Assembly (NCBI RefSeq): GCF_009727055.1
Contig: NC_052353.1
Span: forward strand, 64,008,716-64,072,715
DNA: 64,000 nucleotides
DNA from: Benincasa hispida
Lineage: Eukaryota; Streptophyta; Magnoliopsida; Cucurbitales; Cucurbitaceae
Reading direction: 5' to 3'
Shown here piece after piece: positions 1 to 64,000 of the stretch (positions within the stretch are counted from its first letter, which is position 1; every line of letters begins with the position of its first letter). Under the pieces are notes generated by a model. That model was given only the letters and a program-made list of their open reading frames with translations, was not told the DNA's origin and ran no database searches. The position numbers and the translations under genes are program-made.

Positions 1-2381
1 GGATGACCATAGGTAAAATGACCTCAATCCTGAGTGAGTTGGGAACTCCTGCCATTGAGGGCAGTCATTTGATTTGTATGGGTGCAAGTGGCCAGGTCGT
101 TGACTCAAACCTACCACTTTTGGGATTCATTTGATTTGAGAGCTGGGAACTCAGCTACACAAGATGAAATTCGCTCATTTCCCGAAGCAGTGGTAAGTAG
201 ATAGATAGCTCTCTTAAGGGCTAATCCCGAGGCTTGAACGATGTGGTATCACACACCTTCTCATGGCCCAAGAGGTGTCCACACATAGTTGGATTGTATT
301 GTATTGTTCATTAGAGGGATCAGTGGTACTTAAGTAGTAAGATGTAAGTATAGGGGCAAAACGATAAATTGGCCCAACTGTACTTACGAGCATCTGTGAA
401 GAGTTATCGTACTGATGATTGGTTATATTCGATAGACACATAAATATATTTGTGATAAGAAGAGTTTAGTTGTCGGTCCTTAGTGGAATGCCTGACAGTT
501 AACGGATGGTAGATCTCGTGGCTAAAGAGTTTAGTCAGCTATTCACGTACCGTTGGAGCTTCAAGCCATAGGTTCATAAGGTCCCCTTGGTAGCTTGGAT
601 ACAAGTTGAGAATCAGTTTTTTGGTCAGTTTGAAATGTTCAAATTGACAAGAGGGAGTTCGATTATATAGGTTAATTATATATGGTATGATTGACTAAAT
701 GTATGAGATACATTAATTTGGAAGAAATTGGATATAAATATGATTAATATCAAGTAGAAGAGAAAACACTATGGTTGATATATGATATCAAACTATAGTT
801 TATGAATATATTATGATTATATTTATTATTTTATTAATTGGACAGTTATGAGATAATTGCCCGACGTTTTCTCTGTAATCATGTGTTAGTGGGAAGTTCA
901 ATTCAGTTTTCGTAACTGAAGAATAAAATGAAAATTGTTTTCATTTTGTATACACGTGGTCAATTTTGTTAGCATCCTATCGCTTAGTAAAACTAGAGCC
1001 TATACGATAACGTTTCATTTTACTAAACGATCGCTCACTCGCGCACGTGCTTCTCTAAACGATTACCCATAGTTTCCTAAACGATTGCTTAGCACCCGAA
1101 CTTTTCTAAACGATCGTATAGACGATCACCTAGCTTTACCTACCTGATCTTGTATCTCGCCTAAACGATCAAGCACCCTAACTATACAATAGTTGTTACC
1201 TTCCCCCACTTGCTTGATCTTTGTACACGATAGCCTTTCTTACTCACCTCTACCAAATCCGAACAGCACCCACACTTTGGATTCTCACTTCGAGAATACT
1301 AAAGGCTCTGAGTGGTGGTGTCGTCTCTATTTCCTATTGTTCGTGTGAAGCCATTCGTGGTAGACGACCAGGGAGTTTCTGAACGATTTCCTGACATTCT
1401 AGCGAGAGCGCAAGGAGTCTGTTCGTGTGAGAACGAGATTTGTTCTGAAAAAAGTCTTCAACTGGTAAGTCCTCGTTCTCTTGTTTATTTATCTAAAAGC
1501 ATGCCAGTAATTGAGTTGTTTAATGCATATCTGTTTATCTGAATGTATATGTGAAAATTCTGTCACAATGAATTGGAAAGATCCGCTTTCGCTCATAGGT
1601 ACTCTTGTATAAGAGTTCATGCACTATGGTTTATATATTGCATGAGATGTGATATTAAAACTATTGGTTATGAATATATTGATTATATTTGTAACTAAAT
1701 CAATCATAGGATAATTGGTTACGGTTTTTTCTTCCATAACCAACTTAGTGGGAAGTTGTGGTTAGTTATGGTAACTAATGGATAAATTAAAAATCGTTTT
1801 CATTTTTACAATAATGCGATCATTAAGCGATTGAGAATCGTGCGATAAAAAGATATAGCTATACGATAGCTTGAGAGCATAAACGATCGTGTAACGAGCT
1901 TTCATACGATAGTCACTTGTTTCCTAAATGGTAGAGTACACTATCTATACGATAGACTTTAATTTATCTCCTACTTACTCGATCGTCTATACGATCTGTC
2001 TAAATTTCTCCTATCCTCTACCAAATCCTATAGAGCCCACAACTCCTGTATTCTCATACCAAGAATACTAAGGTAGCCTGCTAGTGGTGTATGTTTCCTG
2101 TTCAAGAGTGGAGTGTGGATTGGTTCTTGTTCGAGGAAGATTGTTGAGGCATGCATTAATGTTGGTGAACGATCTTGTAGTAAGTTAGAGGGAACGAGAA
2201 GAATAGTTCTTCAGGGGTAAGTTCGCTTGAACCTTAGTATTTCCCTTTTCTGGCATGCTGTAATTTAGAGTTTTGCATAACTATTACTGTTTAATTGTAA
2301 ATGTGTATTTTCTATCATAATGGGGTTTGGAACGATCTAGCTTCCGCTCACGGGTCTCTTTGATAAGAGTTCCTTCCTTCA
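1..2381 (+). mobile_element. Ty1/copia-type LTR, left-truncated, with internal duplication
   Basis: This is the downstream part of the long LTR family seen complete at 30887-32934; shared blocks include the stretch after position 10 ('cctcaatcctgagtgag') and the U3 stretch near 770. The 3' end TTCCTTCA at 2374-2381 matches the ends of other copies. About 800 bp is present twice: the stretch beginning near 770 resumes near 1625 after a first pseudo-end around 1590, giving two successive U3/R-like blocks. It is rich in repeated ACGATCG/TATACGATAG motifs. No coding potential; the 76-codon frame at 1312 is incidental. Confidence 0.75.
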
Positions 2382-3185
2382 CTCATGACCCTAAATCATT
2401 TCTCTATTAAAGTTATTCATTCCTCAGTATCGATTGGTTCCACTATTTCCTCGAAAATGGACATCTTTAAAACCTCAATTCTTTTATGCCAAACTTTCCT
2501 TTGGATTTAATCCTATAGGCCATATTGTTTCTACAAATCTCTAAATGTACTGATCTAGTACTAGTTCATTTATCTCGGTGCTAGCCCTCAGGATAACTTA
2601 ATTGATCCTCTGCTTCCTTTCTTTACCCTTTGATAGCATATGAAGTTCCAATCTTGGGTTGGTTTTATGTCGACCACTTGTACTCTTGACTCTATACTAT
2701 ATTCCTTCAACTTGTTCCTTAGGTTCTACCTAAAAACTCTTCACTCTATTCTCTAAACCATTGGCCTCTCTTTTTACTTTTCTCATCAAGTTTCGCTTTG
2801 AACACTTGATCCTAAACCTTCCCTAAGCTTAAATGCCTCAGGTTTCCCATAAACATCTAACTCTTAGACCTTTACTGAACACATAACCCTTCAGATTTCT
2901 CTGAATCTTTGCAGACCACTCCCCACACTGAGGGAGCACCATTAAAGGTGGAAGTACCCCTAGAAATTTAAACTATGATTCTATTAAGCCCACTATTTCT
3001 TCATTAAGGGGAAAAATAATTTCCAAACACTTTTTTTTTTGGTAGGATCAAAGAAAATGAGTTAAGCCACTTCACCTAATTTTTCTTTTTAATATTTTTA
3101 CAATATAGGTCACATAATAAAATTTATAAGTCGATAATACAAGTTTTATATTAAGCTATGTTTATCTAATTAGACATTTTATAAT
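2382..3185. other. Unassigned, pyrimidine-rich on the plus strand
   Basis: There is no long reading frame and no repeat I recognise. The stretch lies between an LTR end and a fold-back repeat. Its many short CT-rich runs could be purine-rich retroelement debris on the minus strand, but I cannot show this. Confidence 0.3.
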
Positions 3186-3189
3186 ATAT

Positions 3190-3712
3190 GTTAAAATTCA
3201 CTTTTAATCTCTAAATTTTCATATAAATAACAGTTTAGTCCCTGAACTTTAGTTTGCAACGATTTAGTCATTATGTTTTCAATTTTTTAACAATTTAGTC
3301 CCTAAACTTTACTATGTAACAATCTAGTCCTTGAACTTTAAAATTTGTAACAATTTAGTCTCTATTTTAGAAATTAACGTCAAGGTTTAATGATGCCTAA
3401 ATAAACTGTTAAAGTAATTAGAGACTTAATATTTTTATAAAATACAAGTCCTACATCATAAAGTATTAAAAATTGACATATAATTTTGATAAACTTTTTT
3501 TTACGTTAGGAACTAAATTGTTATAATATTGAAAATACAAGGACTAAATTGTTACATATTAAAGTTCATGGATTATATTATTACATATTAAAATTCATGG
3601 AATAAATTGTTACAAAACTTAAAGTATAAATACTACAAACCAAAGTTTAGGGATCAAATTGTTATTTTCATGAAAGTTATGGGGCAAAAGTGTTTTTTAA
3701 CCCTTTATAAAT
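3190..3712. repeat. Fold-back repeat built on 'tttagtccctaaacttt' units
   Basis: The left half carries several degenerate copies of a motif reading 'aatttagtccctaaacttt', at about 3235, 3295, 3325 and 3355. The right half carries the inverted motif 'ggactaaattgttac' several times (3540-3660). The whole can fold on itself like a MITE or degenerate satellite of a type common between plant genes. No exact terminal repeat or target duplication could be fixed. Confidence 0.6.
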
Positions 3713-3749
3713 TAGACCAAATATCACACGTCGGTTTTCTTTGGGCTTT

Positions 3750-3890
3750 TTGATTGGGCCGTAATCCGTTTGTTCGTTTTTACCCTAGGCTCAAATGGAA
3801 AACGCCGGCCCACACAGAGATGACATATGAAACTAGGGTTACAAATTCGCCACCCCTAAACTCTCGCCCTCACTCGCCTCCATAAATATC
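3750..3890 (+). promoter_or_regulatory. Promoter-like block with site II, telo-box and TATA motifs
   Basis: TGGGCC (3755-3760) and GGCCCA (3807-3812) are site II-type elements. TAGGGTT (3834-3840) is an inverted telo-box. A TATA-like 'cataaatat' lies at 3881-3889. In plants this combination is typical of ribosomal-protein, translation-factor and snoRNA gene promoters. No long reading frame follows, so the transcript, if made, may be non-coding or the gene body may be lost. Confidence 0.5.
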
Positions 3891-3909
3891 CACCGATCTC
3901 CATCACCTT

Positions 3910-4380
3910 CTTCATCTTTCTGTAGGTTCAATGCATCTCTTGTTTCAACTTCTTCGATCTCTTCTTAGTACATTTTTTTTTCTTTTTACTTTATAATTTT
4001 TGTTCGAATCTCTTCCGATGATGAAACACTCCCACAATTGATAGGAAGTGCCGTATGACACTCCAAAAAGCAGCGAGAAGCCATGGAATTGGACTGTTCT
4101 TCCCATCCGCCAGTTAACTCCGCCGCCGATTCGTTTCTTTCCCGGAGCGGTTCGGTTTTTGGGCGATTTTTCTGGTCGGGATTTTGCAACTGGTTTTGTG
4201 ATTTCTTTCTGTGTGGTTGATTTGAAACGGGTCTCTGAGGATTTTCTTAATGTTTTTTGTTCTTTTACTTCCGGTTCGATGCCACGTCGTCGATAGCCCA
4301 AGGGCGGTGACCGACGATGCTATGATTGAACCAAAAACAAGCTTTTTCACATCTTGATAGGAATCTGTTTATCTTTTTTC
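3910..4380 (+). other. Transcript-like block downstream of the telo-box promoter; second copy at about 42 kb
   Basis: The segment is less AT-rich than its surroundings. A diverged copy lies at about 41940-42275. Matching islands include 'ttttggtcgggaattt' versus 'tttctggtcgggatttt', 'ggttttgtgatttct' and 'tgatttgaaacgggt'. Near 4018 both copies have ATG followed by AAACACTC-type sequence that closes after a few codons. Overlapping frames of up to 118 codons exist on both strands but none resembles a known protein. It could be a 5' UTR and first intron of a lost gene, or a non-coding RNA gene. Confidence 0.35.
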
Positions 4381-4399
4381 AATAGATTTACAGAGCCGT

Positions 4400-7300
4400 T
4401 TTGTGTGATTACATTTATTTAAATCGATCTCATCTTGACATGTTCCCTGATTTTTTTGTTAAAAGTTTTTACGAATTCTAATTTTGTGTGTTGAAAGCCA
4501 ATGAGGATTTGTTCTATTTTAGTTGGAATTACCGGCTGAATTTTTCTTGATGTTAAATAGACTGGCTGTCTGAGGCTTTTAAATACTTATTTTTAATCTA
4601 TTTTAAATGTGTTTATTAAATTGTTAATTATAATTTAATTTTATAACAATGTATTGGATTTATCATGCATTTATTGTTTGTTCAACTGGCTGGCTATTTT
4701 GGGAAATACCAACTTTAATTCCATAAGTATCTTCGTCACTATAAGTAAAAGTTAATTACGTTCTTCAAAACAAATATATGATAAACAATATATGGATATT
4801 TATTTTATGATTTTAAATTCTTAGAGAGGGTAAACTAGAGAAATTAATTTGTAGTCAAAAGGTCCCATGAATTCATAGCCAAAATGCCCTGTCATGATTT
4901 AAACCATTTTTTTTTGGATTTAAAAAATCGACATCAGTTTAATTCAATCATTTAAGGTATAAAATTGTGGACTAGAACTCACAGGCTTGGATCTTCCGAC
5001 AAACTTCCTACTCGTTTTACGTTCTGAAAGCTTGGATTCTCAAACGGTTTGAAGAATTTACCAAATAGAATCATCTGCAAATAAATCTCTAAAAAGTTTT
5101 GAAAATTTATTTAATAAAATATATCAATTGATATTTATAAGAGAAATACTTTTTTGGTCATAAGTTATAGGTCTAGTTTTTAATTTAGCTTAATTTTCAA
5201 AATGTTATATATTTAGTATGGTTTCATTTTAATCATCAACTTTTAAAATGTTATAATTTTATTTTTGACATTTGAATTTTGTTTCAATTTAGATCTTATA
5301 TTTCAAGATTTACATTTTAACTTTAATTATTCACTAAATATTATTTTTGTCTTTAAATTTAATTTATTTTGATAAATTAAATATCATTAAGTGAAATATA
5401 ATTAATTTTTATTAGTTTTTTAATAAGTTTAAAATTAAAAATTGATGTCAATGATGGAAAGTGAGTATCTTTTGAAAAAAAATAAAAAAAATTGAAATTT
5501 AAGAATCAAATTGAAATAAAATTTAACTTTGGGTAAAATTATAATATTTTGAAAGGAATAAATTGAAATAAAATTTATATGAATGTTTAGCATTTAAAAA
5601 TTTAGAGAAAAAAAAATAGATTTTGAATGATGGGGATTAAATAAAATTTAGTCTTAAAATTTAGGGATCAAAAAGAAAATTTTCTTCAATTATGTGCATG
5701 AATTATAACATTAAGTTGTATGTATAGTCTCAAGTTAAATTGAGTTGTTTAGGCCATCTTCCTTATTAGGGGTTGATTGATAGGAATAGTGATTTGAGAA
5801 AAAGAGATTTGTACAATTGATTTGATTTTTGAAATTAAGTTTATTGACACTATTTTCATATAAAATTTCTTCATTTTTTAATGCTTTTTCATCTGATATA
5901 CAAAACCAAGTCAAGTTTTGATAAATTTTAAAAAAACAATGGTTTTTAAAATTTTATTTTTAGAATAACTATTGTATCTAAGGAGAGGAAAGAAACTTAA
6001 TTTTCAAAAATGAAAAATGAAATGGTTATGGATATTTTTTTTTCAAAATTTTATTTGGTTCTTAAAAATATTGTTAAAAAGTGGATGATAGATTTAATTT
6101 TTAAAAAGTTAAAAATAAAAAACAGGAAAATTTTTATAAAAACAAAAATTTTAACAACATTCGCTTTGGGATTTTTTTTCTATAAATTGTAAATATTTTA
6201 ATTTTTTTTATATTAAGAAAGATCCTTAGGCCTTGTTTAATAACTTTTGTTACTTTTTATTGAGGGTTTAATAATGTTTACATACATTTTTTTTAAGTTC
6301 CAAGATTGCACACCAACGACACTCTACCACCACTTTTTTTAATTGTAGTTAAAATTGAATGTAAATTATGCCTCCACACCAATGAAACCTTGCCATGTGG
6401 AAGATTTAAAAAAAATCATTATTTTTTATTGCACCTATTCTTCTAGGGTGTATGTGGCTTGTTTGAAAGTAGAAGTAAGGAAGTTGGAGTTTTCCTTGTT
6501 GGCCCAAATAGTTGGTGGTTGACTACTAAAAAACATTAATTTTATAACTCACTCTTACACTATGGGTTTAGGAGTTCACAATTCTCTACTTTTTACGATC
6601 ACTATATTTGAGTTAAGGAGTGAAATAGAGTGTGAAGAGTGAAATCGAAGCTTATGAAGCTAAGGCACACAATGTAAGGAGTTGATTAAAATCGGATTTA
6701 TTTTTAGTAGTGAGATTCATGAACTCCTTAGGTCAAATAATGGATAGATTTAACAATTCTACCTTATGACCTCGATTTCCTAATTCCTTAGGCCAAAACA
6801 CACTTTTAAAGCCCACAATATAAGAATTAATAATGTATAAAATTGATGTTAACATGGAGTGATAGTCATAACTCCTAATTCTCAACTCCTTGAGCCAAAC
6901 ACACATCCTAAGTGAAAATAATGCATGAGTTTGATATGTATTATTTCCACCTGAACATTCGCAATGACCCATTGATATCAATTAAATCGTGGGAATCAAA
7001 CCTCTAAAATTGAACTTGATAAGCATTGTGCTATACTCTTGTTGGCAAATGGCCACATTTTATATATTATAAATTTATTATAATTAACAACATATATTTG
7101 AAGAATCATGTTCCATATTACATAAACAAGTTGTGTTCCATCTAAAAAAGGGTAAAGTATGGATTTATTAAAAAAAGTAGGGACAAGATGGATAACACAT
7201 TTTACACATAGTATAGTATAGATTATTTCACAAAAATAATATTTTTTATGACTTAGATGAACTTTAAACAAAAACAAGAACATCTTTGAATTTAGAAAAC

Positions 7301-7680
7301 TTTTTTAGGGCTATAGAGGATAATTTTTTTTCCATCTATCCCTTGAAATTTTCATAGGATCATTTTTTCCTTTGAATGGTTGAAACTATCCAAGTTTAGG
7401 TGCGCTCAGAAAAAATAAAGAAAATGAGAGTGACTGAAAACATTAAAATAAATTTGGTTGCATTATCTATTTTATAATATCAGAATATTAACATGTTTAT
7501 TCAATAAAGTTAATTACTAACACAATGTTTTTACTTGTCATACTAAATCTATATTACAATGCCGGTTTTGATTGTATTGAAATTTTCAAGAATTAGTCAA
7601 TTCACATATACAAAAATAAAAAATTTAATTCAACGGGAACCGAATCGAGAAGTATTATTATTACTATTATTTATTATTAT
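4400..7680. other. AT-rich intergenic DNA with fold-back segments
   Basis: No credible gene is present; the frames here are short and made of AT-biased codons. Around 5150-5690 the left part reads 'tttttggtcataagttata' and the right part 'tttagggatcaaaaagaaa', suggesting a degenerate fold-back element. Around 6560-6912, phrases like 'aactccttaggtcaaa' and 'aactccttgagccaaacac' suggest a decayed MITE whose termini I cannot fix. Confidence 0.45.
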
Positions 7681-7689
7681 ATATCTTAC

Positions 7690-8037
7690 CATATAAGGTC
7701 TAGGGGTGGAAATGGTTCGATTTGGTTTGGTTTGATCGATTTATTGGTTCAAACCGAACCGAAACGAACCACATATATGCGGTTCGATTTGGTTTTAAAT
7801 TCAGTTTTGGCATTTTTAAAAAATCCATGTTATATTTTTTTTAATTAGGTTTTAAATTCGGTTTTACTCTTTTTTTAAATATATATATATATAGTTAAAA
7901 ACGGTTCGGTTCGGTTTCAAATTTAGTTTTCGAAAGTGAAACCAAACCGAACCGAATTTTTTGGTTTCATTGATTTTCCGATTCGGTTTGATTTTTAAAA
8001 ACGGTTTGGTTTTTACGGTTTAAATGACCACCCCTAA
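7690..8037. mobile_element. MITE-like fold-back element rich in GGTTCGGTTTGG
   Basis: The termini are inverted: it opens with 'taggggtgg' and closes with 'ccacccctaa'. The interior has many copies of GGTTYGGTTTGG on one arm and its complement CCGAACCGAACC on the other, so the unit can form a long hairpin. It has no coding capacity and an AT microsatellite lies in its middle. This type is widespread in eudicot genomes; a target duplication is not clear. Confidence 0.65.
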
Positions 8038-8039
8038 TA

Positions 8040-9017
8040 AAGTCCATGAACTACAAAGAAGAATCTATGTGTTGCGTTTAATATGGTTGAAGAGTTTAAC
8101 GATTAAGTTGTGTCTTAGTTGATGAATGCGATGAATGATCTATGTAAACACAATGTTTCCTCTATTTAGATAAGTCCAAACAGAGTTTTTGGTGAGTCCA
8201 TGGTCGAACACATGAACTAAGAACGCTAAAAATATGTTTGAGTTTGATGCTTGATCTTAACGGGAATTCTTAGTTAATGCATCAAGTGAGTTTTGTATAT
8301 CTAAATAATGGATTACATACAAGTGTTGGTGAAAGTGGTGATGAGTGATGATGTGTTGAATGTGTTATGATGCATGAAATAATGGAAGTGAAGTTGATGA
8401 TGACAAATACAAACACAATTAAGTTATGCATTCATGTTATTGGTAAAATAAAGAACTCTTAATCTTTCTCAATCTAAAATTAGACAATTTATTTGAGTCC
8501 AAAACTAAAAGAAACAAATAAATAACGGATCAAACTCTGACTAAAATCATTTAATCTCTATCTTCACATCTCCACAAAGCCCACCAAAATTCTTTTCTTT
8601 TTCTTCTTTGCAATATGAATAACTTTTTTTTATTGCATTTTATTAACTATTATACTTCAACATCTTAGATGTTACTTTTTGTATATTGTATTTTAGTATT
8701 TGTATTCTATTTTGTGTTATTGTTATTAATGTATGCTAAATTTATCTATATCCTAGATTTCTTTAATTTTTTTAAAGAAAAAAATGTATGGTATCCTCGT
8801 TTTTTAAAAATATATATATTAAAAAAATATATAAAAATGACGTATCTGTATCTTAGTTTTTTAGAAATTGATGAATCGTCGTATTTAATCGTATTCGTAT
8901 TGTATAGATATATCAGTGTCTGTATTTCATAGATGGAGAGTAAAGTTTCTAAATAGTAATCAAGTGAGATTTACACCGTAATGGATTATTCGTTTTTGCA
9001 GTATAAATGATCCTATC
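8040..9017. other. AT-rich intergenic DNA
   Basis: I see no gene. The 87-codon frame at 8669 is built almost entirely of Y, F, L and I codons and reflects base composition. Confidence 0.5.
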
Positions 9018-9022
9018 TCTAG

Positions 9023-11143
9023 TGTAAGGCCTCTCATCCTGTAATTTTCTTATAAATGTTAGGAAAATGATGATTGAGGTAGAATTCGAAACCTCAAGAT
9101 TAAGTTTGATGGAAGGTTAAGAGATGAATTTGAAAATTAGAAAGAATCGAACCGTCGTTTTATTCATTAAGAAGAATAAAATAAGGATTCGAGGAATAAT
9201 TTGAGGATAATGAACCTATTTAAGCATGTAAAGTAAATTCAATGATGAATTAGGCGTGCTCGGATAAGTCAACAGTCAAAGGCAAAATAAAAAAGTCAAA
9301 GTCAACAAAAAATCAACTTTTGATATATGGTCAATTTTAGAAATTTCAAGGGTTTAATGGTGAATTGGAGGTATTGTGGGCTTGTAGGACTCGATTTGGG
9401 CTGGAAATTGAAGGAAAAGTGGATGGAAATTGGGTGGACGAGAGTAAGGAAGGAAAAAAAAATGAAAGGAATGAAATTTGGACAAATTGGGTTGTCTTCC
9501 TCAAATTTTCTGATTGGGTGCCCAAAAGATGAAAGGAGAGTTATCCAAATACGCGAAAAACCCAAAGCATCAGGCAATAAGCAAGAATTCGGAGAGTTGG
9601 GGTGTTCAGTCGGTTTAAAAAGGAAAAGAAGAAGTTTTCGAATTGGGGCCTTTCTTGTAAAGGAAAATTGGAATAAAATTAGTTCTTACTGTAGATTAAT
9701 TTTAAGGTCTTGAGTTAATTTTAGAGCAATTAAAGGACCATATTGCAAAGGAAACTCTACCTTGGATCAAATTAGGGATTTGGGAAAAGTTTAAGTGAAA
9801 TTGGTTATACTTGAAGATTAATTTTCAAATAATTGGATTATGGTCATGTGGAGGATAACTAGAGGATTATCAATATAATTTTAGGATAAACGAGAGATGG
9901 AGAAATTGAAATTATGAGGAGGAGCCGGTTAACAGTGAGTGGTTTATTTTCGAATGATTTGATATAGAAAGTAATTATATATGATAGTGCGCTATGATTT
10001 AAGAAATGTGAGGGCATGGTCTGTTTTACGTGACTAATATTTCAAAAATGTTTAAATCATGATTTTTAAACTCTCGATGGTTTTATGATCTTGATTTATC
10101 AAAATGTAGTTTGGAATCGAAGTATACATATTATATGGTTTTTATGAAAACCTCTTGATCGTGGAATCAAGGTTGTTGAATGGTTGTAGAAATGGTTTCG
10201 AACTACTGATTCTTGTACCTGAGAGATAGTTATTTTTTCGTGCTACTTGAATGTGTTTCAGTAGCACTGCTCAGACGATCAGGGGGTTACCGGGGTCAGA
10301 TGTGGCCAGAGTATATTGGGAATTCCTCTGCTGGGGTCAAATGTGGCCAGAGTATACCGGGGAGTCCAAAGTAACCTGGGCCTATGGTGTGTATCTATGC
10401 TTAGTCTTGAGGCAGCTTTGCGTACATGTATGACCTTGTGATTTGGTTTACACCGCGGGGTGCATTCTTTGTCTAGAGTAACCCACCGTTGTACATGAGT
10501 ATTTAGGTACAGAGTTGGTGTGGTTTTCTGATGACGTCTAAATGTTTTATAATGTGATTTATGTGAATTATGATCATGCCATTGTCTAAGTAATACGAGT
10601 TTGAGCTATTAATGAATCTTATATATGTTTCCAACGATTTATAGAATGTTTTTGATAATTAGTTGATGTTTGGAAAGAGAAAGTTTATGTTTATACTAAA
10701 TTACCATTCACTGGGTTTTAGCTCATGCTTTCCATGTTTTATGTTTTTCCCCACCTAGGTAGCGATAAGTTCTTAGTGCCTGCTGAGTCGTCAAACGCCA
10801 CTAGTGTTGTTAAACATCTGTTGTATTGTTTGTGCATGTATTTGAGAGTATTCCAAAATAGCTAAAACTTGTTAGTTACATGTCATGAGAGGTTTTGTTC
10901 AAAATAATCCTTACGATTGTTCTGTAAATCTTTTTAAATAGTATTGTGATTTAAACTGAATCAAATTCCTAAACTCTGTCAATGAACATAGATTATTTTT
11001 AAAAATGGGTTTGGAAGTCTGAGTTTGATCTTGAGTATAGAATATGTTAAGAGTTGGGACGTTAGATGTCATAGAGAGAAGTGATGTTTAACGTCTTCAC
11101 GCTTCGTTCTAGTTTAGAAGGGAAATTTGGAACGGGGGTGACA
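9023..11143 (+). mobile_element. Solo LTR of a Ty3/gypsy element
   Basis: The unit starts TGTAAGGCC, ends GGGTGACA, and is flanked by TCTAG (9018-9022) and TCTAA (11144-11148), a 5-bp target duplication with one mismatch. The phrase near 10690-10760 ('cactgggttttagctcatgc' then a 'ccacctaggtagcgataag' motif) resembles the 3' part of the gypsy LTR at 49656-52471 ('ccccaagtagcggt'). No internal domain adjoins it, so it is a recombined solo LTR of 2121 bp. Two 24-bp near-identical copies (10292-10315, 10333-10356) form a short tandem. Frames inside it, including one of 128 codons at 9327, are not considered genes. Confidence 0.75.
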
Positions 11144-11705
11144 TCTAAGATGCATGCTTGAGTTAATTTCAGTCAAAAGGTTAACTTTATCTTTAAAACT
11201 ACTTCTTTCCTTGTTTAATGAAGTCCACAATCACTTACTCTCTCAAACAGTTACTTACTTCTACTTAAATCAATTTCTTAGTTATATTTAAGTAATGTAG
11301 TGCGCACACATTTAACAAGATGAACTTTAACTTATCAAAACTTTGTGGAAATGTTATCAAGCTATTAGGGAATTAATTCTACATGATAGAGGAAAAATAA
11401 GACATGAATGATAAGAGATATAAGTATCTAGCTGCTAGTTGCAATGTCTTGCTTCCTTTGGCTTGTATGGTGGCTGCTTAAATGGTGGTTGCTATGGAGG
11501 TAGTTGAGTCCTCACCCTTTTCAGAGTAGAAGATTGTGTTCTCACTTAGAATTCTTTGAAGAAAAGCTTGAAAGGTTGAAGACAATGGTGGATTTGAGGA
11601 GGAGTTTTGGCAGAGCTTTGACCAATCTCTTGATAAGAAGTCTAACACTTAAATAATTTCTCGATGGGTTGTTTATAGGCGTTAAAAGGAAGTTCCACTA
11701 CCTCT
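11144..11705. other. Intergenic, no gene seen
   Basis: The stretch between the gypsy LTR and the CACTA end holds only short frames and no motif I recognise. Confidence 0.4.
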
Positions 11706-12060
11706 CACTACAAGAAAAATGAGTTCTTCCGATGCCTAAATCGAGCGTCGGGAGAGACTGTTTCTCTCGACGCCGTAAAGGCCCCATTCTTCCCCATTTC
11801 TTTTTCCCATTTCTTTCCCTAAAACCCTAACCCGCGCCGCCCCCACCTCTCCCCGCGCCGCTCCTTCTCCCATTTTTCCTATTCTTCCCCACTCTTCTCC
11901 CTCCCTCTCCCATTTTTTCCTTCTTTTTCCGCCGCCGTCGCCGCCCTTCCCCACCGCTCCTCCCTTCGGTCAGCAGCTGCAATCAAGTGCCCGTCGTCGT
12001 CGTCGTCTCCTAGTCTCGTTCAGCCACCGCCGCTGGTAATCTTCTCATTTTATTTTATCT
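11706..12060 (+). mobile_element. CACTA (En/Spm) transposon terminus with GC-rich, exon-like cargo
   Basis: CACTACAAGAAAAATG at 11706 is the typical end of plant CACTA transposons. It is followed by subterminal inverted motifs (GCGTCGGGAGAG and CTCTCGACGCC within 70 bp). From about 11780 to 12030 the DNA becomes GC-rich (AACCCTAACC, GCCGCC runs, a CGTCGT microsatellite) and then meets a splice-donor-like GGTAATC at about 12034 before returning to AT-rich sequence. This suggests a captured first exon of a host gene. The opposite terminus was not found. Confidence 0.6.
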
Positions 12061-12479
12061 TGTATATTTATTTAAATCATTATTTCACATCCTTTTGTAC
12101 AAATCATGCCCATTCAAATGTGTGTATCCATTTCTATTCGCGACTTTCAATTTAATCAAATTAGACCTCAACTTTGATAAATATTACAATTAATTAACCT
12201 ACTAATAAAAAAAGACAATGTTAAAGATTGTGTCAATTTCACCAGATTTCAATAATATCAACTTTGATACAAATTTTAAATTTTAATTAATGCACATATT
12301 TATCATCCAATATCGGTGCATGTCGCTTTTGTTAAGATCTCGTCAATTTTGCATGTTTTACAATTCTCTGAAATTCTATAGAGTAATTTTATAACGAACA
12401 TGTCATAATTCGTTAGAGATAAACATTATTACATTCTTTTAAGTTTCAAGTTGATTACAACACTATATTTATGTCTAAA

Positions 12480-12816
12480 AAATGATATGATGTTGGATTT
12501 TTGGAGCCTAAGCATGCATGATTTGACATCCACTACTCATGGTTCTTTGCATGCAAGAATGAAGTTGATCTGATTTCTTTTTATGCGTCCATGACTGTAA
12601 CTATTGTTTCTTGGTTTGTTTTTGCTTCTTTTCTCATAATCTTGCATTCGAAGATGTTAGATTTTATGATTTTTAAGATAATGAGTTTTGTAAACACATG
12701 AATGCAAAGTTTAATTATTTACATAAATTTTATTTCAAGTTAATGCTTTTTCTTCTGAATTTCCCTAATTATTCTAAATAAAAAGCTACAATAACTTGTA
12801 TTTCTACAAGTTATCA
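12480..12816 (-). mobile_element. Possible remnant of a gypsy-like LTR with hairpin terminus
   Basis: Positions 12791-12816 carry the inverted repeat AACTTGTA-tttc-TACAAGTT followed by ATCA. This is identical to the terminus of the gypsy-like LTRs at 35827-37639, 55531-57439 and 61583-63366. The preceding 'tctaaataa' also fits those copies. Upstream similarity fades quickly, so the left limit is only a guess. Confidence 0.45.
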
Positions 12817-12859
12817 CTCTATAGATCCCTTTTACATTTCATTTTATAATACATACCTA

Positions 12860-13315
12860 TGTTATCCTCCATTTTAATTATTTTGGTCCCTACTTTGATG
12901 TCCAATTTTGGTTTCTGTACTTTGAATAAAGCTTAAAAGTAGTCTCTAACTATTAAATTGGAATGAAAAATTAATAAAAGAACCTGAAATACAATTTAAA
13001 AAATCTTATATTCACGAGCCATCCAATGTGAAATGGTGTTCAAGAAACCGAAAGAAACAGAGAAAGAAGGAAAAGAGAGAAAGCTTGATGGAGAAGATGA
13101 TGGTGGAAAAGAAATCGAGGATGGGAAGGGAAAGGAGGGAGAAATTGAAAAGAGGTATTTTTAAAAATCATATTTCAGATTTTTTTTACTATTATTTTTA
13201 TTCTAATCTAAACTACTTTTACACTTTATTCAATGACTAAAATTGGACATTTAAAAGTATAGGGACTAAAATGTAACAATTATCAAAGTATATAGACCAA
13301 AATGATATTTTAAAT
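12860..13315. repeat. Fold-back repeat with 'ttttggtccctactttg' arms
   Basis: The left arm near 12880 reads 'ttttggtccctactttgatg'. The right arm near 13240-13300 reads 'agggactaaaatgtaac' and 'caaagtatatagaccaaaat', its inverted counterpart. It belongs to the same broad class as 3190-3712 and lies directly upstream of the HSP90 promoter. The frame at 13028 (70 codons) is low complexity. Confidence 0.5.
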
Positions 13316-13449
13316 AATTATTTATTATAAATATTTTATCTAGCATCCTTAACCTTTAAGTTACTATATAAAAGGTACGTGCAATGCATGTGACTAAAAA
13401 ATATTTATAATAAAATTATAATTTTGATTGAATATTTATTGAGTTCAAT

Positions 13450-13720
13450 TAGTGAATGTTCGACCTCAAATGAAGTAAGAAAATTCTAAAATGCGCACGT
13501 TTTTGCAGAAAAAAAGAGAGATAAGAAAATGTTTTTTCTTCGCTCCAGAAGTATTTCGCGCTCACGAACATTCCAGAGACGACCCCACAACTATAGAACG
13601 TTCTCGATCTGCACGACGCCGTTTTGTACACTTAAACCATTCAAATAATGATCTTATCAAAGCTCTCGAGAAACGTAGAAGGATCGAGACTTTGTGCTAT
13701 TCTCCTTCTACTATAAATAA
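13450..13720 (+). promoter_or_regulatory. HSP90 promoter: heat-shock elements and TATA box
   Basis: Inverted GAA-nn-TTC modules, the binding sites of heat-shock factors, occur at 13454-13461 (GAAtgTTC), 13479-13486 (GAAaaTTC), 13566-13578 (GAAcaTTCcaGAG, three modules) and 13596-13608 (GAAcgTTCtcGAT). A TATA box (CTATAAATA) lies at 13711-13719, about 150 bp before the start codon. The arrangement implies heat-inducible transcription. Confidence 0.8.
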
Positions 13721-13867
13721 TCTTCGTCTTCATTCACTCCAGATCAACTTCGAGTTATAATCAATATCTGTGAATATCGAATTCTTAATTCTCTTTGCTC
13801 TCTGAAAAGTTTGTTTCTTCATCTGCTTTGAGTTTTTTCTCTATTCGTGAGGTTGCTTGAGAGTTCA

Positions 13868-16602
13868 ATGGCGGACGTGCAGATGGCCGATGCTGAGACC
13901 TTCGCCTTCCAGGCCGAGATTAACCAGCTTCTCAGTTTGATTATCAATACTTTCTACAGCAACAAGGAGATTTTCCTTCGAGAGCTTATCAGCAATTCCT
14001 CTGACGTGAGTTTTCTTTACCTTCATTCTCTGTTGTTGTATTTTTTTTTAATTGAATTTCTACGTCGTTGTTGAGATCGAGATTGTGTTGTTTTGTTGAC
14101 GGATGATTGATTGTTTTGGTTTTGATAATCTATAGGCATTGGACAAAATTCGATATGAAAGTTTGACAGACAAGAGCAAACTCGATGCTCAACCAGAGCT
14201 GTTCATCAGGATTGTTCCGGATAAGGTTAACAAAACTCTCTCCATAATCGATAGTGGAGTCGGAATGACTAAAGCAGGTAAGAGAAAGGTCGAGATATTT
14301 CTTGAAGTCTGGACGCAAGAATTTCGGAAACTTGAGCTTAGTTGTTTCGTTGTTGTTTCTTGAATGCAGATTTGGTGAATAACTTGGGAACAATCGCAAG
14401 GTCGGGGACCAAAGAATTCATGGAGGCATTGCAGGCCGGTGCCGATGTGAGCATGATTGGTCAATTTGGTGTAGGGTTCTATTCGGCTTACCTTGTGGCC
14501 GAGAAGGTGATTGTGACCACGAAGCATAATGATGACGAACAATACGTATGGGAATCACAGGCCGGTGGTTCTTTCACCGTCACAAGAGATGTAAATGGAG
14601 AGCAACTCGGAAGGGGTACAAAGATCACACTCTTCCTTAAGGAGGATCAGGTAACTGAATTTTATAATATAGTTCGTTTTGTGACTTGTTTATAGGATTA
14701 GAAGGGGGAAGATTGAATTTCGTAAATAAAATGGGGAAAGTGGTATGGAATGTGTTCTTTGTTAGGGTTCCTTAGTATTAGCCGAAATGACGCGGGAAAA
14801 GAATTTGCAATGGACCATAGTCCTGTGTCGCTAATATGAGTCTAACAAATAGTTTTTGCTATATTTGCAATTATTTAAGAATGTTGCTATGTAGTTAATT
14901 GTTAGTATGAGAATTGCTATCCATTGTAATTACCCACTCCGGTATTCTTCCTTTAATAAAACATTATCTCTCCCCTTTTTGCTTTCTTCATTTGTTGATT
15001 CATAACATTTTTCTTTGAATGTGACACTAATTGAATGTGTTAATTATTCAGTTGGAGTATTTGGAAGAGAGGAGGATCAAGGACCTTGTGAAGAAGCACT
15101 CTGAATTCATCAGCTATCCCATCTATCTCTGGACCGAGAAAACTACCGAGAAGGAGATTAGCGACGATGAAGATGATGAACCAAAGAAGGAAAAAGAAGG
15201 AGATGTTGAAGAGGTGGACGAGGAAAAGGAAACCAAATCAAAGAAGAAGAAGATCAAAGAAGTTTCTCACGAATGGCAACTCATTAACAAGCAGAAACCA
15301 ATTTGGCTGCGCAAGCCTGAAGAAATTACCAAAGAAGAATATGCGTCATTCTACAAGAGCTTGACAAATGATTGGGAGGATCATCTTGCAGTGAAACACT
15401 TCTCTGTAGAGGGACAACTTGAGTTCAAGGCAATTCTCTTTGTCCCCAAGAGAGCTCCATTTGATCTTTTCGACAGCCGTAAGAAAATGAACAATATAAA
15501 GCTCTATGTCAGAAGAGTGTTCATCATGGACAATTGCGAGGAGCTGATCCCCGAGTACCTTGGATTCGTGAAAGGTGTGGTCGATTCCGATGATCTGCCA
15601 CTAAATATCTCACGTGAGATGCTGCAGCAGAACAAGATTCTGAAAGTGATAAGGAAGAATTTGGTGAAGAAGTGCATTGAGATGTTCAATGAGATCGCGG
15701 AGAACAAAGAGGATTACAACAAGTTTTATGAAGCCTTCTCTAAGAATTTGAAGTTGGGTATCCACGAAGACAGCCAAAACAGAGCCAAATTGGCTGACTT
15801 GCTTCGATACTACTCGACCAAGAGCGGAGATGAAATGACAAGCTTGAAGGACTATGTCACCAGGATGAAAGAGGGGCAGAAAGATATTTACTACATCACT
15901 GGTGAGAGCAAAAAAGCAGTAGAGAATTCTCCTTTCTTGGAGCGCCTGAAGAAGAAAGGCTACGAGGTGCTTTTCATGGTCGATGCAATCGATGAATATG
16001 CCGTTGGTCAGTTGAAAGAATACGAGGGCAAGAAGCTAGTCTCTGCCACCAAGGAAGGACTTAAACTTGATGATGAAACTGAGGAAGAGAAGAAGAAAAA
16101 GGAAGAAAAGAAGAAGTCATTTGAGAATCTTTGCAAGACCATCAAGGACATCCTTGGCGACAAAGTAGAGAAGGTGGTTGTCTCTGACAGGATTGTGGAC
16201 TCTCCTTGCTGCTTGGTGACCGGCGAATATGGCTGGACGGCAAACATGGAGAGAATCATGAAGGCTCAAGCTCTCAGAGACAACAGCATGGGCGCTTACA
16301 TGTCAAGCAAGAAGACAATGGAGATCAACCCAGATAATGGAATCATGGAGGAACTAAGAAAAAGAGCAGAGGCAGACAAAAATGACAAATCCGTCAAGGA
16401 TTTAGTCATGCTTCTCTTCGAAACTGCTCTATTGACTTCGGGTTTCAGCCTTGATGATCCTAACACGTTTGCTGCAAGAATCCACAGAATGTTGAAACTT
16501 GGTCTTAGCATCGATGAGGAGGAAAATGAAGGAGATGATGCAGACATGCCTGCTTTAGAGGAAGATGTTGCTGAAGAGAGCAAAATGGAGGAGGTAGACT
16601 AA
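13868..16602 (+). CDS. HSP90: Cytosolic HSP90 chaperone, four exons
   Basis: ATP-dependent chaperone of the cytosol and nucleus that matures client kinases, receptors and NLR proteins. Exons 13868-14005, 14136-14277, 14370-14650 and 15052-16602 all have GT/AG introns (130, 92 and 401 bp). They join in frame to 703 residues, the usual size for plant cytosolic HSP90. The N-terminal GHKL ATPase domain (about 1-215) has catalytic Glu39 and Asn43 in RELISNSS, Asp85 in DSGVGM, and the lid motif [14 protein letters not shown] lysine/glutamate-rich linker lies at about 220-256. The middle domain contains the ATP-contacting Arg375 in [11 protein letters not shown]. The dimerisation domain ends in MEEVD, the docking site for TPR co-chaperones, which excludes plastid, mitochondrial and ER forms. 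The start is the first in-frame ATG after the TATA box. The gene looks intact. Confidence 0.97.
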
Positions 16603-16870
16603 GCCTTAATATCATCAGCTTCCAATTTCTTTAGCGGTCATCGTGCTGATATTGAGATGTCTGTGAATGTGTTTTGAGGAAGTAAATGCCTGTGTCAGAG
16701 TCATTGATCAGTGTCAATGTCGGTTTTGAGTCTTCGTTCCTGTTATACATTCTCGTTTGTATTCAACTTACAAATGGAAGTTTTAAAGAGTGTTAATCCA
16801 ATATATGAACAGATACCTCTCTTTTATTGGTCAGCATCTTCTGCATTTAGTGTCCTGAAAATCAGAAAGT
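16603..16870 (+). other. Probable HSP90 3' UTR
   Basis: The stretch after the TAA stop is T-rich, as in plant 3' UTRs, and has no reading frame. AATCCAATATATGAAC near 16796 could hold the polyadenylation signal, but the end of the transcript cannot be fixed from sequence. Confidence 0.45.
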
Positions 16871-17121
16871 TTAAGATATAGTAGCAAGCTGTAAAGATGA
16901 TTCTCATATTATTAGGGTACCAGAGTCTCAATGTCAAAACTTAGAACTAGACGTAAACGCTATTCAATTCACCTGCTTGTGCACTTTTTTCTACATTGAT
17001 TCTAAATGATCCATCTCTTTTCCATGTGAAAGATTGGCTGCAGATGAGAGCTTATCCATCTTGTTCTAAATTGAACATTAGCTGCCTTCTATGGTAGATC
17101 TTGATTTTTCTATCCTTTCGG

Positions 17122-17425
17122 AGATCAGAAGGAATCTAGATTGTTATGTTCTATTTTACTGTGTCACAAAATCATAAATATCTAAGATCTTTTAAGGATA
17201 AAAATAAGTTGATTGAAATGCATCATTCATTTTATTAACTGATGGATGGCCATTTATTTTATTAACTGGTGGATGGTTGTGAAAAACTCAATAAAAGATC
17301 AGAAGGAATCTAGATTGTTATGTGTGCTATTTCACTCGTGCCACAAAATTACAAATATCTAAAATTAAAATCTTATGATGTTGATTGAAATGTATAATTC
17401 ATTATATTAACTGGTGGATAGCTGT
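17122..17425. repeat. Tandem duplication, period 174 bp
   Basis: 'agatcagaaggaatctagat' begins at 17122 and again at 17296. Both copies continue through 'ttattaactg.tggatgg'. It lies between the HSP90 gene and the gypsy LTR and has no coding content. Confidence 0.75.
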
Positions 17426-17484
17426 GGAAGCATCGTTAACTTTCCCAGACACATGAGGTAAATCATGCTCGACTATTAAGAAGG

Positions 17485-18104
17485 TGTTAAACCCTCAATC
17501 TTATTCAAATATAAAAGAAGGGTAAATTAGGAATTGCACAAAAAAACAACAATACAAAGGAGGTGCAAGGGGATGAAAGCTATTGAGGGACCCCTAAAAG
17601 CTGTTATAATGTTGGCAGGTGATATTTTGGGTAAAAGCTGAGAGGAGCTTTTAAGAGAGAGATCGTTCAATACTCTCAAATATGATATGTTGGTTTATGC
17701 TCGACTATTAAGGTGGTGTTAAACCCCAATCTTATTCAAATATAAAAGAAGGGGTAAGTTAGAAATTACACAAAAACCAAACAATGCAAGGGAGGTGGGA
17801 GGGGATGAAAGCCATTGAGGGACCTCGAAAGGCTATTATAATGTTGGCAGGTGATATTTTGTGTAAAAGCTGAGAAGAGCTTTTAAGAGAGAGACATCTT
17901 TTCTTCTATGTTTTATCTGTTTTCTTGCTGAATTCTTACTAAAGAGTAGTCAGGGTTATTTGTTTTCTTCTATTGTATTGTCATTTGAGGGCTTCTGGTT
18001 TTATTGCTATTTTTGAGTATAAATAAATCCATATCAGAGTGCTATGCTTTGTTTCTTGGTTTTCTTGTTAGGTTTATTACTTGTAGGTGAAGGGGAACCT
18101 ATCA
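17485..18104 (+). mobile_element. 5' LTR of a Ty3/gypsy element
   Basis: It starts TGTTAAACC and ends AACCTATCA immediately before a primer-binding site. GAAGG at 17480-17484 matches GAAGG at 20583-20587 beyond the 3' LTR remnant, supporting element limits of 17485-20582. A 232-bp tandem duplication (units from 17465 and 17697) involves the first part of the LTR and a few bases of its left flank, so the exact start is slightly uncertain. Confidence 0.65.
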
Positions 18105-18107
18105 AAT

Positions 18108-18121
18108 TGGTATCAGAGTCC
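18108..18121 (+). promoter_or_regulatory. Primer-binding site (initiator tRNA-Met type)
   Basis: TGGTATCAGAGTC lies three bases after the LTR end and is complementary to the 3' end of plant initiator tRNA-Met, the usual primer for reverse transcription of plant LTR elements. Confidence 0.85.
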
Positions 18122-18144
18122 ATCAATCCTGGGGCTTAAGGACA

Positions 18145-19348
18145 ATGGCTCAGAAATAAATGGAGGAATGAATGGGGGTTAATGAAAAGGAGATTACAGA
18201 GATGAAAAACTACGATACTGGGGTTGTGTAAAAGTATTGAAAAACTTATCGAAGAAATGAAGGAGACTAGTTCGGCACACACAATGGAAGAGTCCGGTAC
18301 ATCTGAGGGCCTTGCTCCAAGTTCAAAAGGGAAGCTAGAAGAAATCGATATGGCTTCGAATTAGGGTACAGGAGGATCAATAAGAGCAAGTATAAATGGT
18401 TGGAAATCTTGATGTTCTTCGGTGACAATCCTGAATCTTGGGTTTACATGGTTGAGCACTACTTCAAAATACATGAACTCACGGATGCGAAAAAGGTCAA
18501 GGTAGCAGTGGTGAGCTTCACACCAGATGAGGTTGATTGGTTATGTTGGAGCCATAATCGAAGGGCCATAACTAATTGAGAAGAATTAAAGAAGCGGATG
18601 TTTGAAAACTCTAGTCCTACCGGAGAAGGAAGCTTGGGAGCTCGACTCTTGCGAATCAAACAGGAGGGCACTTATGCTGATTATGTGAAGAAATTTATAA
18701 CATATTTGGCGCCATTACCGGAGATGGCTGAGAGTGTTTTACGTGACACCTTTGTTGATGGTCTTGAATCGGCTCTGTAGGTAGAAGTGATCAGCAGACA
18801 CCTTATGACGCTAGATGATTGTATGCGCGTGGCCCAGTTGGTGAATGATAGGAATGTGGCCTTAAAACTAGCCTTGTTTGATTTAGGTATAGTTGAGCCA
18901 GAAAGGAAGAAAGCCTAAAGCAGAAAAAAGGAGTGGGCCGCGAATGATAAAACCACCACAAAAGGAGGAGAAACCTTAAAATACATTTCAAGCATGATTA
19001 AGGGGAACTACACGAAAAGAGATCCTCCGATGAAATGCCTATCAGATGTTGAATTCAAGGAGCGATTAGACAAAGGATTGTGTTTCTGATGCAATGAGAA
19101 ATATGATCCTGGACATCACTGCAAGGTGAAAGAAAATTGTGAGTTAAATGAGGAAGAAGATTCTGAAATAGAGACAGAGGGAGAAGACAAGAATCCACCG
19201 GAGCTGAAATTGATTGAGTTACCGAAGAAGGTGAAAATAGCTCTGAGATTGATGCTGGGATTTTTTGAAAAAGGGACGATGAAATTAAAAGGGACCTTGA
19301 AGGGAAGGGGGGTCGTGGTGTTAACTGATTCGGGTGCGACACATAATT
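18145..19348 (+). pseudogene. Ty3/gypsy gag and start of protease, decayed
   Basis: Translations in shifting frames give a Retrotrans_gag domain: FFGDNPESWVYMVEHYFKI near 18420, then the open frame 18598-18780 with GSLGARLLRIKQEGTYADYV and LRDTFVDGLES. A cysteine-poor zinc-knuckle remnant follows (CNEKYDPGHHC, with the first Cys followed by a stop, near 19080). The start of the aspartic protease follows: VVVLTDSGATHNL at 19312-19350, keeping the catalytic DSG. At least four stops interrupt it (for example TAG at 18778 and TGA at 19088). Reverse transcriptase and integrase are missing; sequence jumps to another LTR at 19349. Confidence 0.85.
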
Positions 19349-20429
19349 TGTAACGACCCTAGTTTCCTACAGTATTCTAGGACGCTACTTCATGCATGCA
19401 TAGTACAATGTCTTTTAAATCATCAAACTAAAGAGCCAAAAATTTTATTTAATAATGCTTAAACGAGCAAGGATGGGAAAACATAAGTAAATAATAATAA
19501 ATAACTAAAGCAAGATAAAATAAAATAATTTACCAATCGGGGACCCGTAATTTCTACTAAAACAAATGTTTGAAATTAGGTAGTCAAATAATAAAATTGA
19601 TATATTTTTGCATAATAGTGAAAGACGCTTAACTCCTAAACCAGAATTCAAAACATAGTGCTATATGCAGAAGCAGTGAAACATCCTAATGGCCAGGTCA
19701 CGGATCTCTCTTGTCATGCACCAGTCTGTCATCTCTTATCTGAAAAATAAGGAGAGAAAGGGTGAGTATAAAAATATACTCAGTAAGTGACCCACTACTA
19801 GCCCCACTCAGTGATCTATTAGTCCATCCATTGGACCAAAAATGCACAATGACTTCATAAACATAGGCATAGGAATAGGCATAAGGGGCGAACACGAAGA
19901 CACGCTTTCATAAGTAATGACTCAAAGGTCACAGCATAATTACAAGGGGTGATCCCAAAAAGGACACCGTACATAAACATAGGGTGTGGCCAGAAGGCTC
20001 ACACATGCGATGTGTATGGCCCAATAGTATACTAACAGTCACTAACATCTGATACGGACACTAGAGTCTATTTCAACTCATAATAATACAAGCATATCAT
20101 AACTACAAGGTTAATACTCAAATCTCAATCTTAAATGAGTCTGTTCTCAACTCTATCTACATGCACGGTAGATAGATAAACTGATACTACTCATAATGAG
20201 TCTGTTCTAAAACTCTATTTACACACAGTAGATAGTTAAACTGATACTAGTCATAAACACTTACTCTCTTGCATTTGCTATGTTTCCTATGTGCACATAG
20301 ATCTCCGCTTATGGGCTTAGAAGCTAGGTCTGCCGGCCCTCTGACCATCCCATATGAGGTTCCTCTCACACGCTCAGGAACTAGAACTCTCGGTTCCCTG
20401 ACCATCCTGTGAGGTTCTGCTCTGGGCTC
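19349..20429 (-). mobile_element. Ty3/gypsy LTR fragment, minus strand
   Basis: Read on the minus strand it ends in GGGTCGTTACA, a typical gypsy LTR 3' end. It contains a phrase like 'cacttactgagtatattttt' near 19780, reminiscent of the ACTGAG motif in gypsy LTRs. A 62-bp tandem repeat (units at 20134 and 20196) lies inside. It replaces the pol region of the element at 17485-20582. No terminal TG or target duplication was found at its right side, so it is truncated. Confidence 0.6.
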
Positions 20430-20582
20430 AGGGTTATTTGCTTTCTTCCATTGTATTGTCATATGAGAACTTTTGATTTTATTGTTATTATTTAGTATAA
20501 ATATATCCACATCAGAGTGCCATGTTCTGTTTCTTGGTTTGCTTGTTATGTTTATTACTTGCACGTGAAGGGGAACCTAACA
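20430..20582 (+). mobile_element. 3' LTR remnant of the 17485 element
   Basis: About 150 bp matches 17951-18104 closely ('agggttatttg' through 'gtgaaggggaaccta'). It ends in AACA and is followed by GAAGG, which repeats the 5 bp before the 5' LTR. Confidence 0.75.
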
Positions 20583-20587
20583 GAAGG

Positions 20588-21797
20588 CAACCAATTGTTC
20601 ATCCAATAACGAACCTCATCAGATATTTGGCTACAATTTAGGCATGGTTCCTTAGGATGTTAGCTCTATACATATTCTATCAAGAAAATTGTATTTTGTT
20701 CTGTCAGATGAATGGCAGGCCTATATGTAACTTGGAGTCTAGAATGTGATTTTGCTTATAGTCATACATGAAACGTTTGGTATGATGAGAGTTAATTGTA
20801 GTGTTGAAGTTTTTCTGCTCTATAAGCAAAGAATAAATCAGGATTACAAGAGTTCTTCAGAATGTGTTTTTTCTCCTTTCATGTATAAAATTAACCTTTT
20901 GAGCCTTCTCAAGTAGTAAAAGGTCCAGACTTTATTTATTTAACATTCAATTTTCTTTTTGAGAGTACATAAAAAGGGGAAAAAAAAAGCACAGAAACAC
21001 TAGTAAGAATTGATTGACTTCTTGAAGTGCATCTTTTCCTATCACAAGGTCCACCCAAGGCCAGTGTTCCTGTTTGAGTACCACCATCTTTGTGCATGCA
21101 TTCCCAACTCGTGAGTAGCAAGGTTTCCGATGCAAGGTAAACAAAAGTTATTGAACCGTAGGAATAGAAGTACTATGCATAAGCTTAATTTTCAAAAACC
21201 AAAATTGTCATCAAATAGACTTAAATGTTTATAAGCTTTGATATCACGTTATATTTTAGAGTCAAATTGTTCTGTTCTCCACACAAGACTCCAATCCATT
21301 AGAGAATCAGTTATGAATATGAAATTTGAGTAGTTATTTATAGAAAAGCTTGACACAAATATTGTTAACTTTTGAAAGCTTGTCGTGTTAGCAAATTATC
21401 CCCACCCGTTGGAAATGAAAATTGTATATTCAACTTGAAATTCAACCATTATTAAATAAGATAAATCAATTAAATTGAGCTCATGCAATTTTCCCTTTTT
21501 TTCCCTAGGAAAAGAAATAGAAACGAAAGTTCAAAATGTGTGATGGGAGCGTTCAAATCTAATTATGTTTAATAGAATAACTTTCAATTTTTTGTCAGTA
21601 CAATTGTAAATTTTAATAAATATCAAAATATAAGAATATAATTTTAGAGATATGATCGGGGAGTTCCTCCTTAATGTGTAATTTAGGGAGAGAGGTCGTT
21701 TCCTTTGATTTGTTGGTGTTTGGGCTAGTCGTGTTTTAGATTTAAATTTGAATTATGTTTAATAGAAAACACAATTAATTTTTTAACCCAGGATTCT

Positions 21798-21832
<35 letters not shown>

Positions 21833-22520
21833 AGGATAAATATTAAAAGTTAAGTTAAATTAGGATCAAATTGACCAAATCCTCAAAGTTTAAACTTGCA
21901 ATTTAATCTGGGAGGAAAATTCTTCAGTTCACAGTTAGTTTCTTCGACTAATATCCTTTATGCTTAATCACTTAAATAAATGTCAACTTATGTCTACTGT
22001 CTATTTTAACTAGATAAAATATGTCATTGACTTGGGTTAAAGGGAGTCAAATCTTTCCATTCCATTTGTTGAATTAAAAGAAATCACTGGAAGCAAGCAA
22101 TCACTTGAAATCAAATTAATGGCAGCGCAGCAAGAAAAAGCTGTTGTTAGAAGCCAATAAGAATGACTGAAGATTTGCAATCGCCGGATAACGATCGATA
22201 ATCTAAAGAATCAACAGTTTAAAATAAATTTACCTATCTCCATTCTGCTTTGAAACATTGAAGATTGGAACCTGAGAAAGCCAAACACACCCATCATTAG
22301 ATTGTAATGTAGTGAGAAGGCTTACAATGCTTAACATTCATTTTGATGTGTTTGTTTCATTTTCTGAGGTTTGGAATGAATTCTCGGGAAAGCAAGTCGT
22401 TCAGCTGTTTTTTCGCACCGAATTTTGAGATCGCCTGCATAGAAACTAATTGGTTAAGCTTCCTAATAAGCATTTTTCTGCAAAAAGCACTAGCATTTGA
22501 AATATAAACTTTAACACCTA
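20588..22520. other. Intergenic region without recognised gene
   Basis: No frame above 65 codons looks protein-like. A run of about 32 A residues lies at 21798-21829. The rest is AT-rich with no repeat I can name. It may include single-copy DNA flanking the gypsy insertion. Confidence 0.4.
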
Positions 22521-22731
22521 TGTAGGACAGCACCAAGGAGAAGGTAAGTTCTAAGATTAAAAAAAAGAGGTTATAAAAGTGTTGAGGTTTTAAAGTTTTT
22601 GTTCAGGCCAATAAAAAATCTCACTTCCTTGATTATTGAGTGGTGAATCCCAAAGTAAAGAAAAGGGAGAAAACAAATAAAGAGAATTTACAAGATTATC
22701 TTGATGTGAGTTTACAAGACTACCATTAATA
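22521..22731 (-). mobile_element. 3' LTR of copia-2 (limits approximate)
   Basis: On the minus strand a purine-rich tract (CTTGAGGGTGAG) ends at 22732 and is followed by TATTAATGG, a mutated TGTTAATGG LTR start. The far end is placed at CTGTCCTACA (22521-22530), a plausible CA terminus, though no target duplication confirms it. Confidence 0.45.
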
Positions 22732-22739
22732 CTCACCCT

Positions 22740-25700
22740 CAAGATGGTAAATGAATGTTAATCACACTCATCGTGGATATTAAGGGAATAAAAGCTTTGG
22801 ATGAAAGAGCTTTGGTGAAAATGTTTGTAAGTTGCTATTAAGATCGAGCAGGAAGAAGCTTCATAATGCCTTTAACAACCTTTTCTTGAACAAAAACTCG
22901 ATATGCTTCATTCTTTCATGAAACATAGAGTTAGTGGCTATGTGAAGAGCAGCTTGATTATCACAAAAGATGAGAGCAGGAGCAAGTAATTAGGAGATCC
23001 AAATAATTTCATAAGTAGTAGCAGAAAGAGCCCTGTATTTAGCTGAAGATCGAGAGATAGTAGTCTGTTCCTCAGACTTCCAAGAGATAAGGGAGTCACC
23101 TATGAACACATAAAAACCAGTCGTTGACTTACGAGAATCCACACAAGACGCGTAATTAGAATTTGAGTAAGCCTTAAGTTGATAATCAGTACAAGGGCGA
23201 AGAAGAATTCCCTGACCTGGAGAACCCTTCAAATATCGAAGAAGATGATGGGCAACATCAAGATGAAATTGATGAGGCCGAGAAACATATTGACTATGCT
23301 TATGAACTGCAAATACAATATTAGGTCTGGAGATAGTGAGATATAAAAGTTTGCCAATCAAACAATGATAAATAGTTGGATCTTGTAATACAGAACCATC
23401 ACCAAAAGATAATTGCAAATTAAGATCCATAGGACAGTTTAAAGGTTTATAAGCCAAGAGATCAGTATCTTCAAGAAGCTATAGAACATAATGTCGTTGA
23501 GACAGAAAAATACCTTGAGAAGAATATGCAAGTTCAAGTCCCAAGAAGTAACAAAGATCTCCCAAATCCTTCAACTTAAAAGCAGAATTCAAATGAACTT
23601 TAAGGTCATTAATAATGTCAACAGAGGCACCTGTGAGTATAATATCATTAACGCAGACATGCAATGCCATAAAAGTGGCACCAGAACCCTGAATAAAGAG
23701 ATAGTAATAAGATTTCTACTGTTTAAAACCAAGAAGAAACAAGGAATTGGAGAGTTTGTCAAACTATTGTCTAGAAACCTATTTGAGACCATCTATGGAC
23801 TTATGTAATCGAAAAGCCAAGAACTTCTCCTGAGGTGCAACAACAATATGTGTATAGCCAAGGGGCAAGTCCATATAAACCTCTTCAAGAAGATCTCCAT
23901 ATAAGAATGCATTATTCACATCGAATTGTGCTAAAGGCCAGTTGTGAGAAATTGTAAGAGTGAGTAAGATTTTGGCACTAATCATTTTGGCAACTGGTGA
24001 AAAAATCTCAATGTAATCAAGGGCACCTTGTTGAATGTATGCTTTGGCAACCAACTAAGCTCTGTAATTGATCAATTGTGCCATCAGAATGATGCTTAAC
24101 TTTGTATATCCATTTGCATCCAATGGGGGGCTGATTGTAGGAAAGAGGAACAATTGACCAAGTACGATTATTCTCCATAGCAGTTAACACACATTTCATA
24201 GCTTGTTAGCAATGGGGGAATGCGGTAGCCTAGGGGAAAAACTGAGGCTCATATGATGCAAAAATCTGTAGTACAAAGTTTCGATAGTCATTAGATAAGT
24301 GAGTGTAAGATAAACAACCATGTAAAGGATGCTTTGTAGAAGTGGAAGTGGCAATAATAGAGATCGAGACATCTTGGGATAATAATATGTTACAATGATA
24401 ATCCTCCAAGTAAGAGGGAGGTTTTGTAGGCCGAGAAGACCTCTTGAGATCCACTTGGTCTAAGGCTCGAGAAGATTCAAAGATAGGTAGCCTAATATCA
24501 TTCGGTATAATATCAACACTACTAGATCTCACTGCATCATGATCATGAACAACATCCAAGGGAGGAATAATGTCATTGGGAATAGTAGGAACTCTGACAA
24601 AATCAAACAACCTAGGTAGAACAACATCATCAAAAGACATCTTCAAGTTAGCTTGATCAATTACTGAAGTAAAGGGAAATATATGCTCATGGAAAACATC
24701 TCAAGATATAAAAAAGCACATATGTTCAATTTCGTATAACTTATAGCCCTTCATACCAGTAGGATACCTAACAAATACAATAGGAAAGCTCAAAGATCAA
24801 ATTTAGACCTGTGAGAGGATAAAATGGATGCAAAACACAAACATCCAAAAGATATCGACACATAATGATCGGTAGGTTTACCATATACGAGCATAAGGAG
24901 TCTGCCATTGTAATAATGATGAATGGGTACGATTGATTAGAAAGGTAGCAGTAAAAATACAATCAGTCCAAAACTGAATAGGGACTCGAGACTGAAAATA
25001 TAAAGGTCGTGCAACGTTCAATAAATGTTGATGCTTTCCTTAAACAATAGAGTTATGTTCAAATTTAGCAACACATGAAAACTGGTGAAGAACACCTTTA
25101 GAATGAAAAAATTCTGTAAAAGCCAACTCTAGGGCATTATCTGATCGAAATTGTTTAATGAGCACACCAAATTGAGTTTCAACCATAGTAGAAAAAAAAA
25201 AAAAGAGGTACAATGACCAAAGCCTCACCTTTTGTTTTCATCATAAAAGTCCAGGTATATCGAGAATAATCATCCACACTGGTTCAAAAGTATCAATAAC
25301 CATAATGAGAAGAATGTTGATAAGGTCCCCATATATCACAATTTAATTCAAAAATCTGAGAAGCAATAAGATTGAGTGACTATTTAGCTAAGGGGTATAC
25401 AAAACAAGGGGAAGTAAAATTCTTAGGATCAATATGAATCACATCTTTAAGAGCAATCATATATTTAATAGAAGGATGACCAAGACGAAAATACCAAGTA
25501 TCAAAAGTAACAACAGGATAAGTAACATACATAACAGAATTAGCAGCCACAAACTGAGGATGACTGTCCAAAAAAATACAATCCATGAGCAATGCTAGTC
25601 CTGCCAATCATTGTCGAAGAAGACTTGTCCTGAAAAACATAGAAATCACCAACAAACTTAATGATAGGAGGCAACTGATGAGTTAAAGTACTGATGGATA

Positions 25701-26440
25701 TAAGATTAAAGGCAAAAGTGGAAATGTACAAGACATTAGTCAATTTAATGTATTTACTGAGACGTATGTCACCCACAAAGTTAACATTAACTTGAGAAGA
25801 ATTAGGCAATGAAATAGACATCCTTGAAACATCCTTTAAAACATGGAAATATTTGCCAGATCAAAAAATATGGCTCGACACACCTGAGTCTAAAATCCAA
25901 CGGTCAGTCATAAATTCACAAAATAGAAACCGATGAGCATGTACCTGCTACATGAGGAGTGCCTTGACTAGTTTTCAAGGACGCTGCTTTCGTCAAATGA
26001 GTTGCAACATGGCTAAGAGGTTTTGACATTACTCAATAAGCCATAGAATCACCTAAAATAGAAGAATAAGATTTGGCAACTGTTGAAATGGCAGATTCTG
26101 ACAGTTTAGAGGATGATGGAGTAGAACGGATGACCATGAAGATACCCATGAAGTTTATAACACTTGTCTATGGTATGCCCTGGAATGTTACAATATGTGC
26201 ATATGGAATGGTCTCAACATTTATTCTGTCTAGTGAAATGTTGTGGCCTCGAAGATTGAGTGTTTGAGAAAGATGAAGTGTTTTTAATAGCAAAGACTGT
26301 AAGAATTTGAGACATAAGGGAGGAGGTAGGAACAAAGCATTGCTCAACTTCTTGAGTAACAAGTGCAAATTCTTTGTTAATCGATGGTTCAGGCTCCATC
26401 AATTAGATAGAATGGAACATTTTGAATGAAGATTGTTCCA
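22740..26440 (-). pseudogene. Ty1/copia gag-pol remnant (copia-2)
   Basis: On the minus strand, in order: gag with zinc knuckle CTYCNIPGHTIDKC (near 26190), protease WILDSGVSSH (near 25890), GAG-pre-integrase FRLGHPSIKYM (near 25480), integrase core fragments FRSDNALELAF (near 25140), reverse transcriptase IGCKWIYKVKHHSDGT (near 24100), and RNase H DSRKSTTGFYVF (near 23120), ending with DIFTKAL-like sequence near 22800. The polymerase YVDD box reads CVND near 23650, a change in a catalytic Asp. Numerous stops and frameshifts show it is inactive. The gag N-terminus and 5' LTR are missing at the right side. Confidence 0.88.
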
Positions 26441-26919
26441 TAAAAGAAGTAAAGGGTTGTTTATGGCGTTGAATTAGTTATTATAATTTGTAATTACTAT
26501 AGTCTATGAGTTACAATAGTCTATGAATTGTAATAGTTCGTGTTTGGGGTGTAGACTACAAATGAAGATAGAAGATATCTACAAAGTAAACATCATAGAT
26601 AATGAGAGTTTTCGAATAATTTTTCCCTAGCTAAATGTGGCTTTTAATAATTGAGAACCTAAAATATTATAACAAGAGACCTAAATATTGAGTGGGTGGT
26701 AATACCTAACTCCACCCAAGGAAAATTGGAGGTTGAACGCCTCTTAATTCATTCAAAGGCAAATCAAGAAAGAAAGGGCAAAAGGTGGTTACCATGTTAA
26801 ATCACCTCTCAACCCAAAAGCTTAAATAAAAACTAATAGAGTAAATTAAAGACAAAATTAGTTCCATATAATTCTATTTCTCCTTTTCTTTCTAATTCTT
26901 CAAGTCAGTAGGGAATAAC
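26441..26919. other. Non-coding, possible MITE fragment
   Basis: 'ggttgtttatggcgttgaat' near 26455, followed by 'gttcgtgtttggggtgtagac' near 26536, resembles the ends of MITEs with TTTGGGG-type termini. The rest up to the copia-1 LTR has no feature I can identify. Confidence 0.35.
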
Positions 26920-29900
26920 TGAAGGGATCAAATCCTGCAGCGGAAGTGTTTCGTGAGGAATGCCTTGTATCTTGCAAATGGATTTTTACATTAAACAAAA
27001 TCATTGTACTAAAAAGAATATATAAACATGTAAATTAACATGTATTAGGGAAAAAAATTAGAACGATTCTTACCTTTGTAGATTCCCTAGTGTCACAAAC
27101 AAGCCTCTCCAAGGTTCCAAGAAATGGATCTCCAAACGGTTTTGATTATGAACAACTCCTTGAGCGATCTCGAACACTACCACGAGAGTAACCTAGTTAT
27201 TCTCTTAGGATTCCAATAAAGGATATATGGTATCCAACTATTGGGAGAGGGAGAGAGGAATAGGGTTTTGGAGAGTGGAAAGGCTCAGAGAAAATTATGC
27301 ACAATAACACTAGGATGTTGTGTGTTGCAAAGGGCTACAGGGAGGTCTTTATATAGAGAAGTGTCAAGGTCTTTCCCTAATATATTTTCCTTTTTCCTAA
27401 TATATTTTCCTTTTCTATAATTAATTAAATAACACTTACTTAATTAATTAGCCCGATTAAATAACACTTATTTAATTTGCACAATTAAATAACACTTATT
27501 TAATTTTATTAAATAACCATTTATACATTAAACTCAATTTAATGTTTGTATTTAATTATCATATACATCGCATGTATATGTACAATACCTCTCTATTAAT
27601 TCTTTATAAATCTAATTCACTTGAATTAATTAATTTGAATCTTATTCAAATATTACTTTCCAATTTAATTATAGATCATATCCATAATTAATTATATATT
27701 AATCATATTAATATATAGTTTTCTCAAATTAATTTGAACAATTCAAATTATTCCTTTTAAGTATCCTCTAGCGAACTAATGACAAGACTTGGTGGACCTG
27801 TAGATCAAAAGCTCCAACAATATGAGATTAGTTGGCTAAACTCATTAACTAAATTAATCAATATTCGTTAACTATGGGTACACTCCACTAAAGACCCACA
27901 ACTGCATTCTTCTCACTACATATATATTTCTATGTCCATGGATGTAGACCAATACCAGTAAGTTAGTGATGCGTTGTTTTATGCGGTGAAATAATGAAAG
28001 AAATTGCAGTGATGAAAAATGCGTTGTGCAACAAGTTTTCTCAACAGAACCCAAGTATAAATTCTACTGAGTTTCCTGATAAGCCCAGAGTCGAACTTAG
28101 AGACTAAGGAAAACAATATGCGGCAATAATTTTTAGATTACTTTGCGGTAACCAATAAATCAAAGAGTTGTTGGGTTGTTGTTTACAGTGTAAAATGTAT
28201 GCAGCGGAGTTAAGAAAAGAGTTAATAATATAGAAGATGTGATGAATATGCAAGGAACGGGTTGAGAAGGGGTTCAACTAACACTTCCTAGGATTGCGTT
28301 CATGTTATGCGATCATGCTACACACATAAAATAGCAAATCATCTCTCAACGCAAATGCTACGACTTCTAGTATAGAACGCATGCGATATATGCGATGATG
28401 TCTATAGGACCTACACATAAGCTTCTATTCTTGTCTATGTGATGACAATTGACACTCACACATACAAGACGACCGCATAATACCATAACCTATCTCTAGG
28501 GTGCATGCGATGCATGTTGACAAACAGAGATTATCTCTAAGTTTCTATCTCTTGCTTATGCAGATCTAATCTTGCTCTCTCGAGTCTAGATTCTAACCTA
28601 GCTCTCTCAAGTTTTAGGTTCTTTCTTTAGACTCTCTCTCGAGTAGCTCTAAAGGGGTGATGGGCGCAACATAAGACAAGATGATCGCATGCAATGAAAA
28701 TCCTAGGTCATGTTAGCTAAGTTCTTCTCAACCCATTCGATAGATTTAGCTACTCATGCATGCTTTTAAGAGAGTGAACAGATGTAGATAAGCAAGTTCC
28801 ATTTTATAGATATATAATTGAAATATGACAATGCAGAATACGAATAAAGAGCCTGGTAGCAATCTCTTGCTTCCCAAGGCTTTTACACTGTTCTTCTCTA
28901 CTCTGCTCAAAAGATAATCTTGCTTTTACAAGAGTCGACCCTCTCTTTGTTTTTCCATGCCTTCTGGGTTCTCTCTCGAGCTAACTAGAGTGATCTTCCG
29001 ACGTCTCTTCCCTTCTCTCGCTTCGCCTTCTAAATATATGAAAACTATGAACAAGGCTACTTCTATCTATGGAGAAAATTATCTAACTGAACGAACTCTT
29101 CCACTGAAGGTGGCCTCCGGTATTTATAGAGCTTCAGGGTGAAAGACTTCTTCTCTCTTATAATTGCATTGATGGGATGACATTAATTCTCTGTCTGATG
29201 CGCCGAATATTTGTCACCAAAAAGTTGAGTGTACTTGCTATAGTAGGTCGTTAACGGCTTGTCAATTTAATTCGGAATCGACCGTCATAAGCTTTCTATC
29301 CCATCGTGATTTATTACACTTTTCACCCAGATGTGCCCACCAAGATGCACTAGCTCTATGTGACAACCTTCTTGAGTAGATATTCGTGAGTGCAAATGAT
29401 CGCATAGCCTTGCGTTAACGCAATCTCTTAATGCGCTCAACCGTTGATTTCTTTGGATCGCATTTTCCGCCTTGCGTCAACGCATATTCTGCACAAAAAT
29501 ACATAAGTTAACTGTTTTGATGCGATGGATGCATGCGATCGCAATATTGTGAACTTAATGCTTTTGGATGCAATATTGTATATTTTTATCAACACAATCC
29601 AGCATTGTTTTATAACTTTGCGCTATAATAACGTGTATTTCTGCCCGTTATCAGTTAGCCCTTCACGAGTGTTCGTAACTCCAACTGGGTCAAATTATCG
29701 TTTTACCCTTGAGTAACCTCTGACTCCTTAAGTATTAGTGCTCCTCTAATGAACAACCTGTTTATGGTCCAACCAAGAACAAAAATCCTTCTCGAGCCAA
29801 TGAGAGGGTAGGGCTCTTTGTTCAAGTCCCGAAGACACCACTTAAAACTCAACTAGTTAACGATGTTACATCTAGTGGTTACTATTTCACGGTCCAATCT

Positions 29901-30231
29901 TATACAAACCCATTACATAGGATATCCCCCACTCGTGTGTCACGTACATGAATGCATTGGATCATTACGTTTGTATCAAATACAAAGTGGGTTGTATCCA
30001 CAGTGTTACCAGGATAAGGTACCCAATCTTATCCCTATACTATACACCCTTTAGGCTATATCTTGAACATTGATCCTTGTATGTCTCCACATACAGTTCA
30101 AGACTCATAAGGCAACTTTGGATGTTTTAGTATATTGATTTAGGATTGTTAAGACAAAATAACTCTTTATTGATGATGGTCAATTAATAACATTTACTAT
30201 CTACGAGTTTTAGGGCATAAAACCCAAAAAA
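26920..30231 (-). mobile_element. 3' LTR of copia-1, interrupted by a gypsy-like solo LTR
   Basis: On the minus strand it begins just after the purine tract AAGTGGGAG (30232-30240) and ends ATCCCTTCA at 26920. It shares many blocks with the LTR family at 30887-32934 (for example 'ggagacatacaag' and 'ggtaccttatcctggtaaca'), so it is a related subfamily. Without the nested insertion at 27967-29653 and its duplicated GTTAG it would be about 1.6 kb. The LTR start has decayed (TTTTTTGGG instead of TGTTGGG). Confidence 0.8.
27967..29653 (-). mobile_element. Gypsy-like solo LTR, copy A
   Basis: 1687 bp with TG...CA ends, flanked by GTTAG on both sides (27962-27966 and 29654-29658), a perfect 5-bp target duplication. 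It belongs to the LTR family with a hairpin terminus: its right end reads AACGTGTA-tttc-TGCCCGTTATCA. It shares the region around 'acaagttttctcaac...aagtataaattc' with the other copies. Orientation is taken from the copy at 61583-63366, which is joined to a polypurine tract. Confidence 0.88.
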
Positions 30232-30886
30232 CTCCCACTTGAAGTAAAACTCTACTAAGTGGTTTGTATACATTCTAAAAGGCGGGATAATGCTAAATAT
30301 AATAAACTAGGGCATCCATATACCCATTACACATCTTCCACTTGTCCTAGATTATACAATGTACATATCTCGTAAACCTAGATTCTCTAGATAACACTCA
30401 AACACTTTAGTCGTGAGAGCCTTCGTAAATAGATTAGCAATGACTACTACCCACTATTGCCACAGTATGAGATGATGAACAAGTCCATATTTGGAACCAC
30501 TTCCAAATCACTTAGGAACTTCTTGAGTCAAAATACTTCCTTTTCTATTTCACAAGCAGCCACATACTCAGATTCCATAATAGAATCTGCAATGCATCCT
30601 TGCTTAGTGCTACACCACACTACAACTTCCTTTTTCAGGGTAAACACTGATCCTGACATGGATTTTCTAGAATCTTTGTCTGTTTGAAAATCATAGTCGG
30701 TGTATCATGTAAGGATCAAATCCTTAGCTCCATACACAAGCTTGTAGTCCCTCGTTTTTCCAATATACTTGAGGATGTTCTTAACCACTATCAAGTGGTC
30801 TAACCCTGGATTGGACTGGTACCTAATGACAATTTCCACTGCATAACAAATGCCTGGCCTATTGCAAACCATAACAACATTAAACT
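30232..30886 (-). pseudogene. Copia-1 RNase H and C-terminal end
   Basis: On the minus strand the frames read CYAVEIVIRYQSNPGL, DKDSRKSMSGSVFTL, STKQGCIADSIMESEYVAAC, then DPFTKAL-like sequence before the polypurine tract. This is the RNase H domain of Ty1/copia pol, with stop codons. The reading continues directly from the segment beyond the solo LTR at 30887-32934. Confidence 0.88.
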
Positions 30887-32934
30887 TGTTGGGATTAGTG
30901 TCCTAATTCTCTTGGAGTATCGTAGTTTGTAGTATATACACATTGTTATGAATAAAATAAGAGTTATTTTATCTGGCATTTACTCATATCCAATAAACAA
31001 AGCTCCATGGTTATTGTATGTAAACTTAAGCATGTATATGAGATATACAAGTGGATCATGCCTTAAGTGATAACCTAAATAGGTCTGTAATAAAAGGATT
31101 AAAGAGGGATACCTGATCTTGGTGACACTATGGATACGACCCACTTTGTAAAGGTTTGCAGTTGTAAAATACTACATATGGTAGATCCTGACTATTCATG
31201 TGGAGACATGCGAGCGGGGGTGTCTTATACAAAGAGTTTGTATAAGATCGGACCACGAGATGACTAGTGTCTTTATATAACACCGTTGATACTAGAGACT
31301 TACATCTCACCTACATGACCATAGTTGACACGACCTCAATCCTGAGTGTTTTAGAAACTTCTGCATTTGAGGGTGGTCCTTTGATTAGTATGGGTGAGAG
31401 TTTCCAGATTGCCAACTCAACATGCTTACCTTTTTAGGGACTTGTCTGATTTGAGAGCTGGAAACTCAGTTACACAAGATGGAATTCACTCCTTCTTCAA
31501 AGCAGGGGTAAGTAGATAGATTGCTCCCTTAAGGGCTGATTTCGGGGCTTGAACATAGTGGCCACAACTTCTCTTTGGAAGAGAGAACTTAGTCATAGTA
31601 GGACTATGACTCATGTTCATTAGAGGGATCAGTGGTACTTAAGGAGTTAGATGTAACTACAGGGGCATAACGGTTATTAACCCAGTTGTACTTACGAGCG
31701 ATCTGTGAAGAGTTATCGCACTGTTGATTGGTTGATATAGACACATAATATATCTGTGTCGGTCTTTAGAAGAGTATCTAGCAATTAACGGATGGTGGAT
31801 CCTGTGACTAAAGAGTTTAGTCAGCTATTCATGTACCGTTGGAGCTTCGAGTTACAGTTCCATAAGGTCCCCTTAGTAGCTCAATGGATTCAAGTTGAGA
31901 ATCAGTTCTTGATGTTGATTTGAAATGTTCAAATTAACAAGAGGAAATTCGATTATATATGATATGATCGATATGATGTATAAGATACATCAAGTGGAGG
32001 ATTAATGTAAATGTGATTTACATTAAGTACCATGAAATAGATAAAGAGCTATGGTTTATATGTTTCATGAGATGAAATATTAAAACTATAGGTTATACAT
32101 ATACTATGGTAAGTTAGTTATCATATATATATATAATAATATTAATTATTGGATAATTATCCTTTTTCTCTAATAACCAATTGAGTGAGAGGTTATTGGT
32201 GGTTTCATGGTAACCATGAGATAAAAGGAAAAATATTTTCCTAAATTTAGTAGTTGATGATTGAGATTTTCCATTCTTGAAAATTACTCACAGTTGGCTG
32301 TCAAGTGAATGAGATTTACTATATGATGGCTGAAGAGAGACTAGAGATCGTGGAGTCACTACACGATAGTTCACTCAACTGGCCTTTAGCTAAATGATCG
32401 CAGAGCTTTTGCTAAATGATCACAGTGCATTTGTTAAACGATTGGGCATCATCTATACGATAGACCTTGTCATCTCCCACTTGCTCAATCGTTTACATGA
32501 TTATTCTTCCTTCTGTCTCGCCCTCTAACAAAGTCCACATAGAGCCCACACTTCTAAATTCTCACACCGAGAATATCAAGGTAGCCATTGTGGTGGTGTC
32601 GTACTCAACTCGACATAGTCGAGGTTTTTGGAGGTCGTTCACTATGTTCGTGGTTGTTGTGATTGTGCTGTATTACGGTCGAAGTGATCGAGCATTCGTG
32701 AGTTGTTGTCTTGTTGTTTGAATGAGCGTTCGTGATCAAGGGAGATTGAAGATGAGTCTTCAAAGGTATGTTTGTTCCTTCCCTTGATCGTATTAAAAAG
32801 CATGCTGTAATTTCGTTTTGTGCATAGCCTATATGTTTCCGTTTCTTGATTGTAATTGAGTATGTTTATGTACGAATGAAATTTGAAACAATCATTCCAC
32901 TCCTCATGGAAATCCTCATGTCTGATTTCCTTCA
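30887..32934 (+). mobile_element. Solo LTR 'a' inside copia-1 reverse transcriptase/RNase H
   Basis: 2048 bp, starting TGTTGGGATT and ending TTTCCTTCA. It is flanked by AAACT (30882-30886) and AAGCT (32935-32939), a target duplication with one mismatch. It sits in the opposite orientation to its host. Removing it restores the conserved pol order (PYAS-x-AGS ... NRPGICYAV). It contains TATA-rich and ACGATCG-like motifs. The short frames inside are not genes. Confidence 0.9.
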
Positions 32935-33909
32935 AAGCTACCCGCAATTGAGGCATAGGGAATGCGTCTCATATCCTCAACTTCTTGAGGTGTTTAGGAC
33001 ATTGTTCCTTAATGTCAATAAGGTACCTTACATCATTCCCAATAAGTAGGATATCATCCATATGAAATACTAGAAAAGCTACTTTATCGATGATGATTTT
33101 CTTGTAGATACAAGGTTCATCAACACTTTGATCAAAACCACAAGATTTTGGCTATATCAAATCTAATGTTCCAAGATCTGAACACATGTTTAAACCCATA
33201 ATTGGATCGATTCAACTTGCAAACTTTTTGCTCCTAACCTTAGACTATGAACCCCTAGGGCTGAGACATAAAGATATTCTCCTCAAGATTTTCATTTAGA
33301 AAATTAGTCTTGACATCCATTTTCCATATCTCATAGTTATAATTTGTGACTATGGACAAGAGAATTCTTATAGACTTAAGCATATCAATAGGGAAAAAAG
33401 TTTTCTGATAGTCAACCCCTTTCCTTTGGGTATAACTCTTTGCTAAAGGTCTAGCTTTAAAGATATGTACCTTTCCAGCTATATCTCTCTTTCTTTTGTA
33501 GATTTATTTACACCTCATGGGTTTGACCCCTTCAGGTAAATCTACAAGCTCCCATACTAAATTGGAGTGCATGGACTCCATTTCAAGGTCCATGGCTTTG
33601 ACCCATTGGTCCTTGTCCACATCATTTATTGTCTGTTTATAGGACAATAGATCCTTAACCCCATCATTTGGTATGACAAACTGAGTTTCAGTTAAACCCA
33701 AGTAATAGTCAGGTTGTATCACAACCCTCCCACTGTGTCAAGGCACTCTCAACAATTGAGAAGGACGAGACTGACCTGAAGTGCTGGCTCCTTCATTAAC
33801 TCTTGATGAAAGACCAGCTTCATCAATAACCCTTGCTAATTCTTCAATAGCTTCACTTAATACTACTTGACTACGTGGTTTATGATCTCTCATGTGGTAT
33901 TCCTCTAAA
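32935..33909 (-). pseudogene. Copia-1 reverse transcriptase
   Basis: The minus-strand reading gives HMRDHKPRSQVVLSEA, then DVDKDQWVKAMDLEMESM, LVWELVDLPEGVKPMRCK, KARPLAKSYTQRKGVDY, and HMDDILLIGNDV, in which the polymerase box is MDD. The segment jumps from DVRYLIDIK to EQCPK, so about 100 codons are deleted. Stops and frameshifts are frequent. It matches the Ty1/copia gag-pol type common in melon and cucumber, from memory. Confidence 0.88.
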
Positions 33910-34458
33910 TGAAGGAAATCGACACTTGAGATTTCCATGAGCAGCGAAACAAGACTATTCCAAATTACAATCATGAATCAATAAATCATTAACAGTCGAC
34001 TTCAAAACAAGCGGTTATACAATTTATAGTGAAATTACAGCATGAACAATAAATGTACAAAGGGAAAAACTGTACTAACGTATGCAGAAACGTCTCCACA
34101 CTCCGATGCGTGACTCTGATTGAACAACTGCAACACCGCACGGACATTGCACGAACTCTTCGCTCTCGTCCTCAACGATCTCCTCGCTCACGAACTCTTC
34201 CGCAACAACACGAACACCGTGCTCGTCCTCAACGACACGAACGGCCTCCACAGCACCACGAACAACCTCCAGAAAACCTCGACGGTGCAGAGTTGAGTCT
34301 AACACCATCAACAAGGCGACCTTGGTATTCTCGGTGTGAGAATCCAGAGGGTGGGCTCTGTTCAGACTTGGTGTGAGGTAGACGAACGAGGGAAACAACG
34401 ATCGTGTACACGACTGGGCAAGTGGGAGAAGTCGGAGACCTATCGTATAGATCGATGC

Positions 34459-34496
34459 CTGTCTCTTATACACATCTAGATGTGTATAAGAGACAG
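34459..34496. other. Tn5 mosaic-end pair, probable mate-pair adapter residue
   Basis: Positions 34459-34477 read CTGTCTCTTATACACATCT, and 34478-34496 are its exact reverse complement. This is the 19-bp hyperactive Tn5 mosaic end as used in Nextera kits. Two head-to-head copies form the Nextera mate-pair circularisation junction. The flanking LTR sequence is collinear with other copies, so it is residue in the assembly and not a genomic feature. Confidence 0.95.
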
Positions 34497-35826
34497 GCTA
34501 TATGATCATTTAGTAAAATCTGCATGATCGTTTAGCTAGCACCTGCACGATCGTTTAGCTCGCCCAATCGTCATTTAGTAAATCTGTATTTACTTGACGA
34601 CTTCCATGAGTTTCTTTTCGCCGGAGAGAAAACTAAAATTCTTTTCAAACTTTTGTAAAACCTCTTTTTTCAAAATAGGAAACCACTTTCCTTTATACTC
34701 ACGGTTACCATGACCCAATAACTACCCACCACATTTGGTTATTTAAAAGAAAAAATATTAATTATCCAATAATTAATATCATTATAAACATAAATGATAA
34801 CCAACTTATCATACTATATTTATAACCTATAGTTTTAATATTTCATCTCATGAAACTATAAACCATAGTTCTTTTTCTATTCAATGGTACTTAATGTAAA
34901 TCTCATTTACATCAATCCTCCACTAGATGTATCTTATACATCATACCGATTATATCATATATAATCAAAATACCTCTTGTCAATTTGAACATTTCAAATC
35001 AACACCAAGAACTAATCCTCAACGAAATCCAAGCTACCAAGGGGACCTCATGGATCTATAGATCCGAAATTTCAATGGCTCGTGAATAACTGACTATACT
35101 CTTTAGTCACGGGATCCACCATCCGTTAACTGCCAGGCACTCAATTAAAGAATGACAACTGAACTCTCCTCACTACAAATATATTATGTGTCCATCTTAA
35201 CCAATCAGCAGTGTGACAACCCTTCACAGATCGCTTGTAAGTACAGCTAGGCCAATAACCGTTATGCCCTTGTAGTTACATCTATCTTCTAAAGTACCAC
35301 TGATCCCTCTAATGAACATAGTCATAGTCCTACTATGACTGAGTCTTCTCTTTCAAAGAGAAGTTGTGGCCACTATGTTCAAGCTGCGGAATTAGTCCTT
35401 AAGGGAGCAATCTCTCTACTTATCCCTATTTCGGGAAAGGAGTGAATTTTATATTGTGAATTGAGTTCCCAACTTCCAGATTAGACAAGTCACCAAAAAG
35501 GTAGGCATGCTGAGTTGAGACTCTAGCCACTCTCACCCATACTAATCAAAGGACTGCCCTCAAAGGCAGGAGTTCACAAAACACTCAGGATTGAGGTCGT
35601 GTCAACTATGGTTGTTTAGGTGAGATGCAAGTCTCTAGTATCAACGACGTTATATACAGAGTCTAGTCATCTCGTGGTCCAGTTCTTATACAAACTCTTT
35701 GTATAGAACACCCCCGCTCCACATCTCCACACGAATGGTCAGGATCAACCATCTGTAGTAGTTTACAACACTTGCAAACCTCTACAAAGCGGATCGTATC
35801 CATAGTGTCATCAGGATCAGGTATCC

Positions 35827-37639
35827 TGTAAGCGCATAAAATGATGATGCGATGATATGCGATACTACTTTTAAATGTATGCATTATTAATGAAATGCTT
35901 GTAGTATGCTATACGTTGTCACAAGTTTCCTTGCATTGAAACCAAGTATAATTCCACCGCAAGTTTCTTAGAGTGATCCGAGGTCGAACATAAGGATTGC
36001 GTAGTTAATGCGTTATGTTCGTGATATATGCGACCGGGTGTTTTTCAATTAATAAAAAGCATGTGTGTACAAGTATCTAAAATTGCGGTCAAGTAAAATA
36101 TGCGGTAAAGTAAAGTTGCGGTAATAAAATAAAGTGTGATAAAAGTAAACCTAAGCTATTATGATACAAGATACAGGATACTGATACATGATACTGAGTT
36201 TGAGACTGGCTGTGAAGATTATATAAAGAGTCGTGGTATGTGGTGGCAAGACTTTATGTATGGAACAAAAATAGAAAGGATAATTAATATAAACATCGCA
36301 AGTTCATTAATTGCGTTAAAGATTTAACTACGGTTCCACTTTCCTTTGGTGTACACCTTTCGGTGATCGGTCGTGTTCCCACATCTCTGTGGTGAAACAA
36401 GGATGAATGTAATGAACGCATGGTTGCTTCCATCTCTGGAAGTACTTCTCGCTTTAGTTAAGGCATTCTTCAAACGTTCTCTCGACAGGCAGAATGACAT
36501 CTTCACTTTTGCTATCACAGGTGAAGATGCCGTCTAGTATGCTTTAGCTAAACATATTTATTTCTTTAGCACATATTAATTTACTTGTTTAATTCACTCT
36601 AATTACCAAGGGATTAAGAAAACATCATGGAGAAAACGATTAATGGAGGAACGGAAATAGACAAAAAGATGGAGATGAAAATGATCATGACATTCAATAC
36701 TTATATTTAGCATCTGATACATGGTGTGAATGATAGGGATTAAGAAGATGAATACAATTGATGATAAGAGATAGAAACAAATACAGAAGAGTGCCAACAT
36801 CTTGACACAGATCTAAACGGTGAATTTGCTTGTCTGCAAATGGAGTGAATGGAAGGAAGAGCTTCCCTTTCAGGCTTGCTCGTCCGGTAGGAGTGACCTT
36901 GGTACAAAGCTTCAACGGCAGGGATAGAAAGGATTTACCCAGAGACTCACCTCTCGGTCTTGTCTCTTAAATCTTCCCGGATCTTCTTCGATCAGGCTCT
37001 TCAGACCAGTCTCTCTCTCAATATACAAATACCAAAATATGCCCGTATCAAGTATATTTTCTCATAGAATTTCAGAGCTATTTATAGGCTCAGCTTTGAC
37101 TCTCTGTAGTGTGGACCCCACTTTATTGTTATGGAAATTCCAAAAATGGTGGAGTGAATATTCCTTCTGTTACGCGATTAATCCCGCTAGAAATGCACAA
37201 CGGTCAGCTGTACACGTGTCAGGATCCTCCGCAATTGTTTCACTCTTTTGCATCTTCGATCGTGTGCCCGCATGCGGTGTTGTTTTTTATTACCACATGC
37301 GGTTGAAGTTGCGTTAATCGCTTAGCTCTTGATCGATTGTCGCATACACCGTCATTGCGTTGATCGTCTACTTATTTCTGAATGATTGACGCAATGTGAC
37401 GTAGATGCGTTGTTCAGATTACCTTGAGCCATGAACGTATGTGGTGACTTGATTTCCTATAAAACAGACTTGAAATATTCTTTTCTACCATTGCGATGGT
37501 GTCAGTGGGTGTATTGACGACAAATTATAATTCTTGTATTTCTTAGCTAATTTCTCCACAATTGACGCAACTTTCCTTTCTTTTGACCGCAATATCTAAA
37601 TAAGGTAGTATAAATAACTTGTATTTCTACAAGTTATCA
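35827..37639 (-). mobile_element. Gypsy-like solo LTR, copy B
   Basis: 1813 bp with TG...CA ends. The perfect 5-bp target duplication TATCC lies at 35822-35826 and 37640-37644. Deleting it restores the copia-type LTR sequence 'ggtatcccaccttaatcc'. The right end carries the hairpin AACTTGTA-tttc-TACAAGTT. Conserved blocks include 'gaaaccaagtataattccac' near 35937 and the GATCGATTGTCGCAT region near 37330. No coding capacity. Confidence 0.93.
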
Positions 37640-37863
37640 TATCCCACCTTAATCCTTATACTACAGACTGATTTAGGTTATCACTTAAGGCATGATCGAC
37701 TTGTATATCACATATACATGCTTAAGTTCACATAAGATAACCAAAGAGCTTTGATATTGGATATGAGTAAATGTCATAATTAAACAGTTATTTTATTCAT
37801 TGAACAATGTGTATCTTTACAAAACAACGAGACTCCGGGAGAATTAGGACACCAATCCCAACA

Positions 37864-38124
37864 CTAAAAATATAGTGTTTGATGATACAAACACTTTATT
37901 TTCTTAAGGGTCATAGAATAATCCACCTCTTGTCTCCTTAGGGTAACTAATAAATTGACATAATCTTGAACGAGATTTCAACATCTTAGGATTTGTTATT
38001 AACAATGTTAAGGACAACCCCAGATTCTGAAGTAATGTAAACTCGGTTTATGCCACTCCATAACTCGAAAAGTGTTTCAGAAACACTCTTCGAGAGAAAA
38101 TTGTTCAAGATGTGAACTGTAGTC
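37864..38124 (-). pseudogene. Copia-1 integrase C-terminal part
   Basis: The minus-strand reading gives TVHILNN, SKSVSETLFELWSG, KSRSRLCQFISYPKETRGG, LFYDP and NKVFVSSNTIF. These are the conserved C-terminal integrase and linker blocks of Ty1/copia. It is bounded on both sides by solo LTRs that split the same host element. Confidence 0.88.
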
Positions 38125-40018
38125 TGAAAGAAACGGTGAAGTTCTGCAGGGGAAGGGGATCGTTCCTAATTTTTATTTTTCATAGAATCGTTTACAGATC
38201 AATCAAATTATGCATTACAATAAATTTTACAACATGCAGTTTAAGAAGAAAATTAGGGGAAAGAATTTTCTTACCCTTGAAGACAAAATTTTTCGCATAT
38301 TCTCTCGATTCGGATCACAAACCCTTTGTTCTGGATTTCAATCTCCAAAAACGAAATCCTAAATGGCCACCACCATAAATGGAACCTTCTGTATCCTCTT
38401 GGGATTGAGAATTCAACAGGAGTGGTGGGCTCTACTTCTTTTGGAAGAGGAATGAGAGGACTTTAGAGGAAGATATAAAACTTGGGAGTGAAAATCATAG
38501 AGAGCTTCTCTGTAGGCTTCTGTGAAGAAGACGATCAACTCAACTGATCTTTACCTCTCAAATTCTGGTTGAGAGAATTAAGGGGAAGAAGTTGTAACTC
38601 CCTCCCTTAAATTAAAATTAAAATTAATTTAATATAATTAGTAATATTATATATATATAATAACTAACTTATTATATGTATACATAAGTATATGTTATAT
38701 CAAATATAATACATAACCTATAGTTTTTATATTCTATTAAATACAATATGATCTATAGTTTTATTTTCTCTCAACAATGCATGGTATTTAATATAAATCA
38801 CATTTATACTAAGTTCAATTATATGAATCCCATCCATATAATTAATATTTGAATCATATTCAAATATTTAATTCCTCTCAAAACAACCTATACACTATAA
38901 TGTATCAAATACATTACATTAATTATATCACATATAATAATTCCCTCAATTTATTTGAACAATTCAAATTAATCCAAAATTAATTCTCAACTAATCTTTG
39001 TTGAGCTATAGAGAGGACCTTATGAGATTGAAGTTTCAATGGTACTTGAATAATTAATTAAACTCTTTAATTAAATTATCCAACATCCATACATCCATTA
39101 ACTGCCGGTCACTCTACTAAAGACCGAAAGTTGCACTCTTCGCACTCCAGATATATTTTCGTGTTCATTGAATATAATCAATCAATAGTGTGATAACCTT
39201 TCATAAATGACTCGTAAATACAATTGGGCCAAAATTATCATTTTGCCCCTGTGGTTACATCTAACTCCTTAAGTACCATTGATCCCTTTACTGAACAATA
39301 AGTCATAGTCCAACTATGACCAAATCCCTCTCAGATCAAGAGAGGGTGTGGCCACATTGTTCAAGTCCCGTAATTAGCCTTTAAGGGAGTAATTTATCTA
39401 CTTACCCCAACAATAGGAAAGGAGCGAATTTCGTCTTGTGTAGCTGTGTTCCTAACTCACCAATCAGACGAATCCCCAAAATGGTAGGCATATTGAGTCG
39501 GCGATCTGACCACTCTCACCTATACAAATAAAAGAACCGCTTTCGTAGGTAGGAGTTCACAACTCACTCAGGATTCAAGTCATGTCATCTATGGTCATTC
39601 TGGTGAAATGCAAGTCTCTATTATTAACGGTGTTATATAATGATACTAGTCATTTCGTGGTTTGGTCTTATACAAACCCTTTATTAGGATACCCCCGCTC
39701 ACATGTCTCCACATGAATGATCATAATCATATCATTTGTAGCACTTTACAACACTTATAACATCTGCAAAGCGGGCTGTATTCGTAGGTTACCGTTTACT
39801 ACAGACCATCATTTAAACATGATTTAAACATTTAAACATGATCCACCCATATGTCTCTACATACATGTTTAAATTACATAACATAACCTACAATCTTTGC
39901 TTATTGGATTGAGTGTATTCTCATAAAATAACAATTATCTTATTAATAACAATTTGTTTGTACAAAGTTTACAAACTATGAGTATACAAGAGAGATTTAG
40001 GACACCAATCCTAATACA
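38125..40018 (-). mobile_element. Solo LTR 'c' inside copia-1 integrase
   Basis: On the minus strand it runs from TGTATTAGGATTGGTG (at 40018) to TTTCTTTCA (at 38125). Removing it rejoins the host sequence 'gttgagac|tacagttcac' (VETTVHILNN-type). The target duplication is imperfect (GTCTC at 40019-40023 versus GTCT at 38122-38125). It is the same superfamily as solo LTRs a and b but a different subfamily. Confidence 0.85.
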
Positions 40019-41390
40019 GTCTCAACTGCATGACCCAAAACGAGTTAGGTAATTGAGCATAACTCATCATAGAACGAACCATTTCTAATAAGGTCCTATT
40101 TCTCCTTTCTGATATACCATTCTGCTGAGGTGTGCCAGGTGCTAAGGGTTGGGATTGGATTCCATGTTCTATCAAATAGTCCTAGAACTCTAAATCCATG
40201 TATTCTCTACCCCGATCAGATCGAAGTGTTTTAATTGTTTTACCTAATAAGTTTTCAACTTCAGCCTTATACTCTTTGAACTTTTCAAAGATTTCAAACT
40301 TATATTCCATTAGGTATAAGTAACCATACCTCAAATAATCATCTATAAAAGAGATGAAGTATTGGCACCCTCCTCCAGCCTTTACATTCATTGGATCACA
40401 AATATTCGAATGTATGAGCTCTAAGGGCTCTTTGGCTCTATAACCTTTTCCACTAAAAGTACTTTTAGTCATTTTCCTTTTAAGACAGGATTCATATGAA
40501 GGTAATGAATCATCTTCTAACTTTCTTAAAAGTTCATTCTTTACAATCTCTCGATCCTATCAAGATTTATGTGGCCTAATCTTAAATGCCAAAGATAGGT
40601 ATCATTGTTACTTGGAAAAATTCTTCACCTTTTGGTTTGAGTATTAGCAATTTTAAATATCTCATGATTTAAAAGTGCTTTTAATTCAGTTAGTCTTATT
40701 ATATATAAGTTGTCTTCTAGTTTAGCTGAACAAATAATCACACAATTTTTCATAATAAATGCTTCATTTGAATTAAAGGAAACATAGTATGATTGTTCAA
40801 TTAAACAAGAAATAGAAACAAGGTTCATCTTCATCTTAGGAATAATGTATAAGTTTTCTAAAAACAAAAATATAATTTCCAAAAGACAACTTAAATGGCG
40901 TCTCCCGTTCCAACCTTGAGCATCATTTCACCCACATCTAGCTGTTGGAAGGAACTAATTCCCTATAACGAAGAACAAACATGACTAGTGGCTCCTGAAT
41001 CAAGTATCCAGGCATCATGGTCATTTTCCACTAAATAAGTTTCTAGAACTAGTAAATCATATTTACCTTCCTTCTCATTCTTCTTATCAACAAGGTACTT
41101 GGGGCAATTAGGTTTCCAGTGACCATTTACATTACGATGGGAGCATTTTCCCTTGTCATCCTTAGCTTTGTCCTTGCCTTTGCCAGCAAGAGGAGCTTTC
41201 CCCTTCTCTCCTTTCTTTTTCTGGATCCTTTTAGTACCAGAAGTTGAAGGAACAGACTTAGTTCCAGATGATGAACCCTTATGAGACTTTTTGGAATGGG
41301 CAACATTTGCCTCTTCTTCTACTGGTCCCTTACCTTTCAGAAGGGACTGGAAAGTCTTTAACTCGTTCATATCACCATTGCTAGAAGAGA
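40019..41390 (-). pseudogene. Copia-1 gag end, protease and integrase N-terminal part
   Basis: Minus strand. A lysine-rich gag tail with a zinc knuckle KCSHRNVNGHWKPNC is open at 41370-40963; the second Cys has become Arg. Then comes the aspartic protease WILDSGATSHVC (near 40985), a GAG-pre-integrase block (frame 40882-40625), and the integrase core open at 40472-40182. In the core, HSNIC replaces the expected first catalytic Asp, while the second Asp (LRSDRGREYMD) and the Glu (TPQQNGISERRN) remain. Frameshifts and stops separate the blocks. The gag N-terminus and 5' LTR are absent; the next sequence is an LTR scrap on the other strand. Confidence 0.9.
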
Positions 41391-41465
41391 CTTACATTTC
41401 ACCAGAATGACCATAGGTGGTTTGACCTGAATTCTGAGTGAGACGTGAACTCCTGCCTATGAAGA
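41391..41465 (+). mobile_element. LTR scrap of the copia-type family
   Basis: 'tagaagagacttacatttca' and 'gacctgaattctgagtgag' match the equivalent part of the LTR at 57625-57700. Only about 75 bp remains, marking the break that truncated copia-1. Confidence 0.7.
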
Positions 41466-41935
41466 TGATGAAATTCATGGAGAAAAATTAGTAATCAGAA
41501 GTTTTCTCTTTAGTTTCTCATTTTATTTAATCATATTTCTGCAAAAAATGTAGTGTGTTAATTGTTGTTCATTATTTGAAAAAAAAAAAGCAAAAGAAAG
41601 AAAGAAAGAAAAGTTTTAAAAATTAAAAGAAAAAAATTGCAATCTATATCTCATTCAAAGAAAGATGGGTAGAATTATTGAATAAAAAAGTTTCAAAACA
41701 AAAGTAATAATCATAAAAAAAAATTATTCAGAGTTCAAAAAACTCCATCAAATATCCCAAACATATAAACTCAACTATGTATCCCAAACAGAGACATATG
41801 AATTCAGACCAGATATCTTATCTCAATTCAACGTCCTAAACAGCCCCATATATTCAATATCTATTAGGGTTGGTTTATTTTGGTGTTCCGAACGGATTGA
41901 TCATATATACCAACCTGCCCAGACTATTCAATATA
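41466..41935. other. AT-rich spacer, possible MITE debris
   Basis: An A-run, an AAAG microsatellite (41580-41620) and phrases such as 'tatcccaaacagagacatat' that resemble MITE ends. No gene seen. Confidence 0.35.
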
Positions 41936-41939
41936 GTCT

Positions 41940-42275
41940 CTTTTTGTCTATTTTTTTTAGTTTTCTTGGGTTGAATTTCTTCCAATGAAGAAACACTCAT
42001 CTTAATTATGATTTTTAGTTTTAGTGTGTGTTTTATTATTTATTTTATTTTTGATTTCTTCTGCAGTGAACTCCACTGCTGATTCGTCTATTCCAAGAGC
42101 AGTCTAGTTTTGGGATTCTTTTGGTCGGGAATTTGTTGCTGGTTTTGTGATTTCTCTCATGGCAATGATTTGAAACGGGTGCCTAAGGATTTTCTGATGT
42201 GTTTTTGTTCTTCTTTGGCTCATGATTGAACAAAAAAGAACCAGTTTCTTCACATTTTTTCTAAAAATTTACGGA
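41940..42275 (+). other. Diverged second copy of the 3.96-4.35 kb block
   Basis: It matches the region after 3960 in order: a T-rich lead, ATGAAGAAACACTC (versus ATGATGAAACACTCC), 'ttttggtcgggaatttg', 'ctggttttgtgatttct', 'gatttgaaacgggt', and 'tgattgaacaaaaaagaacc' (versus 'tgattgaaccaaaaacaagc'). The promoter motifs of the first copy are not present upstream here, and an AT-rich insertion lies after the first island. It is probably a decayed paralogue. Confidence 0.6.
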
Positions 42276-42479
42276 GTTTTTAATTTTTCTTGATGTCAAA
42301 TATATATATATTTTTTTTTCAGTTCTTGTATGTGTGTATATATATTTCTAAAAATTTACAGGCACTATCCTTTATAAGCCAAGTCAGTTACCCGTTATTG
42401 ATGCAATAAAAACAATTAATACTCTGCATATGCATGGTAATGGCAACTATATAAGATTTGCATCAGAGTAAGGTGTATA

Positions 42480-42975
42480 TAGGGTTAGGTTGGGTACGTT
42501 TTCTTGGACCAATCCAAAAATTTAGGTTGGTCAAGTTCGCAATCCAAATAACCCAAACATAGTTTTCAACCTAACTCATCTTAACCCTCAAAATTTGGGT
42601 TGGATTAAGTTGTCGAGTTATAATTATTTTTTTTCTTAATTTAAAATACTTAAATCCATCAACAACACAAATCTAATAACTAAAATCTCATAAACTAAAT
42701 TATTGTACCAAATATCTATAATATCAATTACAAACTTTATACAAAAACATTCTTAAAAGAAAATCGTAAAGAATTCATAAATTCATAAATTTTAAAAGAA
42801 CTAAATATATGTTTTATTATTGTATATCTAATTCGAATTGGGTTGGATCCAACTCAATTTTTTTTTTTTTATTTAACACTGGATCGAACCCAACCCAAAA
42901 AAATCAACCTAATCCAACTCCATAACAAAATTAATTCAACCCAGCCCTTATACTTTGGGTTGGATAGTTTTGATT
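42480..42975. repeat. Fold-back repeat rich in TTGGGTTGG / CCAACCCAA
   Basis: The left arm has 'gggttaggttgggtacg' and 'aatttgggttggattaag'. The right arm has 'gaacccaacccaaaaa' and 'caacctaatccaactcc', ending near 'ctttgggttggatag'. It is structurally like the element at 7690-8037 but with a different core motif. Confidence 0.55.
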
Positions 42976-42979
42976 GCTC

Positions 42980-43895
42980 GAGTTGTTGGATCATTTGAAC
43001 ACTCGGAGACTAGTATTTGATAGAAGGCAATGAAACTGCAAACAAATCCATTTTTTAAGTAACAATATTAAGAAAATGATCGACTATGTTGTCTAAAGTC
43101 CAAGACCATATAATCAATAGTCAAATCATAAACTTGAGGGGGAAAAAAGTACTACGTTAAAGCTTTATAATGAAAATTTTATGTCAAATTAAAATCTTGC
43201 TTCTTTGGTACACTCAGAATACCAAGCGGGTCAAAAGAAAGTTTAAAAAGTTGGATTTATGGGTAAAACAGATTATAAGTTCTCTAAAAAAAATACAAAG
43301 AAAAAAAATTGAAAACAATCCTTAATTCCACCAATGAAAACTAAGTTTGTAAGAGCAAATAAAAAGTATTAAAAAACAAATCATGAGCTGAAAAACAAAC
43401 AGAATTCATAGCAGATCCATCCACTGCATAACTAAAAAAACATAATTTTTGAAATTAATTAATCGAGCTCATAAATTAATTAAGTATAGATTATTCTATG
43501 TATAATTTTTTTTCTTATAAATAATCTATAATTTTTTTTTCTTATAAATAATATATATGTAATCTATACTACATATAAACTTCTTACTATCTGTAGGCTA
43601 CATAGTGCCAACTATATTTATATATAATAGTAAGATAGACACAAATAGTTGTATATTGCAGTCGTGATCGATTGTAGATAGATAGTAAAATTCAACTATA
43701 TTTATATTTATATTTATATTTTATACTAAGAGGTGGTATGTTGGAAAGTAAATAGCAAAAGAAAAAAGAAAAAAAATATATATATTTACTAATAAAAATA
43801 TGAAAATTTTATTAAATAATTTATTTGACTCTGTTCTTTTCTCTTTTCTTTTTTTCATTTAGTTTTTTTTTTCTTACACTTTCCAGCCAATTTCA
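42980..43895. other. AT-rich intergenic DNA
   Basis: No gene seen. It includes T-rich and 'tatatttatatttatattt' low-complexity stretches near 43690. Confidence 0.5.
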
Positions 43896-43899
43896 GAAT

Positions 43900-43945
43900 A
43901 CTGGGCCCAAACAGACCAGCCCAGAAGAAAGTTTATAAATACGTT
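43900..43945 (+). promoter_or_regulatory. Promoter of the exonuclease-like gene
   Basis: TGGGCCC (43902-43908) and AGCCCA (around 43918) are site II-type elements. TATAAATA lies at 43934-43941, about 70 bp before the start codon. This spacing is normal for plant core promoters. Confidence 0.6.
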
Positions 43946-44008
43946 ATCGTTCCATGAAAAGGTTTGAAATTTTACAATAAGAGAAAAGATTGAATTGTCA
44001 AGTCTGAA

Positions 44009-44500
44009 ATGGAAGGAGGTTTCTATGATTTTGTATGGGGTGATTTACGCATTGAGACAGTGGTAACGAGGGTTAAGGCAAGGGTAGCGAGGTGGATCCG
44101 TGATCTTGACAACAGAGAAGATATTGTGAGAGACAACAGAGAAGATATCGTGGGGTTAAAAGTGATGTACCAATGGGGGAGGCCAGCAATAATAACGATA
44201 TGCAGTGGACATCAGTGTCTTTTATTTCAAGTAAGGGGGAGAAGGGCTAGAAAGGACGTACCATTTCTATTGAAACTGTTTCTGAATAATAGGTCGAGAA
44301 GATTTGTGGGAATGAACATCAGAAAAGCGGATCGTGCATTACGTCGCACTTTACGACTCAAAATCAGAAAGAAGATTGAAATTAGATGGCTGGTTAGAGC
44401 AAGAAACATCAATTTTCAGCGTCATGCAAAGATGTTGGGCAGACAGTTGGATGTTGAAGAGGATGTACGCTGGAACCAGCGAAACCTTACTCCTCAATAA
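44009..44500 (+). CDS. Plant 3'-5' exonuclease-like protein, short and probably catalytically dead
   Basis: Intact single-exon frame of 163 codons. The order of motifs fits the plant WRN/WEX-like DEDD exonuclease family: an N-terminal strand and helix (VVTRVKARVARWIRDL, about residues 18-33), an Exo I position at VGLKVMYQW, a following strand ITICSGHQCLLFQV, and an Exo II-like FVGMNIRKADRALRR. In active members Exo I is D-x-E; here Lys and Met stand at those places. The frame stops before the region where Exo III (Y-x3-D) would lie. DNREDIV is repeated in tandem from a 24-bp DNA duplication. The start is the first ATG after a good promoter. Family assignment is from memory of the fold pattern; a degenerate, possibly expressed gene is most likely. 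A 26-bp tandem repeat overlaps the stop. Confidence 0.6.
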   Translation: MEGGFYDFVWGDLRIETVVTRVKARVARWIRDLDNREDIVRDNREDIVGLKVMYQWGRPAIITICSGHQCLLFQVRGRRARKDVPFLLKLFLNNRSRRFVGMNIRKADRALRRTLRLKIRKKIEIRWLVRARNINFQRHAKMLGRQLDVEEDVRWNQRNLTPQ

Positions 44501-44581
44501 GTGAGGACGGCTGCTATTCACTCAATAAGTGAGGAAGCTGCTAGCTTAATGATGTTTTCAAATAATGTTCGACCATTCTTG

Positions 44582-44584
<3 letters not shown>

Positions 44585-44613
<29 letters not shown>
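44585..44613. repeat. Poly(T) run
   Basis: About 28 consecutive T residues lie between the exonuclease-like gene and the copia-3 LTR. It may be polymerase slippage DNA or the tail of a minus-strand retroposed sequence. I see no retroposon body attached. Confidence 0.7.
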
Positions 44614-44614
<1 letters not shown>

Positions 44615-44635
44615 CAAAGAGAACAGAAAGAATAT

Positions 44636-44851
44636 TGTTGGAAAATGTTGTTTTTGCCCTAAGGACATTGTTTTCTTTTTACATGGTGTCTATTGTTTTA
44701 GGGTTTTAGTCTTGGGGTTATTTATATCCGACGCTGGGTGCTTTGTATTGTGTAACAAAATTAATAAAAATTTCTCTATCGTGGTTTTCTTCTTCTTGGT
44801 CTAGGGTTTTCCACATTAATTCTTGTCTTCTTTCTTCTTCCCTATTTTTCA
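44636..44851 (+). mobile_element. 5' LTR of copia-3 (216 bp)
   Basis: It starts TGTTGGAAAATG and ends TTTTTCA. It is followed after two bases by TGGTATCAGAGC (44854-44865), a perfect initiator tRNA-Met primer-binding site. The very short LTR sets this family apart from the long-LTR family elsewhere in the window. Confidence 0.8.
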
Positions 44852-44872
44852 ATATGGTATCAGAGCAAGGTG

Positions 44873-46196
44873 ATGAAACCTTAGCTGCTATGGAAGAAAT
44901 TCAATATTCCACCCTAATCGGCGATGGAAACATAGCAGAAACAGTAAATATAGCTACGATTCAAGCTATTGTCAATCGCTATCTCAGATCCATTCTCAGC
45001 TCGACACTATCGCAACAACTTATTGGAACCAGCACCAGCCAACCCATGTTTGAAGGCAGACCACCAGCCGTATAGAGCTTTCCAGCCACACAGGATTTTT
45101 TAGCTGCACGAAACTCTTCAGTTGCGTAGGGTAGTGGCGTAACTCTCCCAGCCGCACAAGAGATCGACGTTGCTCAGTCCTTTGAGTTCACAGCCGACTC
45201 TCCTATCGTGCAGCCGATTGGGGTCGCGTCCTTCAGCCAACAGTTGGTCGTCCCGAGCGGTGGTCAAACAGGTTCGACAGCCTCCCACCATATTGTACAA
45301 CCTTCCTTTAGCACCAGGTCCTTCGAGCCCTATTTAGGGCTGCCCGTTCTAACTAGCGCAATCCCATCTGCGCCACAGACCACTCTACTGGTCCAGCCGT
45401 ATGTCCAGCCTTCTGTCGTTCCTTCCATGTCTGTCGTTCCCACGACAGAGGCATTTTTGTCAGAAGGTTATGGGCAGAAGCATCCCATGCTCACTTCGTT
45501 TAATTCCCCTCAAGTCAGTCAGTTGGTTATGGCGGGCTCGTTGGATTCCAACAATAGTTAGCAAGCTTGCAGCAACAGATTTCAGCGCTCAGGGCTGTCT
45601 TTAGGAGCACAATGAATCATAGACAAATTCCCATCCAGATTTTTCTTCTGGCCTCCCGTTATATTCGAAAAATCCGGTAACTGCTTACTCTACTTTACCC
45701 TACTGCGAATATTTTGTCTAGTTGTGTGGGAAACTCTGTAGGGAGAACCATCGGAGAGAAACTAAATGGCCAAAATTATTTCTCCTGGTCTTAATTTGTT
45801 AAAATGGTGCTTGAAGGGGTGACATAAGTTTAGATATCTGACTGAGAGATACCGAGACCAAACCCTGGGGACCCTTAGGAGCATATTTGGAAGGGGAGGA
45901 CTCCCTCCTCCATTCAATATTGATAAATAGCATAGAACCTCATATCAGAAAGCCCACGCTCTATTCAGCTTCTGCTTAGGACATTTAGAAGGCGGTCTAG
46001 AAATTGTATTTGAAGAGGCAGAACACTTCACGACTTTATACGTTGCGAAAATAAGTCCATGAATGCAAGCAAGGGACCATGGACGTGACGTCCTACTTCA
46101 ATAAATTATCTTTATTATGGCAAGAGATGGACCTATGTCGTGAAGTTGTTTGGAATTGTCCGGTTTGACAGAGTCAGTATTGAAAGATTGAGGAAG
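44873..46196 (+). pseudogene. Copia-3 gag, first part
   Basis: The frame 44857-45075 reads on from the primer-binding site (EEIQYSTLIGDGNIAETV) into a proline/glutamine/serine-rich gag leader, broken by TAG at 45073. The leader continues to 45561 in another stretch. Further on, LNGQNYFSWS and FRYLTERYRDQTLGTLRS are typical of the copia gag core. Several stops interrupt it. It is cut at 46201 by the gypsy element and resumes at 52472. Confidence 0.8.
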
Positions 46197-46201
46197 CTGA
46201 T

Positions 46202-46727
46202 TGTGAACCCCTAATCCTAATTTCTCTACTTGAGTATGTTCCCTACTGAGACTAGTGTGGTGAGTAGGTTGATATGGAAACTAGTGTGTGACGGTAGAGA
46301 AAAGGATGAAAAATTAGAAGAAAAGTGTGTATTTGGAAGCTTAACTTTTGGGGAAAAACTTGAAAAATTTGGCTAAGTATAAACCTATTTGCGTTGGATG
46401 CGTTTGATGATGGATGCGTTGGATGTGATGGATGCGTTGGAAGAGTGGTATGCGTCCATGCGGCTGAAGAAAGGAAAGTTGAAGTGATGCATTGAAAGGT
46501 TGGATGGCACAAGGGTAGGCGAGGACNGGAAGAGTGGTATGCGTCCATGCGGCTGAAGAAAGGAAAGTTGAAGTGATGCATTGAAAGGTTGGATGGCACA
46601 AGGGTAGGCGAGGACGCGGGCAAGGCATGCGTTGGAAGGGTGGCATGCGTCGATGCACAGCGCCCAGCCAAGCGCCCATGCATCGAGTGCCTCTGCCATG
46701 CGTCCAACCCATGCGTTGAGCGCCCAT
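46202..46727 (+). mobile_element. Shortened 5' LTR of the gypsy element, with assembly gap
   Basis: It matches the first part of the 3' LTR (from 49656). An N at 46527 separates two identical 88-bp stretches (46439-46526 and 46528-46615), which are single in the 3' LTR. After 46727 the sequence jumps straight to reverse transcriptase, losing about 2.2 kb of LTR plus gag and protease. Confidence 0.85.
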
Positions 46728-47741
46728 GGTAAACAATAGTAAACAATTCTTAGATGTGTTCCTTGGAAAGTTACCAGGCTTACCACCTGATAGGGAAATA
46801 GAGTTTACTATTGATTTAGTCCCAAGTATAGCACCTATATCCCAGGCACCATATAGAATGGCACCAACGGAACTAAAGAAGTTAAAAGTTCAGTTACAGA
46901 AACTTGTAGATAAGGGGTACATTAGACCCAGTGTGTCGCCTTGGGGAGTGCTAGTCTTATTTGTTAAGAAGAAAGACGGTACTCTTAGATTATGCATACA
47001 CAAGGTGACAATTAAAAATAAGTACCCATTGCCTTGTATAGATGATCTCTTCGATCAGTTAAAGGGAGCTACAGTGTTCTCTAAGATAGATTTAAGATCA
47101 CGTTATCACCAGTTGAAGGTGAAATACACAGATGTTCCAAAGACTGCATTCAGAACTAGGTATGGACATTATGAGTTCCTAGTAATGCCGTTTGGATTGA
47201 CAAATGCTCCTGCGGTATTTATGGATTTGATGAATAGGATATTTCACCTTTATCTGGATCATTTTATGATAGTTTTCATAGACGATATACTAGTATATTC
47301 TAGTAGTGCAGAGAAGCACAAAGAACACTTGAGGACGGTGTTGCAGATGCTAAGGGAAAAGAAGTTATATGCCAAATTTAGTAAGTGTGATTTTTGGTTA
47401 AACCAAGTCGTACTCCTTGGGCATATAGTTTCAGCTGATGAAGTTACCATTGATTCCCAAAAGATAGAAGCGATAGTTAACTAGGAATGACCCCTGAATC
47501 TAACAGAAGTACACAGTTTTCTGGGCTTAGCAGGTTATTATAGGATATTCGTGGAGGGCTTTTCTAAGATAGCTCTACCATTAACAAACCTGACCAGAAA
47601 AGATGTGAAGTTTGAGTGGTCACCAGAATGCGAGCATAGTTTTCAAGTGTTGAAACAGAGGTTAGGCACTAGTATTAACTCTATCTACACCAGGTAAAGA
47701 GTTTGAAGTCTACTGTGATGCATCCCGACAAGGATTAGGAT
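46726..47741 (+). pseudogene. Gypsy reverse transcriptase
   Basis: RNA-dependent DNA polymerase domain of Ty3/gypsy pol, open for 252 codons to TAG at 47482. Conserved blocks: [77 protein letters not shown], and the catalytic FIDDILVYS, which is intact. A deletion of about seven codons removed the usual DYR-LN block between LRLCI and KVTIKN. A stop replaces a Trp codon just after EAIVN, and a frameshift near 47690 separates it from RNase H, so the polyprotein is broken. Confidence 0.93.
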
Positions 47742-47743
47742 GT

Positions 47744-49606
47744 GTGTTGATGCAGGAGGGAAATGTAGTAGCTTATGCTTCTCGACAATTAAAGAAACAT
47801 GAATGTAACTACCCTACGTACAATTTAGAGTTAGCAACAGTTGTGTTAGCTCTAAAGTTGTGGAGACATTATCTGTTTAGTGAGCGTTGTCATATATTCA
47901 TAGATCATAAGAGTCTGAAGTATATCTTTGATCAGAAGGAGTTGAACTTGAGACAGAGAAGATGGATCGAGTTGATCAAAGATTATGACTGCATAATTGA
48001 CTATCACCCAAGTAAAGCAAATGTGGTAGCTGACGCTCTAAGTCGAAAAACTAGATCAGCTAGAGCTAGTATCAATTTAGTGAAGGGTACACTGATTCAT
48101 GAGTTGTATAATGCTAGGGCAGCATTATCAATCGGTCAAACAGGAGGTTTACTAGCTTCATTTCAAGTGCGTCCTACTCTCGTAGAAGATATTCTACGTG
48201 AACAATTAAAGGATTCCGATCTTCAGAAGTTAACTGAAGAAGTAGGTAAAGGAGTGAGGACGGACTACCAATTAAGAGCCGATAAAGTGCTATTAAAAGA
48301 GGGTAGGGTATGCGTACCTAAGTACTTAGCACTTAAACAAACCATTCTAGAAGAGGCACATAGTTCGACTTATGCTATGCATCCAGGCAGTATGAAGATG
48401 TACAGAACATTAAAGAGATCCTACTGGTGGCCTGGTATGAAAATAGAAATAGCAGAGTATGTTGACAGGTGTCTAATATGTCAACAAGTTAAACCGGACA
48501 GACAGAGACCAGCAGGATTACTTAATCCACTCCCAGTACCAGAGTGGAAGTGGGAGCATATTACGATGAATTTCCTGTTTGGATTACCTAGGACACTAGC
48601 TAGCTATGATAATATATGGGTAATCGTGGATACATTGACAAAAACAGCTAAGTTTTTACCTGTTAAAGTTACTTTTACCCTAGACCAATTAGCTAAGTTG
48701 TATGTTGATCGAGTCGTGAGTCAGTTTGGAGCTCCAGTTTCAATTGTATCAGATCGAGAATTTAGGTTTACATCAAAGTTTTGGCCTAGTTTGCAGAAAG
48801 CTATGGGAATCAAGTTATATTTTACTACCGCTTTTCATCCACAGACGAATGGTCAGTCTGAGCGAACAATTCAAATATTAGAGGACATGCTGAGAGCATG
48901 TACACTGAAATTCAAAGGCAGTTGGGATACGCATCTGTCACTGATCGAATTTGCATATAACAACAGTTACCATTCGAGTATCAGAATGGCACCGTATAAG
49001 GCACTATATAGAAGACCATGTAGAACTCTGATATGTTGGGATGAAGTCGGTGAAAGGAAATTACTAGGTCTAGAACTTGTGCAACAGACATCAAACAACA
49101 TTAAGATTATAAGAGATAATCTTAAGATAGCTCGAGATAGGCAAAAGAGTTATGCCGATAAGCGGAGAAGAGAATTGGAGTTTGAGGTTGGTGATAAAGT
49201 ATTTCTTAAGTTATCTCCGTGGAAAGGAATACTCAGGTTTGGTAGGAAAGGGAAATTAAGCCCGAGATATATTGGACCTTACGAGATAATAGAAAGAGTT
49301 GGCCCAATGGTATATCGATTGGATTTACCTCCAGAATTATCTCGTATTCATGTCGTGTTTAATGTGGCAATGCTTAGAAAGTATGTGCCAGATCCTACCC
49401 ATGTGTTGCTTGAGAAACCAATACGGTTGAAAGAAAATTTGTCTTATGAAGAAGAACCAGTGGAGATCCTTGATAGAAAAGAACAGGTCTTAAGGAATAA
49501 GAAAATTCCATTGGTAAAGGTACTATGGCAAAACCATAGCACGGAAGAAGCAACATGGGAAGCCGAAGAGCAAATCAGAAACAAGTATCCACAGTTGTTT
49601 AATTGA
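47744..49606 (+). pseudogene. Gypsy RNase H, integrase and chromodomain-like tail
   Basis: 620-codon open frame, beginning inside RNase H at a chance methionine. It runs RNase H ([35 protein letters not shown], residues 1-105), zinc-binding H2C2 ([16 protein letters not shown], about 205-255), the integrase core, GPY/F-type C-terminus ([13 protein letters not shown]), and a chromodomain-like end ([20 protein letters not shown]). In the DDE triad the first Asp is Asn ([10 protein letters not shown]); the second Asp (IVSDREF) and the Glu (NGQSERT) remain. One missense change has thus probably killed an otherwise well-preserved integrase. The tail places it in the chromovirus Tekay/Del group. 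Confidence 0.93.
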
Positions 49607-49641
49607 CGGACTTGTAGCGAAATTTTGAAGACAATTTTCAT

Positions 49642-49651
49642 AAGGGGGAGG
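49642..49651 (+). promoter_or_regulatory. Polypurine tract
   Basis: AAGGGGGAGG directly before the 3' LTR start at 49656. It is the primer site for plus-strand DNA synthesis. Confidence 0.85.
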
Positions 49652-49655
49652 TAAA

Positions 49656-52471
49656 TGTGAACCCTGAATCCTAATTTCTCTACTTGAGTATGTTCCCTAC
49701 TGTGATTAGTGTGGTGAGTAAGTTGATGTGGAAACTAGTGTGTGATGGTAGAGAAAAAGGTGGAAAAATTAGAAGAAAAGTGAGTATTTGGAACTTGACA
49801 TTTGGGGAAAAACTTGGAAAATTTGGCTAAGTATAAACCTATATGCGTTGGATGCGTTGGATGCGATGGATGCATTGGAAGGGTGGTATGCGTCCATGCG
49901 GCTGAAGAAAGGAAAGTTGAAGTGATGCGTTGGAAGGTTGGATGGCACAAGGGTAGGCGAGGACGCGGGCAAGGCATACGTTGGAAGGATGGCATGCGTC
50001 GATGCACACCAGCCAAGCGCCCATGGTCGAGCGCCTCTACCAAGCACTTAGCCCAGCCTCTGCCAAGCGCCCAGCCCATGCGTCAAGCGCCCATGCCAAG
50101 CTTCTCTGCCAAGCACTCAGCCTATGCATCGAGCGCCCTGCCGAGCGGCCATGCGTCGAGTGCCCTGCCAATCGCCCATGCGGTCGAGCGAGCCTTGCGA
50201 GTGATGGCCAGCGCCTATGCCACACGCCCATGCGTCGGTGACCAGCGCCTATGCCAAGCGCCATGCATCGATGCCAAACGAGCCTTGCGGTGATGCCGAG
50301 TGAGCTGTGTGTCGAGGACGAGCGACCATCCTATGCGTTGGTGGTGGCTGGCTCTTGCGATGGTTAGGACATGTGGTGACTAAGTGAGTTGGCTTTCTAT
50401 GCGTTGATTATAGATTATGCGTTAATGGTACTATGCATTGAACATCCAAGAGTTTGTGGATGCATATGAAGGATGAGATCACATAGAGAACGTCATCAAA
50501 CATGTGTCTTCTTGAGAGGAAACCTTAAGCCTTAAGGATTTGAGGTGGTTGCATAAGAGGACATGCAAAATTTAGTCCCATGCGTTGGCTATATGGGAGA
50601 AGGACACTTAGATTTCGTTGATCAAAAGTTATGTTAGTAGTATGAGGAAGAAACACTTGGACATGCAGCCAAGTAGGAGGTGTCGATCTTGGAGAATGTT
50701 TGGACGCCTATAAATAGGGCCAAAGACGTCTTTTTCAGATTACAATTCAAAAAGACATTAAAAAGAGTGCGAAAGCTGAGTAAACATTGCGTTGAGAGCA
50801 AAATCCATGCGTTGATCATAGAACTTCAAAGAGGACGTAGTGGACAGTGAAGTCTAGAAAACAACATCAACTTGGGACGAGTAGTTCTCCCAATATACTC
50901 GTGCGTTTGGAGTGATTCCAAAGCCACCTGAAAGCTCTGAAAGTCTGGTTTTCAGGGAAGGGCTGCCGGATAAAAAGCTCTAAAGGATTGGGCTGAAAAC
51001 TGAGAAGAAGACAGAAGGGTCAGGCTGTTAGATAAGCTTGGACCAGTCTTGGAGATTTTGTGATTCCGGCCAAACCACGAGAAGTTCTAAGCTCATATTT
51101 TATGATAAGCTTCCTGAGATATTTTATAATATTTTTGTAGAAGTAAGTATCTCAAAATAAGGATTAGAACTATGAGTAATCTGAGTTGAAAGTCGAATCT
51201 GGATTCTAGGGGTGGAAAAGGGAGCCCGAGGTAAACAAGGAACTTCTAGAGTGAAAATTTCCTAAGAGATCGAGGTGAGTGACTAAAAAATTTGACTAAA
51301 ATGTTTGACTAAAATATTTACAATGTTTTAAAGAAGATTATTCTCATGCCAGCTAGTTTTACAAAGTGATTTCCAAGCAAACCATGAGTTATGTTTTAAA
51401 CGCATGCATGTGTGGGAAGTTTGTTGAAAAGTTATTTATATGTGTTAAATATACCCAGCATCCGTTAGTATCTTTAAAGCCATGTTTTTATATGTGTTAT
51501 ACTTTACATGCTTTAAAGAGAAAGTCATTTATGACTAGTTTTACTTAAAACGCGATACCAAAGGACATTTGAGAAGGTATCCGCCTAACTAGATACCGAA
51601 GGATATTTGAGAAGGTATCTAACCAACTTGGTACTGAAGGAAATTTGAAAAGGTACCAGACCAACTTAATACCAAAGGACATTTGAGAAGGTATCCTAGC
51701 AGCTCGATACTGAAGGACATTTTAGAAGGTATCTGAACAGAAGTACCTAAGGTATGACGGTACTTAGTATGGCCACGTGCACGTAGGTAGTTAGAGTTAG
51801 AGATTGAGCAAAAGGGTTCTATCTTGACTAGCAGTTGGTGTTGGGATTATTTTTAACCACAGCAGGGTTATTCTCAACTGAGAAACGGTTTTACTGTTTT
51901 ATGATTAAAACAACTTTATATGCTTTATGCTTGGAAAATGTTTATACTGCAGTACAAGGTACTGTAGAAGCTTATATTTCATTTTAAACTCTTTATTGAG
52001 ATTTTTGCATGAGAATCAATTATCTTTCTTAAGTCACTCACTGGGCTAGCAAGCTTACCCCATTTTCAAATGTTTTCCTTTCCCCCAAGTAGCGGTCAAA
52101 TCCTCAGGAGATAGCTCTGCATCTGCTCGGCCACTAAAGGATAAAGATATTGTAACCCGTCGGTTTAGGTGGTTACTGTAAATATTGTACACATGTTTCC
52201 GTTGTTCATATAGGGACTAGGGTTTTTGGGCTTTGGGACTTATGAATCTAGTGTTGTAATGACTCTAAACATGTTTTGTTTCTCAATTAATAAATTTTTG
52301 GCCTAAAGACATTCCGCTGTATATGAGTTATATATTGGTATCAGAGTTATTTCGCAAGAGTTATTAAACAGCAAGTGTCGACCAAAGGGTTGATAACTGC
52401 TGCAGGGTTGATAACTGCTGTAATCACGCCCTTTCCTAAGCTAAGAGGGTTGTCTGAGGCTGGGTGTGACA
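49656..52471 (+). mobile_element. 3' LTR of the gypsy element (2816 bp)
   Basis: It runs from TGTGAACCCTG to GGGTGTGACA. From 49845 to about 50330 it is packed with short GC-rich units such as ATGCGTTGG and GCGCCCATGCGTCGAGCGC, which produce long spurious frames on both strands. A five-copy 38-bp array lies at 51554-51734. The promoter is probably near 50705 ('gcctataaataggg'). Confidence 0.9.
51554..51734 (+). repeat. 38-bp tandem array, five copies
   Basis: Units start at about 51554, 51592, 51630, 51668 and 51706 and follow 'gataccaaaggacatttgag' then 'aaggtatc'. Each unit opens with GATACC/GGTACT and closes with GGTATC/GGTACC, so each is an imperfect palindrome. It lies within the gypsy 3' LTR downstream of the presumed promoter. 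Confidence 0.85.
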
Positions 52472-54126
52472 CTGATTGTGTCTACGATTTTTTGACTGGC
52501 TTGAACTCGAGAGTTGACACTGTTCGGAGTCGAATTATGGGATAAAGATCGATACCGTCCCTTATGAAGATGTGCTCTGAAGTCTGATTAGATGAGGATC
52601 AGACAGCGCTATGAATGTTTCCGTTGTTTCTACTATGGACTCTGCTTCTTTTGAGGTCAAGTCCTTTGGATCTTATAGTGACAAGAAGAATGAAAAATCT
52701 CCCTCGATATGTGAGCACTGCAAAAAACCGTGGCACACGAAGAACCAATGCTGGAAACTACTCGGTCGACCCCCAAATGGCAAATGTCGCCCTCTGAATT
52801 ACAAGCCTAAGTCCAGCTGAGCTCTCGTAAGTGAAATTGTTGATTATGCATCTCAAGTGACTAATTTCGTTGATTCAGGTACTATTGGGATCGACACTAT
52901 TATCCAGTTAGGTACTCCTCAGTCCTTTAATTTCTTTATTGAGGGGAATGAATCATGGATACTTGACTCAGGAGTGACCAATCACTTAACTGGATCATCT
53001 GATCAATTCATCTTCTATTATCTAAGTTCTGAAAATGAGAGAATTCGAATTGCAGATGGGTCATTAATCCTTTGCTCCCGTTGCTGGGAAAGGTCACTTG
53101 TCTCCATTTCAGGGGTTGATTTTATAGAATGTTTTGCATGTGCCGAAGATTTCTTACAATTTATTGTCTATAAGTAAAATAACTAGAGATTTAAACTGCA
53201 AAGTTATTTTCTCACCAGATGATGTTTTGTTTCAGGACCTGAGCTCAAGGATGATGATTGACACTGCCTGGCATAATAGATGGCTCTATTTCCTTTCTGA
53301 TGATGTTTCCAAAAATGAGTATTTATTGTGGCACTTTCGACTTGGACATCCAAGCTTTCAATATATGAAGTACTTGTTTCCCCATTTATTTCTTAATGTG
53401 AATGTTTCTTCTATATCTTGTGATGTCTATATTCGTGCAAAACAACCCAGGGTCTCTTTTACTTCTCAACCTTATAAACCTTCCAAACCCTTCCATTTGA
53501 TATATAGTGATGTTTGGGGTTCGTCTAACATCACAAATGTGTCCGATAAAATGGTGCTTTATCACCTCTGACGATCACACCCTTCTTACATGGGTGTTTC
53601 TTTTTATTGACAAATCTGAAGTGACGTCTGTGTTTCAACAGTTTTACACTATCGTCAAAACTCAGTTTAATGCTAAAATCGCCATTCTTCGAAGTGACAA
53701 TGGACGAAAGTTTATTAATCAGACCCTTCATGAGTTTTTGACTTCGAAGGGTATCGTTCATCAAAATTCTTGTTCTTATACTCCTCAGTAGAATAGGGTG
53801 GCTGAGCAAAAAAATCGCCATCTTATTGAGGTGGCTCGATCTCTTATGATTCCTGTGTCCTTACCTTTATATCTATGGGGGGATGTTGTACTTACTGCAA
53901 CTCACCTCATCAATCGAATGTCCTCCCATGTGCTTAAATTCCAAACAACCCTTGAGTGTTTTAAAGAGTCGTTCTCGTCCACTCGTCTCTTCCTAGATGT
54001 TCCTCTTAGGGTGTTTGGGTGTACCGTCTTTGTTCATAATCACAGTCCTCACCAGATTAAGTTCGCTCCTCGTACTCAAAAGTGTGTGTTTGTTGGATAT
54101 CCACTTCATCAACAGGGCTTTGATAA
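52472..54126 (+). pseudogene. Copia-3 gag end, protease and integrase
   Basis: It continues the copia-3 reading after the gypsy insertion: CVYDFLTGLNSRVDTVRSR, zinc knuckle CEHCKKPWHTKNQC (near 52715, complete CCHC), protease WILDSGVTNHLTG (near 52960), GAG-pre-integrase LWHFRLGHPSFQYMKY (near 53330), and integrase. The integrase has LIYSDVWG (first Asp), LRSDNGRKF (second Asp) and NRVAEQKN (Glu), so the DDE triad is kept. Stops (TAG at 53789) and frameshifts break it. It ends at FVGYPLHQQGFDN, where an LTR of another family begins, so reverse transcriptase and 3' LTR are lost. Confidence 0.9.
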
Positions 54127-54992
54127 TATTTGAATCATATTCAAATATTTATTTCCTCTCACTAAAGCTATAATGTATCAAATACAATATAATAATTATA
54201 TCATATATAATTAGATCCCTCTATTAATTTGAAAAATTCAAATTAATCCAAAAACTGATTCTCAATTAATCCTATTGAGTTACCAAGGGAACCTCACGTA
54301 CTTGTAGCTTGAAGCTTCAATAGTACATGAATAATTAATTAAACTCTTTAATTAAATTATTCACCATCTGTTAACTGTCAGGCACTACACTAAAGACTGA
54401 CGACTACACTCTTCACACTACAGATATATTTCTGTGTCCATTGGATATAACCAATCAACAGTATGATAACCCTTCAAAAATTACTCATAAGTACGGCTTG
54501 ACCAAAATTACTGTTTTGCCCCTATAGTTACATCTAACTCCTTAAGTACCACTTATCCCTCTAATGAACAATAGATCATAGTCCAACTATGACTAAACCC
54601 CTCTCGGGCCAGGAGAGAGTGTGACGCCACATTGTTGAAGTCTGGAATCAACCCTTAAGGGAGTAATTTATCTACTTACCCTGATCTCGGGGAAGGAGTG
54701 AATTTCTTCTTGTGTAGTTGTGTTCCTAGTTTCCCAATCAGATGAATCCCCAAAGTGGTAGACTTGTTGAGTCAGCGATCTAGCCACTCTCACCCATACA
54801 AATCAAAGGACCACCTTCATAGGAGGGAGTTTACAACTCACTCAGGATTCAGGTCATGTTACCTATGGTCATCCGGGTGAAATGTAAGTCTCTATTATGA
54901 ACGACGTTTATTCAATGTATTTACAAACTATAGGACCCTACGAGATTTATAAACTATAGGACCCTACAAGATTTAGGGCATCAACTTCAACA
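54127..54992 (-). mobile_element. Copia-type LTR fragment, minus strand
   Basis: On the minus strand it opens TGTTGAAGTTGATGCCC at 54992 and loses homology at 54127 within the 'tttgaatatgattcaaa' stretch. About 350 bp is missing internally near 54905, and a 26-bp unit ('tataggaccctac') is duplicated. It truncates copia-3. Confidence 0.75.
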
Positions 54993-55282
54993 GGTCTTTA
55001 GTGGAGTGACCGACAGTTAGTGAATGTTGATTAATTTGATTAAAGAGTTTAATCAATTAATCTCGTATCACTGGAGCTTCATTCAGTAGGTCTATAAGGT
55101 CTCATTGTTCACTTAATAAGGACTAATGAGAATCAAATTCATTTTGGTTTAATTTGAATTGTTCAAATCGATTAAAAAGAATTAATTGTATAAGATACAA
55201 TTAATATAATGTATATTGATACATTATATAATTTTATGAGAGAAATAAATATTTGAATATGATTCAAATATTAATTATGAAT
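54993..55282 (+). mobile_element. Copia-type LTR fragment, plus strand
   Basis: 'ggtctttagtggagtgaccg' through 'gaatatgattcaaatatta' matches the middle of the LTR at 55283-59022. It abuts an inverted relative on its left, making an imperfect palindrome. Confidence 0.7.
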
Positions 55283-58200
55283 TATTAGGGTTGATATCCT
55301 AAATCTCGTGGTCTTGTAGTTTGTAATTGTATTTGTACAAACACTTTATTTATTTAATAAAATAAGAGGTATTTTATTCAATGTTTAGTTGCATTAACCT
55401 AAAAACGAATAAACTAATATCCAAGGTTATCAATTGTAACTTAAACATGTATGTGGAGAAATACAAGTGGATCATGTTTAAGTGATAACCTAAACGGTGT
55501 GTAGTAGATGGATAAGGCTAGGTACCTTATTGTAAGGTTTGATTTGATGATTGATTTGATTGATCGTGTATTGCCAACAACTTATGAGGTTGATGACGTA
55601 TGCGCTTTGCGATAATGATAATATGCGATACTATGTTCTAAATTATGTATGTGGTGATGCTTAGATGCTTTCGTAGTATGCGTTCGTGTAGTGTGCGTGT
55701 GTGACAAGTTTTCTTACGCTGGAACCAAGTATAATTCCAACACAAGTTTCTCAGAGTGATCTGAGGTCGAACACGGGGATTGCGGTGATTAGTGCGATAC
55801 TAATGTGATATATGCGACCGGGAAAACAAAAGAATAATGAATTGGATTTGAAAAGTAAAATGCGGTAATCAGTTAATGCGATAATAAAAGAAAACGCGAT
55901 GATAAATAAAAAGCGGTGATAAATAAATTACGGTAAAATAAATTGCAGTGATAAAATAAGATGCGATAATAAAGTAGAATGCGATAACAAATAAATGAAT
56001 AAACAATTAAATATACAAAGTGAGGACTGTCTGTGAAGATGTGCAAAAGTATTTGATGAATGTGGTGGCAAGTCTTATGAAGTGTGTCAGAAAGAGAATG
56101 GGTTGAGGGAAAGGACATCGCAAGTTCGTCAATCTTGTTGAGGACGCAACTAAGGTTCCACTTTCCCTTGGCTTACACCTTTTAGTGATCGGCAGCGTTC
56201 CCATATGTCTATGGTGAAACAAGGATGAACGTGGTGAACGCAAGGTTGTTTCCATCTCTGGAAATACTTCTCGCTTTAGTTAACGCATTCTTTCGACATT
56301 CTTTCAAGAGGCGGAATAACATCTTCACTTCTGCTCTCACAGGAGAAGATGTCGTTGAGCATTCTTTAGCTAAACTCAGCCGATTTCTTCAACAAATATT
56401 AACTTACTCGCTTAATTCTTCCCTTTTACCCTGGGGATTAGTTACACAAGGTGGAAGAAATGGATGATGAATGTGTGGTGAAGAACAGAGAAATGACGAT
56501 GAATACGATAATGATATTAAAATCTAAAGATAAACGTTTGTTACAGATAGTGAATGAAAGATTAGAGATGAACACAGTAGATGAACAGAATAGAAAGTAA
56601 GAACAAATAAGGAAAGTGCGTCAATGTCTTGACACAGATCCCGATCGGAGACGATGTGCTTGTCGGCATGTGGAAGGAATGGAGTGGAGAACTTCCTTCT
56701 CAGGCTTGTTTTCCAGGTAGAAGTGATCTTTGCATAGAGCTTCTTCTTCGAGAATGGGAATGAATTGCTTGCTTTAGAGGCTTACCTTTCAGTCTTATCT
56801 CGTCTTTCTCCTCGAATTTTCTCTAAGTTGTCTCTTCAAACCAGCCTCCTTTCTTTGAATTTGATGTAGCTATTTATAGACCTTGGCACCTTCTGTATCA
56901 GTGGTCCCACTCTGAAAAGCTGATTTTTCCTACCATGGATTGGTGGAAACGTCCGCTCTGCTCCATATTTAATTTTTCAAAATCGTACAACAGAAAAGCT
57001 GTACAATATCAGAAGTCCTTGCGAATGCGTCGCTCTTTACATCTACGATCGATTAGTGCATGCGGTGTAATTGTTTTGATCTTTTATCGATTGCCGTATG
57101 TGGTGGAAATGTGTTGATCGTTTGATTCCATGATCGAACGTCGCATGCGCTGCAATTGCGTTGTTCTTTTTCGTTCTTGATCGATTGTCGCATGCAATGT
57201 GAATGTGTTGTTCATTTTTGTCCTCGAGCGATTGTCGCATTCGGTGACCTGTTTCCTGCAAAACAAAGACTTGGACAATCCATTTTGCCATCGCAATGGG
57301 GTTAGTGGGTGTGCTTACGACACTTTACAATTTTTGCGTTTCTAAGCCAAATTCTATACAGTCAACGCAACTTTTCTTTCTTTTTGCTGCATAATCTAAA
57401 TAAAATGGTATAAATAACTTGTATTTCTACAAGTTATCACTTATCCTGATGACACTACAAATATGGTTTTCTTTGTAGTTGTTACAATTTTTGTAAAGTA
57501 CTACAAATGATCTGATCCTAATCATTCATATGGAGACATGTGAGCGGGAGTATTCTATACAAAGAGTTTGTATACGACCGAACCACAAAATGAATAGTCT
57601 CTCTATATAACACTATTGTTAGAAGAGACTTACATTTCACAAAGATGATCATAGGTTACTTGACCTGAATCTTGAGTGAGTTGTGAACTTTTGACTATGA
57701 AGGCGGTCCTTTGAACTGCGTGGGTAAGAGTTGCTTGTTTTGTCGACTCAATATGTCTACCATTTTGGGGATTCGTTTGATTGGGGAGCTGGAAACACAA
57801 CTACATAAGAAGAAATTCACTCATTCCCTAATGTTAGGGTAAGTAGAGGAATCTTTCTCTTAAGGGCTCATTCCGAGGCTTAAACAATATGGCGTCACAC
57901 CCTCTTCTGACCCAAGAGGAGTTCGGTTATAGTTGGACTATAACTAATTGTTCATTATAAGGATCAGTTGTACTTAAAGAGTTATATGTAACTACATGGG
58001 CAAAACGGTAATTTTAGCCCAAATGTACTTATGAATAGTTTGTAAAGGGTCAACGCACTATTTGATTATATCCAATGGACACATAAATATATCTATAGTG
58101 CTAAGAATGCAGTTGTCGGTTTTAGTGAAGTAACCGACAGTTGATGAAAGTTGATTAATTTGATTAAAGAGTTTAATTAATTAATCAAGTATTATTGGAG

Positions 58201-59022
58201 CTTCAATCTATAGGTCTTTAAGGTCCCCTTGTTAGCTCAATTAGGATTATGAGAATCGAATTAATTTTGGTTAATTTGAATTGTTCAAATTAATTAAAGG
58301 GAATTAATTATATATTATATAATTAATATAATGTATATGATACATTATAATATAAATTAGTTGAGATATAATTAATATAATATATGTGATACATTAAGTT
58401 TATTTGAGAGAAAATAAATATTTGAATATGTTTCAAATATTGATTATATGAGAGAAATAAATATTTGAATATGATTCAAATGTTAATGATGTGAATGAGA
58501 TTCATATCATAAACTATTATGTGTTATATTAGATGTAGTTATTTGATAGCTCCCCCTCTCTCTCGTTTATCATGGGTGATAGGAGGTAGAGAGATAGATT
58601 GGTCTTCTTCTTCTCGAAGTTTCAGTCGATCTCTCAAGAGAAAAACTCTTTGTGTAATTGCTTTCAAACAAAAATCAATTCTTCTCCCTTCCAAAATTAA
58701 TTACTAAAGCCCACACCCCTCAGGATTCTCTACCTTAAAAATAACGAGGATTCGTTTGTAGCGGTATCTGAATGTTGAATTTTTTGTTGTTGTATTTGTG
58801 AGTTTGAAGGGGTTCAAATTGTTCGTGTTAGGAGAGGATTCACGAGGAGAATTCGGTCTTCAAGGGTAAATTCTTTAACCCCTTCTCCCTTTCTGAATTG
58901 TTAGAATATCATACTTAATTTGGTGTGTTTAATCTGTTCTTGTCTTCTGTACATTATGAATCTTCTGTAAAATAAAAATTGGGATACGATTTTCTGTTGC
59001 GGATAGTCACATACTCCTTTTA
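55283..59022 (+). mobile_element. Copia-type LTR, nearly full length, interrupted
   Basis: The start is TATTAGGGTTGAT (decayed TGTTAGG) and the end is near 'actccttttaa'. Without the nested 55531-57439 unit and its duplication it is about 1.8 kb. U3/R landmarks include 'agaagagacttacatttcac' (57630) and 'cttcaagggtaaattc' (58860). It is joined almost directly to another LTR start at 59025. Confidence 0.8.
55531..57439 (-). mobile_element. Gypsy-like solo LTR, copy C
   Basis: 1909 bp with TG...CA ends. The perfect target duplication CTTAT lies at 55526-55530 and 57440-57444. Removal restores 'ggtaccttatcctgatgac' of the host LTR. It has the hairpin terminus AACTTGTA-tttc-TACAAGTT at its right end and shares the block 'ggaaccaagtataattccaa' near 55720. 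Confidence 0.93.
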
Positions 59023-59024
59023 AT

Positions 59025-59718
59025 TGTTAGGATTTGTGTCATAAATCTCTTCTATTCTCGTAGTTTGTAAACCTCTATAAACAAATTGTTATCAATAAAA
59101 TAATTGTTATTTTATGTGCATTTACTCATTCTAATAAACTAAGATCCTAGGTTATTTTATATAACCTAAACATGTATATGGAGACATATAGGTGGATTAT
59201 GTTTAAGTAATAACCTAAACAGTTTGTAGTAGATGGATAAAGTTGGGTACCTTATCTTGGTGACACTACGGATACGACTCATTTTGTAGTTGTTATAAGT
59301 ATTGTAAAGTATTAGAAATCATCTGATCCTAATCATTCATGTGGAGACAAGTGAGCGAGGGTATCCTATACAAAGAGTTTGTATAAGACCGAACCATGAG
59401 ATGAGTAGTCTCTCTTTATAACACCGTTGCTAGAAGAGACTTACAATTCACTAGGATACCCATAGGTAACTTGACTTGAATCCCAAGTGAGCTGTGAACT
59501 CCTGCCTATGAGGGCGGTTCTTTGATCTGCATGGATGAGAGTGGTCAGATTCTCAATATGCCTACCATTTTAGGGACTCATCTAATTAGGGAGTTGGGAA
59601 CCCAGCTTCATAAGAAGGAATTCACTCATTCCCTATTGATAGGGTAAGTAGAGACATTACTCCCTTAAGGCTTGAATCTGGGGCTTGGATAATGTGGCAT
59701 CACAACCTCTCCTGGCTC
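59025..59718 (+). mobile_element. 5' part of a copia-type LTR
   Basis: It starts TGTTAGGATTTGTG and follows the family through 'tagaagagacttacaattcac' and 'ctcaatatgcctaccatttt', then breaks off into copia coding sequence near 59719. Confidence 0.75.
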
Positions 59719-59981
59719 GAGAGGGATTCAATTTCTCCAAAAGAAAATGCCCAACTTTGGCACCTTTGATTAGGGCACATCAATCTCAATAGGATTGAGA
59801 GATTGGTGAAGAATGGCCTTCTAAGTGAGTTAGAAGAAAATTCTTTACCAGTGTGCAAATCTTGCCTTGAAGGTAAGATGACTAAAAGACCTTTTACTGG
59901 AAAAGGTTATCGAGCCAAAGAGCCTCTTGAGTTACTACATTCTGATCTCTGTGGCCTATGAATGTGTGATCCCCGAGGTGG
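59719..59981 (+). pseudogene. Copia GAG-pre-integrase fragment
   Basis: The plus-strand reading gives LGHINLNRIERLVKNGLL, LPVCKSCLEGKMTKRPFT and KEPLELLHSDLCG. This is the same domain as copia-1 near 40500 but in the opposite orientation. It keeps the zinc-type Cys pair and the first integrase Asp (HSDLCG). It is cut at 59981 by the next LTR. Confidence 0.85.
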
Positions 59982-61582
59982 TGATAACTTAGAATTTAAT
60001 CTTTTCTGTTTTCTTATGTCACACAATGCATGGATGATTATAACGCAAGTTTATGATATATGTTGCTACTTCTAGATGTATGCGTTATTAATGAAATGTT
60101 GGTAGTATACTATGCGTTGTCACAAGTTTCCTTGCATTGAAACCAAGTATAATTTCACCGCAAGTTTCTCGGAGTGATCCGAGGTCGAACACAGGATGTT
60201 AGTTAATGCATTACGTTTCGTGGATATATGCGACCGGGGGTTTTTCAATAATAAGTGTGTGTTGTACAGGTATCTAAAATTGTGATAAAGTAAAAATTAT
60301 GCGGTAAAGTAAAGTTGCTGGGTAATAAAATAAAGTGCGATAAAAGTAAACCTAAGCTATTATGATAACAAGATTACAGGATACTGATACATGATACTGA
60401 GTTTGAGACTGACTGTGAAGATAATACAAAAGGTTGTTTGCATCGGTGTGTAAGTCTTTATATATGAAACTGAAATAGAAAGGGTAATTAATATTAACAT
60501 CGCAAGTTCATTAATTGCGTTAAAGATATAACTACGGTTCCGCTTTCCCTTGGCGTACACCTCTCGGTGATCGACCGTGATTCCCACATCTCTTGGTGAG
60601 AAACAGGATGAACGTATGAATGCAAGGTTGCTTCCATCTCTGGAAGTACTTTCGCTTTAGTTAACGCAATTCTTCCAACCTTCTCTCGACAGGAGGAATG
60701 GCATCTTCACTTCTGCTCTCACAGATGAAGATGTCGTTTAGCATGTTTAGCTAAACCTATTCATTTCTTTAGCATTAGATTAATTTACTTGTTAGATTCT
60801 ATGCTAATTACCAAAGGGGATTAAGAAAACATCATAGAGAAAGCAATTAATGAGGAACGGGAATAGACAGAAAGATGGAGATGGAAAATGATCATGACAT
60901 TCAATACTAATATTTAGCATTTGATACATGGTACGAATGATAAATAAGAAGATGAATACAATTGATGATTAAGAGATAGAAACAAATACAGAAAAATGCC
61001 AATGTCTTGACACAGATATTGGTCGTGGGTTTGCTTTGCCGACAGATGGAGTGAAATAGTAAAGAAGAGCTTCCCTCTCGGGGCTTGCTCGTTTTTGGTA
61101 GAAGTGACCCTTGGTACAGAGCTTCAATGGCAGAGATAGAAAGAATTTGCCTGAGACTCACCTCTCGACCTTGTTCTTAAATCTTTCCGGATCTTCTCCG
61201 ATAAGGTTCTTAGACCAGGCTCTCTCTCAATATAACATCAAAATATGCTCGTATCAAGTAATCTTCTATAGAATTTCAAGGCTATTTATAGGCTCAGCTT
61301 TGACTCTTTGACTTGTGGACCCCACTTTTGTTATGGCAATTCCGAAAATGGTGGGAGTGAATATTCCTTCTGTTAATGATCAATTCCCGTCATAGAGCCG
61401 ACGGTCAGCTGTACACGTGTCAGGATCCTTCGCACTGCGTTGTCTTTTGCATCTTCGATCGTCGTGCCGCATGCGGTGTTGTTTTTTATTACCGCATGCG
61501 GTTGAAGTTGTGTTAATCGCTTAGCTCTTGATCGATTGTCGCATGCGCCGTGTTGACCGTTTTATATACGCTAACACTGAGA
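59982..61582 (-). mobile_element. Gypsy-like LTR, copy D, truncated
   Basis: It begins TGATAACTTAGAA within a copia codon string (PRGG) and follows copy B closely from about 60070 ('tgtatgcgttattaatgaaa'). It stops matching near 61560 where copy E starts. The hairpin end is absent here; it may lie beyond the window if the element with copy E is inserted inside it. Confidence 0.75.
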
Positions 61583-63366
61583 TGTATGATTGATGATGTT
61601 CTATGCCCAAAATGATGCGATACTACCACTAGATATGCGTTAATTATGGATGTTCACGTAGTATGCCATGCGTTGTCATAAGTTTCCTTATGATGGAACC
61701 AAGTGTAATTCCACCACAAGTTTCTCGGTGTGATCCGAGGTCGAACACGGGGACTGATTTAGGTTATTGTGGTATGTTCATGATATATGCGACCAAGTTT
61801 TCAATCTTTAAAAGTTTGCTTTGTACAGGTACATAAATTGCAATAAAGTAGAGTAAAGCAGTAAAGGTGCGATAATAAAATAAAAATACAATAAACCTAA
61901 GCTAGATGATACAAGATACAGGCTTCATGTTACAAGATGTTGGGGTCAAGCTGACTGTGAAAGTTATGCAAAGAACATGGAATGCGGCGACAAGGCTTAT
62001 GAACATAATAGAAAGACAAAGACAAAGAATATAACAACGCAAGTTCTCAATTGCGTTGAAGCTACAAATGTTGTTCTGCTCTTCTCTTGGCGTACACCAT
62101 TTAGTGATCGGCTACGCTCCCACATGTCTGTGGTGAAACAGAGACTAACGTAATGAACGCAAGGTTGCTTTCATGTCTGGAAGTACTGCTCGCTTTAGTT
62201 AACACATTCTTCTGACCTTCTCTCGATAGGTCGAAATGGCATCTTCACTTCTGCTCTCATAGGTGAAGATGCTGTCTAGCATGCCTTAGCTAAACGCATT
62301 TTATATCTTTAACACAGATTAAGTACTTGGTTAATTCATATTGCTTATCAGGGAATTAAGAAGACATCATGAAGAAAGTGATTGACGGGTGAACGAAAAT
62401 AGACAGAAAATGGTAAATGAAAGCTATTGAAACATTTAATATCTCTATTAAGCGTTTGATATATGGTGTGAATGCAGAGGTAAAGAAACAGTGAAATACA
62501 ATGATGAAAGATATAGAAGAAATACATACAAGTGCCAATGTCTTGGCACTGATTTGATGGAGATCTGCTTGCCGGATAGGATGGATTTGATGGTGGGAAG
62601 AGCTTCCCTCTCAGGCTTGCTCCACTGGTAGCATGGATCTTTGCACAGAGCTTTCAATCGAGTGTTTGGTAGATTAGATCTGAGATTCACCTCTCGGCCT
62701 TATCTCGTCTTCTTCCCAGATTTCTTCACTTAAGCACTCAGCTCAGCCTTTTCTCTCAACAGTTTTGTAGCACTTACCTCGTATCAAGTAGCCTTTTCTT
62801 TCTCTAAAATCTATGGGGTATTTATAAGTACAGGTCTTTGACTCCGGCCTTGTGGTCTCCACTGATTGTTATGGCAATTTCGAAGATGGAGGGATATTAT
62901 TCCTTCTGTTATGCAATCAAACCATCAATTCTGCACAACTGTTAGTAGTATACGTGTCTCAATCCTCCGCTTTTGCGTTGCTCAACTGCATCTTTCGATC
63001 ATGGGTTCGCATGCAGTGTTGTTTTTATTACCGTATACGGTTACAACACAACTTTGGATCGACTGTCGCATTGCGCCGTCATTGTGGTAATCGTCTCTTC
63101 ATTGTTGATTGACAAGCGCAATGTGACAGAGATGCGTTGATCAGTTTCTCGTGAGCCTTGAGCGCAAGCGGTGACTCAGTCTCCTGCAAAACAGAGTAAA
63201 ATTTAGCTTGTCTTCCATCTTTATGGTGTTAGTGGGTGTAATTGCAAACATTTATAATTATAGTAATACTAGGCTAATTTTTATACAATAGGTACATATT
63301 TATTAACTTTTGGCCGCAATATCTAGATAAGGTGGCATAAATAACTTGTATTTCTACAAGTTATCA
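61583..63366 (-). mobile_element. Gypsy-like LTR, copy E: 3' LTR of an element running off the window
   Basis: 1784 bp, from TGTATGATTG to the hairpin end AACTTGTA-tttc-TACAAGTTATCA. Directly to its right, on the minus strand, the purine tract AAATTTGGGGGTG precedes the LTR start. This fixes the orientation of the whole family and shows these units are LTRs. Confidence 0.85.
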
Positions 63367-64000
63367 CACCCCCAAATTTAGATATATGCTTGTCCTCAAG
63401 CATATCTTCTACTAAGGCAATCATACTCAATTCATATCCTCTATTTTTGCGACGATTGGTTGCTCCGGATGTTACACTTAGGCACATTACTTGACATCGT
63501 AATTTCCTTCTATCCTTGCTAATTCTTAGCAAGCCCTACTTTATTCTTCTATATGACAAAATTCTGCTCAAAGATGCTTTTCTAGTTTTCAAAATAGATT
63601 GTTTATCTCTTCTTTGTCAAAATAACTCGATGTATCTACATGCGGTGAGCAAAAAATTTGCGTCATTTCTTTATTTAGAGACTGTTGGTCATGGTTACAC
63701 TCTTCGTTTTGGCTTATTCCCATGGGTGTCATGCGGACATCCAACTACGGTTGTGTGCTAATTTCAACTTCAACTCATGAGGATCAGAGGAGTTGTCTCT
63801 TGCACTCTTTTTTTTTGTTTTTGTTTCTTTGTTTCTTTCTTTTTTTTTTTTTCATACTGCGTTATTCTTGGAAACCCACCTTTGTTTTGGCTTGCTCTTA
63901 CGAGTGTCATACGAACATTCAACTACGAGCAAGCTCATTTCACAACTAAACTCTTATCAGGTTAGGACAGTTTTGAGGTTTTCCCTTGCGCTGACATTGG
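63367..64000 (-). mobile_element. Internal 3' non-coding region of the gypsy-like element
   Basis: On the minus strand the polypurine tract AAATTTGGGGGTG (63367-63379) follows GCTTGAGGACAAGC (about 63390), a motif I know from just before the polypurine tract of many plant gypsy elements. A direct repeat with period about 178 bp (cgttttggcttattccc at 63705, tgttttggcttgctctt at 63883) and a T-rich run near 63840 follow. No gag-pol coding is reached before the edge. Confidence 0.65.

What the first reader, a model, noticed from the sequence alone, without database searches (positions are those of the whole stretch)
34459..34496. Nextera mate-pair junction adapter left in the assembly
A 19-bp Tn5 mosaic end is followed at once by its exact reverse complement. 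Natural genomes do not carry this hyperactive-Tn5 sequence as a head-to-head pair, and it equals the circularisation junction of Nextera mate-pair libraries. It sits in repetitive LTR DNA, where gap-filling with untrimmed mate-pair reads is likely. Sequence around it should be treated with caution.
Basis: partly seen in the sequence, partly recalled or inferred. Interest (0 to 1): 0.75.

Follow-up and report, generated by a model that had tools for sequence, protein, structure and literature searches.

The report
Sequencing adapter left in plant assembly
The 38 bases are a laboratory adapter from a mate-pair sequencing library that was built into a published plant genome draft, here and in thousands of other places, so they are an assembly error and not biology.

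Summary
Confirmed: window 34459-34496 is an exact 38-bp palindrome, the 19-bp Tn5 mosaic end followed at once by its reverse complement. The window has one copy, but its assembly (912,946,352 bases) holds 9991; the pattern read backwards has 0. By size it is most likely the Benincasa hispida B227 draft (912.95 Mb), made with five mate-pair libraries. Of 51 copies examined, 0 have a 9-bp target duplication and 21 have exact direct repeats of at least 30 bp across the adapter (3 of 410 control positions): faulty joins, not transposition. The window copy itself shows no such repeat. Five relatives of its repeat, adapter-free at this point, read on with CCAATC where the window breaks into adapter; three have 116-131 bp between the flanks. 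How the joins arose is inferred. Low interest as biology, modest as quality control.

The parts
34459..34477 (+). 19-bp Tn5 mosaic end, first half of the junction adapter
   Evidence: exact match
34478..34496 (-). 19-bp Tn5 mosaic end, reverse-complement half
   Evidence: exact match; 38-bp palindrome
34300..34458 (.). left flank: LTR-like repeat, breaks off after ...GATGC
   Evidence: similar to L140:2256-2412, L156:1072-1210, L150:1515-1659 and window 32446-32599; in five relatives that are adapter-free at this point the next bases are CCAATC
34497..34640 (.). right flank of the same LTR-like repeat, with a 23-bp tandem array at 34502-34560
   Evidence: similar to L140:2529-2672, L156:804-943, L149:1728-1861; tandem array
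32385..32508 (-). adapter-free inverted relative of the same stretch inside the window
   Evidence: inverted repeats I4, I5, I9; alignments; letters

Best explanation
It is a mate-pair (Nextera-type) circularisation junction adapter that stayed in the reads and was assembled into the chromosome sequence. In such libraries both ends of a DNA fragment carry the 19-bp adaptor, and circularisation joins them into this 38-bp palindrome (established). Shown here: 9991 exact copies in one assembly, and in a sample of 51 of them no target duplication and, in 21, the same sequence on both sides of the adapter. Inferred for the window site from relatives: native tandem-array sequence is missing where the adapter stands. 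Inferred mechanism: contig ends that border an unresolved stretch were extended by untrimmed junction reads into the adapter. Because the adapter is its own reverse complement, a left end and a right end that both stop in it overlap by 38 bp, and a gap-closing step accepted that as a join. If the two ends had already overlapped in native sequence X, the result is X-adapter-X; if they had not met, the bases between are lost. In the window the second case is likelier.
For: Exact 38-mer at 34459-34496. 9991 exact copies in the own assembly, backward control 0. NextClip describes 19 + 19 = 38 junction bases. Probable source draft made with 2-kb and 8-kb mate-pair libraries, ALLPATHS-LG and PBJelly. 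Of 51 sites (50 on C1 plus the window): 9-bp target duplication 0; exact direct repeat of at least 30 bp across the adapter 21, against 3 of 410 control positions (0 of 198 in a second control draw). L145 has four adapters at an exact 167-bp period. L150 has a 98-bp LTR-like piece between two adapters; it corresponds to window 34349-34448 but sits where window order has 34780-34919. End-trimmed adapters of 36, 37 and 34 bp in L133, L143, L151. Relatives adapter-free at the window's point: L140, L156, L149 with 116, 119 and 131 bp between the flanks, and the arm 32380-32460 and L150, whose distance was not measured. No match in 20,395 E. coli records or 50,697 phage records.
Against: The window copy itself has no direct repeat across the adapter (longest shared word 8 bp), so its join is inferred from relatives at about 80-88% identity whose tandem arrays vary in length. 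One of these, L149, has an adapter of its own 22 bp to the left of the point compared. 26 of 51 sites have no direct repeat of 10 bp or more. The sample is the first copies listed on C1, not random. One of 158 copies in the first 131 loci does have an exact 9-bp repeat on both sides. Of 7 viral-contig copies only 3 could be tested and 0 have a repeat of 30 bp. The adapter-overlap step is inferred; no reads were seen. The assembly is identified by its size only, and 1791 contigs is not the 1812 I would expect from 2197 scaffolds of which 397 were placed on 12 chromosomes.
Confidence: 0.97

Rival explanations
1. The same artefact (a sub-case of the best explanation), but from a library in which this 38-bp ring adapter was ligated to sheared DNA and not placed by Tn5 tagmentation.
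For: PMC7357533 gives exactly this 38-mer as a ring adapter ligated to ultrasound-sheared DNA. The main text of the wax gourd paper does not contain the word Nextera.
Against: The paper says the libraries followed the Illumina standard protocol; that this means the Nextera mate-pair kit is recalled and not shown.
Confidence: 0.2
2. A natural mobile element or Tn5-type insertion that carries mosaic-end-like termini head to head and has multiplied in this plant.
For: High copy number (9991) and perfect palindrome.
Against: 0 of 51 sites have a 9-bp target duplication. In 163,891 bases of fetched stretches, a 14-mer scan found only three incomplete copies, all trimmed at an end. Flank comparison of 26 distinct sites found native similarity between different stretches only within the LTR-like family. 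The mosaic end is an engineered chimera of outside and inside ends (PMC3347997). Identical 38-mers occur in unrelated bacterial assemblies.
Confidence: 0.01
3. The adapter marks a true chimeric join at mate-pair distance: the two flanks come from places 2 or 8 kb apart.
For: A mate-pair junction read does join distant ends; L150 shows a misplaced piece between two adapters.
Against: At the window site both flanks match the same LTR-like repeat in the same order and orientation, 116-131 bp apart in L140, L156 and L149; in 21 of 51 sites the two flanks share at least 30 bp directly. In a repeat family a distant partner from another copy cannot be excluded.
Confidence: 0.12

Closest known systems
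Nextera mate-pair junction adaptor (NextClip, PMC3928519; passages seen)
   Same: two 19-bp adaptors, one forward and one reverse complement, 38 bp in all
   Different: here it is in a finished assembly and not in reads
38-bp biotin ring adapter ligated to sheared DNA (PMC7357533; passages seen)
   Same: identical 38 letters
   Different: placed by ligase on sonicated ends, not by tagmentation
Sequencing-adapter contamination of public assemblies (Moeller et al. 2024, PMC11536531; abstract, outline and one passage seen)
   Same: adapter sequence retained in published assemblies
   Different: that work concerns microbial databases and, by a section heading, adapters at contig extremities; the word Nextera does not occur in its main text. 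Here the adapter is internal, in a plant chromosome-scale assembly

Membership tests
Nextera-type mate-pair junction adapter | 19-bp mosaic end followed immediately by its reverse complement | tested here: met
Nextera-type mate-pair junction adapter | many copies in the same assembly, in flanks that are not one repeated element | tested here: met
   9991 copies; flanks of 26 distinct sites compared all against all
Nextera-type mate-pair junction adapter | source project used mate-pair libraries | tested here: met
   provided the assembly is B227 (identified by size)
Nextera-type mate-pair junction adapter | placed by tagmentation and not by ligation | not testable with these tools
   needs the raw reads;
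Natural Tn5/IS50-type insertion | 9-bp target duplication (length recalled) | tested here: not met
   0 of 51 own sites; 1 of 158 copies in the first 131 loci, which include 4 own ones
Natural Tn5/IS50-type insertion | natural outside or inside ends | tested here: not met
   the sequence is the mosaic end and differs from the outside end printed in PMC3347997; the inside end was known to me from memory only

The most novel reading that the evidence does not exclude
A published chromosome-level plant reference has about ten thousand joins bridged by a palindromic mate-pair adapter, many with local duplication, loss or misplacement of native bases, so that the adapter can serve as a ready-made map of the draft's faulty joins; gene models that cross them would carry an adapter-derived peptide.
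Probability: 0.7. Interest if true: 0.3.

Novelty: not a real feature. Interest (0 to 1): 0.15.

Why it matters
The 38 bp must not be read as a biological palindrome, a Tn5 relic or a regulatory element. One exact copy per about 91 kb (9991 in 912.9 Mb) means that repeat counts, small indels and perhaps gene models in this draft may be disturbed at those places, and a screen for the 38-mer finds the places at once. One frame of the adapter is open (VSYTHLDVYKRQ; seen in the window frame 34075-34497), so contaminated gene predictions would be recognisable. A search for that peptide found 0 papers, and a search for Benincasa hispida together with adapter contamination found 1, by its listing a chloroplast study of Cornus.

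Tried and rejected
Natural transposon or amplified element: rejected (0 of 51 target duplications; copies in unrelated bacterial assemblies). Chance: rejected. Single local accident: rejected (9991 copies). Exact number of bases lost at the window site: not decided, since relatives carry tandem arrays of different length. Identifying the plant from the HSP90 protein: the search returned many plants and did not name the species; the size of the assembly suggested it. Count of single 19-bp mosaic ends and of all relatives of the window site in the whole assembly: not obtained, because the genome search did not complete.

Full report
Observation. Window 34459-34496 is CTGTCTCTTATACACATCT followed with no base between by its exact reverse complement. 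It is a perfect palindrome. With up to 3 mismatches no other half-site lies in the 64 kb, and shuffles expect 0.01.

Whole assembly. The window is G000:C5:64008716-64072715 of an assembly of 912,946,352 bases in 1791 contigs. The 38-mer occurs 9991 times; the same letters read backwards occur 0 times. The size equals the 912.95 Mb given for the Benincasa hispida B227 draft in a table of PMC9905507 (passages seen). The B227 paper, PMC6856369 (passages seen), describes paired-end libraries, five mate-pair libraries of 2 and 8 kb on HiSeq 2000, ALLPATHS-LG contigs, scaffolding by mate pairs and PBJelly gap filling. The identification is by size and is not proved: 2197 scaffolds with 397 placed on 12 chromosomes would leave 1812 records, not 1791.

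What the sequence is. [quoted passage not shown] PMC3347997 (passages seen) describes the mosaic end as a chimera of outside and inside ends optimised for use in vitro, and prints oligonucleotides with mosaic and outside ends. PMC7357533 (passages seen) prints exactly this 38-mer, as a ring adapter ligated to ultrasound-sheared DNA. The 38 bp therefore fix the class (circularisation junction) but not the kit.

Flanks in the same assembly. I fetched 40 stretches of C1 that hold 50 of the 9991 copies. These are the first ones listed and not a random sample. With the window that makes 51 sites. None has an exact 9-bp target duplication. The longest exact direct repeat between the 150-base flanks reaches 30 bp in 21 of 51, against 3 of 410 control positions in the same stretches, and 10 bp in 25 of 51 against 48 of 410. 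The 21 sites lie in 17 stretches, since some stretches hold more than one copy. The window site is not among them: its longest shared word is 8 bp. The first 24 stretches and the window's surroundings contain no N (the other 20 stretches were not checked for N). In L145 four adapters stand at an exact period of 167. In L150 a 98-base piece between two adapters matches window 34349-34448, while its outer neighbours match window up to 34779 and from 34920, so the piece is out of place. A 14-mer scan of 163,891 bases found three further adapters that lack 1, 2 and 4 outer bases (L143, L133, L151).

The window site. Both flanks match one LTR-like repeat. In all five relatives seen (L140, L156, L149, L150, and the inverted arm at 32380-32460) the bases after the counterpart of ...ATGC are CCAATC, where the window has adapter. 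Between the flanks L140, L156 and L149 have 116, 119 and 131 bp of tandem-array sequence, against the 38-bp adapter here. These stretches were fetched because they hold an adapter elsewhere; in L149 that adapter is only 22 bp away from the point compared. The array differs in length among copies, so the number of bases lost in the window is not known. A broken reverse-transcriptase fragment lies nearby (RVT_2, E = 1.1e-18, 33255-33503); that RVT_2 means Copia type is recalled.

Other collections. It is in 7 stretches of viral contigs, in 5 of 72,556 plasmid records, in 0 of 50,697 phage records and in 0 of 20,395 E. coli complete-genome records (in the near mode). In the bacterial loci 132 of 147 copies had flanks long enough to test; 19 of 132 have direct repeats of at least 30 bp across the adapter, against 1 of 540 controls, and 60 of 147 have an N within 500 bases. 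Of 7 viral copies 3 could be tested and none has a repeat of 30 bp. Over the first 131 loci 1 of 158 copies has an exact 9-bp repeat on both sides. So the same kind of faulty join recurs in genomes without these plant repeats.

Mechanism. Shown: the adapter present at 9991 places; in the sample, flanks that are often the same native sequence twice; a misplaced filler in one case. Inferred: contig ends extended into the adapter by untrimmed reads and then joined through the self-complementary 38 bp. This would explain duplications of variable length (ends had overlapped) and losses (ends had not met) with one step. The program that did it is not known; the passages of the paper that I saw name no gap filler other than PBJelly.

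Known or new. Adapter contamination of public assemblies is known (PMC11536531, abstract, outline and one passage seen). I found no paper reporting it for this assembly in one search, which is a thin basis.

Noticed in passing
window 46527: The only N of the window stands between two exact 88-bp copies (46439-46526 and 46528-46615): two contig ends that overlap but were not merged. It lies just upstream of a reverse-transcriptase frame (RVT_1, 46720-47484), and 49877-50015 is 94% identical to 46528-46666.
   Followed up: yes
window 31000-35900: Two LTR-like stretches face each other as inverted repeats (roughly 31250-32630 and 34270-35680) around a broken RVT_2 reverse-transcriptase fragment on the minus strand: nested, rearranged or mis-assembled.
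   Followed up: partly
L145:2001-2539: Four adapters with an exact 129-bp unit between them (period 167), a tandem array made of adapter and one short piece.
   Followed up: partly
L150:2001-2174: A 98-bp LTR-like piece between two adapters sits in the place of about 140 bp of other LTR-like sequence.
   Followed up: yes
L025:3552-3716: A record titled chromosome (Allomuricauda MAG, CP051244.1) holds two adapters that start 127 bp apart.
   Followed up: no
window 15031-16602: A 523-aa stop-to-stop frame of a plant HSP90 (96% identity over 99% to oak HSP83 proteins of 703 aa), so a host gene exon lies in the window.
   Followed up: no
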